DNA from: Spiroplasma litorale | GTDB taxonomy: Bacteria; Bacillota_I; Bacilli_A; Mycoplasmatales; Mycoplasmataceae | Length of the DNA stretch: 64,000 nt | Assembly (NCBI RefSeq): GCF_001267155.1 | Contig: NZ_CP012357.1 | Span: 186,001-250,000 of the forward strand | Direction of reading: 5' to 3' | Part shown: positions 1-64,000 of the stretch, in pieces | Position numbering within the stretch: the first letter of the stretch is position 1 | Layout of the letters: each line of letters begins with the position of its first letter | Notes under the pieces: generated by a model | Told to the model about the DNA's origin: nothing | Databases searched by the model: none | What the model saw: the letters and a program-made list of their open reading frames with translations, nothing else | Program-made: the position numbers and the translations under genes

Positions 1-1
1 T

Positions 2-808
<807 letters not shown>

Positions 809-885
809 TTAACAAAAAACTGCATATTTCTTTTAAACTAAATAATCCTTTATTTTATGGTTAAGAGAAATATGTTTTTTGTTAA
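809..885 (+). terminator. long AT-rich inverted repeat after gap
   Basis: Arms 809-831 and 866-885 pair almost completely, with a 3-nt bulge on the left arm and a loop of about 34 nt. The right arm contains TTTTTT at 875-880. It starts just after the gap stop codon and ends just before the pgk ribosome-binding site (AGAAAGGAA). It probably terminates or attenuates gap transcription before pgk. The long loop makes it less certain than the terminator after pgk. Confidence 0.6.
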
Positions 886-910
886 TTATATTTAGAAAGG
901 AACTTTTATA

Positions 911-2107
911 ATGAAAAAAACATTAAATGATGTAAATGTTAACGGTAAAACAGTTTTAGTTAGAGTTGATTTTAATGTTCCTATTAAAGACGGAATAATT
1001 ACAGATGATAACAGAATTAGAGCGGCTTTACCAACTATTAATTATTTAATAGAAAACAACGCAAAAATTGTTTTATTTTCACATTTAAGCAGAATAAAAG
1101 AAGAGGCTGACAAATCAAAAAAATCTCTTCAACCAATTTCAAAAAAATTAGAAGAAATTTTAGGAAAAAAAGTGTTATTTGTTAACCAAACAAGAGGAAC
1201 AGAATTAGAAACTTCTATTAAAAACCTTAAAGAAGGAGAAGTTCTATTATTTGAAAATACAAGATTTGAAGATGTTAAGAATAATGAAGTTGTTAAATTC
1301 GAATCAAAAAATAATGAAGAATTAGGAAAGTATTGAGCAAGTTTAGGAGATGTTTTTGTAAATGATGCATTTGGTACCGCACATAGAAAACATGCTTCAA
1401 ACGTAGGTATAGCATCAAATATATCTGAAAGTTGTGTAGGATTTTTAGTTCAAAAAGAATTAGAAATGTTATCAAAAGGTATTGATAAACCTGAACACCC
1501 TTTTGTTGCAATTATTGGTGGAGCAAAAGTTTCAGATAAAATTGGAGTAATTGATAACCTACTTAAAAAAGCAGATAAAATTATAATTGGTGGAGGAATG
1601 GCATTTACATTCTTCAAAGCACAAGGACATTCAATAGGTAAATCACTTTGTGAAGAAGATAAAATTGATCTTGCAAAAAGTTATTTAGATAAAGCAGAAG
1701 GTAAAATTGTATTACCAGTAGATTCAGCAACAAATAACGAATTTAAGGATTCAAAACCAAGTTTTGCTGGTTTGGATCTTCCTGAAGATCAAATGGGGCT
1801 AGATATTGGTCCAAAATCAATTGATTTATTCCAAAGTATACTTAAAGATGCTAAAACAGTTGCTTGAAACGGTCCGATGGGTGTTTTTGAGTTTGAAAAC
1901 TTTAAAAACGGTACTGTTGGTGTTTGTGAAGCTATTGCAAATTTAGATGGTGCATTTACTTTAATTGGTGGTGGAGATTCTGCTGCAGCTGCAATACAAC
2001 TTGGTTATAAAGATAAATTTACACATATTTCAACTGGTGGTGGTGCATCTCTTGAATATATGGAAGGTAAAGTTTTACCAGGAGTAGACATAATTAAAAA
2101 TAAATAA
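911..2107 (+). CDS. pgk: phosphoglycerate kinase
   Basis: Transfers the phosphate of 1,3-bisphosphoglycerate to ADP, the first ATP-yielding step of glycolysis. It has 398 aa, the usual bacterial length. The N-terminal signature VRVDFNVP is at residues 17-24. The C-terminal nucleotide-binding motif GGGDSAAA and the [14 protein letters not shown] segment are present. TGA at 1334 and 1865 encode conserved Trp (the latter in WNGPMGVFE). The start is the ATG at 911, 8 nt after AGAAAGGAA. It lies 100 bp after gap, as expected for a gap-pgk glycolytic pair, and ends in a strong terminator. Confidence 0.98.
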
Positions 2108-2140
2108 AAACTACTTAAAACTTACCAATGTAATATTTAC

Positions 2141-2194
2141 TTATAAAAACAAAAACTTCCTTTCTTTTTCAATGGGAAGTTTTTGTTTTTATAA
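2141..2194 (+). terminator. intrinsic terminator after pgk
   Basis: Perfect 20-bp inverted repeat, arms 2141-2160 and 2175-2194, with a 14-nt loop. The stem has a CTTCC/GGAAG core and long A and T flanks. It lies 33 bp after the pgk stop and closes the gap-pgk unit. The A tract on the opposite arm would also allow termination from the other strand. Confidence 0.9.
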
Positions 2195-2244
2195 TTATAA
2201 TTTTTAAAAGCATATTTTATAAAATAAAGTAATGAGGAGTAAAT

Positions 2245-3852
2245 ATGAGTACAATTAACAATAGAATAAAAAAAGATTCAGAAAAAAATGACTCACTAGT
2301 AAAATTAGTAAACGTATCAAAAAAATATAAATCAAAAATAGCATTAAAAAATATTAATCTAGAAATTAACCCTGGCGATAGAATTGGTGTTATTGGTGCA
2401 AATGGTGGAGGTAAATCAACCCTAAGTGAAATAATAGGTAACATAAGGAAACCTTCAACTGGAGAAGTTATTAGAAAAGATGGTCTGATAATAGGACTAC
2501 AATTTCAAGATTCAAAATACCCAATGGGTATAACAGTTTTGGATATGATTAAATACTACTTGCAAACATTTAATATTGAAATGACTGAAAGTGAACTTAC
2601 AAAAATTTTACGAACTTATCAAATTGAAAGTTTTAAAAATAAATTTTTAGTTAGTTTAAGTGGAGGACAACAACAAAGAGTTAACATTCTGCTAAGTTTA
2701 ATACACAACCCTGATTTAGTTATTTTAGATGAAGTTTCTACAGGTTTAGACATTGAGGTAAGAAGCGAAATATTCGATTATATTAAAGAAAATGTTGTTC
2801 AAAAAAATAAATCATTAATTTTAGTAACACATATGATGAGTGAAATTGAAGAACTATGTAATAAATATATTTATATTCATAATGGTGAAATTCATGATTC
2901 TGGAAAAGTAGAAGACATAGTTAAAGAACACGGATCTGTTCATAGCTATACTTGAAAGAAATTTAAAGAAGAAAAAGTTGAAGATTTAAAAAAAGAAGCA
3001 AAAGAAAATGATAATAAAAACAAAAAAAACAGATTTGATAGAATAATAAATAAAGCAAATAACAAGGGGAAAAATATACCCTTAGTTGTATTGTTGATGA
3101 AATATTATTATAAAGGCTTTGCAACTCCGTTCTTTTTATTTGCATTTCCTATAATTTTATTATTTTTAGAAGGATTTGCTTTTAAAGGTCAAACACTTGG
3201 TGGTGGACCAGAAATGAAAGAATATACATTATTGCATAACTTGATTGGTTCTATAGCTATTATGCAAATAATTTCTGCTGGAATATTCATTATCCCACAA
3301 ACAATTCTTGATTTTAAAAATAGCGTGTTGATGAAAAGAATTGGAGCAACCAATATTAAACCATTATTTTTTATCTTATCAGTAGTTACAATGGGTATAT
3401 TATTTATGATAGCAGGATTTTTTTGAACACTATTATGAGCTGGAATTATGTTTGGTGGAGAGTATGGTTGAAAAAATATCTCAACTCCCTATCAAGCGTT
3501 AGAGTCATTACCTTTCTTGTTTATTATTTTAGTGTCATCAATTTCATTAGGTTTAATGCTTGCAAGCATATTTAAATCAACAACTGTTTATATAGCGGTT
3601 TCTAATATTATTTATTTACCATTAGCATTTTTAGGTGGATCATTTATGCCAATAGATTTTATAATGTCAAGTGATATTTTAAAATACGCAACATATTTAA
3701 ATGCATTTAAATATTGTATGGAACCATTTAATAATGCGTGAGCAGGAAAATTTGAATTTAATAGTGAAATAATAATATATTTAGTTGTTTCAATAAGTTT
3801 AGTATTAATTTATATAACTGTAGGGTCATTTAAATTAAAATGAGAATCTTAA
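2245..3852 (+). CDS. ABC transporter with fused ATPase and permease
   Basis: A 535-aa fusion. Residues 1-235 are an ABC ATPase: Walker A GANGGGKST at 51-59, signature LSGGQQQR, Walker B DLVILDE. Then comes a charged Lys/Glu-rich linker (about 237-270), and a C-terminal ABC-2-type membrane domain with about six hydrophobic segments and the motif LGGSFMPIDF. TGA codons at 2953, 3424, 3436, 3469, 3739 and 3841 are Trp, and the frame is continuous to TAA 3850. The start ATG follows AATGAGGAG. Such half-transporters probably act as dimers that export drugs, lipids or peptides; the substrate cannot be told. It stands alone between two terminators or terminator-like sites. Confidence 0.9.
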
Positions 3853-3924
3853 TTTAAAGTATTTGCTTTTTAGTAATTTATAGTGTTAACATTAAAAAGG
3901 ATAAATAATTTATATGGAGAAATT

Positions 3925-4698
3925 ATGAAGTTTAGAAAAATTGATAACACAGAATGAATTAAAAATTTTTTTGTAGATAGTGAATATCTTTATTTAACAA
4001 ATAGTCAATTTAATAAAAAAAACTTTATAGGTAGAATAAAACTGAAAACATTATATGAAAATTTAAAAATTAAATCAGATATTGAAAGATATTTTTTATC
4101 CAACCCAAATCCATATGAATATAATGGTGTACAAGGCGCAAATAGTGATATAGATATTTTTTTAAATAATCAACTTTTTATACAAAACATATTTTTACTA
4201 AACAATGTTCAATATGTTACCTTCCTTGATGATGATAAAAAAATCTATACAAAACCTCTTTATGAAGATAGTGATAATAAAAACATAATTGATTGTTTAT
4301 TTTATACAAAATTTAAAAATGACTATATTTTTAAAAAAAATAATAGTATTTATTTTTATAATGAAAACAAGAAATTTGATTTTGATTTTGTAAATATAAT
4401 ACCATTTAATAATATTTTTATTGTTCAAAAAGAAAATGAAAATATTGTTGTATATTCTGAGGATCTAACATTTTTATATGAAATTGATAATTCGTTTTGT
4501 TTTAAAAAAATATTTTATATAAATAAAAAAAATATACTTATTTCCTATAGGGATGAAGGGGTTACGTATATTTATAATGTAGAAAGTAAATCAAAGATAA
4601 TATTTTGTAATTATTTTATTATTAACGCTAAACTAATAAATGAAAACTTAATAATTATAAAACCTTCAATTAATGATAATGTGATCTTTGTTTCTTAA
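3925..4698 (+). CDS. hypothetical protein, 257 aa
   Basis: An open frame of 258 codons with one internal TGA (Trp-11), start ATG 3925, 6 nt after GGAG. I recognise no family. The protein is rich in Asn, Lys, Ile and Phe, with no signal peptide or membrane segment, and has repeated short aromatic beta-strand-like stretches (for example IFIVQKE, ENIVVYSEDL, KNILISYRDEGVTYIYN) that recall a small beta-propeller or beta-sandwich. It follows the ABC exporter by 72 bp on the same strand and may be cotranscribed. Its terminator is the one split by IS copy A. That the ORF is real rests on its length in a very AT-rich sequence and on the good RBS. Confidence 0.7.
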
Positions 4699-4718
4699 TA
4701 TAAAAAAAACCGTTAAAT

Positions 4719-5979
4719 TGAACATCTAAAATAAAATTGACTGTAAAAAAGTACTTTTATTGTTAAAATTTTATTGAAAGGTGTTCTTTTTATGTGGCAA
4801 AACAATGAACAAAAAACGAAAAACTTAATATAATTAATGAATCAAAAAAATGGCTATTTTAAATGCGGCATTAAAGTTTGATATTAGTACTAGCACAATT
4901 AAAAGATGAAAATCAGAGTTAAAAGTTAAAGATGAAAGAGCCCTTGAATGAGGTAGCGGAACACAAGCAAAAGGAAATATTAAAAAATTTAAATCTCATA
5001 ATTGAATTTTTAAAGAACCTGATGATATGAGCGTTGAAGAATTAAGAGAGGCTTTGAAACTGGAACGAGCTTTAAAAAAGCATTTGGCGAAGACGACTAA
5101 GGAAAAGTACTTTGCCATTTTTAATGTTAAAAGAATGTTTTCTTTGAAATTATCTTGTTTATATTTAAAAGTTTCAAGGTATGGATATTTAAAATGACTT
5201 AAAAACGGAAAACCAAAGTATAAAAATTATAATAGAATTTTAGCAATTAAGATAAGATGCCTTTTTTACTTGTTTAAAAAAAGATATGGTTATAATATGA
5301 TAACTTTATTTTTAAACAAATACTTTAAAGAAAGATGAGACCCTTGAGTTGTTTATAGATATATGAAAATAATGAGTTTAAAAGCAGTGAAGAAAAAGAA
5401 AGTTCCAAACTATGATAAATCAGGTCCATTAAGATTTGAAAATTTATTAAATAGAAACTTTAATTCTAAAAATATAAATGAAAAATGAGTAAAAGATGTA
5501 ACTTATATAAAAACTATTAATGGAAATGTTTATCTATCTGTTATAAAAGATTTGTTTAATTCTGAAATTGTTGATTGAAAGTTATCGGTTAGTCCTAATA
5601 ATAAATTATGTCATACAAATTTAATAAGTTCTATTAAAAAAAGAGATGCTCCAAAAATAATTCATTCAGATCAGGGAGCGCCATACACAAATGAAACTTG
5701 AGAAAGATTATGTAAAAATAATAATAAATATTTCTATGTCAAGAAGAGGGAACTCCCTAGATAATGGTGCATGTGAGACTTTTTTTGGAACTTTTAAAAA
5801 TGAATGTATATATACATATAAAGTAAAAAAAACTACATCACTCAAATATTTATAAAATTATCTCAGACTATATAGAGTTTTATAATTACGTTATACCTTG
5901 TCTAAAGCATAAAAAAACTCCATACTAAATTCGTATGGAGAAAGTATCTTTTTAATGTCAATTTTAATTGACAATTTCA
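4719..5979 (+). mobile_element. IS3-family insertion sequence, copy A (decayed)
   Basis: A 1261-bp element, plus orientation, the same family as copies B, C and D. It starts TGAACATCTAAAATAAAATT and ends AATTGACAATTTCA. The ends form imperfect inverted repeats of about 36 bp sharing TAAAATTGACA and AAAAA.GTAC blocks. The flanking triplets are AAT (4716-4718) and GAT (5980-5982), so the 3-bp target duplication is imperfect here. It lies between A8CCG (4702-4712) and CGGT7 (5987-5996), the two arms of a former terminator shared by the convergent genes on either side. Confidence 0.9.
4794..5955 (+). pseudogene. IS3-family transposase, copy A, frameshifted
   Basis: Compared with the intact copy B, the start codon is GTG instead of ATG. 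One base is lost from the A run near 4843, two bases are lost near 5717, and one base is gained in the A run near 5825. Near 5926 a TAA replaces a GAA codon. The net length, 1162 instead of 1164, fits these changes. Remnants of the DDE core are readable (VKDVTYIKT with the first Asp, IHSDQGAPYTN with the second, and SLDNGACETFFGTFKNE with the Glu). It cannot make a functional transposase. Confidence 0.9.
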
Positions 5980-6005
5980 GATAAATCGGTTTTTTTATAT
6001 TAATA

Positions 6006-6935
6006 TTAGTTTCTCATTTCGTAATTTTTTTGTTTTTCAGATAAATTTGTGTAAACACCATATTCAAATGAGCCACTTTTTGATCATATTCCTTTAATTG
6101 TTTGTCATATTGTAAATATAATAAACAATTGCATTGCAATTCTCAAAGGTGCCAATAAAGCATTCAAGAATCCTGCACCACTTTTTCTATCAAATAAGTC
6201 ACTAATTATTGAGATTATTGAAAGAATAGATAAGATTATTTGTATTATTAATATAATTGTTGCGTAAATAATGTTAATAATTGCAACAAAGTTCATTAAT
6301 TTGTAACCTGCTCCTCTTTTGTCTCATATTGCTTTAGCGCCTGGTCCTGCAAATAATGAACAGTTAATTATTCCTCAAAATGCAATCAATATAAACACAA
6401 TATATACAACTTGGTTTGTTACTGATTCAAGGTCCATTGACATATTCATTGCCTTATTAAAAATAAGGTAGAAAGAAATGCCTGTTACTGAAACTAATAT
6501 TGCATTAATTCCATATCCTTTAGATATAGTAAACTTTGGATCAATTGTTGATCTCACCTCTGTATTTGGCATTTGTGCCAATATCATTGGAGTTAATATA
6601 CCTCCCACTGATAATGAGAATAAAGCTAAAATTCATCTATTATTTATTAATGTATCATCATCTGATTTTCTTAAAAAATTAATAATGTATGAACAATAGA
6701 ATACATTTCCCACAGCTAAATATCCAAGGAATGCGAATAATACAGGTATGTATTGAGGGTCTAGCCCATCAGCTAATAATTGTAGTTGTTCATTACTAGT
6801 AATCCCATTTCTAAATATTGACTGAGCTACATATATTAAAGCTCCTAAACCAATAGCGGCCACAATTAAACCAAAAATATTTGCAAGAAATAAAAAGAAT
6901 CTAAGAGAACCAATTGATCTTCCTGGTCGTACCAT
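6006..6935 (-). CDS. multi-pass membrane protein, 309 aa
   Basis: Unknown function. About seven or eight hydrophobic segments are visible, starting with LFLANIFGLIVAAIGLGALI and including a very Ile-rich helix (about residues 225-250). No binding motif is recognisable. The start is the ATG at 6935, 6-7 nt after a near-perfect Shine-Dalgarno AGGAGGTG; an upstream in-frame GTG (6944) is part of that Shine-Dalgarno and so is not the start. Several TGA codons are Trp, and the frame ends at TAA 6006-6008. It is the last gene of a minus-strand run, and its terminator arm (5987-5997) has been cut off by IS copy A. Confidence 0.75.
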
Positions 6936-7005
6936 AAATTTCACCTCCTAAGGTAATGATATCATTTTTTTATATAAAAATTCTTTTTATATAAAAACAA
7001 AAATG

Positions 7006-8013
7006 TTATTTACTTTCCTCAAAATTGATTAAAATTAAAAACTCGCCAAGGACTTCTTTTGGTGAAGTCATTTTTGCATAGAAATAACCATTTTTTAAAA
7101 TATGATCGTTTTTATAAACTTTACCTGGTTTATATTTACCGTTATCTAAAACTGCCTCGAAAACTGTCTCTTTATCCATGTTTTCATCTCTACCTATTTT
7201 TTCCAAGCTTTTTGGTGCTTCTATATTAAGTTTTTTATGAATGTAACTTATAATTTTAGATTGATATTTTTCATCATCTATATTTAATTTAAACACTAAA
7301 ACATTCATATATTGTAAATTTGCTTTAAATGTTATATCTGATTCGAATTTATCATCTGTATGAGTAATATCTACAACATAATATATTTTAATATAAAACC
7401 TATTTTTAAATGGTTTTTTAATATCGTTTAGATTTTTGAATTCTTTATATGATTCAATACCATACATCCTAATTCCGTTAATTTCTTTAACAGTAGATGG
7501 ATCTTTTGGATCAACATATTTAACATTTAAAGTAATATTTAAATAATATAAATCACCATATATAAAATTTGTATGTTTTTCAATTTTTATAATTTGTTCA
7601 ACTTCAGTAATTTTATTAATATCTTTTTCAATGTTTGGTATAAATAAATTTAAATTATCAACACTAGTTTTGCCGATGCTTTTAGTTTCGTTTTTAAATG
7701 TTGTTTCAACAGAATCAATTTTAAAACTGGTTGTTTTATATTCGTTCACTTTTTTAAAAATATCTGCAAAAGCATTATTTTTAATGCTCTCTGAGAATTT
7801 ATTATCTTTGATTTCAGCGCTTGTTATAACACCGTTAGTTTCTCATTTTAAGTTATCAAAATTTATGTTTGCAAAGTTATATAAGTAATCTATATATTCA
7901 TCTTTCTCTGAAACTGGGGGTTCTTCCTCTTTTGCTTTATCTATATTTATATATCCTAAAACAGCTCCAGATGCAAAACCAAATGTTGAAGCAACTAACA
8001 TAATTTTTTTCAT
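7006..8013 (-). CDS. secreted or membrane-anchored hypothetical protein, 335 aa
   Basis: Begins MKKIMLVASTFGFASGAVLG, a typical signal sequence or anchor, but has no lipobox Cys, unlike the lipoproteins elsewhere in the window. The rest is hydrophilic, with alternating charged and beta-prone segments (for example KFESDITFKANLQYMNVLVFKLNIDD). I recognise no family. The start is ATG 8013, behind AGAGGA. One internal TGA (Trp) interrupts it at about 7843. It sits between the membrane protein at 6006-6935 and the amino-acid permease, on the same strand. Confidence 0.75.
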
Positions 8014-8068
8014 ACATACATCCTCTTAAACATTACATTATTTATAATTTTACTATATTTATTAATAA

Positions 8069-8087
8069 AAAAACGCCTAAGCGTTTT
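8069..8087 (-). terminator. intrinsic terminator after the amino-acid permease
   Basis: On the minus strand AAAACGC-TTAG-GCGTTTT is followed by a T run (8062-8070 region). The stem overlaps the permease stop codon at 8086-8088. It separates the permease and RNase J genes from the secreted-protein gene downstream. Confidence 0.85.
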
Positions 8088-9648
8088 AAATGTTATTTGG
8101 AATTTCTATTATTTTAAATACTGATTCATAATCATTAAGTATTTTCATTTCCTCGTTATTTGATTTAATTTTTATAAGCAATTTTTTATGATAAACAAAA
8201 TATAATAATATTGCAGTTACAAAAACAATCACTAAATATAATAGTTGGAATGTACTTGATAGAATTGATTGTATATCATCTGTTTTCATAAATCCATTTA
8301 TTAAATCAATGAAGTACATCACAAAGAAAAATGTTAATAGAATCATTGTTAAAATTCAACCAATGTATTCTCAAACTTTTATTTTTATTTTCTTTCTAAA
8401 GCCTTGAACTAATGCTGTAGGTATAACCATATAATAGATTAATAGCAGCAATATTGAAGCTGAATTGGCAATTGTTCCATAATTAAAGGGTGATGGTTTT
8501 TTTGCGATACCCTGAACTATGTCTGGTATAAATAAAAATAAGAATCCAGTAACCATTATTATAATAATTGTAGTTAATACACCTGCAATTGGGACATTTT
8601 CTTTGTTTTCTTTTTTAAATAATTTAGAAATAAATCTTTGACTAGCTAAAGGTTCAAGGGTTGAACCTCCAAACATTGTAACTTGTAATGATGAATTAAA
8701 TCTCATTAAAACGGTACATACAATTATAAGCCAAGGACCAAATTTTTTTAAAAAGTCACTATCAAATTTTTTAAATATTTGAAGATTTGGATTCCCACTG
8801 AATGGTGCATTAACAGCAAACATAATTATTAAGCTAAACAATATATAAAAAACTGTAGTTGCAATCATTATAATAATTATTGCAATTGGCATATTTTTGC
8901 TTCTATTCTTTATGTTTTTTCCTGTTGTAATAAAAGTTTCAATACCCGCAAAGGCAAAGAAGCATGTTGTAAAAGTTTTACTAAATGACGAAAAACCAAA
9001 CGAAGAATTATTTACATATTGGTCTAGCCCTGAAGATTCACTTGTAAATCCTGCCACCAGTCCAAAGATCATAATTAGTATAGTTATTCCTCATGTCATA
9101 TATCCAATTATTATAGAAACATATTTATATTTTTTAATTCCAAAGAAAATTATGGTAGCTGCAAACATATATAAACCAAATGCAATTAAATCCAAGTATA
9201 AACTTCCTCAAGGACCTCATGAACCTCAAGGGTTTATTTGATTGTTCTTGTCATAACCAACAAGGTTGTTATCTCCACCATCAAAATTTTGCCTTACCAT
9301 TGATACGATTAAACCCATACCAATAAGAGGAATAACTGAATAGTTGATTATTCCCATTAGTAATCCTCAAAACTTACCAAATGCAGTTCTAACATATTGA
9401 CTTGCACCACCATTTGCTTGAGGGTGTTGCTTTACAAGTTTTGCAAATGCCCATGCACACATAAAAGCAACAATTCCTTCAAGAACAAAAATTCAAAGTA
9501 TATGGATACCAACTCCTACATTTTGTCCTTCATCATTTGTATTTGTGACTACACCAGCAAAACTTGCTGTAAATGTAATTCCAGCGATAAAACTAACGCC
9601 CATTCATATTAAAGAGAGCAAACCTAACTGCTCTTTTTTCGTTTTCAT
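8086..9648 (-). CDS. amino acid permease, APC superfamily
   Basis: A 520-aa integral membrane transporter, probably importing an amino acid at the plasma membrane; the substrate is not predictable. The N-terminus has the APC pattern (GLLSLIWMGVSFIAGITFTA, then an HPQANGGASQYVRTAFG segment), followed by AFAGIETFITTGKNIKNRSK, which matches the conserved TM6 region of the family. About 12 to 14 hydrophobic segments are visible. Many TGA codons are Trp (for example the PWGSWGPWG stretch near 9200). The start ATG 9648 lies 1 nt after the RNase J stop, with no good Shine-Dalgarno, so translational coupling is likely. It ends in a terminator. Confidence 0.9.
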
Positions 9649-9649
9649 T

Positions 9650-11431
9650 CTATTTAATTTCTACCTTCCTATTTAATATGACAGGTATTATTAAAGGATT
9701 TCTTCTTTTACATCTAAATATAAAAGGTGAAAGAGACTCTTTTATAGAATTTTTTATAGCACCAAATGTTGGTTTTGAAGAATTTAATACGCTCAAAACA
9801 GCATTGGTAACAATATTTATTGCCTCAGCAATAACATTTCCACTTTCTCTAACATAAAAACTACCTCTTGAAACAATTCGAGGTTGTGATGATAATTTGT
9901 TAGTTTGTGAGTCAATAGAAATAATTACAGCCATAAGACCATCATGACTTAAAATATTTCTTTCTCTAATAACATTACTTGCTTTACCTGTCATATCTTT
10001 ACCATCAATAAAAATAGCATCAGCAGGAACTCTTTTTCCAAGTTCTGCAACACCATTATGAAGTAAGATTTGATCCCCATTTGCAACTACAAAAACATTA
10101 TCTTTTTTAACATTGACTGAATTTGCAGTTTCTCCATGGGTTTTTAGCATCCGATATTCTCCATGCATAGGCATAAAGAATTTTGGTTTTAATAATGTGA
10201 ATAAAATTTTTTGTTCTTCTTGACTTGCGTGTCCTGAAGTATGTATTTTATTTTCACCGCTATTTTCAATAACGATGGCTCCAATTTTAGTTAAATTGTT
10301 GACTACGTTTTCAACATCTGCTCTATTACCTGGAATAGGAGAAGAAGACATTATTACTGTGTCGCCAGGAATAATTTTTATGGTTTGGTGTTCCATTCTT
10401 GAAATTCGTGAAAGCGCAGCCATTGGTTCACCTTGACTACCAGTACATAAAATCATAATTTGGTTTTTTGGATAATTATCAATTTCGTTAGGTTTTATAA
10501 ACATTTTGTCATTAATATTTAAATGCCCAATTTGTCTAATTATTTTAATGATTCTTTCAATACTTCTACCTATGACAATTATTCTTCTACTATATTTATT
10601 AGCTAATTCAATGATGTGTTGTAATCTATGAACATTTGAAGCAAAAGAAGCAATTATAATTCTGCCTTTGGCTTTTAAAAAATGAACATCAATATTTTGA
10701 ATAATCTTTTTCTCTCCAATAGTATAACCTTCAACCTCTGCATTAGTAGAGTCAGCCATTAGCAATTGAATTCCTTCGTTCCCTCATTTAGAAAGTCTTT
10801 GAATATTTGCGTTATGTCCTAGTGGTGTTCAGTCAAATTTATAGTCTCCAGTAGAAAAAATAGCTCCATTTGGAGTCTCTATATAAATACCAAATGCGTC
10901 AGGAATTGAATGATTTACTGCTGCAAATTCAAGTTTAAAGTGTTTTGTTGAATATACATCATTTTCGACATACTCTCTAACAACTGTTTTATTTTGTAAT
11001 TTAAATTCTTTTAATCTATCTCTGATTAAAGCAGCAGCTAATTCTGGTGCATATATTACAGGAACATCAACTTGTTGTAAAAGATATGGAATACCACCAA
11101 TGTGATCTTCATGACCATGAGTTATAAATAAAGCTTTTACTTTTTCATTATTTTCAACAAGATGACTAAAATCAGGTATAACTGCAGTAATACCTAATTG
11201 GGTATTATCTGGAAATTTAACCCCTGCGTCTAAAATTATAATTTCATCATCATGTTCTATACAATATGTATTTTTCCCAACTTCTTCAAGTCCACCTAAT
11301 GCATATACTTTAGTTGGTAGTTCTGAGTAATCTAATTTTTTTCTTTCTGGATTTTCATTATCCTCTAGTTTTTTTACTATTATTTTTTTTTCTAATTCAC
11401 TTAATAAATTATTCTTATCGTTATTTTCCAT
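9650..11431 (-). CDS. rnj: ribonuclease J
   Basis: Metallo-beta-lactamase/beta-CASP ribonuclease, with 5'-3' exo- and endonuclease activity, acting in mRNA decay and rRNA maturation. It has 593 aa. The zinc motif HGHEDH is at residues 105-110. Other family motifs are FSTGDYKFDWTP, MADSTNAEVEG, LCTGSQGEPMAALSR and HTSGHASQEEQ. The first 38 residues are a charged extension not needed in the family core. TGA codons near 10766-10828 are Trp. Mollicutes usually have two RNase J paralogues (J1 and J2); I cannot say which this is. It is cotranscribed with the permease downstream. Confidence 0.93.
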
Positions 11432-11591
11432 TTTTTATTCCTTTCAAATTATTAAATTTATATTATCTGTTAATTAAATTATCATAGAAGAACATTTGAA
11501 AATATTATAACAAAAATATTACTATTTATTTTTTTTAAAATACATAATTTTACAAAAAAAAATTTATACCGTAGTATAAAATTTATTTCAA

Positions 11592-12227
11592 TTATATTAA
11601 AAATCAATCATCTTCTGAGTAAAAAGGTTGTTTTTTATTAATTCAATCATAAAACAACTTACCATTATTATGATCCAATTCATGTTGAAATACAATTGCT
11701 TTGTAACCCCTTAAAGTAAGGTTTACTTCTTTTTTTGTTAATCAATCATAACCTGTCACCTGAATTTTATAACTTCTTGGAACTAAACCTTTGTAATCTT
11801 TATCAACGCTAAGACAACCTTCACCGCCATCAAGACAAGCAATTTGATTGCTTTTTGCAATAATTTTTCCATTTATAATTGCATATTCTTCAGCATTATC
11901 TTTACTATCTTGATGCTCTTCAGATTTTTTCTTTTTTGTTCACTCAAATCTTGCAAAAAACATATTCTTATTTACACCAATTTGTGGTGCAGCCAAACCA
12001 ACTGCAGGTCTTAAATGATCTTCTTTTTGTTTGTTATTTAAAATTGGGTCTTGACTGTATCTTACAAAATCAATTAAACGGTGCATTGTATTTTCATCTT
12101 CTGAACTTAATGGTAATTTTACATCTAATGATGTGTTTCTTATGACCTCAGGTTGATTATCTTTCCAAAGTCATTTGTTAGTGGGAATCTCTTTTTGCAA
12201 AAGATCCTTTTCTAAATCTAATTTCAT
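11592..12227 (-). CDS. def: peptide deformylase
   Basis: Removes the N-formyl group from nascent proteins; an Fe2+/Zn2+ metalloenzyme. It has 211 aa. The three family motifs are clear: [15 protein letters not shown] (metal-ligand Cys) and QHELDH (two His ligands and the catalytic Glu). Several TGA codons are Trp, which breaks the frame into short pieces under the standard code. The start is ATG 12227, after GAGGTATTT. Between its end and rnj lie 160 bp of AT-rich sequence where I see no gene. It is divergent from rsmD, with both promoters in the 60-bp gap. Confidence 0.96.
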
Positions 12228-12249
12228 ATAAATACCTCAAAAATAATTA

Positions 12250-12255
12250 TATAAT
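12250..12255 (+). promoter_or_regulatory. putative -10 box for the rsmD-gmk-rsmB unit
   Basis: TATAAT, a perfect consensus, lies 32 bp upstream of the rsmD start in the def/rsmD divergent gap. I see no convincing -35, and AT-rich sequence makes chance matches common. Confidence 0.4.
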
Positions 12256-12287
12256 AAATTTAATTTCTTAGAGTAAAAAGAGGTTTT

Positions 12288-12845
12288 ATGAAGGTTATTA
12301 GTGGTAAATTTAAAGGGCGAAAACTAAATGTTCTTGAAGGTTTGAATACAAGACCAACATTAACAAGAGTTAAAGAGGACATTTTCAATGTATTAAATAA
12401 TTATTTTATATATAATGAAAAAATTTGTTTAGATTTATTTGCTGGAAGTGGGGCTCTTGGAATTGAAGCAATATCAAGAGGGGTAAAACATGTTTATTTT
12501 AATGAACATAACAAAGATGCAATTAAAGTATTAAACTCAAATCTTGAAAAGATAGGTAAAGAAGATTTTACAATATTGAATTTAGATTTTAAAGACGCTT
12601 TAAAATATATGTTGGAAAACAATATAAAAATAGATTTACTTTTTCTAGATCCACCATTTAAAGAAGTTGGCTATTATAAAGATTTTTTTGAGTACATTAG
12701 TAAGGTAAAAATAATCAATAATTATGGTATATTAATAATAGAGTCTAAAGAAATTTTAGAAAAAAATTTACTATTAGGTTACGTGTGTTTAAAATATAAA
12801 TTTTATAAGAATAAGCATTTATATATTATTAGGTTAGAGGAATAG
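12288..12845 (+). CDS. rsmD: 16S rRNA (guanine-966 N2)-methyltransferase
   Basis: Methylates G966 of 16S rRNA during small-subunit assembly, using SAM. It has 185 aa, the usual length. Family motifs: ISGKFKGRKL at the N-terminus, TRPTLTRVKEDIFNVL, the SAM-binding DLFAGSGALGIEA, and the catalytic DPPF motif in LLFLDPPFKE. The start is ATG 12288. It is followed by gmk after 2 bp, so the two are in one operon. Confidence 0.95.
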   Translation: MKVISGKFKGRKLNVLEGLNTRPTLTRVKEDIFNVLNNYFIYNEKICLDLFAGSGALGIEAISRGVKHVYFNEHNKDAIKVLNSNLEKIGKEDFTILNLDFKDALKYMLENNIKIDLLFLDPPFKEVGYYKDFFEYISKVKIINNYGILIIESKEILEKNLLLGYVCLKYKFYKNKHLYIIRLEE

Positions 12846-12847
12846 AA

Positions 12848-13717
12848 ATGAAAAAAGGAAAAATAATTATTTTATCTGGTCCATCAGGTGTTGGAAAAGG
12901 AACAATTAATAAGGAATTAGCAAAAGATAATTCATTAAATCTTACACAATCAATATCAATGACAACAAGAGCGGCCAGACCAGGAGAAGTTGATGGAGTA
13001 AACTATTTTTTTGTAGACAGAAGCACTTTCAAGGATGCAATTGAACATGATGAATTAATTGAATATGCTGAATTTATTGGTAACTTTTATGGAACTCCTA
13101 GGAAGTATTTATACGACAAAATTGAAAATGGTGAAAACGTTGTTTTAGAAATTGAAGTAACTGGTGCCACTCAAATATTAAAAAAAGAAGAATCAAGTAA
13201 ATTGGTTTCAATTTTTTTAATGCCACCCAATTTAAAACAACTAGAAAATAGATTACGCAATCGCGGAACTGAAAATGAAGAAGTTATAAAACAAAGATTA
13301 GACAAGGCATTATTAGAGATACCTCTAAAACATAAATATCAGTATGTAATTACAATTGATAGTGTTGAAGATGCGGTTGAAAAAGTTAAAGAAGTATTAA
13401 CAAAAGAAGATACACTTGAAAAAGATTGAAAAACAAGTAAATATTATAAACTAAATGAAGATGTTAAAAAAATCATTACAGACCAATATATGTTTTTGGT
13501 TGACAATTGAAAAGACAATGTTATACATTTAGATAACTTTAAAGATATTAAAAGTTTTAATTTTTTAGAATATTTAATCAATTTTTTAACTGAAAAAATA
13601 TATAAATTTGTATTAGCACACGAAGAATTAAAAAGTTTAGAGAATTTCAACAAAGTAAAATCATACGCAGAAAAATTTATGTTAGACTTTAATTTTTTTA
13701 CAATAGAGCAGGAATAA
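12848..13717 (+). CDS. gmk: guanylate kinase with C-terminal extension
   Basis: Phosphorylates GMP to GDP. Residues 1-190 are a complete guanylate kinase: P-loop SGPSGVGKGT at 9-18, SMTTRAARPGEVDGVNYFF, GNFYGTP and the lid region RNRGTENEE. TGA at 13427 and 13508 are Trp, so the frame continues to TAA 13715, giving 289 aa against about 200 in most bacteria. The extra 95 or so residues are rich in Lys, Asn and Phe, with no recognised domain. It is transcribed with rsmD before and rsmB after (1-bp gap). Identity of the kinase part is certain; the role of the tail is unknown. Confidence 0.95.
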
Positions 13718-13718
13718 A

Positions 13719-14981
13719 ATGAATCCAAGATTTATATCGTTAAATATTTTAGACAATGTAATATTTAATAATTTGTTTGCAAATAAACAATTAAATAATA
13801 TAAAAAATAATATGAGTATATCAAAAAATGATATTTTTTTTATTTTTAAATTAGTTTATGGAGTTATTCAATATAAGCTTTACTTAGAATATGTAACGAA
13901 TAAAGTTTTAAAAAAAGAAATAAAAAATAATAAAATAAAAATAATTATTTGAATGGCATTGTTTCAATTAGTTTTTTTAAATTCTAAAGCTTATTATGTA
14001 ATAAATGAAGCTGTTGAATTATCAAAAAAAGTTGATCATAATTTATCTTCATTTGTTAATGCAGTTCTTAGAAAACTTCAAAATAAAGAATATTGAAAAG
14101 TAAATATTAAAAATAAAAAAAATGTCGCCCCTTTAAAAGAAGGTATCCCATATTGACTCTTCGATCAAATATCTAAACAATACTCAATTGATATTGCAAA
14201 AAAATGAATTGAATATGTTAATAAAGAATCAAATTTATATGTAAGATTAAATACATTGAAAATAAGCAAAGAAAATTTTATAAATAATTATAATGATGTT
14301 TTAAAAATAGAAGAATTAGAAATTTCTAACAACTTTTTTATTGTTAGCTCTAACTTATTTGAAACTGATTTATTAAAAAAAGGTTTTGTTTATATACAAG
14401 ACCCATTAAGTGGATTGGCGTGTGAAATTTTAAATCCAGAAAAGAATTCTAAAATACTTGATATGTGTTGTGCGCCTGGTGGTAAATTAAGTTATTTAAG
14501 TCAATTAGTTAATCAAGAAGCAGATATTACAGCTATTGAAATTAATGAAAATAAAAAAAATATAATACAAAATAATTTAGAAAATCTTGGTATTTTAAAT
14601 ATAAATATAAATTATATTGATGCAGTTGATTATAAAACCAAAACAAAATTTGACTACATACTATTGGATGCTCCGTGCACTGGATATGGGGTGATCAAAA
14701 ATAAGCCAGAGATAAGATTAAGAAAAAGTACTAATGATGATATTCAAAAACTTTATAATTTACAAAAAAAACTACTAGAAAAAGCATATAGTTTATTATC
14801 TAAGGGTGGAGCAATTGTTTATTCAACTTGTACAATTAATAAAAATGAAAACGAATTTCAAATTGATGAGTTTTTAAAGAAACATAAAAAAATGAAAAAA
14901 GTTTATGAAAAACAATATTTTGGTTTTGAATACAATACTAATGGTTTTTACATATGTAAGTTAATTAAGAGTAGTGTTTAA
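13719..14981 (+). CDS. rsmB: 16S rRNA (cytosine-967 C5)-methyltransferase
   Basis: Makes m5C967 in 16S rRNA. It has 420 aa. The N-terminal third is a NusB-like RNA-binding domain (INEAVELSKKVDHNLSSFVN), and the C-terminal part is the SAM methyltransferase. It has the SAM motif DMCCAPGGKLSYL, the PCT motif with catalytic Cys in LLDAPCTGYG, and the second conserved Cys in YSTCTINKNENE. The N-terminal half has several TGA Trp codons. It begins 1 bp after gmk, so it is probably translated by coupling. The gene order matches B. subtilis, where rsmB precedes rlmN. Confidence 0.95.
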
Positions 14982-15000
14982 TTAAAATCACTATATATGG

Positions 15001-15006
15001 TATAAT
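15001..15006 (+). promoter_or_regulatory. extended -10 promoter for rlmN and its operon
   Basis: TATAAT preceded by TGG (a TGn extended -10) lies 17 bp upstream of the rlmN start, in the 41-bp gap after rsmB. The -35 region has no clear consensus, as is common with extended -10 promoters. Confidence 0.55.
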
Positions 15007-15022
15007 TAGAAATGGAGTTAAC

Positions 15023-16096
15023 ATGAAAAAAAATAGTATCTTTAATTACACATTAGAAAATTTAGAAATCTTCCTTGAAAAAAATAACTTTAAAAAGTTT
15101 TCTGCAAAACAAATATTTAATTGACTTTATGTTAAAAATATTTTAGATTTTGATTTAATGACAAATTTAAGTAAAGAACTTAAAACGTTTTTAAAGGAAA
15201 ATTTTGAAATTAATGAACTTAATTTATTGGTTTCTGAAGAATCAAATGACGGTACAATAAAATTGCTTTTTATGTTAGACGATAAAAAAACAATTGAAAC
15301 AGTATTGATGCCACAAAAATACGGTCAATCAGTTTGTGTTACCACTCAAGTTGGTTGCAAAATGTCTTGTACTTTTTGTGCATCTGGTCTTATAAAAACC
15401 GAAAGAAATTTAGAAACTTATGAAATGGTACTTCAAATACTTACTATTAATAAAATTTTAAAAGATAAATATATAGATGACCCTGATAATCCAAAGGCAA
15501 GAGTAAGTCATATTGTGGTTATGGGGATTGGCGAACCATTTGATAATTTTAAAAATGTTTGAGATTTTGTAAATATAGTCAATAATGGAAATGGTTATAA
15601 AATTGGTGCTAGACATATAACTATTTCAACTTGTGGTGTAGTTCCTAAAATAATTGATTTCGCGAATTTAAATAGTCAAGTAAATTTAGCAATATCATTG
15701 CACGCTCCAAATAACGAAATAAGAAATAAACTTATGCCTATTAATAAAGCGTACCCAATTGAAAAACTAATTGATGCAGTTAAATATTATGTTAATAAAA
15801 CTAACAGAAGAATTACTTTTGAATATATTTTAATCGAGGGGATAAATGATTCAGAGCAAAATGCAATTGAATTAGCAAAACTTGTAAAAGGTATCAACGG
15901 TTATGTAAATTTAATTCCATACAACGAGGTTGAAGAAAATCCATTTAAAAGATCAACAAAAATAAGTCAATTTTTTCAAGTGTTAAAAAAATTAAATGTA
16001 AATGCAATATTGAGAAAAGAATTTGGTATTGATATTAATGCAGCTTGTGGTCAACTTAGAGCAAAAAGAGAAGGAATCTTAAAGAATGAAATTTAA
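15023..16096 (+). CDS. rlmN: 23S rRNA A2503 / tRNA A37 methyltransferase
   Basis: Radical-SAM enzyme that methylates C2 of A2503 in 23S rRNA and of A37 in some tRNAs. It has 357 aa. The [4Fe-4S] motif CKMSCTFC is clear, as are VVMGIGEPFDNF and the mechanistic Cys near the C-terminus in INAACGQL. TGA codons near 15121 and 15560 are Trp. The start ATG 15023 follows TGGAG. The last 11 bp overlap stp. It needs SAM (made by metK) and an Fe-S cluster (from the Suf system), both encoded in this window. Confidence 0.96.
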
Positions 16097-16841
16097 ACAT
16101 ACAATGTTATCAGAAATTGGTAACTACAGAAAACTAAATCAGGACTATGTAGGATTTGTAGAAAATAATGGTAATGCTTTCGGAATAGTTTGTGATGGAA
16201 TGGGTGGACATGCTCACGGTGAAGTTGCATCAAAAATTGCAGTTGAAAAATTTATAAAACTATTCAAAGAACAAGATTTTAATGGATTAAATCAAAAAGA
16301 TATTAATAGATGATTAAGAAATAGCGTAAGTGAAATTTTAAATGAAATGGTTGAATATTCAAATGAGCATTTCGAAACTAAAGATATGGGAACCACACTA
16401 ACTGCAATATTATTTACTTCAATTGGAGGTTTCGTAGTGAACATTGGTGACTCTAGAACTTATAAATTAGTTGGAGAAGATATTCACCAAATAACACAAG
16501 ATCAAAATTTGTGAAATTCAACACCTGAAGCAGAAAGAAATGATATGAAAATGTCAGGTCTTTATAGTGAAGTCAATGAAGTTACATTTTGAAAAGTTTT
16601 AACAAGTGCTTTAGGGCCACAAAAAACATTAAGAATTGATACATACTTCATAGAAGATATAAGTGGTACTTATTTTTTAACCACTGATGGTATTCATGAT
16701 TATATGGATAATGAACTTACAGCATCAACTTTAGCAAACAAAAAAATTAAATTAAAAGATAAAGCTTTTTATATAATTGAAGACGCTAAAGAAAATGTAT
16801 CGACTGATAATTTAACTATACTAATAATAGAAGTGGAGTAG
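16086..16841 (+). CDS. stp: PP2C-type serine/threonine phosphatase
   Basis: A Mn/Mg-dependent phosphatase that reverses phosphorylation by the neighbouring kinase. It has 251 aa. PP2C motifs in order: N-terminal EIGNYRKLNQDY, metal-binding VCDGMGGHAHGE, MGTTLTAILF, VNIGDSRTY, LTTDGIHDY and the final STDNLT. The ATG start lies inside the end of rlmN (11-bp overlap), with GGAATC upstream. TGA at 16311, 16512 and 16590 are Trp. It corresponds to B. subtilis prpC. It is followed after 38 bp by prkC, and the pair is a conserved signalling unit. Confidence 0.95.
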
Positions 16842-16879
16842 AATCCATTTTTTTGCTATTATATTAAAAAGGAGCAATA

Positions 16880-17893
16880 ATGAGAGATTACGAAACTGGT
16901 GAACTTTTAGCAGATAGATATGAAATTATTGAAAAACTAGGTAAGGGTGGAATGGCATCAGTTTATAAAGCTATTGATGCATACACCAGAACAATAGTTG
17001 CAGTTAAAGTAATAGCTCCAGAAATTGTTATAAAACCTGTTGGACAAGAGCGATTTGAAATCGAAAAAGAAGCTTTTGCTAAATTAGGAATGAATCCATA
17101 TGTAGTCAAACTTTTTGATGTTATTCAATCAGGAAGCGAATGGCTTATAATTCTTGAAAATGTTGATGGAGGAACTTTAAAAGACAAATATCGCCAATTT
17201 GGAGCAATGACTTTATCAGAAATTAAATATTACTTTTCAAAACTTTGTGATGCGTTAGAAGATGCTCATAATTTGGGAATAATTCACAGGGATATTAAAC
17301 CTGATAATGTTTTGCTAACTAAAAGCGGTCAAGTTAAGCTTGCCGATTTTGGAATTTCTGTTATGGAAGGTTATGATACAGAAGTTGAAAAAGCTATTGG
17401 AACTCCAAAATATATGCCACCAGAAATTATTGCTGCTCAAAAACCAACTCCACAGAGTGATATATACTCGTTAGGAATAATGTTATATGAATTTAGTACT
17501 GGAATTGCGCCATTTGTCGGTAAAGAAGCAAAAAAAATAGCTGGTAAACATTTAAGAGAAGCTCCAACCTTTCCGAGATTGATAAACCCAGCTATTCCTC
17601 AGAGTCTTGAAAATATAATACTTAAGATGATTGAAAAAGAACCACAATATAGATATCAAAGTGCTTCTGAAGTTAAAAGGGACCTTTTAAAAGTAAAACA
17701 AACTGATTTAGTTAAGCAATACACTTATCATAAAAAAGTTTTTTTAATGGCAGGAGATAAGGCTAGAAAATTTAATGTAGGAACTTTTTACAGTAAATTA
17801 CCATTAATTGCCAAAAATAGATTTTCATTTGCATTATCATTTGTAATACTTTTATCTATAATTGCATTCGTTATTGTCTTAGTATTTGTTTAA
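16880..17893 (+). CDS. prkC: membrane serine/threonine protein kinase
   Basis: A Hanks-type kinase of 337 aa. Glycine loop LGKGGMASVYK at 20-30, ATP-binding Lys in AVKVIAP at about 43, catalytic HRDIKPDN, DFGISV and the GTPKYMPPE activation segment. Residues 312-336 are a single hydrophobic helix, so the kinase is anchored in the membrane with its catalytic domain inside. Unlike Firmicute PrkC it has no external PASTA domains, which fits a cell with no peptidoglycan; what it senses is unknown. The start ATG follows AAGGAG. It forms an operon with stp and rsgA. Confidence 0.95.
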   Translation: MRDYETGELLADRYEIIEKLGKGGMASVYKAIDAYTRTIVAVKVIAPEIVIKPVGQERFEIEKEAFAKLGMNPYVVKLFDVIQSGSEWLIILENVDGGTLKDKYRQFGAMTLSEIKYYFSKLCDALEDAHNLGIIHRDIKPDNVLLTKSGQVKLADFGISVMEGYDTEVEKAIGTPKYMPPEIIAAQKPTPQSDIYSLGIMLYEFSTGIAPFVGKEAKKIAGKHLREAPTFPRLINPAIPQSLENIILKMIEKEPQYRYQSASEVKRDLLKVKQTDLVKQYTYHKKVFLMAGDKARKFNVGTFYSKLPLIAKNRFSFALSFVILLSIIAFVIVLVFV

Positions 17894-17894
17894 T

Positions 17895-18782
17895 ATGCAA
17901 TCAGGAATAGTATTAAAAATATTAAGTGAATTTGTGTATGTTTTTTTTAATAATGATATATACGTTTGTAACTCAAAAGGAATTCTAAGACATAACAAAA
18001 AAACACCAATAACAGGAGATTACGTAGACTTTGAAATAATTGATGAGGTCTTACAGCAGGGTTTGATTAAAAATATAAAAAAAAGACGAAATGAGTTATA
18101 TAGACCTAAAATTGCAAATATTGATCAAGCAATAATTGTAACATCATTGAGAGAACCAAATCTTAATACATTCACTTTGAATAAGTACTTATTTTTCATA
18201 GAATCCTTAAATATTGAACCTGTTCTGCTTTTTACTAAAACTGATCTCTTAAATAAAAAAGATTTAGATTATATTAAAGCAGTTGAGTATTCAAAATTAA
18301 AATATAAGACAATATTTATAAGTAATGTAAATAAAGTCGATGAAAATTTTAATAAACTTGAAGAAGTGGTAGAAAAAAAAGTATCTGTATTTACAGGTCA
18401 AACAGGTGCAGGTAAATCAACTACTTTAAATAATTTAATACCAAATTTATTTGAAAAAACTCAAGAAATATCTAAGTCTTTAAATAGAGGTAAACACACA
18501 ACAACTAAAAATGAGTTATTTCAATATAACAATGGTTTAATAGCTGATACACCAGGATTTTCATCATTTGAATTTAAAAATATAGATGTATTAGAGTTAG
18601 TAAGTGGTATTAGGATATTTTCTCAATACAGTAATAAATGCAAGTTTAATAACTGTGTGCATATAAATACTCCTAATTGTGAAGTGTTTAGACAAGTTGA
18701 AGATTCTAAGATTCCTAAATTTATATATGATGATTATGTTAAAGTGATAAATGAATTAAGAGCTTCAATTAAAAAGGGGTAG
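17895..18782 (+). CDS. rsgA: ribosome small-subunit GTPase RsgA
   Basis: A GTPase that checks and helps mature the 30S subunit. It has 295 aa. It has the circularly permuted order typical of the family: G4 (LFTKTDLL) first, then the P-loop GQTGAGKSTT near residue 167, and G3 DTPGF. The N-terminal OB-fold begins MQSGIVLK. The C-terminal zinc site has C...NNCVHINTPNC. I chose ATG 17895, 1 nt after the prkC stop, because family proteins start with this segment. A TTG at 17886 would add MFN but overlaps prkC. Followed directly by rpe, as in B. subtilis. Confidence 0.94.
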   Translation: MQSGIVLKILSEFVYVFFNNDIYVCNSKGILRHNKKTPITGDYVDFEIIDEVLQQGLIKNIKKRRNELYRPKIANIDQAIIVTSLREPNLNTFTLNKYLFFIESLNIEPVLLFTKTDLLNKKDLDYIKAVEYSKLKYKTIFISNVNKVDENFNKLEEVVEKKVSVFTGQTGAGKSTTLNNLIPNLFEKTQEISKSLNRGKHTTTKNELFQYNNGLIADTPGFSSFEFKNIDVLELVSGIRIFSQYSNKCKFNNCVHINTPNCEVFRQVEDSKIPKFIYDDYVKVINELRASIKKG

Positions 18783-18784
18783 TT

Positions 18785-19468
18785 ATGAAAAAAACTATAG
18801 CAGCAGCAAGCATACTAACAGCTGATTTTTTAAATTTAAAATTAGAACTAGATAAATTATGAAAAGCAAACATTAAATGAATCCACTATGATGTAATGGA
18901 CTATAATTTTGTACCTAATTTATCTTTTGGACCAAAAATACTATCAGATATTACAAATTTTTATGATTTCAATATTGATATTCACTTTATGGTAAGAATA
19001 GATGAAAAATGAAATATAAATGATTATTTAAATTCATTTATGCTAAATAATGTAAAACAATTTACTTTTCATATCGAGTCTCTAAATGATTCTCAAATTA
19101 ATGAAGTGCAAAATTTTTGTTTAAAAAATAGAATTAATTTTTCATTGGCCATTAACCCAAATACAAGTATTGAAAGAATAGAAAAATACTTTAAAATCCT
19201 CGATAATATTCTAGTAATGAGTGTCCAACCTGGTTTTGGAGGGCAAAAATTTATTGAAGATGTGATTATAAAAATCAAAGATTTAAAAAATATTAAAAAC
19301 AAAAATAACTATAGCTATACAATTGAAATTGATGGTGGAATAAATCAAGAAACATATAAAATTGCTAAAGAAGCAGGTGTTGATATTTTAGTTGCAGGTA
19401 GTTACTTAGTAAATAAAAATATTACACAAGAGGAATTGTTTGAAAGAGTGAATCAAATTGAAAAATAA
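18785..19468 (+). CDS. rpe: ribulose-phosphate 3-epimerase
   Basis: Interconverts ribulose-5-phosphate and xylulose-5-phosphate in the non-oxidative pentose phosphate pathway. It has 227 aa and a TIM-barrel pattern. Metal and substrate motifs: IHYDVMDYNFVPNLSFGP, VMSVQPGFGGQKF, and EIDGGINQET with the catalytic Asp. TGA codons in the first third are Trp. The start ATG 18785 is 2 bp after rsgA; the end overlaps thiN by 11 bp. Confidence 0.96.
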
Positions 19469-20078
19469 GGCTTTAATCGTTTGTTGTGAAAATGATTTAA
19501 ATTTGAAAGTATTTGAAAAATCACATTATATAGTTGGTGTTGAAAGAGGATGTTTAGATTTAATTCATAAATCAATATTAATTGATGATGCAATTTCTGA
19601 TTTTGATAGTGTTACTAAAAAAGAAATTCAACATATAAGAGATAATGTAAAAAACTTTGTTAAGTTAAATGAAGAAAAAGATTTTCTTGATGGTGTTGCA
19701 GCAATACAACATGTTATAAATAAATATAATATTAATGATATATCAATAGTGTTAAAACCAACTAAAAGAATGGATTTTAACTTGTCAATTATTGAATTGG
19801 TTGAGTATTATAATGTTAAAATAATTAATGATTTTTCATTAGCGTTTAAACTAAAAAAAGGAAGAAATGTATTAGAATACTTTAGATATGATTCATTTAA
19901 ATACGTCTCTTTATTTCCATTAAAAAACTCAATCATTACAATTAAAAACATGAAATATTGTGTTGAAGAAATGTTGTTTGAAAAACATAAAACAGTTGGT
20001 TTTTCAAATGAACTAATAAATCAACTTAATCCAGAAATTATTACAAATGAAGAAGTTATTATTATTTTTACAAAATAA
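19458..20078 (+). CDS. thiN: thiamine pyrophosphokinase
   Basis: Transfers pyrophosphate from ATP to thiamine to make TPP, needed for transketolase and pyruvate dehydrogenase. It has 206 aa. It has the early VGVERG segment, the metal-binding ISDFDSV motif, and the DFLDG motif with its Asp residues. The likely start is TTG 19458 inside the end of rpe; no in-frame ATG fits better. It is the last gene of the rlmN-to-thiN run and ends in a terminator. Confidence 0.9.
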   Translation: MKNKALIVCCENDLNLKVFEKSHYIVGVERGCLDLIHKSILIDDAISDFDSVTKKEIQHIRDNVKNFVKLNEEKDFLDGVAAIQHVINKYNINDISIVLKPTKRMDFNLSIIELVEYYNVKIINDFSLAFKLKKGRNVLEYFRYDSFKYVSLFPLKNSIITIKNMKYCVEEMLFEKHKTVGFSNELINQLNPEIITNEEVIIIFTK

Positions 20079-20106
20079 AAAACCTAGAAATATCTAGGTT
20101 TTTGTT
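20076..20106 (+). terminator. intrinsic terminator after thiN
   Basis: AAAAACCTAGA-AATA-TCTAGGTTTTT: an 11-bp perfect stem with a 4-nt loop starting at the thiN stop codon. It works in both directions, serving thiN on the plus strand and possibly the tRNA transcript on the minus strand. Confidence 0.92.
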
Positions 20107-20115
20107 ATCAATAAC

Positions 20116-20198
20116 TGGTGCCCTCTGTCGGACTCGAACCGACATGATTTCTCGGCAGATTTTGAGTCTGCTGCGTCTACCAATTCCGCCAAGAGGGC
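20116..20198 (-). tRNA. tRNA-Leu(CAA)
   Basis: An 83-nt class II tRNA on the minus strand. The acceptor stem GCCCTCT pairs with AGAGGGC, and CCA is encoded in the gene (20116-20118). The anticodon arm is GCAGA-CTCAAAA-TCTGC with anticodon CAA (20162-20164), reading UUG. It has a long variable arm, and the T arm is GTCGG-TTCGAGT-CCGAC. It lies 19 bp downstream of rpmB on the same strand. Confidence 0.96.
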
Positions 20199-20217
20199 AA
20201 ATATAAATAATTAAAAA

Positions 20218-20418
20218 TTATTTAACTAATTGACTATTTTTTTTCAAAGTTCTTAAAGTTCTTGCAGAAACTTTTGTTGTAATAAGTTTTCCGTTTTCAT
20301 CAATAAGTTTAACTTTTTGTAGATTTAGGTTTCATGTTCTTTTATTTGCGTTCATAGCATGAGATCTTGAATTACTAAACATTGGACCTTTACCTGTTAA
20401 TGAATCTTTTCTTGCCAT
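20218..20418 (-). CDS. rpmB: 50S ribosomal protein L28
   Basis: A 66-aa ribosomal protein of the large subunit. The sequence starts [20 protein letters not shown], the L28 signature, then NKRTWNLNLQKV and [14 protein letters not shown]. One TGA is Trp. The start ATG 20418 follows GAGGTGATT. It is on the opposite strand to its neighbours, exactly as rpmB is in B. subtilis between thiN and yloU. Confidence 0.97.
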
Positions 20419-20576
20419 TTTAATCACCTCAAATTTTATTTTAATAATAGATTTATAATTTTACGAGCAATATAATTATACATTAATTAATAAATTTAAT
20501 ATAATAATTTGAAAAAACATATAAATTTTATTTTAATATAATTCTTATTGGGGTAAAATAAATTTGTAGAATATAT

Positions 20577-20607
20577 TTGACGTTTTATTTATAAATACTA
20601 ATAGAAT
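20577..20607 (+). promoter_or_regulatory. possible promoter for asp23-fakA
   Basis: TTGACG (20577-20582) resembles a -35, and TAGAAT (20602-20607) or TAATAG (20599-20604) could be the -10, at spacings of 19 or 16. They lie in the 211-bp gap between the divergent rpmB and asp23-like genes, which holds no other gene that I can see. Confidence 0.4.
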
Positions 20608-20629
20608 CAAAAAATAGGGAGCGATATTT

Positions 20630-20929
20630 TTGGAAAGTAAAATAATTGAAACAATTAAAAATACAATATATACAATTCCTGGAATATCTTCTTTTGCGAA
20701 TTATTTAATTGATTCATATGATATTTCAACAGACGATGTTTCTAATGCAGTAGAAATTTCAAAATTCGAAAGCATATATAAGATAAAGTTACATTTAGTT
20801 TTATTTAATGGTGTAAATATAAAAGATGTATTAACAGAAGTCCAATCAAGGCTGAAGTATGAACTTGAAAGAGTTCATGAATTCAAACAAAATTTTATAG
20901 TTGATGTTATAGTTGATGATTTAAAATAA
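20630..20929 (+). CDS. Asp23/Gls24 family (YloU-like) protein
   Basis: A small 99-aa protein with the Asp23/Gls24 pattern (IPGISSFANYL near the start, KIKLHLVLFNGVNIKDVLTE in the middle, EVQSRLKYELE). Its exact role is not known. In Firmicutes the homologue yloU lies just before the fatty-acid kinase gene, as here. The start is TTG 20630, 8 nt after a good GGGAGCGA ribosome-binding site. fakA follows after 64 bp. Confidence 0.85.
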   Translation: MESKIIETIKNTIYTIPGISSFANYLIDSYDISTDDVSNAVEISKFESIYKIKLHLVLFNGVNIKDVLTEVQSRLKYELERVHEFKQNFIVDVIVDDLK

Positions 20930-20993
20930 TTTACTTTGTATTAATTAAAATTATTTTTTTTATATTAAAATGTATAAATAGAAAGTGGAAATT

Positions 20994-22637
20994 ATGAAGC
21001 AATTGCAGTTTTTAAAAAGTATGATTACTAGTGGAGTTAATAACGTTTATAATAACTACCCTAAAATTGATAAATTAAATGTGTTTCCAGTTCCTGATGG
21101 TGATACAGGAACAAATATGAACTTAACTTGTACAAACGGTTTACAAGAAATCGAAGACGGAAATTATAAAAGCGCTTGAGAACTTATGTCTAAATTTTCA
21201 AGAGGGCTTATAATGGGTGCAAGAGGAAACTCAGGAGTTATTTTTTCACAAATAGTAAAAGGCTTCGCAAATGGACTAAAGGAAGATGATAGTTTAACTG
21301 CAAAATCTTGAAAAATAGCTTTTAAAATGGCAAAAGAAGTTTCGTATAGTGCTGTTATGAAACCTGTAGAAGGTACTATATTAACTGTAATAAGAGAAAC
21401 TAGTGAGTCTTTAGACTCTTTAGATGATAATTTAGATCAAAAAGAGTTCTGAAAAAAAGTAATTGAAGCTTCTAAAAAATCACTTGATAAAACACCAGAT
21501 TTATTACCTGTTCTTAAAGAAGTTGGTGTAGTTGATAGTGGTGGATATGGTCTTGTTAAGTTTTTTGAGGGCATGGAACAATATGTTCGATTAGGTAAAA
21601 TAATTCAAAGGCTAAAAAAACTTGAAGAAAATACAGGAAATAATATTGAATATGATAACATTGATGAGTTTGGTTATTGTACTGAGTGTATAGTAAATTT
21701 AATGGATGATTATATTGATAATTTAAATGTAGATGTTGTTAGAAGTACTCTTGAAGGTTACGGAAACACTTCTATTGTTGCTGTAACAGATAGTGATATA
21801 TTAAAAGTTCATACTCATGCTTTAATGCCAGGACAAGTATTAACATATATGCAACAATATGGAGAATTTAAATCTATTAAAGTTGAAAATATGAACTTGC
21901 AAGCCGAAAAACATACTACAGCTGCAGGTAAAAAAGATTCTGTAATTAAAGAAGTTGATAGAAAAAGACTATTAAAAAATGAAATTGCAACAATTTCAGT
22001 CTCAAGATCAAAAGGAATTGCCGACTATTTTAAAGAACAACTAAGTATTGATTATGTAATTGATGGAGGTCCTAAAATGAATCCTTCAACAAATGATTTT
22101 CTTGAGGCGATAGAACGAGTTGATGCTAAAGTAGTTTATATTTTTCCTAATGACGCAAATGTTCTTCTTGCTGCAAAACAAGCAAAAGATCTTGAAAAAC
22201 TTTCTAAAGTAGTTGTTATAGAAACAACTACTATACCTGAGGGAATTACAGCATATTTAAATCTTGACCCTGATGAAAGTATTAAAAAAAATGAATCTGC
22301 AATTGCGAAAGTTCTAAAAAATGTTACATCTATATCAATTAATAAAGCTGCAAGGGATTCAAAAATTGATAATGTTGATATTAAAGAAAACCAATTTATG
22401 TCTTCTGTTAATAGAAAAGTTTTTTGTGCAGCAGATAGTCTTAATGAAGTCATTGTAAAAGTATTATCTAAGAATATTAGTTCAAAAACTGAAATATTAA
22501 CAATTTTTACAGGCGCTGACGCAACTTTTAAAGATATTAGTAATTTAAGAAAATTTTTAGATGAAAATTATGATGTAGAATATGAATTAATAGAAGGTGG
22601 GCAAGAAGTTTACCTATTTATAATTGGTATTGAATAA
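20994..22637 (+). CDS. fakA: fatty acid kinase subunit FakA (DhaL/DegV fusion)
   Basis: ATP-binding subunit that phosphorylates fatty acids held by a FakB carrier, so that host fatty acids can enter phospholipid synthesis through PlsX/PlsY. It has 547 aa. The N-terminal DhaL domain has [12 protein letters not shown] at 31-42, followed by [12 protein letters not shown]. The linker has GYCTEC, and the C-terminal DegV-like half ends in EGGQEVYLF. Several TGA codons are Trp in the first 200 residues. I chose ATG 20994 over an in-frame GTG at 20985, which falls in the ribosome-binding region. No fakB is in the window, but plsX follows 4.6 kb later, which supports the pathway. Confidence 0.93.
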
Positions 22638-22661
22638 TAAAATAAAAAAGGATGTTTAAAT

Positions 22662-23159
22662 ATGAAAGAAATAATATTAGGGGCGGGGTGCTTTTGAGGA
22701 ACTCAGGCCTTTTTTGACAAAATTAATGGTATTGTAAAAACAGAAGTTGGTTATGTAAATGGAGTACTTGACAATGTAACTTATGAACAAGTTTGTAGAG
22801 GAAATACTGGGTTTATTGAAGTTTGCAAAATATGATTTGACGAAACTAAAATAACTTTAGAAAAAATACTGAATAAATTTTTTGAAATTATAGACCCAAC
22901 AATTGAAAATAGACAAGGTAATGATATTGGGACACAATACCAATCTTCAATCTTTTACTTAGAGAAAGATAAAAAAACTTTTGAAAATTCTATTTTTAGT
23001 GTAATAAAAAATATACAATCTTCATATGATAGTGTGATAAAAACTAGGGTTGATACATTAAAAGTGTATATAAAGGCTGAAGAGTATCATCAAAAATATC
23101 TTGATAAAAATCCAACTGGATATTGTCATATAGATTTAAGTAAAGCCAACAATGACTAA
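22662..23159 (+). CDS. msrA: peptide methionine sulfoxide reductase MsrA
   Basis: Repairs oxidised methionine (S-sulfoxide) in proteins. It has 165 aa. The catalytic motif GCFWG has its Cys at residue 10. Other family segments are TEVGYVNG, FFEIIDPT, GNDIGTQYQSSIFY and AEEYHQKYL. TGA encodes the motif Trp. The start ATG follows AAAAGGATG. It lies 24 bp after fakA and 24 bp before the large permease, all on the same strand. Confidence 0.96.
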
Positions 23160-23183
23160 TTTTTTTATGAAAGAAGAATAAAA

Positions 23184-26100
23184 ATGAGAAATATATCAAA
23201 ATCTTATTTCAAATTATTCCTTAAATTATGAGTTGAAACTATTGGTATTATAGTATTTTTAACTATGTTTACAATGCTTGTTGTTGGAATGTTAGCAATT
23301 CCTTTGCAAATGACAATTAAAACAAACAACATTAAAAATAATACTAATGTTTGAGATCAACAAAGACAAAATATACCCGCTTTCACTAATGATTTTATTG
23401 ATAATTATTTAATAAATTATAAAGACGAGAATAAAGACATAATTGTAGAAAACAGTCAAAATTTAATAAAAATAAACCTCCCGAATGAAGGGGTATTTTC
23501 AAAAACTGCAATTGAAAAAATTGATGAATATACTGAATATGTTAAAAAAAATGATGCAAAAACTTTCTGTGAAGATGTATCAGAAGGAGAAGCAAATGAA
23601 GATTGTGTTAATGAATTTACACAATCAGCTAGAGTAGATTTCGCAAGAAATTTAATTGACTCTTTTTTGTTTATGGGAAACGATAAAACTTTAACCATTG
23701 CAGACGGAAGCAATATAGAACCAATAAAAATCAAAGAAATATTTACAGATGAAGGAAAATGATTAAATATAAATGGATGAACAACAAGAAGTTTAGAAGA
23801 CTATGTTGTACACAGTATTTTGAATTCTATAAATAATGATAAAATTAACTATTTGACATTTATGAATATTGTCTATAATGAACCTAAAGAAAATACAGAA
23901 AATGAATATTATCAATATTTAATAACTTCTGCTACGAGTTTAGAATATGATGACCAAAGAGAAAATAACATTGTTTTCTCTGATAAAAACAGCAGACTCC
24001 CAGTAGCAAACGATGAAGTAATTGTAAATGATAGATATGCAAAACTTTACAAAAAAAACATAAATGACAGTATTTATATTAAGAATAAAAAATTCAAAAT
24101 AGTTGGTATTGGGTCTAAATATTCTACAATTTCTCCAACAAGATATTCTCAACTTAGATCATCTATTGAAAACTACGTTCAAGTTTATGTAAAAAACAGT
24201 TTTTTTTATGAAAGCGATGATAGTTACACATTTAAAAAAATGTTTGCCACAAATAACTATACTTACAGTTCGCAGACAAATAAAATGTTTTTATTTTATT
24301 TTGAAAACTATGTAAATTTAATTGATAAAGATTATAACATTAATGATATTTTATCCTCTAAAATTAAAGGCAGTGAAGATGATTGAGAAAATAATTCTTT
24401 ATTTTACCCAGGTGTTTATTCTTTTAGAGCTTTTGATCAACACAAAAACATAAATGCTTTAACAAATTTATTTATAATGACTTACATTTATTTGGTAATT
24501 GGATTAATACTTTTTGTGCTTGGATTTAGTTTTGTAATATTTATATTAAAAAAAGAAATAAATAATACAAGAAATCAATTGGGTGTTTTCAAAGCACTTG
24601 GTTATAAGACAAGTCAATTGACTTGGATTTTTGCATTGAAAAATTTTGTCTCAATGAGTTTTTCTTTCATAGTTGGTTATTTATTATCAATTCCGTTTCA
24701 AATTGATTCTGCTGAAAAACAATTTAAATCAACGGTAACAATTGATTTTGATAGTATTTATCATGATTATGTATTTTTGTTTGTTCTTTTTATTCTTGTG
24801 CCATTGCTTTTTTCTTTATTTGCTTATTTTATTATTTATAGAGTTTTAAATGTAAATGCATTAAGTTTAATCCAACAACAAACAAGAAGAAATAAAAAAA
24901 ATTACTTATTAATAACATTGCAAATAATATTTTTCCCGACCCTAATATTCACTTTAATTAATTATATTATTTTAAGTAGTTCTAAAAAATATAACAAAAA
25001 TTTTAATTTCCGGTTACAAAGTGCATTTGTAAGTGATAATAAAGGGAAGTTTGCTTTAATTGTTTCATTATTTGGTATTAGTGCATTTTTATTTACTATG
25101 GAATTAAGAGCTACACCTGTACTAAAAAATATGTTTGAATCGGGTTATAATATTTATTCTAAAAATGTAAATCACTTTTATCAATATAATTCTATTAATA
25201 ATGTAAAATATACTGATAAAGGTTTAATGAGAAACAATGTAAAACCTGATTATAAAATATCATATGATGATGTATCAAATGGTTTAGAAAACTATATAAG
25301 TGAAAATATAAATTATTCTAATAAAATTAGTACTTTAATAAATAAAGTTTCAGATTTTAGAAATGATGCTATAAAAAATTCAAATGAGATTTACAAAAAA
25401 TATTCATGACTTATAAGTAACTTTGCATTTTTAATGTATCCTTTAGACACAGATGAAGACAAAATAGATATCAAAAGTTGAATCGATGAAACAATTTTAG
25501 AATTATTGAAAGACCCAAGCGTAGAAAATGTAAAGAATATTATTGATAATAAAATAATGAATAAAAAAAATGTTTTAAGTATCAAACCAATTGAAAATAG
25601 TAAAAACACCGGTATATATACTAACGATATTGCAAAGTATGTATGTGTTTCTTTACCAAATTATACTGAAGATTGTAATGACTTAAGCAAATTTAAAGAT
25701 TTAGCTAAAAAAACTGGAGGAGATTTTGGTAATAAAGATCCAAATTTAGGGGAACAAAGCAAAGTTGCAATTAGTTCAGTTTTAAAAGAATGATTAACTA
25801 CATTTGCTGTAAGTGATGATATAAATCCTTTCATTGCTGCAAATAAAGTTTTGTATGATAAAAACGAAGAGTCATTATCATTTACAATACCTTTTTATGT
25901 TGACGGCAACCCAGATGTAGATTCTTCTGATTCTAAACTTGTGTTAATTGATACAACAAATAAGTATGGTGATGCAAGAAATATATTCAATTTTTCTTCG
26001 ATAAGTGATAATAGTTATAATAGTTTAAAAGAAGTTAATGATAATTATTTCAATGGTTTGATTTCATATAGACTTTCAAAAATATTAGGTGTGAATACTG

Positions 26101-26972
26101 GAGATTCATTCGAAGTTAATTTAGCAAATACAAAATACAAAAAAGTTATTAAAGTAGCTGGTGTGATCTCTGACAATACATTAATGCAAGAAATTTATTT
26201 AGATCATGATACTGTTATGAAAAAGATTTCAACAAATGTAAATAAAGAACAAGTATATTTTAATAATCTATACAGCACAAAAGTTGCTAGTGAGGGACAA
26301 ATTGATTTAACCGATATAAAAAAATCAATTGATACCTTTAGGAATAAAAGAGAAATATTTGCCTTTGCAACAACAAATAGTAAACCTTGGTTATCTGCAA
26401 ACTTAGACTTGTTTATATCTAACTTCTCAAATTTAGCTCCACCTGGTGCGATTAAAAATATTGCAGATCATTTAAAAGAATATGTAATTAGTGCCTATGA
26501 TCAAAAATACTTTATAAACCCAGGTGTTATAACACTACCTATTTTAAAACAATTAATAAACAGTATTATTGGAGAAGTTCAAAAAGCCTTATTAACTTAT
26601 ATCATAATTGATATATTCTTATTAACGGTTTTATTAATAGTTTTAATGAATGTAATTATTAATGATGCTATAAATATAATTACAGTTATGAGGTCTATGG
26701 GGTATTCAAATAAAAAAATTAATTGGATAATAATGGGGAAATATATTATTTTCTCATTTATAAGCTTCTTAATCGGTTACTCCATGTCGTTGCTAACTTG
26801 GAAAATTATACAAATAGTAATATGATCGCAATACAAAGTTCTAGTATCCACCCCAACAATTATATGATTACCTTTTGTTTCTGCGATTGTATTGGGCACA
26901 ATACTTTATATAGGTTGATTTGCAGCAAAAATGCAAATAAGAAAAAAACCCCTAACATTGCTTGTATCTTAA
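23184..26972 (+). CDS. giant FtsX-type ABC permease, 1262 aa
   Basis: A very large membrane protein. There is one hydrophobic helix at about 14-45, then a big outside domain to about 425. Next come membrane helices with an FtsX motif (LGVFKALGYKTSQL) to about 660, a second outside domain to about 1125, and last helices with a second motif (ITVMRSMGYSNKKIN). This is the layout of MacB/LolE-type permeases with two FtsX domains in one chain. Many TGA codons are Trp, and the frame is unbroken from ATG 23184 to TAA 26970. It has no ATPase domain and no ATPase gene next to it. It may export or release a lipoprotein, peptide or lipid; the substrate is unknown. Confidence 0.85.
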
Positions 26973-27007
26973 AAAAAATGTAAAATATTTTAAAGGAGAT
27001 TTAGATT

Positions 27008-27220
27008 ATGCCTTTAAATAAAAATAATAGTTCAAATGAAGTTTGTTGCCCTGGTGGGGCGCATAATTGTTATACTTGTAGAGTTTGTAGTGGGTCATTT
27101 CATGGATGTAAAAGTTGTATGAAATGTATAAGTTGTCAAGTATGCTATGAAAAACAGTGCCCATGTTGTGTTGAGGGAAGTTCTCGCCAAAAAGAAAATA
27201 AAGCAAAATATAACAAATAG
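27008..27220 (+). CDS. small cysteine-rich protein, 70 aa, 13 Cys
   Basis: Not recognised. It has 13 cysteines between residues 13 and 54, most at strict three-residue steps: C21-C24-C27, then C34-C37-C40-C43-C46, plus pairs at C13-C14 and C53-C54. There are two His (19, 32), no signal peptide, and a hydrophilic basic tail. It has its own strong ribosome-binding site (AAAGGAG, 10 nt before ATG) and a dedicated terminator, so it is a real gene. Such spacing suits tight metal binding (Zn or Cu, metallothionein-like), Fe-S binding, or a thioether-modified peptide, but no maturation enzyme lies next to it. It follows the giant permease by 35 bp and msrA before that. Confidence 0.8.
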   Translation: MPLNKNNSSNEVCCPGGAHNCYTCRVCSGSFHGCKSCMKCISCQVCYEKQCPCCVEGSSRQKENKAKYNK

Positions 27221-27250
27221 AAAAAAGCAATGATTTATCATTGTTTTTTT
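27221..27250 (+). terminator. intrinsic terminator after the Cys-rich gene
   Basis: AAAAAAGCAATGA-TTTA-TCATTGTTTTTTT: a perfect stem with a 4-nt loop, directly after the stop codon. It closes the fakA-msrA-permease-Cys-rich run before plsX. Confidence 0.92.
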
Positions 27251-27289
27251 TAACAAATAATATTACCATAATAATAATGGAGATAAAAT

Positions 27290-28297
27290 ATGGATTTTAA
27301 AACAATAGCTTTTGATGTAATGGGTTCAGACAATGGCATAAATCCCGCTTTAGAAGCATCTATACAATTATTAAAAGAAAAAAAAGACTTAAAAATTATT
27401 TTTGTTGGTAACGAGGAAGAAATAAAAAAAACATTAACTAAGTTAAAATTTAGCTCCGACAGAATTGAATTTTTAAATACTACACAGTCTATAGAAATGA
27501 CTGACGGTATATTAGAATTTAGACGCAAAAAAGATTCAAGTATGGTTAGGGCGATAGAGTTAGTTAAAGAAGGAAAAGCGGACGCTGTAACTACGGGTGG
27601 TGCGACGGCTCCATATATTGCAGCCTGTCACTTTATAATCAAAGAACTTGAAGGAGTAGATAGACCTGCTTTTATGCCTGTTATTCCAACCATAATTAAA
27701 AATAAAGTAACATTATTATTAGATGTTGGTGCAAATTTAGAGTGCACACCAAAAGATTTGAAAAATTTTGCACTAATGGCCAGTGCATATTCAAAAATAG
27801 TAAATGATATTAAAAACCCTTTAGTTGGTTTATTAAATATAGGGGAAGAAAAATCAAAAGGTCTTGAATTACATAGAGAAGCGTATAAAGTTTTAAGTGA
27901 TAGTAAGCAAATTAGTTTCTATGGTAATATCGAACCTAGATACATAACTTCTGGAATAGTTGATGTTGTTGTGACTGATGGATATACTGGTAATGTAGCT
28001 TTAAAATCTGCTGAAGGTATGGGTAAAAACTTATTAAATGAAATTAAAACTGCCTTAACCAAAAACATTTTTCGAAAACTTGCTGCATTAAGACTTAGAA
28101 AAGCATTTAAAGAAGTTAGTGCTAAGTTTGATTACAAAAATCATGCAGGCGCACTTTTAATAGGTCTTAATAAAATTGCTTTTAAGTCACACGGTTCAAG
28201 TGATAAAAGATCTTTTTATGCTACTCTAAAAATGACATACAACGCAATTTCAAATGATGTTGTAAATAAATTGAAAGAAGCTTTAAAAGATGAATAG
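27290..28297 (+). CDS. plsX: phosphate acyltransferase PlsX
   Basis: Makes acyl-phosphate, the donor for PlsY in phospholipid synthesis; it works with fatty acyl phosphate from FakA/FakB or with acyl-ACP. It has 335 aa. Motifs: [11 protein letters not shown] at the N-terminus, [51 protein letters not shown] and [13 protein letters not shown]. The start is ATG 27290, after TGGAG. It overlaps rnc by 8 bp, keeping the Firmicute plsX...rnc order. Confidence 0.96.
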
Positions 28298-28982
28298 TAT
28301 AGTTGCTTTCTTAGAAAAATTTAACATTAAAGTAAACAATAAAAAAGTTTATGAAGAAGCATTAACACACAACTCTTTTGCCAATGAAAATAGACTATCT
28401 TGAAACTACCAACGACTTGAATTTCTAGGAGATGCAATAATACAATTAAAAGTTAGTGAAATGTTATTTAAAAAATATCCAAAAGCTAATGAAGGAGTTC
28501 TTACAAAAATCAGAAGTGCAATTGTAAGAGAAGAATCGCTTGCAAAAATATCTAGATCTATAAATTTAGGAAATCTTATAAGACTTGGTATTGGAGAACT
28601 TGAATCAGAAGGATATAACAAAGATTCTATATTGTCAGACGTTTTCGAATCTTTGACTGCTGCAATTTATTTAGATAATGATAAAAATTATGTAGATAAT
28701 TGACTAAATAATACTTTATTTAAAGAAATAAGCATAAATAGTTTTGTTGAAGAAACAAATGATTATAAATCAGAACTTCAAGAATTAATTCAACTTGAAA
28801 TGAGAAATGACTTAGTTTATAAATTAGTATCACAAGAAAAAGATAAGAATAATCAAATTTTATTTACTGTAAATGTAGTTTTAGATAATATGCTTTATGG
28901 AGTTGGAAAAGGCACAAGCAAAAAAAAAGCAGAACAACTTGCCGCTAAAGATGCATTATCAAAAATTAAAAAAAGCAAATAA
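28290..28982 (+). CDS. rnc: ribonuclease III
   Basis: Cuts double-stranded RNA in rRNA processing and RNA turnover. It has 230 aa. The catalytic signature [12 protein letters not shown] lies at about 41-52 (one TGA Trp just before it), and the second acidic site is in [14 protein letters not shown]. The C-terminal double-stranded RNA-binding domain ends [20 protein letters not shown]. The ATG lies inside the end of plsX. The stop is 1 bp before IS copy B, whose insertion split the gene's terminator. smc normally follows directly; here it is 5.6 kb away. Confidence 0.96.
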
Positions 28983-29007
28983 ATGAAATTGTCAATTAAA
29001 ATTGACA

Positions 29008-30171
29008 TTAAAAAGATACTTTCTCCATACGAATTTCGTATGGAGTTTTTTTATGTTTTAATGAAGGTCTAACATAATTATAAAACTCTATATAGTCTGA
29101 GATAATTTTATAAATATTTGAATGATGTAGTTCTTTTACTTTATATGTATATATACATTCATTTTTAAAAGTTCCAAAAAAAGACTCACAGGCACCATTA
29201 TCTGGTGAATTTCCTCTTCGTGACATAGAAATATTTATATTATTAGTTTTACATAATCTTTCTCAAGTTTCATTTGTATATGGTGATCCTTGATCTGAGT
29301 GGATTATCTTTGGTGCACCTCTTTTTTTAATGGCGCTTATTAAATTTGTATGACATAATTTATTATTAGGACTAACCGATAACTTTCAATCAATAATTTC
29401 TGAATTAAACAAATCCTTTATAACAGATAGATATACGTTTCCATTAATAGTTTTTATATAAGTTACATCTGTTACTCATTTTTCATTTATATTTTTAGAT
29501 TTAAAGTTTCTATTTAGTAGATTTTCAAATCTTAATGGACCTGATTTATCATAGTTTGGAACTTTCTTTTTCTTCACTGCTTTTAAACTCATTATTTTCA
29601 TATATCTATAAACAACTCAAGGGTTTAATCTTTCTTTAAAGTATTTGTTTAAAAATAAAGTTATCATATTATAACCATATCTTTTTTTAAACAAGTAAAA
29701 AAGGCATCTTATCTTAATTGCTAAAATTCTATTATAATTTTTATACTTTGGTTTTCCGTTTTTAAGTCATTTTAAATATCCATACCTTGAAACTTTTAAA
29801 TATAAACAAGATAATTTCAAAGAAAACATTCTTTTAACATTAAAAATGGCGAAGTACTTTTCCTTAGTTGTCTTCGCCAAATGCTTTTTTAAAGCTCGTT
29901 CCAGTTTCAAAGCCTCTCTTAATTCTTCAATGCTCATATCATCAGGTTCTTTAAAAATTCAATCATGAGATTTAAATTTTTTGATATTTCCTTTTGCTTG
30001 TGTTCCGCTACCTCATTCAAGAGCGCCTTCACCTTTAACTTTTACCTCTGATTTTCATCTTTTAATTGTGCTAGTACTAATATCAAACTTTAATGCCGCA
30101 TTTAAAATACCAATTTTTTTTGATTCATTAATTATATTAAGTTTTTCATTTTTTGTTCATTGTTTTGCCAT
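29008..30171 (-). CDS. IS3-family transposase, intact single ORF
   Basis: Reading TGA as Trp gives one unbroken frame of 387 aa. It starts MAKQWTKNEKLN with a helix-turn-helix region (ALKFDISTSTIKRWKSE), then a linker, then the DDE integrase domain: first Asp in WVTDVTYIKT, second Asp in IHSDQGSPYTN, Glu in DNGACESFFGTFKNE. Most IS3 elements split these parts into orfA and orfB joined by a programmed frameshift; here they are already in one frame. The start ATG follows AAAGGTGTTC. It is probably the enzyme source for the other copies. Confidence 0.93.
29023..29052 (+). terminator. terminator-like hairpin inside the IS, antisense to the transposase
   Basis: CTCCATACGA-ATT-TCGTATGGAG followed by TTTTTTT on the plus strand. 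It lies within the last codons of the transposase gene but is oriented to stop transcripts entering the IS from the rnc side. The same hairpin occurs in copy C (33227-33256); it has one mismatch in copy D and a damaged stem in copy A. It may replace the host terminator that the insertion breaks. Confidence 0.75.
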
Positions 30172-30253
30172 ATAAAAAGAACACCTTTCAATAAAATTTT
30201 AACAATAAAAGTACTTTTTTACTGTCAATTTTATTTTAGATGTTCAAAATCAT

Positions 30254-31115
30254 TTATTTTTTATCATAGATATGTTTGTAAGAATTATTATTTGCTTCTT
30301 TTAAAATATCTATTATATTTTTAGACTTATTTTTATATAGAGAAATTATAGTTGCTAAATGAACATCGCCCGCACCAGTTGTGTCTAAAACTAGCTTTCA
30401 TAATTATATTTTATATATTTTATGCTATTTTCTTTGTGACAGTAATATGCAAACCCATCTCCCCCTAAAGTTATAATAATGTCATTATTATTTATTAATT
30501 TTAATTTTTTAATACAACTTTCTACGTCTTTTTGATTGGTGTAGTCTTTTGCTTCTTTAAAGTTCATATGCATTATTGGTTTTATATCAGATAGAGTATT
30601 AATAAATTCATCTCTAATACTTTTAAACATTGGACTTACAGAAAAATAAATTCTTGAATTTTTTTCCTTTTAAGATAATCTATTAAATACTTTGATTTGT
30701 CATTTAATAACTTATAACCATCAAAATATATACAATCATAGTTTTTATCAACCTTTTTAAACCACTTTTCTTCAATTGTATTTTCAACACCGTTTTTTGT
30801 TATAAAAGTTCTTTCACCATTTGGAGTTATTAAATTTAAACAATATCCATTATCAGACTTACAATCTTTTAAAACTAATTTACTTCTAAGCTTTTTGACT
30901 TCTTTTTTTATTAACTTTGAGATATTTCCGTTACCTATAGGAATAAATAGTTCAATACTATTATTATATTTTTTAACTATTTTAGCAACATTATAAGCGC
31001 ATCCACCAATTGTTTTCTCTTCATGGTTTGTTCTAACTTGTCCTCCGAGTTCAGGCAAGTTATTAACTTTTAGATTAATTTGATATAATGCAGATCCTAT
31101 AACTAATATTTTCAT
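30254..31115 (-). pseudogene. PfkB-family carbohydrate kinase, two frameshifts
   Basis: Remnant of a ribokinase-type sugar or nucleoside kinase. Frame 1 (31115 down to 30636) has KILVIGSALYQINLKV and the PfkB signature GGCAYNVAKI. A frameshift in the A run near 30660 moves to a frame with YFSVSPMFKSIRDEF and the IMHMNFKEA segment. A second shift near 30398 is needed to reach the ATP-site motif LDTTGAGDVHLA and the final TAA 30254. The catalytic Asp is still visible in TTGAGD. With two shifts and stops it cannot make a whole protein. The substrate is unknown. It is next to IS copy B, in the rnc/smc accessory wedge. Confidence 0.85.
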
Positions 31116-31139
31116 TTTTACTTCATTTAAATATATTCA

Positions 31140-31145
31140 ATTATA
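31140..31145 (-). promoter_or_regulatory. extended -10 for the PfkB-type pseudogene
   Basis: On the minus strand TG-T-TATAAT lies about 25 bp upstream of the kinase ATG, in the divergent gap (31116-31263). The promoter is intact although the gene is broken. The same gap holds very AT-rich sequence before the plus-strand gene, with no clear box. Confidence 0.45.
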
Positions 31146-31263
31146 ACAATTTATAAAAGTTATTAAATATGTTTTAACTTTATAAATTATTTTTTATTTC
31201 TTATAAAAAATATAAAAAATATATTATTATATAAATGTAAAAAGTGAAAGGTTGTTGTTTATT

Positions 31264-31719
31264 TTGTATTTACTACCAGATTGATGTTGACAAGAAAAAA
31301 ACAAATTAAAATGTGATATCAATATAAAGGATTTTAATTTCAATCATTTTGAAACAAAAATTAATAAAAGCATTTACATTGATGATTTATTAAGAAAAAA
31401 TATTTTAGACTACAATAGTTTGAACCTTGATGGGTTAATTTTGATTGATAGTTTTCCCAAGGAATTTGTGCATAAGCAAAACAATTATTTAGATAAGGTT
31501 ATAGATCTATATGTAAATAAATTTATTAAAGATTATAATGAAGCAATTAATTTTGGAAATAATTATGAAGTTAGACAGTTGTTTATGAAGCACTGACTAA
31601 AACAAAAGACTGTTTCTGAATTAAATTTATTAGTTGAAAATATAAATTATGATATATTCAATATGAAAAAAACTCAAAAAAAAGAATTTAAAAAATATAA
31701 AATTTTAAAAGTAATTTAA
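31264..31719 (+). CDS. hypothetical protein, about 151 aa
   Basis: Not recognised. The open frame, with several TGA Trp codons, runs to TAA 31717 and is followed at once by a strong terminator. It has a Cys/Trp-rich start (LPDWCWQEKNKLKCD), then charged helices with no signal peptide (IDDLLRKNILDYNSL, KFIKDYNEAINFG). No ATG fits. Possible starts are TTG 31264, 11 nt after AAAGG, or the TTGs just upstream, so the N-terminus is uncertain. It is followed by the lipoprotein gene but separated from it by the terminator. Confidence 0.6.
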
Positions 31720-31721
31720 TA

Positions 31722-31759
31722 TTTTTAAGTTTATAAAAATATTTTATAAACTTAAAAAC
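31722..31759 (+). terminator. intrinsic terminator (long AT stem)
   Basis: TTTTTAAGTTTATAAAA and TTTTATAAACTTAAAAA form an inverted repeat of about 17 bp with a very short loop, followed by a T7 run at 31761. It starts 2 bp after the stop of the 151-aa gene. Confidence 0.85.
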
Positions 31760-31801
31760 ATTTTTTTGTTTATATATATACTTATAAAAGGGGGATATAT
31801 T

Positions 31802-33160
31802 ATGAAAAAATTATTAAGTTTTTTAGCAGCCTTTTCAATGGTTGCAACATCAAGTGCCACTGTAATTTCTTGTGGTAATTCAGAAGGTGGAGAACAAAGT
31901 AGCACCAAAAAAGATTTAGCAACAGCTGTAAAGGAAAAAAATCTTGGATCAATAAAGGGTTCTAATGAAAAACCTACTGTTGATGATATAGTGAAGGCAA
32001 TAAATGCAAAAAATAAGGATTTAAATTTAACTAAAGAAGATGTTAAATTTAGTGGAGAATGAACAATTAAAAAAGCTAAATTACAAGCAAATGAAACTTC
32101 AAAAAATTTTAGTGGAAGTGTTGAAGTAAATTACGAATATAGTGTTAGCAATGCTCAAAGAACACCTTTTGACATTGGATTAGTCTCACAAGTTATTGAC
32201 AATAAAGATTTAGGTAAACTTGTTAGACCAAACTCTTTTAATGAAGGTTATTTAATGGTTTCAGATATTAAAAATAGGGAAAAAATACATAATGATTTAG
32301 ATAGATTTATAAGAGCTGTTTTAGAAAAGGCAAAAGGATATTATGATATCGATGCTGATACTATAATGAAAATGATCCAAGTTGAGTATAAAGATAAAGA
32401 TGGTAATATTATTTCAGAAGATAATAAGGAAATCACTACAATAAGAGGTACAATAATACCTGGTCATGAAGATGATATTGATGGATTCCATGTAACTGGA
32501 GAAGTAAACATAAAAATCAAACAATATGCTTCATTTAAAGAACAATACGATGTAACTAACCTTGGAGATATACTTTTCACAGATGTAAATGATAAATATT
32601 TAATTGAAAATGATTTAATCACAGCATTTAAAAGTAAAAATGAAAAACTTTCAAGTTTTGAACAATTAGAAATTAGAGAATATGACTTAGAAAAAGGTCA
32701 AGCAAAAATTGGAGTACAAATAAATGGTGATTATGATCAAAACCCAGTAAGTATTTCATTTAATAAATCCAATAAACCAGAGGAAGGAAAAATTGGAAAA
32801 TTTAATTTAGATGAATTTAAAGGGGTTATAAATATGCCATTCTCACAAGAACAAGAAGTTAATGCCGAATCATTAAGTGATTATTTAAATACAGTCGACA
32901 ATGCAATGGAATTTTGACAATCATTTGTTTCAAATTCAGGAAAATATTTCTTTATTGGACAAAAATCTCAGGAATCAGAAGCAAGTAGTGCTAAGGATGG
33001 AACTGTAGATTTAGCACAATTTAAAAAAGATTTTGCAGGAATTGCTGATTTTAGTGTTAATCAAGAAAATACCGAAATAACACTTTCATTTAAAACAACA
33101 GCGCTAAATAAATATAGTGGTTATCAAATAAGCGGTAAAACAGTAATTGAAATTGAGTAA
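31802..33160 (+). CDS. Spiroplasma-type lipoprotein with internal repeats, 452 aa
   Basis: Signal peptide MKKLLSFLAAFSMVATSSAT with lipobox VISC, giving a surface lipoprotein. Start ATG 31802 after AAAAGGGGG. The mature part seems to hold repeated units of the type LGSI/LGDI...D-LI-AF/AINAKN(KDLNL)...followed by a beta-rich stretch. One unit is near residues 40-115, another near 245-325, and a weaker one after 335. This resembles the spiralin-like domain of Spiroplasma lipoproteins, though I could not verify this. Two TGA codons are Trp. It sits alone between the terminator at 31722 and IS copy C, which interrupted its own terminator. Confidence 0.85.
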
Positions 33161-33187
33161 TTTTAAAAAACAAAAAATAAACTTATA

Positions 33188-34448
33188 TGAAATTGTCAAT
33201 TAAAATTGACATTAAAAAGATACTTTCTCCATACGAATTTCGTATGGAGTTTTTTTATGTTTTAATAAAGGTCTAACATAATTATAAAACTCTATATAGT
33301 CTGAGATAATTTTATAAATATTTGAATGATGTAGTTCTTTTACTTTATATGTATATATACATTCATTTTTAAAAGTTCCAAAAAAAGACTCACAGGCACC
33401 ATTATTTGGTGAATTTCCTCTTCGTGACATAGAAATATTTATATTATTATTTTTACATAATCTTTCTCAAGTTTCATTTGTATATGGTGATCCTTGATCT
33501 GAGTGGATTATCTTTGGTGCACCTCTTTTTTTAATGGCGCTTATTAAATTTGTATGACATAATTTATTATTAGGACTAACCGATAACTTTCAATCAACAA
33601 TTTCTGAATTAAACAAATCTTTTATAACAGATAGATAAACATTTCCATTAATAGTTTTTATATAAGTTACATCTGTTACTCATTTTTCATTTAAATTTTA
33701 GAATTAAAGTTTCTATTTAGTAGATTTTCAAATCTTAATGGACCTGATTTATCATAGTTTGGAACTTTCTTTTTCTTTGCTGCTTTTAAACTCATTGTTT
33801 TCATATATCTATAAACAACTCAAGGGTTTAATCTTTCTTTAAAGTATTTGTTTAAAAATAAAGTTATCATATTATAACCATATCTTTTTTTAAACAAGTA
33901 AAAAAGGCATCTTATCTTAATTGCTAAAATTCTATTATAATTTTTATACTTTGGTTTTCCGTTTTTAAGTCATTTTAAATATCCATACCTTGAAACTTTT
34001 AAATATAAATAAGATAATTTCAAAGAAAACATTCTTTTAACATTAAAAATGGCGAAGTACTTTTCCTTAGTCGTCTTCGCCAAATGCTTTTTTAAAGCTC
34101 GTTCCAGTTTCAAAGCCTCTCTTAATTCTTCACGCTCATATCATCAGGTTCTTTAAAAATTCAATCATGAGATTTAAATTTTTTGATATTTCCTTTTGCT
34201 TGTGTTCCACTACCTCATTCAAGAGCGCCTTCACCTTTAACTTTTACCTCTGATTTTCATCTTTTAATTGTGCTAGTACTAATATCAAACTTTAATGCCG
34301 TATTTAAAATACCAATTTTTTTTGATTCATTAATTATATTAAGTTTTTCATTTTTTGTTCATTCTTTTGCCATATAAAAAGAACACCTTTCAATAAAATT
34401 TTAACAATAAAAGTACTTTTTTACTGTCAATTTTATTTTAGATTTTCA
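33188..34448 (-). mobile_element. IS3-family insertion sequence, copy C (decayed)
   Basis: A 1261-bp element in minus orientation, nearly identical to copy B. Flanks ATA (33185-33187) and ATA (34449-34451) are an exact 3-bp target duplication. The outer flanks A6TAAACTT (to 33184) and AAGTTTAT8 (from about 34454) are the two arms of a 13-bp hairpin, so the element lies in the loop of the lipoprotein's terminator. The 103 bp from here to smc hold only AT-rich promoter-like sequence. Confidence 0.93.
33212..34373 (-). pseudogene. IS3-family transposase, copy C, two frameshifts
   Basis: Compared with copy B, one base is missing near 33700 (TTTAAATTTTAG against TTTATATTTTTAG in plus-strand reading). 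A second is missing near 34132 (CTTCACGCTC against CTTCAATGCTC). The length 1162 against 1164 agrees. The DDE motifs are readable, but the frame is broken twice. Confidence 0.9.
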
Positions 34449-34551
34449 ATAACAAGTTTATTTTTTTTATTTTTTTTGTAAAAAAGTCTGTTTTTATGTT
34501 TTAATTAAACCAGTTATATAGGATGGCTATATACAAATACAAGAGGTAAAA

Positions 34552-37503
34552 ATGATATTTTTAAAAAGAATAGAAGCTTTAGGCTTTAAATCTTTTGCTG
34601 AAGAAATTAAACTTGATTTTGATTTTTCAATGACTGGAATAGTTGGACCAAATGGTAGTGGAAAATCAAATATAAACGATGCCATAATGTGAGCTTTAGG
34701 AGAACAATCTTATAAGACTTTACGTGGTGATTCTATGGAAGACATTGTTTTTTCTGGAAGTAGTGAAAGAAAAGCTTTAAATTTAGCAGAAGTAACTCTT
34801 GTATTTGATAACTCAAATAGATCATTTAGTTCATTGGATTTTAATGAAGTTGCCATTACTAGAAAATACTTTAAATCAAGTAAAGAATCTGAATATTACA
34901 TTAATAAATCAAGAGTAAGATTGAAAGATATACAAGATATCGCTTTAGAAACTGGTTTAACCAAATCGAGTCTTGCAATTATTTCACAAGGATCAATAAG
35001 TAATTTTGTAGAATCTAAACCTGAAGACAGAAGAAAACTTTTTGATGAAGCAGCTGGTGTTGCTAGATACAAAAAGAGAAAAGAAGAAGCAATAAGAAAG
35101 TTGTCAAGAACTCAAGAAAATTTAGATAGAATAAATGATATTATAAATGAAATTGAAAGAAAGTTACCAAGCCTACAAAAACAATCTTTAAAAGCTAAAG
35201 AATATAGTGAAACTTTTGAGGAACTAAAAAAAATTGAGGTTTCTGTACTTTTAAATGACATTTTATTGTACAAAAATAAACTAGAAGATTTATCTAAAGA
35301 AAAAGCTGATATTCAAACAGAAATTAATATATTAGAAAAAAATATTAGCAAAAGTACTTTAGAATACAATCAACTTAGATCAACTAGTGGTGAAAATGAG
35401 AAAGAGCTTTCTAAACTTAATAAGGACTTCACAAAAATAGTTGAAAAAATAAGTGAATTAAAAGTTGCAAAGATTACATTAGAATCAAAAAAAGAAAAGT
35501 CTAGCATCGATGACAATGAATATAAAATATCAGATTTAAAGTCACAGTCAAAAGAAATTGAAGTTCAAATTGATTCTGAAGAAAGTAGACTTGCAAAACT
35601 TTTAAATGAAAAGCATGATAAAAAAATAAAAGTTGATGATTTGTCTTCTAAAAGATATAAATTAAATAATGAATTAGAACATATAAATAAAACAATTTCT
35701 AAATTAGAGGTATTAATAGAAAATTTAATTATTAAAAAAAATTCATTAGATAATTTATTTGATGGTGTAAAAAATATTTTAGAAAATAAAAATATACTAC
35801 CTGGTATTATTGGAACAGTATCTGATTTTATAAAAGTTAAAAAGGAACATGAGTTAGCAATCTCTGAAGCTTTACAAAATAATTTACAAAATATAATTGT
35901 AAAAAATACAAACAACATAAAAAATGCAATAGAATTTTTAAAATCTAATAAGGGAGGGTACGCCACTTTCTTACCATTGGATACTCTGAGAGCAAATTAT
36001 ATTAATGACGAACTTAAGTTTGTTATAAAAAATACAGATGGATTTATAGGTTTTGGAAATGAAATTGTTTCAATAGAAAAAAAATACAAAATAATAGTTG
36101 ATTATCTATTGTCTAATTATTTGTTTGTAAATAATTTTGATAATGCAATAAATCTTTCAAAAGTTACAAATTCTAAATTTCATATTATTACTTTAGATGG
36201 CCAACGGATTCTTCCATATGGTGCAGTTGTTGGTGGAAGCAAAAAAAATAAAAATTTGAATTTATTTGATGCTAATAAAATTGAACAACTTGAAGAAGAA
36301 AAAAAACAATTAATTATAAATCAAGAAGAAATTGAAAAACAAATATTAAATCTATCTGAAGAAATTGATTTGCAAAGAGAACACCACAATGAAATTCAAG
36401 CATCGATTGCAACATCTAAAAAAACATCAGAAAGTTTAGAAAAACAATTAACAAAAATAAAAGATGAGTTTAGGATTTTAACAGGAAAAGAATTAAGTAG
36501 TGAAGAAATAGAATATAAATCAATTGATGAGCAAATTATAAAATTAATTGAAGAAATTGCTGAATCAAATAATTTAAAACAAGAAATTGAAAAAGAAATT
36601 AATGTTATTAGATCATTAAAAGATCAATCAAGCCAAAAACAAAATGAGTTATATAAATCTCTTGAAGAAGATAGAAATATGTTAAGTGTTTTAAAAGAAA
36701 AGTATTCATCAATTAACTCTGATAAAAATTTATTATTAGAAAAAGAAACTAATGCAAAAGCACATCTTGCTCAAGATTATAATATGACTTATGAAAATGC
36801 TTTAAAAATAAAAGAAAATAAATTAGACAACGAAAAAGAAGTAAGAGAAAAAATTAAAGAGCTAAGATTAAAAATTACAAATTTAGGTAATATAAATCTT
36901 GATTCAATCCAAGAATATGAAGAAGAAAATTCAAGATATGAAATGTATTTAAATCAATCTAATGAAATTTATGAGTCAATAAAAAATTTAAAAGGTGCAA
37001 TAGTTGATATGGATCATCAAATGATTGACCAATTTAGAAAAATAATTACTGATGTAAATAAAGTTCTTCCAGAAACATTCGCAACCTTGTTTGGGGGAGG
37101 CAATGCCTCAATAATTTATACAAATCCCGAAGACATTCTTAACACAGGTATAGACTTAAAATTAGCACCACCAGGAAAAAAAATATCAAACTTAAATTTA
37201 TTAAGTGGTGGTGAAAAATCAATGGTTGCACTTTCGGTATTGTTTTCAATATTAAAAGTTAGACCAATACCTTTGGTTATATTAGATGAAGTTGAGGCTC
37301 CTTTGGATATAGCCAATGTTGAAAGGTTTGCAAAATATATTAAGACTTTTATAAATAATACACAATTCATTATTGTAACTCACAGAATTGGAACAATGGA
37401 AAATTGTGACAAACTATTTGGTGCAACAATGGAGCAAAAAGGTATTACTAAAATAGTACAAATTAAATTAGTTGATGCAAAAAAAATAACTAATAGTAAT
37501 TAA
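34552..37503 (+). CDS. smc: chromosome segregation protein SMC
   Basis: An ATPase of the condensin complex that compacts and separates the chromosome. It has 983 aa, shorter than the usual 1150-1190, mainly through shorter coiled coils. N-terminal Walker A GPNGSGKSN at 32-40, then a long coiled coil, a hinge near residues 410-560 (GIIGTVSDFIKVKK to GAVVGGS), and a second coiled coil. The C-terminal signature is LLSGGEKSM, with Walker B LVILDEVEAPLD. One TGA Trp is near 34690. The start ATG follows AAGAGGTAAAA. No ScpA or ScpB gene is in the window. pstS follows after 21 bp. Confidence 0.97.
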
Positions 37504-37524
37504 CTATTAAAGGAGAATATTTAA

Positions 37525-38694
37525 GTGAGTAAAAAAATTAGTGTTTCTCTAGTAATTTTTTTAATAATAATGTTAGGATTTTGAATATGAACTTTGGTTA
37601 CTCCAAAAAACTCAATTGTAATTGGAGGAAGTACAAGTGTTAACCCATTCATGCAGCTATCTACTAAATCATATAGTGAGTATGAGTCTGGTGGGGATTT
37701 TGTTTATAATTCAACAGGTAGCCAAGCTGGTGTTGGTGGTGTTGAAAAAGGAATGTATGCTGCAGGATTTATATCTAAAGATGCAAAAAAAGATACTTTG
37801 ACAAGTGGGAATAGTTTTGTTGAAAATTCATTTAGAGAAGTTCAAAGCAATGAAGAAATAGAAGAATATATAAATGAAATTAAAAAGAAAGAAGTTTCAA
37901 AATCAAATGGATATCTTTCAATAAAATTTGCAATTGATGCAATAGGTATAATTTTTAATTCTCCTAGTTATTGAAAAACAAAAATTAATAATATTTCAAT
38001 TGATGATTTAGTTAACTTTAAATTATCAAACAGAAAAGAGAATGAAAACTTTTTATCTATTTTATATCAAGGAAATATAACATGACATGATTTTGCAAAT
38101 GATTTACTAAATAGTTATCAAAATGTAAATGATTTAATTGAATTTAACAACAACAACTCATCAGAAGGTGAAGCAAAAATACCAACTTATACAAGAGAAG
38201 ATGGATCGGGTACAAGAAGTGCTTTTTCTGATATTACTAAAATAAAAAAAATGCCAACATCAAATGTAGTTAACTCAAATGGAGCAATGATAGAGCAAAT
38301 AAGATTATCTTCTGGTTTTGGATATGTTTCTAATGGTTTTATTCAAAACATTGATCCTAATAGTGGAATTAAGTTAGCCGGAATTGATGGTAAAAAATTA
38401 GCTTCACCACTAACTGAAGGCAATAAACCCTATGAGTTAGACACTTTAACATTAGAATGAAAAGAAAGCAAAACTTTTGAAAACAACGATGATTTTATAA
38501 TTTCTAAAACTGGTTATACTTTTAAAAGACCTTTCATATGTATAACAAATATTTTGGGTTCGAACTTTGATAGCATAATAAACTTCTTTAAATACTTGAA
38601 TAGTTTATCTAATGATGAAAGTAATCCTTTTAAAAAAGAAGGTTTAGTTAAATCGATTATATTTAATGAACTTCAAGAGAATAAAGGAAGTTAG
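37525..38694 (+). CDS. pstS: phosphate ABC transporter substrate-binding protein
   Basis: Binds phosphate outside the membrane and delivers it to PstCA. It has 389 aa. Phosphate-binding motifs are clear: GGSTSVNPFMQ, QAGVGGVEKGMYAAGFISK and EDGSGTRSAF. The start is GTG 37525, 8 nt after AAAGGAGAA. The N-terminus (KISVSLVIFLIIMLGFWIW) is a hydrophobic helix with no lipobox Cys, so the protein is probably held by an uncleaved anchor and not by lipid. TGA codons are Trp. First gene of the pstS-CA-B-phoU operon. Confidence 0.95.
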
Positions 38695-38701
38695 GAGAAT
38701 T

Positions 38702-40804
38702 ATGAAAGATAAAAATAGAACAATGAAAAAATATAAGTCTAAACTTAAAAAAATTGATGTTGCTTCAAAAAATCTAATAATTTTCATGACTGTGATTGTA
38801 ATATTGATTTTAGCAATATTGGTTTCATTTATACTTTACAAGTCAGTTACATTTTTTAAAGAATTCCCTTTCTTTAAATTTATTTTCACAGGGGAATGAG
38901 CTCCTGGAAAAGACGGATCAACTGATTCAAGTTATGGTATAGGTAGAATTATATTGTCTACATTAATGATGTTATTTATATCGCTGCTATTTGCAATCCC
39001 ATTAACAATTTTTAGTTCATTATTTATATGTGAATATTTAAAAGGGAGAACTAAAAAATTTGTAATATTATTTATACAATTACTTGCAGGTATTCCTTCA
39101 GTTGTATTTGGATTATTTGCAATCGATCAAATTGGACCTATGTTTGTAAAAATGGGTGCACCAACTGGTGCAAACATGATGACTGCAAGTTTAACTCTAT
39201 CATTTATGGCATTGCCAACAATGATAGCACTTTCAATTAATGCAATTGAAGCAGTTCCTGAAGGTCATAAGTATGCTTCGTTAGCACTTGGTATGACTAA
39301 AGAAAGAACTACATACAGCGTTGTTCTAGTGTCAGCTACTCCAAAAATAATCACCGCTATTATAACAGGTATTGCAAGAATTATTGGTGAGACAATGGCT
39401 GTTATACTAATAGCAGGTAACTCTGCTAGAGGTTTAAACACAGATGATGGCTTTTTAGGATTTTTATTTTCATCTATTAAAACTTTAGCAGGTACAATAG
39501 GATTAGAAATGCTTGAAAATAATGGTTCTACTCATGAATCATCTTTATATGCAATTGGTCTTGTGTTATTTATTGTAGTAATAGTCATAAATTTAATTAT
39601 TATCGCAATTGGTAATGTTGGTAACAGAAAAAATAATAAACATAAGAAAAATAAAAAATTTGCAACAACTGGTTTTAACAAAAATTATTCTTATGATCCA
39701 CATAAATTAGATGTTTTAGTAAAAACAAATACAGAATCAAGATTCTGAAAAAAAACTCACAGCTTAACTTTAAAAACATTTATGATAACTTCTACTGCAA
39801 TAATAATAGGTTTTATATCCTGAATATTATTAACTGTAATTTTTAAAGGTGTTATGAATTTTAACTATCATTCATTTTTAGAGATTTCAGGACAAAGGTC
39901 TGGGATATTTGCATTATTACTTACAACAATACTTTTGGTAATATCAACAATAATATTTGCAATTCCTTTATCATTATTTATAGCTTTATATTTAGCTGAG
40001 TATGCACATAAAGATAGTAAATTTGCAAAAGTAATTAGATTTAGCATCAATGTATTGGCATCAACTCCAAGTATTGTTTTCGGAGTTTTTGGTTTAAGTT
40101 TATTTGTTACAGCTATTGGTTTACCTATGTCTATATTTGCAGCAAGTTTAACAATGACAATCGTTATAATGCCAACAATGATTACATCGTTTGAAGATTC
40201 AATTACTTCTGTACCAACTTTATACAAAGAAGCGGCTTATGGAATAGGAATGTCTAAGACTGGGGTTATGTTTAAGGTTGTTATACCAAACTCACTTAAG
40301 GGATTTATGACAACAATTATCCTTTCGATTTCAAGAATTATTGGTGAATCTGCGCCTGTATATTTAACATTGGGTACTGCTGTTAGAATGCCAAGTGATG
40401 GATTCTTTTCTTCTGGAGCAACTTTAACAACTGAAATTTATATGCTAGCATCTGAAGGTAGTTCTGCTGAACTTTTAGGAACTGCTTATCAAATTGCGTT
40501 TGTTACAATATTATTAGTTCTTGGTCTTATATTTTTAAGCAGATATATAAGTAATAAATTAGATCCACTTCATAAAAAAATTACATTTAAAAATAGATTT
40601 ATTCTACTTTATAACTCAATATTTAAATATAATTATAAAAAAGGTTTCAAAAGATTATTAAAAAATATTAGAAGAAGATTCAAAAAATTATGAAGGTTAA
40701 TAAATTTTAAAAATATAAGAATTTATTATAAAAATAGTAAAATAAGAAAAAAAGTTATTAAAGATATAATTAAAGATTCTAAAAAAAGAATTGATTCAAA
40801 ATAA
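38702..40804 (+). CDS. pstA: fused phosphate permease PstC-PstA
   Basis: One 700-aa chain holding both membrane subunits that are separate in most bacteria. The first half (about 20-320) is PstC-like, with the EAA-type loop [21 protein letters not shown] shortened here to its core YASLALGM. The second half (about 350-640) is PstA-like with the loop [20 protein letters not shown] basic tail follows. TGA codons at about 38897, 39746, 39821 and 40691 are Trp, and the frame is unbroken, so this is a true fusion. The start ATG 38702, after TTAGGAG, is 7 bp past pstS; an upstream in-frame ATG (38666) lies inside pstS. Confidence 0.93.
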
Positions 40805-40823
40805 TAGGAGGTTAGGTTATTAT

Positions 40824-41705
40824 ATGCCAAAATCAAATGAAAAAGTAACACTAAAAATAGATGAAGATTTAAATCAAGAAGAAATTCAAGAAATCTCAGA
40901 AGATCAAATATATACAAAATCTCCTCAGAATCTTCCAATTAGCAAGAGACAAGAAGTAATTAAAATAAATGATTTTAATTTTTATTATAATAGAACTAAA
41001 CAAGCACTAAAAAATATTAACATGAATATAAAACAAAACACTGTAGTTGCATTTATTGGACCATCTGGGTGTGGTAAATCTACTTTAATTAGATCTATAA
41101 ATAGAATGAATGACTTAGTTAATAATATTTATTTAGAAGGTCAAATTGAAGTTAATAATATAAAAATATATGAAAAGGGAGTTGATGTTGTAAATCTTAG
41201 AACAAATGTTGGAATGGTTTTTCAAAAAGCAAACCCATTTCCTATATCTATATATGATAATGTAGCTTTTGGACCAAGAAACCAAGGTGTAAAAGATAAG
41301 GCTGCTTTAAATCAAATTGTTGAAGACTCGTTAAAAAAAGCTGCTTTATGAGATGACGTAAAAGATTATTTAAGAGACTCAGCTCTAAGTTTAAGTGGAG
41401 GACAGCAACAAAGGTTATGTATTGCTAGGGCAATTGCAATGAAACCTAAAATACTTTTGATGGATGAACCAACAAGTGCATTGGATCCAATTGCCACTTT
41501 AAAAGTTGAGGAATTAATATTAAAATTAAAGAAAGAGTTTACAATTGTTATAGTAACTCACTCAATGGCTCAAGCAACCAGAGTTAGTGATTATACAGCG
41601 TTCTTCTTGAATGGTGAGTTAATTGAATATGATAAAACAAAAAAAATATTTACAAATCCAAAAAATAAAAAGACAGAGGACTACATTTCAGGTAGATTTG
41701 GATAG
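40824..41705 (+). CDS. pstB: phosphate ABC transporter ATPase
   Basis: Powers phosphate uptake through PstCA. It has 293 aa. Walker [11 protein letters not shown]-loop [20 protein letters not shown] (typical of PstB), signature LSGGQQQR, Walker [13 protein letters not shown] and switch His in VTHSMAQA. About 40 extra residues lie at the N-terminus before the core. I chose ATG 40824, placed behind AGGAGG at 40806-40811 with a rather long spacing of 12. One TGA is Trp. Confidence 0.96.
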
Positions 41706-41725
41706 TAGAAAGGAAAGTGAAGCAA

Positions 41726-42412
41726 ATGTCATACAATAAAATATTAGATAGAGATATAGAAATAATAAAAAAAGATTTATTATCAATTATAGAATCTACA
41801 AAAGCGCAATACGCAAGTACTTTTGATTCATTAAAAACAAAAAACTATCAATTAGCTCAAGAAGTTATAGATAATGATATTAAAATAAATGATATGCAAA
41901 ATAACTTTACAAGAATGGCTTTATGAAAAATCGCAAAACAACAAATGGTTGCAGGAGACCTTAGATTAGCAGTTGGTGGTGTTTTAATTTGTAGGGAAGT
42001 CGAAAGAATTGCTGACGTTGCAAAAAATATTTGTTACTTTTCTTTAAAATATAAACCTGAAACAATTGAGCTCCAACAAATTTCTAAAATGTTTAATCTT
42101 GTAAATAAAATGCTCAATATTATATTAAATTTAGTGGAAAACTTTAATGAAGATCAACACAAAAAAGTAATTGAAGTTGAAGAACAATTGACAAATGAAT
42201 TTAATGATATAAACAAGACTTTAGCTGAAAAAATATTAAATTCAAAAAATAAAGAAGATGCCGTTAAAATAATAACTATTGTTAAACAATTAAAAAACTT
42301 AGAACGTGCAAGTGAACAACTTTTAAATATTGAAGAAACTGTACATTTTATCAGAACTGGTAAATTTGAAGAGTTACAAGAATTCATTAATATGAAAAAT
42401 GAAAAAAAATAA
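41726..42412 (+). CDS. phoU: phosphate transport regulator PhoU
   Basis: A helical cytoplasmic regulator that restrains Pst transport when phosphate is plentiful. It has 228 aa in two PhoU repeats (KAQYASTFDSL...ALWKIAKQQMVAGDLRLAVGG, ICREVERIADVAKNICYF, and LKNLERASEQLLNIEETVHFI). I chose ATG 41726, after AAAGGAAAG; GTG 41717 would overlap that site. It is the last gene of the pst operon. No PhoBR-type two-component genes are nearby. Confidence 0.93.
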
Positions 42413-42472
42413 ATTTAATATCTATAATTACTAAAATTAACTTATTTATTAAATATCTGTTTAAATTTAAAT

Positions 42473-43667
42473 AGTGAAAAATAAATTCTACACTAGAAAT
42501 AGGTGTAGAATTTTTTATGTCAAAAAATTTAACTATTGAACAATGAGTCAAAATAATAAATGTATTTAAAACAGAAGGAATAATAAAGGCGGTAATTAAT
42601 TACAAAAAAATAAAAGGGAAATTTATAAAATATTCTTATAATATTCAAAAAAGAATAAGAATTAAAGCTAATTTACTAGATAATTATGGTATAAAGTTTA
42701 TTAAGAAAAAGCTGATCAGGCAGACCGAAAAAAAGAGATGACTCTGATATACCTGGTATAATCGGTGATTTAAATGAGGAACATAAAAAAGAAATTATTG
42801 AAGATTGAATTAAATTTCAACGAAATAAAAAAGATAAAAATGCATTAAAAGGCTTAATTACTTTAAATATTAATATTAAGTCTAGAATATTAAAACTCCA
42901 TAGAACTTCTTTTTATAAAAAACAAATTTTAAGAATTTATAAATTGGATTATTTAAAAAAATAGAGGAAAAATATTGATTGACTCAAAATTTATTTATGG
43001 AAGTAGAAAAATTGCTATTTTACTAGGTGAATAAGGCATTACAATCAATGATAAAACTTTAAGAAATTATATGATAAGATGAGGATTTTTTATTAAAACA
43101 AGAAGAAGAAAAAGAAGCCAGGAGTTAAAAAATACAAGTGTAAAATTTGTGGACTTAGTAAAAAGAAATTTAACCCTGAAATGGGTAATATAATTGCAAC
43201 AGATGTATCATATATTCCTGGATTAGTAAAAGGAAATAATTTTTATCTTTCTGCAGCAATCAGTCATAAAACAAAGAAAATTGAGTCTTGGTTATTATCA
43301 GATAGAAATGATTCTGAATTAGTTGTAAACACAATTAAAAAAATTAATAAAACTAATTATATCTTGCATTCAGATCATGGTACTTAATATTCAAGTGTAA
43401 AAGTTCAAGACTTATTAAAAAGGCTTAATTGTAAAACATCCATGAGTAGAATCGGTAACTCTCTTGACAATAGAGAAATTGAATATTTCTTTGGTTGTTT
43501 AAAAGGAGAATATTTAAATCATATGTCTACTTAGAAAATGAGTTACAATGAAATAAATGATCATATTAATTGGTACAACAATGAAAGAATTCAAAAAAGA
43601 TTAATTTGAAAAACGCCAACTAGTGTTGGTGTTAAAATATAATAATTCTAGAATTTATTTTCCCACT
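42473..43667 (+). mobile_element. degenerate IS3-type element of a second group (copy E)
   Basis: About 1.2 kb, plus orientation. Ends AGTG..AAAATAAATTCTA (left) and TAGAATTTATTTTCCCACT (right) form an imperfect inverted repeat. I see no clear target duplication. The coding parts differ from copies A-D: the N-terminal region resembles the SGRPKKRDD segment seen in other mycoplasma IS3 transposases. A hairpin AATTCTACAC/GTGTAGAATT (42484-42493 and 42503-42512) lies at the left end and could terminate phoU transcription, followed by TTTTTT. The element is heavily decayed. Confidence 0.75.
42517..43642 (+). pseudogene. IS3-type transposase remnants (second group)
   Basis: orfA-like part from ATG 42517 (MSKNLTIEQWVKIINVFKTEG), frameshifted near 42711. 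orfB-like part from about 42975 (IDSKFIYGSRKIAILLGE), with a TAA soon after and a frameshift near 43115. The DDE domain is then readable: IIATDVSYIPGLVKGNNFYL (first Asp), LHSDHGT (second Asp, followed by TAA 43385) and SRIGNSLDNREIEYFFGCLK (Glu), with another stop (TAG) near 43534. Several in-frame stops show it is dead. Confidence 0.85.
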
Positions 43668-43698
43668 TTATATTTACAAAGAGTTTTTTAAATTATAT

Positions 43699-44589
43699 TT
43701 ATTTTTTTTCTAGTGACATTATAAGTGGTATATCAAAGTATTTTTCATTTAATGAAAAAGTCACTATTCCTTTGTTATAGTCAAAAGATTCAATATTAAA
43801 AAAATCATAGCTTTTCTTATCATAACTATTTAAATACACTTTTTTTGATAATCAATTTGAAATATTAAATTTAATAACTTCTAAGTCTTTTGAAAAATTA
43901 ATTTTATTATCTATATTTTTTCTTATTTGCATTGATCTTCTTTTAAAATAAAATTTAATATTACTATTACATAAAAAATCAGCTTTTAGATTATTATCTA
44001 ATTCTAAAGTTTGATTAATTGCATCAAAATCTAAAAATTCAAAAAATTCATTTATATCATTTAGATACAATAACTCATTTCCATACCAATCAATAAATCC
44101 CTTAAATTTATTTTCTATATTATGTTCAATTTCCATTTGAACATAATTGTTTTTATCAATATAAATAGGATTCATTTTTAAATAATCTTGTGTATTTTTA
44201 ATAAACTTATTCATTTGGTCATAGTTATATAAAACTAAAGTAAATTCCTTTGCAATTTCGTTTTCAAGAATATTTGAATTTTTTTTATTAAAAAAACTCA
44301 CTTTCAATTTATCTTTTTTATATGATAAAAATTTAATGTTAATATCTTTGTTAAAGCTTTTAAACCAGCTTTCTTCTTCAAAATTTTCAGTAATTATGCT
44401 CTTAAAATTTTTCTTTACAAAACTTTCCTCTGTACTTGAACTATCAAATTTGTAATATAGATATTCGTTTCATGATTCAATGTAGTCATAGTATTTTGAT
44501 GAACTTACACTTGTTTTTTTGAAAGAGCTTGCTGATGCAGGTGTAACTGTTAAACCAAGTGCCAAAATCATTTGAAGTATTTTTTTCAT
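43699..44589 (-). CDS. secreted hypothetical protein, 296 aa
   Basis: Signal peptide MKKILQMILALGLTVTPASAS with a probable signal-peptidase I site and no lipobox. The mature part is aromatic and charged (YYDYIESWNEYLYYKFDSS, EESWFKSFNKDI), with no family I recognise. The start ATG 44589 follows AAGGTGA, and the stop is TAA 43699. A few TGA codons are Trp, so the protein continues past the short frames visible under the standard code. It stands divergent from ftsY and convergent with the dead IS element, in the smc/ftsY accessory joint. Confidence 0.75.
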
Positions 44590-44660
44590 AAAATCACCTT
44601 ATAAATTTTTTTAGTTAATAAATTTATTATACAATTAAATATGGAAAATGGTGAAAAAAT

Positions 44661-45647
44661 ATGGGATTTTGAAGTAATTTAAAAGAGCGAAGATCTTTAA
44701 AGAAACAAGAAAAAAAACATAAAAAAGAGCATAAAAATACACTTACATTTTCAACTGATATCAAAAAATTAACCAAAAAATATAAAGTTGTAAATAGTGA
44801 TTTTTATGATGAACTTGAAAATATTTTAATAAAAACTGATATGGGCATGAAAATGGTTTTAGAGATATCAAATAATGTGCAAAGAAAAGTAAAACCTAAA
44901 CATAATTTTAATGATATAAAAGAAATTTTAGCCGAAGAAATATATAAAGCTTATATTGGATCTGGAAAAGTTAAATCAGAATTAAATTTTCAAGATAATA
45001 GATTAAATATTTTTTTAATTGTTGGAGTAAATGGTGTTGGTAAAACAACTAGCATTGCTAAAATTGCAAATTATTATAGTAAGCAAGGAAAAAAAGTATT
45101 AATTGCAGCAGGAGATACATTTAGAGCTGGTGCTGTTGAGCAATTAGAGCAATGATGTAAAAATAGACTTGAGAACGTTGATTTAGTTAAACCACCCAAT
45201 AACTCAAAAGATCCTGCAAGTGTTGTTTTTGACTCAATTAAAATTGCAGTAGATAAAAATTATGATTTATTACTAGTTGACACAGCGGGTAGACTTCAAA
45301 ATAAAGAACATCTTATGAGGGAGTTAGAAAAAATTACAAAAATTATTCAAAAGTCAATTAAAGATGGTCCCCACGAAAGGTTATTGGTTATTGATGCGCA
45401 AACTGGTCAAAATGGTGTAAATCAAGCAAAATCATTTTCAGAAGCAACCGATGTATCTGGAATTGTATTAACTAAAATGGATGGTACTAGTAAAGGTGGA
45501 ATAGCGTTGGCTATTAAGGATATACTTAATATACCTGTTAAATTAATTGGTGTTGGAGAAAAGGTTGATGATTTGAAAAAATTTAGTGTGGATGATTACA
45601 TATATGATCTAACTGCTGATTTTATGGAAGATGATGAAGATGAGTAA
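44661..45647 (+). CDS. ftsY: signal recognition particle receptor FtsY
   Basis: The membrane-side GTPase that receives SRP-ribosome complexes. It has 328 aa. A short Lys-rich N-terminus ([18 protein letters not shown]) stands in for the A domain. The N domain follows, then the G domain with [40 protein letters not shown] and [11 protein letters not shown]. The start is ATG 44661, after GGTGAAAAAAT. TGA codons are Trp. It overlaps or nearly abuts ylxM. Confidence 0.97.
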
Positions 45648-45648
45648 T

Positions 45649-45963
45649 ATGGATTTTGAAAAAAATTTATTAATATCTGAATTTTATGATTATTATAAAA
45701 ACTTGTTAACAGAAAAACAAAGACAGTATTTTGAGCTGTACTTTTTTGAAAATTATTCATTGCAAGAAATAGCTGAAGAAATAGGCGTTTCAAAGAGTGC
45801 AATTCATGATAGCATAAGCAAAACGATTTCTTATTTAAAAGATTTAGAAGAAAAACTTAAATTTGTAAATAAAACTAAATATATTAAAAATGAAATTGAA
45901 AAATTTAAAAAGGAAAAAATATCAAAAGATGACTTTATAGAAAGTATTGAAAAAGAAATATAA
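45649..45963 (+). CDS. ylxM: YlxM (UPF0122) putative SRP-associated helix-turn-helix protein
   Basis: A small protein (104 aa from this start) with a sigma-70 region 4-like helix-turn-helix (YSLQEIAEEIGVSKSAIHDSISK). In Firmicutes ylxM lies between ftsY and ffh and is reported to modulate SRP GTPase activity. In-frame ATGs at 45631, 45634, 45640 and 45649 are all possible; I chose 45649 because homologues begin just before LLISEFYDYYKNLLTEKQ and because it avoids overlap with ftsY. ffh does not follow here; ymdB does, overlapping by 1 bp. Confidence 0.85.
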   Translation: MDFEKNLLISEFYDYYKNLLTEKQRQYFELYFFENYSLQEIAEEIGVSKSAIHDSISKTISYLKDLEEKLKFVNKTKYIKNEIEKFKKEKISKDDFIESIEKEI

Positions 45964-46730
45964 TGAACATTTTATTTATTGGTGACATTTTTAGTTCACC
46001 TGGACGTGATGTATTATCAAACAAATTAAATATTATAGTTAAAAAGCATCAAATTGATTTTATAATTGCAAATGGCGAAAATATTAGCCACGGAAAAGGG
46101 ATTAATAAAAATCATTATAATTTTTTAAAACAGTTAAAAATAAATGTTATTACAAGTGGAAATCACATTTTTAAACAAAAAGAAACATTAGAATATATTT
46201 CTAACTCAAAAGACCTTCTAAGACCTCTGAATATGAATAAAAGCCTTCCAGGTTTGGGCACTAACATTTTTAAATTTAAAGATAAAGAAATAAGAGTAAC
46301 AAATTTAATGGGACAAGTTTTTATGGATAATGTAAATAATCCGTATGAAGCTTTTGATGAAATAATTTTTAAAGATACTTCAAACATACATATTGTAGAT
46401 TTTCATGCAGAAGCATCTGCTGAAAAATTAGCGTTTGCATTTAATTATGATGGTAAAGTTACAGCAATATTAGGAACTCACACTCATATTCAAACTGCAG
46501 ATGAAAGAATAATGCCTAATGGAACTGCTTACATAACTGATGTTGGTATGACTGGATCTTTTGATTCTGTAATTGGTGTAAATCCAGAAGAAGTGATTAT
46601 TAAAGAAAAACTAGGTCTTCAAACTAAATTTGTGCCTTCAACTAAACCTGCAAAAATATCAGCTGTTATAATTAAAATAGATGATACAAACAATAAAGTT
46701 ATTAATATATCAAGGATTAATGAATATTAA
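45963..46730 (+). CDS. ymdB: YmdB-family metallophosphoesterase
   Basis: A 255-aa phosphodiesterase of the YmdB family, described in Bacillus as acting on 2',3'-cyclic nucleotides and affecting RNase Y-linked mRNA levels. Motifs: NILFIGDIFSSPGRD, NGENISHGKGI, TSGNHIFKQKE, VDFHAEASAEK and GTHTHIQTADER. The metal-binding Asp, Asn and His residues are all in place. The start ATG 45963 overlaps the ylxM stop by 1 nt (TAATG). It ends in a terminator. Confidence 0.93.
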   Translation: MNILFIGDIFSSPGRDVLSNKLNIIVKKHQIDFIIANGENISHGKGINKNHYNFLKQLKINVITSGNHIFKQKETLEYISNSKDLLRPLNMNKSLPGLGTNIFKFKDKEIRVTNLMGQVFMDNVNNPYEAFDEIIFKDTSNIHIVDFHAEASAEKLAFAFNYDGKVTAILGTHTHIQTADERIMPNGTAYITDVGMTGSFDSVIGVNPEEVIIKEKLGLQTKFVPSTKPAKISAVIIKIDDTNNKVINISRINEY

Positions 46731-46768
46731 TTATATTTTTAAGTAAAAATAATTAAAAATATAATTAA
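46727..46768 (+). terminator. AT-only inverted repeat after ymdB
   Basis: Perfect 16-bp arms 46727-46742 and 46753-46768 with a 10-nt loop, starting at the ymdB stop codon. It contains no G or C, so its strength is doubtful, but its position fits a terminator. Confidence 0.65.
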
Positions 46769-46777
46769 GTCTTTCAA

Positions 46778-46805
46778 TTGTAAATAAGTAGTAATTTGGT
46801 ATAAT
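46778..46805 (+). promoter_or_regulatory. promoter for the 121-aa gene
   Basis: TTGTAA (46778-46783), a 16-bp spacer, and a perfect TATAAT (46800-46805) preceded by TGG (extended -10). It lies 31 bp before the start codon, and is one of the best promoter matches in the window. Confidence 0.7.
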
Positions 46806-46836
46806 TAATTCAATTAGATTGAATGGAGGACATACA

Positions 46837-47202
46837 ATGAAAAGACATGATAAATTAAGAAATTTACATGAAGCTCTATTCGCATTAGATAAAGAAATCA
46901 AAAATATTTGTAAAGGTATTGAGCAAAGACTTAGAAACAATCACAAGTATCTTGATACTTATCAAAGAGTTCTTACTGAGGTCGAATTCGAAAGAAAAAA
47001 TGAAATGTATGGTAGATCAACTATTTATGATTTTGAAAGAATGAGAATCAATTTAGAACAAGATGCCGGTAATTTAATTTATGAAGCAATTAACGTAATG
47101 GGGAATGATGAATTTATTATAAGAAGACAAAATGTAATATTTGCATTTTGATTCATGGGACAATTTGATGTCTACGCCTTAGACCTTTCAAGAGGGGGAT
47201 AA
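46837..47202 (+). CDS. hypothetical cytoplasmic protein, 121 aa
   Basis: Not recognised. A helical, highly charged protein (MKRHDKLRNLHEALFALDKE, then RRNNHKYL-like basic segments and FERMRINLEQDAGNL), with a C-terminal hydrophobic part AFWFMGQFDVYALDLS. It has no signal peptide. It has a near-perfect ribosome-binding site (GGAGG, 8 nt before ATG 46837), its own promoter and its own terminator, so it is an independent, probably well-expressed gene. One TGA is Trp at 47149. Confidence 0.8.
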
Positions 47203-47206
47203 CCTA

Positions 47207-47236
47207 AATAATAGTTATTATTGTAACTATTATTTT
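47207..47236 (+). terminator. hairpin after the 121-aa gene
   Basis: AATAATAGTTA (47207-47217) pairs with TAACTATTATT (47224-47234), 6-nt loop, then TT. It begins 5 bp after the stop codon. Confidence 0.7.
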
Positions 47237-47265
47237 AATTTTATGAGAGGATTTTTGTTATTAAT

Positions 47266-48192
47266 ATGAATAAATTCTTAATATGAATAATTATTGGAAT
47301 TGTTTTATTTATTTTACTTTTAATTATTATTAGATACTTAATATCTAAAAAACTAACAAAAAAGCATAAAAGAATTGTTAAAAATGAACTAATTAAGAAA
47401 AAGTTTTTTATAACAAGTGATAACTATGAATTGAGATGGCTAGGTGAAATATTACCTGTTTCAAAAAAAATATTAATATGTGTTCATGATTATGGACTTT
47501 CCAGAAAAAGTTTTAAAAATTTTGAAGAATATGTAAGAAAAAATAATAGTGATGTTTCTGTAATTTCATATGATCAAAGAGGAAGTGGCGAAAATAAGTT
47601 TTATAAAAACTTAAATATGGGAAGTCATTTATTAGATTTAGAAGAAATTATAGTTTATATATCTACAAAATATTCAGATAAGGAAATATTTTTAGTAGGG
47701 GAAGGTTTTGGGTCAAACTTAGCGTCTTATTTTAGTGATAACAAAAGAATAAAAAAAATTATTTTTGTTTCAATGCATTTAAATCAGATAATACATAAAA
47801 GTTTCAAAGTTATATTTAAGATTTTAATGGCCTCATTAATTTCTACTAATATACAAATAAAACAAAAAATATATATTGAAGATTGTGTTTCAAAAATTGA
47901 TGATAATAATATTATTGATATCGATTTTGTATCACATAAAAAAATGAAAAACTTATTACAAATAAGAAAAATTAATTCAAAAATTAAAAAAAACATAGTA
48001 AAAAATGTTAAAAAATACGTATTTTTACTACCGGGTATTGATATTTTTGTTAAAAAAAATACATTTATTAATATATTTAATGATGAAAAGTTAAAAGACC
48101 TAAAAATTGATAAATTGAGTTCTAAAAAACATTATGTTTTTTATGAAAAAAATAATATAGAAATTTTCAAAACAATAATAAATAATATATAG
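47266..48192 (+). CDS. membrane-anchored alpha/beta-hydrolase fold protein
   Basis: A 308-aa protein. The N-terminal hydrophobic helix at about 3-25 (very Ile/Leu-rich) anchors it. The hydrolase-like core has LICVHDYGLSRKSF (oxyanion-hole region), YDQRGSGEN, and a nucleophile-elbow segment VGEGFGSNLASYF. At the elbow the family pattern is GxSxG, but here it is GEGFG: Glu stands where the catalytic Ser should be. The late LLPGIDIFVKKNT and KHYVFYEKNN segments recall the Asp and His strands. It may be a non-catalytic or altered-mechanism member; the substrate is unknown. The start ATG 47266 is somewhat far (14 nt) from GAGAGG. Confidence 0.75.
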
Positions 48193-48236
48193 TTTTTGAT
48201 ATTATTATTATGCTATTTATAAAATAAGGAGATAAT

Positions 48237-49370
48237 ATGAAAAAATTTTTTACTAGTGAATCAGTTTCAGAAGGACATCCAGATAAACTGTGCGATCAAA
48301 TATCAGATGCAATATTAGATGCTTGTCTTGAACAAGACTCTAATTCAAAAGTTGCATGTGAAGTTTTTGTTACAGATAATTATTTAGTTATAGGAGGAGA
48401 AATATCTTCATCTGCTAAAGTAGATTACAAAGAAATTGCCAAATTTGTATTAAAAAGAGTAGGTTACAAAAATGGTGAAACAGGTATTGATCCTGAAAAT
48501 TGTGAAATAGTTATTAAAATTAATCAACAATCAAAAGATATTTCAATTGGTGTTGATAAAGAAGATATGGGTGCAGGAGACCAAGGAATTATGTTTGGTT
48601 ATGCAACAAATGAAACTTCAAATTATATGCCTTGTGCAATTCAATTAGCTCACGATTTAGTTCATCTTGCTTCAAAACTAAGAAAGTTGAATGAATTTAA
48701 ATTTGCTCAGCCTGATATGAAATCACAAGTTACAATGGATTATGAAAATTTAAAAAACCCAAGAATTGATACAATATTGATGTCTATTCAGCATGATGAA
48801 AACTATGATGAAAAAGAATTTAAAAATTTTATCAAAGAAAATATAATGAATGTTATTGCAAAAAAACATAATCTAAATACAGATTTTAAAGTTTTGATTA
48901 ACCCAACTGGTAGATTTGTTATTGGTGGTCCTAAAAGCGACACAGGACTAACAGGACGTAAAATAATTGTTGATACATATGGTGGTTATTCTAGACATGG
49001 TGGTGGAGCATTTTCGGGGAAGGATCCATCAAAAGTTGACAGAAGTGCTGCTTATATGGCGAGATATGTAGCTAAAAATGTTGTAGCTGCAGGTCTGGCG
49101 GACCAATTAGAAATCCAATTAAGTTATGCAATCGGAGTATCTAAGCCAATATCAATTTTTGTCGAAGCTTTTGGAACAAATAAAGTTCCGTATGCAATAA
49201 TTTACAAAGCAATTGAAGAAACTTTTGATTTTAGAGTTCAATCAATTATTGACTCATTAGATTTAAAAAAACCGGTTTACTTTAGAACAAGTAAATATGG
49301 ACATTTTGGTAAAAAAGAATTTAGTTGAGAAAGATTAGATAAAGTTAGAATTTTAGAAAGATATTTATAA
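48237..49370 (+). CDS. metK: S-adenosylmethionine synthetase
   Basis: Makes SAM from methionine and ATP. It has 377 aa. Motifs: SEGHPDKLCDQISDAILD at 11-28, GAGDQGIMFGYA, NPTGRFVIGGPKSDTGLTGR and the P-loop-like GGGAFSGKDPSKVDRS. One TGA Trp lies near the end. The start is ATG 48237, after AAGGAG. I see no SAM riboswitch in the 44-bp gap upstream. It supplies the methyltransferases and radical-SAM enzyme in this window. cutC overlaps its stop (TAATG). Confidence 0.98.
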
Positions 49371-50029
49371 TGTATCTAGAAGTAATTGCAAAAGATTTAG
49401 AAGACGTTAAAGATATTAATAATACTAGTGCAAATAGAATTGAACTTTGTAAAGACTTATTAGTTGGAGGCTTAACGCCAGATTTTGATTTAATAAAACA
49501 AGCAACTGAATTATCTAAATTACCTATAAATGTAATTGTTAGAAGAACGCATGAAAATTTTGTTTATTCTAAACAAGAAAAAAAACAAATATTAGAAGAC
49601 ATTAGTTTTATAAAACAAACAAAAGCAAACGGTATTGTTTTTGGTGCATTAACTAAAAAAAATAAAATTGATATTAAATTTTTAAAAAAAGTTATTAAAG
49701 CAAAAGGTAATAAAGAAATAACTTTTCATAAAGCTTTTGATGAAGTTAATAATTTTGTCAAAAGTTATAAAATATTAAATAAATTAAATGTCACATCAGT
49801 TTTAACATCGGGAGGTTTAGATCTTGCAAATGGTATTGATATTTTAAATAAGTTAAAAAAACTAGATTTAAAAACCATAATTTTAGTAGGTGGAGGAGTA
49901 ACGAAGGATAACTTTAGTAGCATAAAAAAAATATCAGGTTTTGTACACATTGGTAGACTTGCTAGAAAAAATAACTCCTGAGAACAACCGATTAATAAAG
50001 AAACAATAAATAATTTAATTAAAAAATAA
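49370..50029 (+). CDS. cutC: CutC family protein
   Basis: A TIM-barrel protein of 219 aa, historically linked to copper handling, though its molecular role is unsettled. Family segments: ANRIELCKDLLVGGLTPDF, INVIVRRTHENFVYS, KANGIVFGALTK, ITFHKAFDEV, VLTSGG and ILVGGGVT. The ATG uses the A of the metK stop codon (TAATG), so translation is coupled. One TGA is Trp at 49979. The 112 bp that follow contain the promoter region of the lipoyl protein. Confidence 0.9.
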
Positions 50030-50085
50030 ATACTCATGAATATTCTTTTTATTAATACTTAAATAGGTTTTTTGTTTTAAAACTC

Positions 50086-50091
50086 TATAAT
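50086..50091 (+). promoter_or_regulatory. putative -10 box for the lipoyl-domain gene
   Basis: A perfect TATAAT, 50 bp before the start codon in a 112-bp gap after cutC. The -35 is unclear. Confidence 0.35.
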
Positions 50092-50141
50092 AATAGTGTA
50101 AAATACTTATATGAAGTATTAATAAAAGGGGCGAAATAATA

Positions 50142-51581
50142 ATGGAACGTATATTTTTTAATAATAACAAAAATTTAAAAGGCATAGTTGATGAAGTTTT
50201 TGTTAAAGAAGGGCAGCCAGTTAAAGTTGGTGATGTTTTAACAACAATTTCAACTCAATTAGAAAAAGTTAATGTAATATCACCAATTGATGGAGTTATC
50301 AAAAATGTATATATAATTGATTCGCTTATTGTATCTTGTAATGATACACTTTTTGAAGTTGTTACACACAATGAACTTTTAGAACTTACTAAAGAACCTA
50401 ATAATATAAACGATACTTTAAGAGAAGGTCTTGATGAATTTAATTATTTTGATAATTTTGATAATGTTGAGTCAGACCCAATAGTTGATTCATTAGAAAA
50501 AAAACTAGATCAAGAAACTCAAATCGCTCCTAATAACTTAAATGATAAAATAATTTTTAATAATCATACATTACCAAGAACAGAAATAAACGTAAGTAAA
50601 AAAGAACATGATCTACTTAATAAAAATCTAGTTCAGATAAACGACTCAATCACTCAGGAATTAAGTTTTTTTACAAATAATACTTCATTGGAAATGGAAA
50701 ATAATGTTTTTAAGGAAGAAACAAAAACATTTATTCCAAAATTTAATCAAGAAAATATTATTAAAGAAGAAATCAAAAAAGATTTAGAAAAAGAAAAAGA
50801 AAAATTTAATGATTTATTGGATAGCAAACGTTTAAGTAATTCTATAAATGAAAAAAATAATTACTTTGAAAAAAAAGATATAATTGATACTAAAGTCGAA
50901 AAAGACCTTAGCACTTTAAATGATTTTAATCAAGACAAAAAAACAAACTCTGAAATTAATGGGTCATTATATAAAGAAAAAGAAATAAATATTAAAAAAG
51001 ACAATTTGCAATCAGAAAAAGTAGAATTTTTAAATACAAATTCATCAATTAATCTATCTTTAAATATAAATCAATTATTGAATCTTCAAGACATTCTTTA
51101 TAAACCTTCATTTGAAAAAAACATAGAAATTAAAACTTCAACTCTTCTAATAAAAGCGTTAGCAATGTCATTGGATAGTTTAAATTTTTATGAAAATAAA
51201 GATGAAAAAAATATAACAATAATCAAAAAAACAAATACAGATTTTTTTAAAAAAACATTTAGTCATATTAATTACAATTTAAATATTTTTGATATTCAAA
51301 ATATATTTAATAACTCTAATTTAAGCTATAAAAAAACCGATTTTGTTATATACGATTTTATAGAATATAGAAATGTTATATCAAGTTTTAATATATATGA
51401 TGAATCTATTTTTTCAATCTCATTAAATAATATTAATCAACTTATTAATAATGATGGAACTATGTATAATAATTTAAATTTAAATATTTCATATAACAAC
51501 AAGTTCGTAAGTATAGATAAAACTTTAAAGTTTATTGATGTTTTAACAAATTTAATAGAAAACCCAGGTTATTTAATTTAA
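50142..51581 (+). CDS. lipoyl-domain protein with degenerate E2 acyltransferase-like C-terminus
   Basis: It has 479 aa. Residues 1-75 are a lipoyl/biotinyl domain (VDEVFVKEGQPVKVGDVL, then STQLEKVNVISPIDGVIKN), with the modifiable Lys probably K42. Residues 85-300 are a low-complexity, Asn/Lys/Glu-rich linker. Residues about 305-479 follow the layout of 2-oxoacid dehydrogenase E2 catalytic domains: TSTLLIKALAMSLDSLNFY for the SxxLLKAxAxAL segment, and a final IDVLTNLIENPGYLI. The active-site DHRxxDG is replaced by YNNKFVSIDKT, so the catalytic His is lost. It lies outside any pdh operon. It may be a lipoyl carrier or scaffold rather than an acyltransferase. Start ATG after AAAGGGGCG. Confidence 0.7.
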   Translation: MERIFFNNNKNLKGIVDEVFVKEGQPVKVGDVLTTISTQLEKVNVISPIDGVIKNVYIIDSLIVSCNDTLFEVVTHNELLELTKEPNNINDTLREGLDEFNYFDNFDNVESDPIVDSLEKKLDQETQIAPNNLNDKIIFNNHTLPRTEINVSKKEHDLLNKNLVQINDSITQELSFFTNNTSLEMENNVFKEETKTFIPKFNQENIIKEEIKKDLEKEKEKFNDLLDSKRLSNSINEKNNYFEKKDIIDTKVEKDLSTLNDFNQDKKTNSEINGSLYKEKEINIKKDNLQSEKVEFLNTNSSINLSLNINQLLNLQDILYKPSFEKNIEIKTSTLLIKALAMSLDSLNFYENKDEKNITIIKKTNTDFFKKTFSHINYNLNIFDIQNIFNNSNLSYKKTDFVIYDFIEYRNVISSFNIYDESIFSISLNNINQLINNDGTMYNNLNLNISYNNKFVSIDKTLKFIDVLTNLIENPGYLI

Positions 51582-51599
51582 TTAAAATAAGGAGCATTT

Positions 51600-52565
51600 A
51601 TGATAAGTGATTTAAATTTAGAAGCAAAAAGTGTAAATTTAACAGCAAGAATTGAAAGAGTTGTTTTATCAACTGGAAACAATGGTCTCAATTACTTAAT
51701 AGTTCACCTAATTGATAAAACAGGTAGAATAGAAGCCAGATTATGAAATGTCTCTGATGATGATATATTAAATTTGAAAGCTGGTTCTATTGTTAAAATA
51801 GAAGCGAATATAAATAGTTATAGACACCAATTACAATTAAAAATAAATAACTATGTTATTATTCAAGAAGAAGAATTTGATGATTATAAAATCTCTCACG
51901 ATATGTTCTCAATTAATGCTCCTTTAAATATAGACCAAAAATTTAAAGAATTATTAAATTTTATAGAGTCTTTAAAAAATGATAACTATAAAAATATTAC
52001 AATAAGTTTATTAAAAGAGTATGAAGAAGATTTTAAAAACTATCCAGCAGCCGTAAGTATTCATCATAACGTCGTTGGTGGATTATTTTGACACAGTAGT
52101 TCAATTTTAGAAGCTGCAATGGCTCTAAAAAAAGTATATTCATTTATTGAAATTGATTGAGATTTAGTTTATTGTGGGGCTATTTTGCATGATATTGGTA
52201 AAGTAATTGAACTAGAGGGAAAAAATGCGAGTGAGTATACTTCAAAAGGAAAATTACTAGGACATATATCAATAGGAAGTAATTTTGTATTTGATAAAGC
52301 AAAAAGTTTGAAAATTGAATCTGAAGACACAATTAAGTTGCAACATGTTATATTATCAAGTCATGGAAAAAATGAATTTGGATCACCGATTGAGCCGTTA
52401 CTGATAGAAAGCATAATTATATCAACATTAGATAGTTTAGATGCTCGGTTATATAGAGTTAATGAAGAGTTAAAAAAAGTGTCCAATAGTAATTGAACAC
52501 CAAGAATATTATCTGAAGATGGAAGAAGTTTTTTAAGGCATTTTGAAAAACCTAAAAAAAACTAA
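51600..52565 (+). CDS. yhaM: 3'-5' exoribonuclease YhaM family
   Basis: It has 321 aa with two domains: an N-terminal OB-fold (NLTARIERVVLSTGN, DKTGRIEARLWNVSDDD, GSIVKIEANINSYRHQLQL) and a C-terminal HD domain (AVSIHHNVVGGLFWHS, then the HDIGK motif). This is the YhaM/Cbf1 layout, a 3'-5' exonuclease acting on RNA and single-stranded DNA. Start ATG 51600 after AAGGAG. TGA codons are Trp. It is convergent with hit, with a 4-bp overlap of the two ends. Confidence 0.9.
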
Positions 52566-52981
52566 TTTTCCTTAAATTCAGATATTTTTTTATATATTTC
52601 AGATACAGGTAAATCATCTGTGTTTTTATTAATTTTAAATGTATATCCATCAGATTTAACATATTTTGGAATTATGTGCTCATGGTAATGAAATACAGTT
52701 TGAAATGCTTCTACGCCTTGATTTGATACATAATTATATCCTTTTGGTTTTAAAGATTTATTTAATATTTTTATAGCCTCTTTTTTTGTCTTCATAACTT
52801 CATATATTAAACTAATATCTGTACTTTCGAAATCGTCATAGTGTTTTTTAGGAATAACTAAACAATGACCTTCTGAGTTTGGAGATAAGTCTAAAAAACA
52901 TACTGTGTATTCATTTTCATAAATTATGTTAGAGTTAATTTCTTTATTTGCAATCTTACAAAATATACAGCTTTGATCCAT
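52562..52981 (-). CDS. hit: HIT family nucleotide hydrolase
   Basis: A 139-aa histidine-triad protein that hydrolyses nucleotide-phosphate bonds of small nucleotides (Hint-like). N-terminal CIFCKIANKEINSN, then HCLVIPKKHYDDF, and the triad HYHEHIIPK. Start ATG 52981 after GGTGAACAA. Only 43 bp separate its start from IS copy D, whose end may supply its -35 box. Confidence 0.93.
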   Translation of the reverse strand: MDQSCIFCKIANKEINSNIIYENEYTVCFLDLSPNSEGHCLVIPKKHYDDFESTDISLIYEVMKTKKEAIKILNKSLKPKGYNYVSNQGVEAFQTVFHYHEHIIPKYVKSDGYTFKINKNTDDLPVSEIYKKISEFKEN

Positions 52982-53006
52982 ATTTGTTCACCTCAAGATT
53001 TATTTT

Positions 53007-53036
53007 ATAATAAAAAAAACTAATTGAAATTGTCAA
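53007..53036 (-). promoter_or_regulatory. possible hybrid promoter of hit, -35 from the IS end
   Basis: On the minus strand a perfect TTGACA (53036-53031), inside the end of IS copy D, is followed after 18 bp by TATTAT (53012-53007), in unique sequence 26 bp before the hit start codon. Outward -35 boxes at IS ends that form promoters with host -10 boxes are well known. Confidence 0.5.
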
Positions 53037-54285
53037 TTAAAATTAACATTAAAAAGATACTTTCTCCATACAAATTTCGTATGGAGTTTTTTTATGCTTT
53101 AGAGAAGGTCTAACATAATTATAAAACTCTATATAGTGTGAGATAATTTTATAAATATTTGAATAATGTAGTTCTTTTACTTTATATGTATATATACATT
53201 CATTTTTAAAAGTCCCAAAAAAAGACTCACACGCACCATTATCTGGGGAGTTTCCTCTTCTTGACATAGAAATATTTATATTATTATTTTTACATAATCT
53301 TTCTCAAGTTTCATTTGTATATGGTGATCCTTGATCTGAGTGGATTATCTTTGGTGCACCTCTTTTTTTAATAGCGCTAATTAAATTTGTATGACATAAT
53401 ATATTATTAGAACTAACTGATAACTTTCAATCAATAATTTCTGAATTGAACAAATCCTTTATAACAGATAAATATACATTTCCATTAATACTTTTTATGT
53501 AAGTTACATCTGTTACTCATTTTTCATTTATGTTTTTAGATTTAAAGTTTCTATTTAGTAAATTTTCAAATCTTAATGGACCTGATTTATCATAGTTTGG
53601 AACTTTCTTTTTCTTCACTGCTTTTAAACTCATTATTTTCATATATCTATAAACAACTCAAGGTTTTAAACTTTTTTTAAAGTATTTGTTTAAAAACAAA
53701 GTTATCATATTATAGCCATATCTTTTTTTAAACAAGTAAAAAAGACATCTTATCTTAATTGCTAAAATTTTATTATAATTTTTATATTTTGGTTTTCCAT
53801 TTTTGAGTCATTTTAAATATTCATACCTTGAAATTTTTAAATATAAACAAGATAATTTCAAAGAAAACATTTTTTTAACATTAAAAATGGCGAAGTACTT
53901 TTCCTTAGTTGTCTTCAGTAAATGCTTTTTTAAAGCTCTCCAGTTTCAAAGTTTCTCTTAAATCTTCAATGCACATATCATCAGGTTCTTTAAAAATTCA
54001 ATCATGAGATTTAAATTTTTTAATATTTCCTTTTGCCTGGTTTCCGCTACCTCATTCAAGAGCGCCTTCACCTTTAACTTTTACCTCTGATTTTCATCTT
54101 TTAATTGTGCTAGTACTAATATCAAACTTTAATGCCGCATTTAAAATACCATTTTTTTTTGATTCATTAATTATATTAAGTTTTTCATTTTTTGTTCATT
54201 GTTTTGCCATATAAAAAGAACACCTTTCAATAAAATTTTAACAATAAAAGTACTTTTTTACTGTCGATTTTATTTTAGATGTTCA
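53025..54285 (-). mobile_element. IS3-family insertion sequence, copy D (decayed)
   Basis: A 1261-bp element in minus orientation and the most diverged of the four. Flanks AAT (53022-53024) and AAT (54286-54288) are an exact 3-bp target duplication. Outside them, A8CTA (53013-53023) and TAGGT8 (54290-54301) are the arms of a hairpin that must have been the terminator of the lipoprotein gene ending at 54302. The inserted DNA thus sits in its loop. Confidence 0.93.
53049..54210 (-). pseudogene. IS3-family transposase, copy D, frameshifted
   Basis: A 2-base deletion near 53938 (AAAGCTCTCCAG against AAAGCTCGTTCCAG in copy B, plus-strand reading) breaks the frame between the HTH and DDE parts. 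Several substitutions are also present (for example CTTCAGTAAATG for CTTCGCCAAATG). The length 1162 agrees with a net loss of two. The final 72 codons still read MSRRGNSPDNGACESFFGT. Confidence 0.9.
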
Positions 54286-54301
54286 AATAAATAGGTTTTT
54301 T

Positions 54302-56119
54302 TTAGTCGTCCTTATCATCTTCTGTTTTAATATATTTACCAATTTCATTATATAGACCTGCATAATAAACTAAATCTTTATCAAGATATAATGAATAAAG
54401 TGAAGTTTTAGCTAATTCAGTTGAGACTGAATCTTTAGATACTAAATATTTTAATTGATTTAATATTGAATTTCTTTTAACACCTGATTTATCATTTTCA
54501 GAATTAATTAGTTCCTGGATATCTTTTGAGTGCAATGATTTATTAATATCTCTATTTCATATTTCTTTAAACTCATCATTATTACTTGATGATTTACCAA
54601 GACTAATTGTTTTTTCGTCTTCTGAACCTTTACCTTTATATTTATAAATGTCCTTAGTGTCATTACTTGAACCACCTAGTAACTCTACCATATAAACTGG
54701 TAAAACAATTACTATTTCTTCTAAGTTACCATTATCTTTATCAGTAAATGAATATTTTTCCGGACTTTTAAATACTACACCAGGTCCATGATTTCAATCT
54801 TTAATTGCAGTTTCAAAATTTGCCCCAGAAATTGGTGAATCACCAATTGAAGTACCATTGTTATATATTGTAAACCCTTTAAATCCACCTTGACCGAAAT
54901 ATGGATCATATGAAGTCTTATCGTCTTTATATGGAGTGTAATCTGCTTTTGAAGATGGACCTGCATTAAGATTGTTAAGTTCTTTTATAATATCTTTAAT
55001 ACTTTTATCAGACTTTAATTCACCTGTTGCTAAATCAATTAAATCTTTTAACTTACTTTTTAATTCAGTTTCCAAGTTTAGATCTTTTTTTGTATTATCA
55101 TACTTAACAGATCAAACCATTTTAACATTTGTTTTCAACTTTTCATTAGTATTATTACTTCAAGATTGAGTTTTTGAAAAAATAGGTGATGCAGTATTTA
55201 AATAAATTCCTTTTTCACTATCGTTTTGCTTAACTTTAAACATATTTGCATCTAAAAATGATTTTGTTAAAAGATTTTCATTAATATCTTCAAGTAATTT
55301 TGATTCAAAGTATTGTTGGAATCTTAAATATAATGCAGTTTTTGCACTAATTTTTTCCTTACCATCTTTATCTAAAGCAAATTCAGTTTTTGTACCTGAA
55401 CTTTCTGCTGAATACTCGTCAGTTAAGTCAATAATATTTGGCATATGTGATACTTGATCTTGATCATCATAATTTTTTATTTTTTCACCTGAATATTTTC
55501 AAACTTTAAATTTTTCGTCTTTATTTTCACGATTTTGACTTTTAAAGAAAACTACATTTTCGTATTTATTTTCCTTATCGATTGGATTAATTTTTACAGT
55601 TGAACCATCTATTAACTCAACAGTTGTTTCATTTACAATGTTTAAATCATATAAATATTTTGCTTGAGTATTAAAATCAAAATTTTCATTATTACTTAAA
55701 GCTTTTGTATATTCTAAGAATAAATTATCTTGAGCAATAGAACGAGTGTTAGATTCGTAAGAATTTTTAAAACTTTCTTCTAAACCGCCTTTATCATCTT
55801 TTTCTCATTTTTGTTGTCAACCAAGATCACTAATCATTTTATTTGATGAATCAAATGAATATTGAACTGATATTAATTCATTTATCATATTTACAACAAT
55901 TTTTGTAACTTGATCTGAGCTAAAGAATGCCCCAAAATCCATATTCGCAATAGCAGCATCGCCTGAGATACTTGCAAGAAGTTTTTTAGCAAGGTCAGGA
56001 TTTAATCTAGCTTTATCTGGTCTAACATCCCAAGAATTATCTTTATCACAAGAAACAACTATAGATGATGAAGAAGCGATAATACTAAAAGTTGCTAATA
56101 AACCTATTAATTTTTTCAT
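54302..56119 (-). CDS. large lipoprotein, 605 aa
   Basis: Signal peptide MKKLIGLLATFSIIASSSSI with lipobox VVSC, so a surface lipoprotein. The mature part is hydrophilic and mostly helical, with segments such as YFESKLLEDINENLLTKSF and Gly/Asn-rich stretches (PYFGQGGFKGFTIYNNG). Size and context resemble the paralogous large lipoproteins of Mollicutes (annotated as MOLPALP-type); I could not verify this. TGA codons are Trp. The ATG shares one base with the stop of the lipoprotein gene upstream (TAATG), behind AGAGGTGA, so the pair is translationally coupled. Its terminator is split by IS copy D. Confidence 0.85.
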
Positions 56120-58404
56120 TATTCATCACCTCTAATCACTTTACCCATGTTATTAAAATAATTATTCACAAAATCATTTTTTAGTGAAAAACTAACCATT
56201 TTGACCTTTTCTGCTTTTTTATCACCAGGTTTTCAAAATACTTTATTAGCAATTGATTTCAAATTATCATTAAAAACTTGATCGTTTTTTATTGTTTTTT
56301 TTGGGTAATCTGATTTATCTGATTGCTTCAAGATTTCTTCATTTCTTTTATTGAATTCATTAATAAAAGCGTTTGGTGGAGCTGAATCGATTATAGATTG
56401 TAAAGTATTTAACATAGTATTAAATCTATTCTCTAATGATTTTCCAACTTCATCTTCTGAGTTAAATACAACAAATTGTTTAACGAAATCTTCTTGTTTT
56501 GGATTATTAGTGCTGATAATTTTGAAATAATCAAAGATAGAAGATGATCAACTATATTTTGAAATATCAGTTGAAGATTCTACTTTAACTCATTCTTTTA
56601 CTTCTTCCATTAAATCAAATGAAGTAGCGGCTCCATCAATACCTTTTATTAAAGAAGTATTTGCAAGATATTTTAAATAATTGTTATTAATATGTGTATT
56701 TAATTTATCATAGTATTTTGTATCATCAATTCCAGATTGGATATATGCAATTTTTTCATTATTTGTTAGTTTATGAAAATCTTTAAATGCTTCCAACTCT
56801 TTACGAGTATTGTTATTTATTGTTCCGCTTTCGATTCCTTTATTTGTTTCTAAATCTTTTGGTTCTGTATCATTTGATAAATAGTTATACCCGTCAATAT
56901 TTATAATATGTAATCCTGATGTGTCAATTAATAATAGACGTCCATCATTTAATTCACCATAAAATTTGCTAGAGTCTGAACCACTTTTTCTTGATATATT
57001 CTCAATTGCAGTACCTAAAGTTTTTACGTCATTTTCGTCAAGTTTCAATGCTTTTAACTCTGCAAAGTTTTTCTCTTTTGCATTTTTGTTAAGAACATAA
57101 TCGTAAACAGCTGTTCTAATATCTTGTGTAAAATCAGAACTATTTGAAAGTGTTAATAATTTATCATATTTTTTAACAGTAGCTTTCCCATTAATTGTAT
57201 TTGAAAGAGAACCTTCAGACATTATTTTTCTTCAAGTTGAATTAGAAGTATCGTTATCAGCCTTTAATTCAATAGTTTCTTGATTACTATTTTGTAAAGA
57301 TTTTAATAACTTTATAATATCTTTTTGATATTTATCATATGTTGTACTTTCAAAACTTTTTAATGAAATTCCGTCTTCAAATTTATGTTCATCTGCAAAA
57401 GGGATAGTTATCTCGCTTAAAGCAAGGGGAGCTTGATTTGTGTATCATTTATCCATGAAAAATCTTTGTGAATTACTTATAAAGCCTTTTCTTGAAGCAG
57501 CATCGGTAACTGTGAAGTTAGTTAAATCTAAAGGCACATCTGTTTTAATGTCTTCAACTTTTTTAACTTCATTTTGAACTTCTTTTCAATCTTTAAATTC
57601 AAATCCATATTTTGAAGCAGTTCATTCATCGCTTGATTTTCTACTTGAGTTGTATATTTGATTCAACATTTTTTGATCAGAAGCCAATATTGAGTTAACT
57701 TTATTTTCATCATCCCCAGCAGCTTTTAAGTTACGATATTTTTCTTGAACTGTTGTTCTAGAAACTCAAGTAACACCTTGTTGATCTGTGTTTAATAAAA
57801 TATCTATTAATATTTTTGAAACATTGTTACTTGAATCATTCATTAATATGTCTGCTTTGTATTTTTTTTCTAAAAAGTCTCTATCCATATCTTTAGTGTC
57901 TTTTTGATAAACACTAAATTTATTTACAAGCATACTATTTCATTCGTTTTCTCATTTTCCAGCATAATCATTTTTATATTTGTCTTTTTCATTTTGAATT
58001 TGTCTGTCAACATCAGCTGATAAAGTTTTTCATCTATCTACTAATATTTTTTCTAAACCATTTATATAGTAAGGGTGTTCTTTGTTTAAGTTATACTCAG
58101 CTTTTTTATCTGAACCTTCACTATAATTTGATTCTGCATTTGCTAATAAAGACAAATTAATCATTTTAAGTAAATCTATAGAGAATTTTTCTCTATTTTT
58201 TACTCCTGATGAAACATTAATTAGTTTATCTAAAATATCATTAGCACCAATTTCTGCTTTACCATCTAATTTTTCTAAAAAATGGACCAAAATTGAATTA
58301 CCATCGGCATCACTTTGGTCATATTTAGAAGTACATGCAACTACTATTTGTGAAGTAGTTGCTACTAACGAAACACTTGTTAACAGTGTCAGTAATTTTT
58401 TCAA
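56119..58404 (-). CDS. large lipoprotein, 761 aa
   Basis: Signal peptide MKKLLTLLTSVSLVATTSQI with lipobox VVAC. I chose TTG 58404 as start: it gives the normal MKKLL beginning and lies 8 nt after AAGGAG. The upstream in-frame GTG (58413) overlaps that site. The mature part is rich in Lys, Asp, Asn and Ser, with no recognised domain; it shares style with the coupled downstream lipoprotein and may be a distant paralogue. Many TGA codons are Trp. It is divergent from sufC, with 144 bp of AT-rich promoter DNA between. Confidence 0.83.
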
Positions 58405-58548
58405 ATTATTCACTCCTTGAATTTTTTATCAAGATTATTATAATAAAAAAAATGACTAAATATTATATTATTTAAATTTAATTATTTAAATATAATTGTT
58501 TATTTTTTTTACTATTTAAATATAATTAATAATACAAAGGAAGTAAAT

Positions 58549-59304
58549 ATGCATAAATTAGAAGTAAAAAATTTATTTGTAAAAATAGAAGATAAAGAAA
58601 TTCTTAAAGGAATAAATTTAACAGTAAAATCAGGAGAAATCCATGCTTTAATGGGGCCAAATGGTAATGGTAAATCTACATTATTAATGTCAATCATGGG
58701 GCATCCAAAATACGAAATTACATCAGGAGATATTTTAGTAGATGGTGAATCTATCTTAGATTTGTCAGTTGATGAAAGAAGTAAATTAGGCTTATTTTTA
58801 GCTATGCAAAACCCACAAGTTATTCCAGGAGTTACTAACTTAGAGTTTTTAAAGTATATTGTAAATGCTCACAGCGAGAAAAAAATGAAACTTCAAGAAA
58901 TATACAAAGACATTAAAAGTCAAGCTGAAGAACTTGATTTTGACCTGCATTTGTTGAAAAGATTTGTTAATGATGGTTTCAGTGGAGGAGAGAAAAAGAA
59001 AAATGAAATACTTCAGTTAAAACTATTGAAACCAATTTTTAGTTTAATTGATGAAATTGATTCTGGTCTTGATGTTGATGCTTTAGAAGTGGTTGCAAAA
59101 AACTTAAACTCAATAGATTTAAGTGAAAGCGCTTTAGTGTTGGTATCTCATTACGACAGATTTTTTAAAAAAGTTATACCAACCCATGCTCATGTGATTA
59201 TTAATGGCAAAATTGTAATAAGTGGAAATGATGAATTAGTGGAGAAAGTAAATAGTCAGGGTTATTCTTGAATTAAGGAATTAAATAATGAAAGTTCTAA
59301 ATAA
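58549..59304 (+). CDS. sufC: Fe-S assembly ATPase SufC
   Basis: ABC-type ATPase that drives the SufBD scaffold during Fe-S cluster assembly in the cytoplasm. It has 251 aa. Walker A GPNGNGKST, signature FSGGEKKKNE (the SufC form), Walker B SLIDEIDSGLDVDAL and switch His in LVSHYDRFF. TGA at 59269 is Trp, so the end moves to TAA 59302, overlapping sufD by 17 bp. Start ATG after AAAGGAAG. First gene of the sufCDSUB operon. Confidence 0.97.
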
Positions 59305-60064
59305 TATAGAAAATACAAAAATTATTAATTTAAATGATGATATACCTAGTAACATAGAATTAAATGAAGACACAAATTATTTACTTTTCATAAAAAACTT
59401 AAATAGCGATATTACTTTTAACATAAATGATGCTGTGAAAACTAATGTTACTATTATTTTTTATAATTCAGATAATGAAGAAAATTCAAAATATAAAATT
59501 ATTTTTAATTTAAATAATAATTCATTCATCGATCTTTATATTGCAAATGTAACTAATTATAATTCTGATGAAAATATCGTGGTTAACTTAAATGGAGAAA
59601 ACTCTGGTGTTGAATATTATAGTTCAACAATAGCTAATAAAAACCTTAATAAAATTTCTGTATTAAATATTGAACATAAATATAGAAATACTTATTCTAA
59701 TGTAAAAGTTTATTATGTTTTAAAAGACACTTCTAAGGGTTTCATAAGGTGTTCAAGCAATATTATAAAGGGATCATCAGGATCAGAAGCGCATCAAGAG
59801 TTAAGATTGCTTTTATTAGATGAAAAAGCCAGTGCAAATTCAGACCCAGTTTTACTAATAGATGAAAATGATATAATAGCAAGTCATGCAAATGCAATTG
59901 GTATGTTAGACCCAGATCAAATATTTTATTTAAAATCAAGAGGTCTAGATGAAAAAACCGCGCACCAATTAATTATTAATGGTTATTTTGAACCAATAAT
60001 TAATACTATGATTAGTGATGATCAGAAAAATATGCTATCAAGTATTTTAAAGGAAATGATTTAA
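59288..60064 (+). CDS. sufD: Fe-S assembly protein SufD
   Basis: Partner of SufB and SufC in the scaffold. It has 258 aa, much shorter than the 430 or so of Bacillus SufD: the N-terminal helical part is missing or reduced. The beta-helix core and C-terminal family motif are clear: GSEAHQELRLLLLDEKASANSDP, ASHANAIGMLDPDQIFYLKSRG, and QLIINGYFEPI. The His in SHANA is the conserved one. It starts inside sufC and shares its last base with the sufS start. Confidence 0.93.
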   Translation: MKVLNNIENTKIINLNDDIPSNIELNEDTNYLLFIKNLNSDITFNINDAVKTNVTIIFYNSDNEENSKYKIIFNLNNNSFIDLYIANVTNYNSDENIVVNLNGENSGVEYYSSTIANKNLNKISVLNIEHKYRNTYSNVKVYYVLKDTSKGFIRCSSNIIKGSSGSEAHQELRLLLLDEKASANSDPVLLIDENDIIASHANAIGMLDPDQIFYLKSRGLDEKTAHQLIINGYFEPIINTMISDDQKNMLSSILKEMI

Positions 60065-61278
60065 TGAACTACAAAAGTTATTTTACTTATTTTAAAAATA
60101 ACCAAAAGGAAATTTATTTTGACTCTGCCGCTACTTCAATTAAATTCGATGAAGTAATAAAAGCACAATCAGAATATGATTTAATTTATGCTGCTAATAC
60201 ACATAATAACTTATTTAAAAATGCGTATTTATCAAATGAAATGTTAAAAGAAACAAGATTAAAAATAAAAAATTTTATTAATGCACCAAGTGAAAAAGAA
60301 ATTATTTTTACAAGTGGTACGACATATTCTTTAAATCAAATTGTTTTTGGAATTAAAAATGTATTCAATTCTGCAGATGAAATATTATTAACTGAACTTG
60401 AGCATGCTTCTAATCTTTTGCCATGAATAGTTCTTTCTAAAGAACTTAATCTTAAAATAAATTATTTAAAATTAAATGAAGATTTTTCAATAGACGAATC
60501 TGAATTAATCAAAACACTTAACAAAAACGTAAAAGTAGTTAGTTTTGCATTAAATTCAAATACCATCGGAATTAGAAATAACGTTGAAAATATTATTAAA
60601 ATAATAAAAAGCTTTAATAAAAATATAATTGTTATTTTAGATTTAGCTCAATCAGTAATTCATAATAAAATTGATGTATCTAAATGAGGAGTTGACTGTG
60701 TTGCTTTTTCGACTCATAAAATGTTTGGTCCTTTTGGTTTAGGAGTTTTATGAGCAAAAGAAGAAATATTGAATTTAATGAACCCAATTGTTTATGGTGG
60801 GGGTAATAATATTGATATAACCAGAAATGATTATAGATTAGCGAATATTCCAGATAAATTTGAAAGTGGTACACTTAATCTAAGTGCAATCTATGCTTTT
60901 AATAAATGTTTGGACATAATTAATAAAATTGGCATTGATAATATTATTAATCATTCAAAAGAATTGAAAAGATATTTGAGAAGTAAAGTGAATGCTAATT
61001 TATATAAAAAGTTTGATTTTTATAATATTGATAATGATGAACCCATACTAGTTTTCAATTTAAAAAATGTAAATGCTCAAGACTTTGGTTCATTTTTAAA
61101 TAAGAAGTACAACATATCAGTAAGGGTTGGAAAGCATTGTTCAAGGCTTGTAAACAAATTACTGAATACAAATTCTACTATTAGAGCAAGTTTCTCAATT
61201 TATAACACAAAAGAAGATATTGATAATTTTGTTTTAGCTTTAAATGATTCAGATAGTTGAATTGATGAAATTATATAA
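60064..61278 (+). CDS. sufS: cysteine desulfurase SufS
   Basis: PLP enzyme that takes sulfur from cysteine for Fe-S clusters. It has 404 aa. The PLP Lys is in AFSTHKMFGPFG. Other segments: YFDSAATSIKF near the N-terminus, TSGTTYSLNQIVFG, and ELEHASNLLPW. The catalytic Cys is in RVGKHCSRL, where Suf-type enzymes have a short loop. TGA codons near 60424, 60685, 60751 and 61258 are Trp. Start ATG overlaps sufD by 1 base. Confidence 0.95.
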
Positions 61279-61286
61279 GGAGATAT

Positions 61287-61721
61287 ATGATTGATAAAAA
61301 CGATAAAATTATGTTAAGACAAATAATTATGGAACATTATACAGCACCTGAAAATAAAAACTTATTAAATAATAAAGAAGCAATAATAAAATTACAAGAT
61401 TCACCTACTTGTAGTGATGAAATTAATGTTCAATTGTTATTTGATTTAGATTGTATTGAAGATTCAAGGTTTGATGGTAATGCTTGTGCTATTGCAACAG
61501 CAGCTTCAGATATTTTATGTAATGGTTTAAAAAATAAAAATAAAAAAGAAGCATTAAAATATTTAGAAAATTATCACAAATTAATAACAACAGGAGAATG
61601 TGATGAAAACATTCTAGATGAATTAATTGTATTTTCAGATATTTATAAGCAAGGAAATAGAATTAATTGCGCTTTATTGGCAGCTGATGGATTTAAAAAA
61701 ATTATATTAAATGAGGTTTAA
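61287..61721 (+). CDS. sufU: SufU sulfur-transfer/scaffold protein
   Basis: A 144-aa IscU-like protein that accepts sulfur from SufS. The three Cys ligands are present in DSPTCSDEI, FDGNACAIATAASD and NRINCALLAADG, along with the conserved Asp in DGNAC. The SufU-type insert lies before the third Cys. Start ATG after AAGGAGATAT. It lies between sufS and sufB, the Firmicute order. Confidence 0.95.
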   Translation: MIDKNDKIMLRQIIMEHYTAPENKNLLNNKEAIIKLQDSPTCSDEINVQLLFDLDCIEDSRFDGNACAIATAASDILCNGLKNKNKKEALKYLENYHKLITTGECDENILDELIVFSDIYKQGNRINCALLAADGFKKIILNEV

Positions 61722-61723
61722 GT

Positions 61724-63136
61724 ATGAAAAAATTGAAACAAGAAAAAGAAATTAAAGAAATTTCAAATTATAAATACGGTTTTAACGAAGGAGAAGTTTC
61801 TTCTTTTAAAGTGGAAAAGGGTATAAACGAAGAAATAATCAAACAAATTTCAAGACATAAAAATGAGCCAGAATGGATGCTTGATTATAGACTTAAAAGT
61901 TTAAAAATATTTAATGACTTTCCTCAACCTAATTTTGGTCCCGACCTAAATTTTATAAATTTTGATGATTATTATTACTACACAGAAGGGGACAATAAAA
62001 TTTCAAATGATTGAGATGATGTCCCGACAAATATTAAAAAAACTTTTGAAAGATTAGGAATACCAGAAGCCGAAAAAGAATTTTTATTAGGTATAAATGC
62101 ACAATGAGATGCAAAACCAGTTTATGAAAATTTAAATAAAGAATTAGAAAAACAAGGAGTTATTTTTACTGACTGTGATACAGCACTTAGAAAATATCCG
62201 GAAATTTTTAAAAAATATTTTGGAATGATTGTTAAAAATAATGATAATAAGTATGCTGCTCTTAATTCTGCAGTATGAAGCGGAGGAACTTTTATTTATG
62301 TTCCAAGTGGAATAAAACTTTCAAAACCATTGCAAGCATATTTTAGAATTAACTATCAATTATCAGGACAGTTTGAAAGAACTTTGATAGTTGTTGAAGA
62401 TGATGCTGAATTACATTACATAGAAGGTTGTACAGCACCAATTTATTCAAAAAACAATTTACATGCTGCCATTGTTGAAATATTCATTGGTAAAAGGTCT
62501 AAAGTTAGATACACAACCGTACAAAATTGAAGCGACAACGTACTAAATCTTGTTACAAAAAGAAGTTTAGTTGAAGAAGATGGAAGAATGGAATGGATTG
62601 ATGGAAACATTGGTTCTAAAATAAATATGAAATATCCTTCATGTATATTAAAGGGTGATAGATCTCAAGGCGATACTATATCTATTGCTGTTGCAAAAAA
62701 AGGTGTCTATCAAGATGCGGGAAGTAAAATGATACATTTAGGTAAGGAAACAAAATCTAAAATAATCTCTAAATCAATAACGTTCCAAGGAGGTACTGCA
62801 AATTATAGAGGGCTTGCTTATATTGGACCAAATGCGATAAATTCAAAAGCTAGAGTTGAGTGTGATACTCTAATTTTAGATAATCAATCTCATTCAGACA
62901 CAATTCCACAAAATAAGGTTCATAATAATAAATCTCAAATTGAGCATGAAGCAACAGTATCTAAAGTTAGTGAAGAACAATTGTTTTATTTAATGTCTAG
63001 AGGTTTGAGTGAGCAACAAGCATTAGAAATCATAGTTATGGGCTTCTTAGAACCTTTTACAAAGGAATTACCACTTGAATATGCAGTTGAACTAAACCAA
63101 TTAATTAAAATGGATATGGAGGGATCTGTGGGTTAA
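61724..63136 (+). CDS. sufB: Fe-S assembly protein SufB
   Basis: Main scaffold of the SufBCD complex. It has 470 aa. Segments: [17 protein letters not shown] at the N-terminus, [52 protein letters not shown], and at the C-terminus [19 protein letters not shown] with [20 protein letters not shown]. The conserved C-terminal Cys is in RVECDT. Several TGA codons are Trp. It starts 2 bp after sufU and ends the operon at a terminator. Confidence 0.97.
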
Positions 63137-63167
63137 AAAACCATACAAAAAATGTATGGTTTTTTTA
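63135..63167 (+). terminator. intrinsic terminator after sufB
   Basis: AAAAAACCATAC-(7 nt)-GTATGGTTTTTT: a 12-bp stem ending in a T run, starting at the sufB stop codon. Confidence 0.93.
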
Positions 63168-63197
63168 TATATTAAATTTTTTATATAAATTTCTATT

Positions 63198-63644
63198 TTA
63201 TAAATTTTCAACAACTTTTTTAGCGCCATCACATTTTTTACAATATATAACTGACATTTCGTTTTTTCACATTAATTTTGAAGATTTTAATGAGAAGTTA
63301 TTAACTTCAGGTAGTTTTTTCTTTGCACTGACAAAATAATCCATATATTCATCAGTTTTATAACTTCTTTTACAATTTAGACATTTTATGTGAGATACTT
63401 GAAATTTTAATATTATTGATCTAACCTCGGCTATATATCATTCAAGATTATTTTTTGAATATTCATCTGAAAAGTATTTATCAAAAGCATCAATTAATTC
63501 TCTTTCACCAGCATCCGTTCTTTGTTTTTTGTCATTATATTTTTTTACAAATACAGGAAGAATTACAAGTGTTAAAAATGTGATTATTGTATTTGATCCT
63601 ATAAATATACAAGACGCAAGAGCTATTTTTGTAGATGTATCCAT
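63198..63644 (-). CDS. membrane-anchored zinc-ribbon protein, 148 aa
   Basis: Not assigned to a family. One N-terminal helix at about 8-34 (ALASCIFIGSNTIITFLTLV) is followed by a charged region (KKQRTDAGERELIDAFDKYF). Then come two CxxC pairs, in HIKCLNCKRSYKTD and VIYCKKCDGAKK, about 50 residues apart. They would make one zinc ribbon. TGA at 63438 and near 63268 are Trp, so the ribbon lies beyond the first apparent stop. Start ATG 63644 after AAAGGATTT. It lies between sufB (convergent) and nfu (upstream, same strand, 26 bp) and may be cotranscribed with nfu. Confidence 0.75.
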
Positions 63645-63670
63645 ATTTTAAATCCTTTCTCTTATAAAAA

Positions 63671-63907
63671 TTATAATACAATTTCTACTCCCTCAATATC
63701 ATAAGGGAATTCTTCAATTAATATCGATTCTACTCCTTCTTTAAAGGTAATATCAGTTAGTCCACAACCAACGCAGTTACCTTTTAATCTAATATATACA
63801 ATTTTGTCCTTTAATGCAACAAACTCCATGTCTCCACCATCTTGATTTATATATACTTTAAGTTGATCTAGTACTTCTATAAGTTTTTTTTCTATATTAT
63901 TTTCCAA
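63671..63907 (-). CDS. nfu: NifU C-terminal-type Fe-S carrier
   Basis: A 78-aa Nfu domain protein that carries Fe-S clusters from the Suf scaffold to target enzymes. Motifs: VYINQDGGDMEFVALKD and the cluster-binding CVGC in LKGNCVGCGLTDITF, then GVESILIEEFP. I chose TTG 63907, just after GGGGG; a TTG at 63919 would add four residues but has no ribosome-binding site. Its place near sufCDSUB fits the role, although it is on the opposite strand. Confidence 0.9.
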   Translation of the reverse strand: MENNIEKKLIEVLDQLKVYINQDGGDMEFVALKDKIVYIRLKGNCVGCGLTDITFKEGVESILIEEFPYDIEGVEIVL

Positions 63908-63996
63908 TGCAACCCCCAATTTTTAAAAAAAATATTATTTGTAAGTAAAATTAATATAATTTAAGTTTATAATTTTATTGTTAGGAGAGCAACAAA

Positions 63997-64000
63997 ATGG
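63997..64000 (+). CDS. start of a gene running out of the window
   Basis: ATG 63997-63999 lies 7 nt after TTAGGAGAG, an excellent ribosome-binding site, with TATAAT at 63955-63960 upstream. Only the start codon and one further base are in the window, so nothing can be said about the product. Confidence 0.5.

Follow-up and report, generated by a model that had tools for sequence, protein, structure and literature searches.

The cysteine-rich gene and its signals

Within a 64,000-nucleotide stretch of the Spiroplasma litorale contig NZ_CP012357.1 (hereafter the window), a small open reading frame encoding a 70-amino-acid cysteine-rich protein lies between the gene for a large permease and plsX. 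The features of the locus are as follows.

20985–22637, forward strand: fakA, probably the ancestral upstream neighbour (domain match; gene order)
23184–26972, forward strand: 1,262-amino-acid FtsX-type permease (PF02687, E = 3.5e-19), judged not to be a functional partner
26958–26986, forward strand: promoter TTGCTT-N17-TAAAAT, its −35 element inside the last codons of the permease gene
26992–26999, forward strand: ribosome-binding site AAAGGAGA, including AAAGGAG; a purine-rich site is kept in relatives
27008–27220, forward strand: coding sequence of the cysteine-rich protein (translation; orthologues in all 20 genomes of the genus; low pN/pS, given below)
27044–27169, forward strand: 42-residue cysteine core, C13 to C54 (no insertion or deletion among 32 distinct cores)
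27170–27217, forward strand: conserved polar and basic C-terminal tail, GS-x-RQ-x-EN-x-KY-x-K (alignment)
27220–27251, forward strand: intrinsic terminator, 14-bp stem and U tract (−12.5 kcal/mol, z = −5.78)
27290–28297, forward strand: plsX, probably the ancestral downstream neighbour (domain match; gene order)

Translation of the reading frame places 13 cysteines at residues 13, 14, 21, 24, 27, 34, 37, 40, 43, 46, 51, 53 and 54. Two blocks follow exact three-residue steps (C21/24/27 and C34/37/40/43/46) and CC pairs fall at 13–14 and 53–54, in agreement with the pattern described in an initial annotation made from the sequence alone. Cysteine accounts for 0.65% of residues in the larger open reading frames of the window, and at the window's cysteine rate only 0.46 cysteines would be expected here (binomial P of about 1e-15). 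Given 13 cysteines in a 42-residue span, the three-residue spacing by itself departs only mildly from chance expectation (P of about 0.016 for seven i,i+3 pairs, and about 0.037 for a run of five at three-residue steps with the same count and span); the weight of the evidence lies in conservation. The protein sequence shows neither a signal peptide nor a hydrophobic segment.

The open reading frame is a real gene with its own promoter and terminator. Across the genus, TATAAT stands at the expected place in 16 of 20 genomes, 14 of which also carry a TTG −35 element; shortly before the start, 14 of 20 genomes thus have TTGNNN-N16–18-TATAAT, which chance would supply in 0.4%. The window's own promoter is a weaker match than those of most relatives and is absent from the list returned by a stricter promoter scan. 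Hairpin-like sequences lie 3′ of the gene in most relatives. The initial annotation had argued for a real gene from the ribosome-binding site and terminator, a claim that the orthologues, purifying selection and conserved promoter strengthen.

Conservation of the core and tail

Among 32 distinct cores from six genera, nine cysteines (C13, 14, 21, 24, 27, 34, 40, 43 and 51) and H19 are invariant, and C37, C46 and C54 are each kept in 31. C53 is relaxed: 27 cores keep it, and the other five have V, M or Y instead. The non-cysteine residues P15, R25, S36, I41 and K49 are nearly fixed, and none of the cores has gained or lost a residue. At the cysteine positions TGT and TGC replace each other freely, the residue itself being retained, and the median pN/pS is 0.27 over 190 pairs within the window's genus. 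The gene is under purifying selection, including on its cysteines and histidine, and conservation of the protein is roughly on a par with that of the core enzymes encoded beside it. This pattern points to a core with a definite fold built around metal, and not to a loose thiol tail.

The protein occurs in two forms, a long one of 62–72 amino acids with the basic tail and one of 49 amino acids that lacks it. (The genus labels g1, g4–g6, g8 and g9 used here are those of the analysis; g1 is the window's genus, and g8 is termed citri-type because the sequences of S. citri and S. phoeniceum fall there.) The short form belongs to g8, and the tail motif GS-x-RQ-x-EN-x-KY is common to g1, g4, g5 and g6. 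AlphaFold models the long form with short helices, one of them in the tail (mean pLDDT 72.6, pTM 0.51), and gives a poor model of the short form (pLDDT 54).

An indel-free core, conserved non-cysteine residues and a basic tail exceed what a simple buffer would need, and suggest a defined fold or a partner. They could be explained by a zinc-stabilized adaptor or regulator, in which the cysteine and histidine sites hold structural zinc while the tail contacts nucleic acid, the ribosome or a protein. The invariant non-ligand residues of the core, the conservation of the tail motif in four genera and the helix modelled there all fit such a role. However, the short citri-type form does without the tail, no zinc-finger family or fold matches the protein, and 13 cysteines in 42 residues is a density well above that of usual zinc fingers, which are far less cysteine-dense. 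We regard an adaptor of this kind as unlikely.

Distribution and family searches

A whole-genome search recovered an orthologue in all 20 genomes of g1, the other 19 at 68–88% identity to the window's protein, and a profile search extended the family to 36 of 60 genomes of the taxonomic family, in g1, g4, g5, g6 and g8. One further carrier, G306, is a genome from another family. Matches in named public records fall in Spiroplasma phoeniceum and Spiroplasma citri, and the S. citri record has no annotated feature under the match. A search of 395 genomes sampled from the class gave no convincing relative outside the order, a single match at E = 0.004 being judged due to chance. No phage or viral contig carried a relative and PHROGs gave one weak match (E = 0.71); a phage or mobile origin of the gene was rejected for want of phage or viral-contig relatives.

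G184 (L021, 5932–7030) and G190 each contain a second, long-form copy (MLEICCPGG...), to which a further copy in G306 is related (copies at L021, L043 and L046). In G190 and G306 it is followed by a nearly identical 275-amino-acid membrane protein of unknown family. This second copy looks mobile in the three genomes, and the common neighbour in G190 and G306 suggests transfer.

The protein is thus in every examined genome of one Spiroplasma genus, yet in no family library searched. Queries with 12–21 family members returned no match in Pfam, and none in NCBIfam even at E = 10 apart from a chance hit to a cytochrome model (E = 5.6), within the limits that HMMER filters place on very weak matches. 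A sequence search of the PDB and a fold search, the latter with a medium-confidence model as query, gave no significant match, and the view of the initial annotation that no described family fits holds across Pfam, NCBIfam and the PDB. Keyword searches of the open literature, outside which most subscription journals lie, found neither an account of this protein nor a metallothionein or metal-buffering thiol protein made by Mollicutes.

Gene neighbourhood

A domain search identified the neighbours in the window as msrA, the FtsX-type permease and plsX, confirming that the gene follows msrA and the permease as first annotated. Throughout g1 the next large upstream gene is an FtsX-type permease (20 of 20 genomes), at a distance of 34–51 bp in 19 genomes and 396 bp in one, and plsX lies downstream unless it has been relocated. 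In g4, g5 and g6 there is no permease, and the gene is flanked by fakA and plsX. Judging from gene order, the fakA/plsX arrangement probably came first, with the permease inserted afterwards.

Two functional links drawn from these neighbours did not survive the comparison. An msrA-based redox link was rejected because msrA adjoins the gene in only three genomes, the window's and those of two close relatives (L067 and L081). Partnership with the permease, argued from operon logic, was rejected on two grounds: the gene is served by a promoter of its own, and the permease is missing in other genera. The same evidence bears on the proposal that the gene encodes the precursor of a thioether- or disulfide-modified peptide exported by the permease. 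The product is indeed short, cysteine-rich and encoded beside an FtsX-type permease in every genome of the genus, but it has no leader-like region or division into leader and core, and its cysteine core is nearly invariant, whereas the cores of modified peptides usually vary. Three other genera carry the gene without the permease; across the genus the permease is only 31–62% identical to the window's, compared with 68–88% for the cysteine-rich protein; and no modifying enzyme was recognized among the genes adjoining it. An exported peptide is, in our assessment, very improbable.

Further downstream in the window, a near-complete IS3-type transposase open reading frame (29008–30171) and a broken, near-identical copy (33212–34113) flank a sugar-kinase-like gene that is apparently broken into pieces (30391–31115).

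Association with ispG and Fe–S genes

In 11 of the 14 genomes of the citri-type genus, ispG and the cysteine-rich gene are immediate neighbours on one strand, ispG first; where measured and not fused, they are 47–136 bp apart. Insertions separate the two genes in G190 and G195, and in G189 the cysteine-rich gene is missing, ispG running straight into the sequence normally found 3′ of it. The two form a single reading frame in G184 and on the S. citri plasmid pSciBLH13-1, where the fusion (L082, 6861–8150) lies near fib, nfo and greA and has no feature in the gene table.

Gene content points in the same direction. Among the 60 family genomes, IspG and SufB/D occur together in 39, of which 38 (G194 being the exception) also have IspH, and the cysteine-rich protein agrees with IspG in 55 (35 with both, 20 with neither; P = 5e-11, uncorrected for kinship). 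NifU_N (SufU) is present in all 60 and so does not discriminate. The window itself contains Fe–S assembly genes, of the SufB/D family at about 59498–59983 and 62345–63046 and of the SufU/NifU_N type at 61320–61580.

These observations raise the alternative that the protein is an accessory Fe–S protein (a cluster carrier, a protector or a special electron carrier) to the MEP-pathway enzyme IspG, and perhaps also to IspH. Flavodoxin is almost absent (1 of 60 family genomes), and in G194 and G195 the cysteine-rich gene is damaged or missing together with IspH, which was not found in G194 and is truncated in G195 (L165). When expressed in E. coli, S. citri IspG was inactive (PMC8896826, table 2) and many IspGs needed their own electron carrier (PMC8896826), which makes a link to IspG testable.

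Against this, agreement at the genus level reaches only P = 0.07, and five of the 60 genomes break it, with exceptions in both directions. IspG and the other Fe–S genes are present without the cysteine-rich protein in G189 and three g9 genomes, and a further 65 genomes in the order have IspG without it. Conversely, G306 has the protein and lacks IspG, and G175 (85% complete) keeps all 13 cysteines in a gene between fakA and plsX (L047/L172), with IspG, IspH, SufB/D and ferredoxin not found in that assembly; the protein is therefore not tied to a single pathway. A carrier also exists already. Ferredoxin-like matches, scoring close to or under the cut-offs of the Fer4 models, occur in 38 of the 39 IspG-bearing genomes (all but G003), and on reading they include a canonical single-cluster ferredoxin in the window's genome (58 amino acids), G173, G192 and G197, which weakens the candidacy of the cysteine-rich protein as sole electron donor for IspG and IspH.

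The locus evidence is qualified in a similar way. A single-nucleotide (1-nt) indel produced the fusion, which retains the internal start and ribosome-binding site, and G184 and the S. citri plasmid may represent one species, so that the fusion is weakened as evidence. A promoter-like TATAAT of the cysteine-rich gene follows ispG in several citri-type species, and in the window's genus the gene is far from ispG. In G186 (L167) ispG is frameshifted and the cysteine-rich gene intact; some citri-type genomes appear to be losing the isoprenoid pathway, and G194 and G195 may be undergoing general decay.

The gene thus broadly follows the Fe–S and MEP genes within the family, with clear exceptions, and the link to IspG is suggestive. 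We consider an accessory Fe–S role for IspG unlikely. A more specific form, in which this Spiroplasma-specific protein is a dedicated Fe–S cluster guard or second electron carrier of IspG, fused to it in S. citri, and represents a new kind of polythiolate Fe–S microprotein whose 42 residues hold as many as three clusters, strikes us as decidedly improbable.

A proposed metal-thiolate protein and its comparison with known systems

The reading we favour, at about an even chance of being correct, is a folded, cytosolic multi-metal thiolate protein that would act in the manner of a metallothionein, with zinc as the favoured metal. The zinc-stabilized adaptor and the Fe–S role alongside IspG are its chief competitors. 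Metal binding, which the initial annotation had put forward, is the best reading of the number, pairing and invariance of the candidate ligands. The protein would be small, independently transcribed and specific to Spiroplasma lineages, its 12–13 cysteines and invariant histidine very probably folding around d10 metals, three or four ions in all. Our guess for the bound metal is Zn2+, with Cu+ possible; zinc is preferred only from ligand chemistry and from analogy with SmtA and the Pseudomonas metallothioneins. We would likewise guess that the protein holds or buffers metal ions and protects thiols, as metallothioneins do, rather than serving a structural purpose. It could be a missing component of the way in which bacteria living within insects and plants handle metal or Fe–S clusters, and it is small enough for production, metal loading and structure determination by standard methods.

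Genomic context was also searched for signs of a particular metal. The neighbours of the gene are fakA, msrA, the permease, plsX or ispG, and we found no regulator or transporter of the metal-responsive type among them. HMA copper domains occur in 16 of 36 genomes with the protein and in 5 of 24 without it (P = 0.10) and are absent from the window's genome; a copper link was rejected because these domains do not follow the gene.

Like the 4Fe–4S ferredoxins (Fer4, Fer4_13), the cysteine-rich protein has CxxCxxC motifs and a similar size, and its genomes are largely shared with Fe–S genes. Unlike them it has no Fer4 match, its spacing is wrong for CxxCxxCxxxCP, and a separate ferredoxin is encoded in the same genome. 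With the copper storage proteins Csp1 and Csp3 it shares many cysteines at helix-like spacing, and Csp1 binds 13 Cu+ (PMC7558416). Those proteins are four-helix bundles, however, whereas this one has a core of 42 amino acids, no such fold in its medium-confidence model and no Pfam match.

The bacterial metallothioneins differ in having about 9 cysteines rather than 12–13, and the present protein is set apart by its ladder of CxxC steps and CC pairs in a fixed-length core and by its conserved basic tail. It has no sequence or profile match to them; the metallothionein models of Pfam and NCBIfam matched none of the 12–21 members searched, so that the placement in a known metallothionein family against which the initial annotation proposed to check it was not found there. 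In contrast to smtA, no linked SmtB-type repressor was seen at the locus; a metal-responsive repressor next to the gene is known for smtA and is not required of all metallothioneins. SmtA binds four zinc ions and a Pseudomonas metallothionein binds three zinc or four cadmium ions in Cys9His clusters (PMC7387436). As in SmtA/BmtA, Pseudomonas MT and MymT, the protein is small, apparently cytosolic and cysteine-rich, with a candidate histidine ligand and enough ligands for three or four d10 ions, and the best reading of the comparison is a metallothionein-like protein that stands outside the known metallothionein families.
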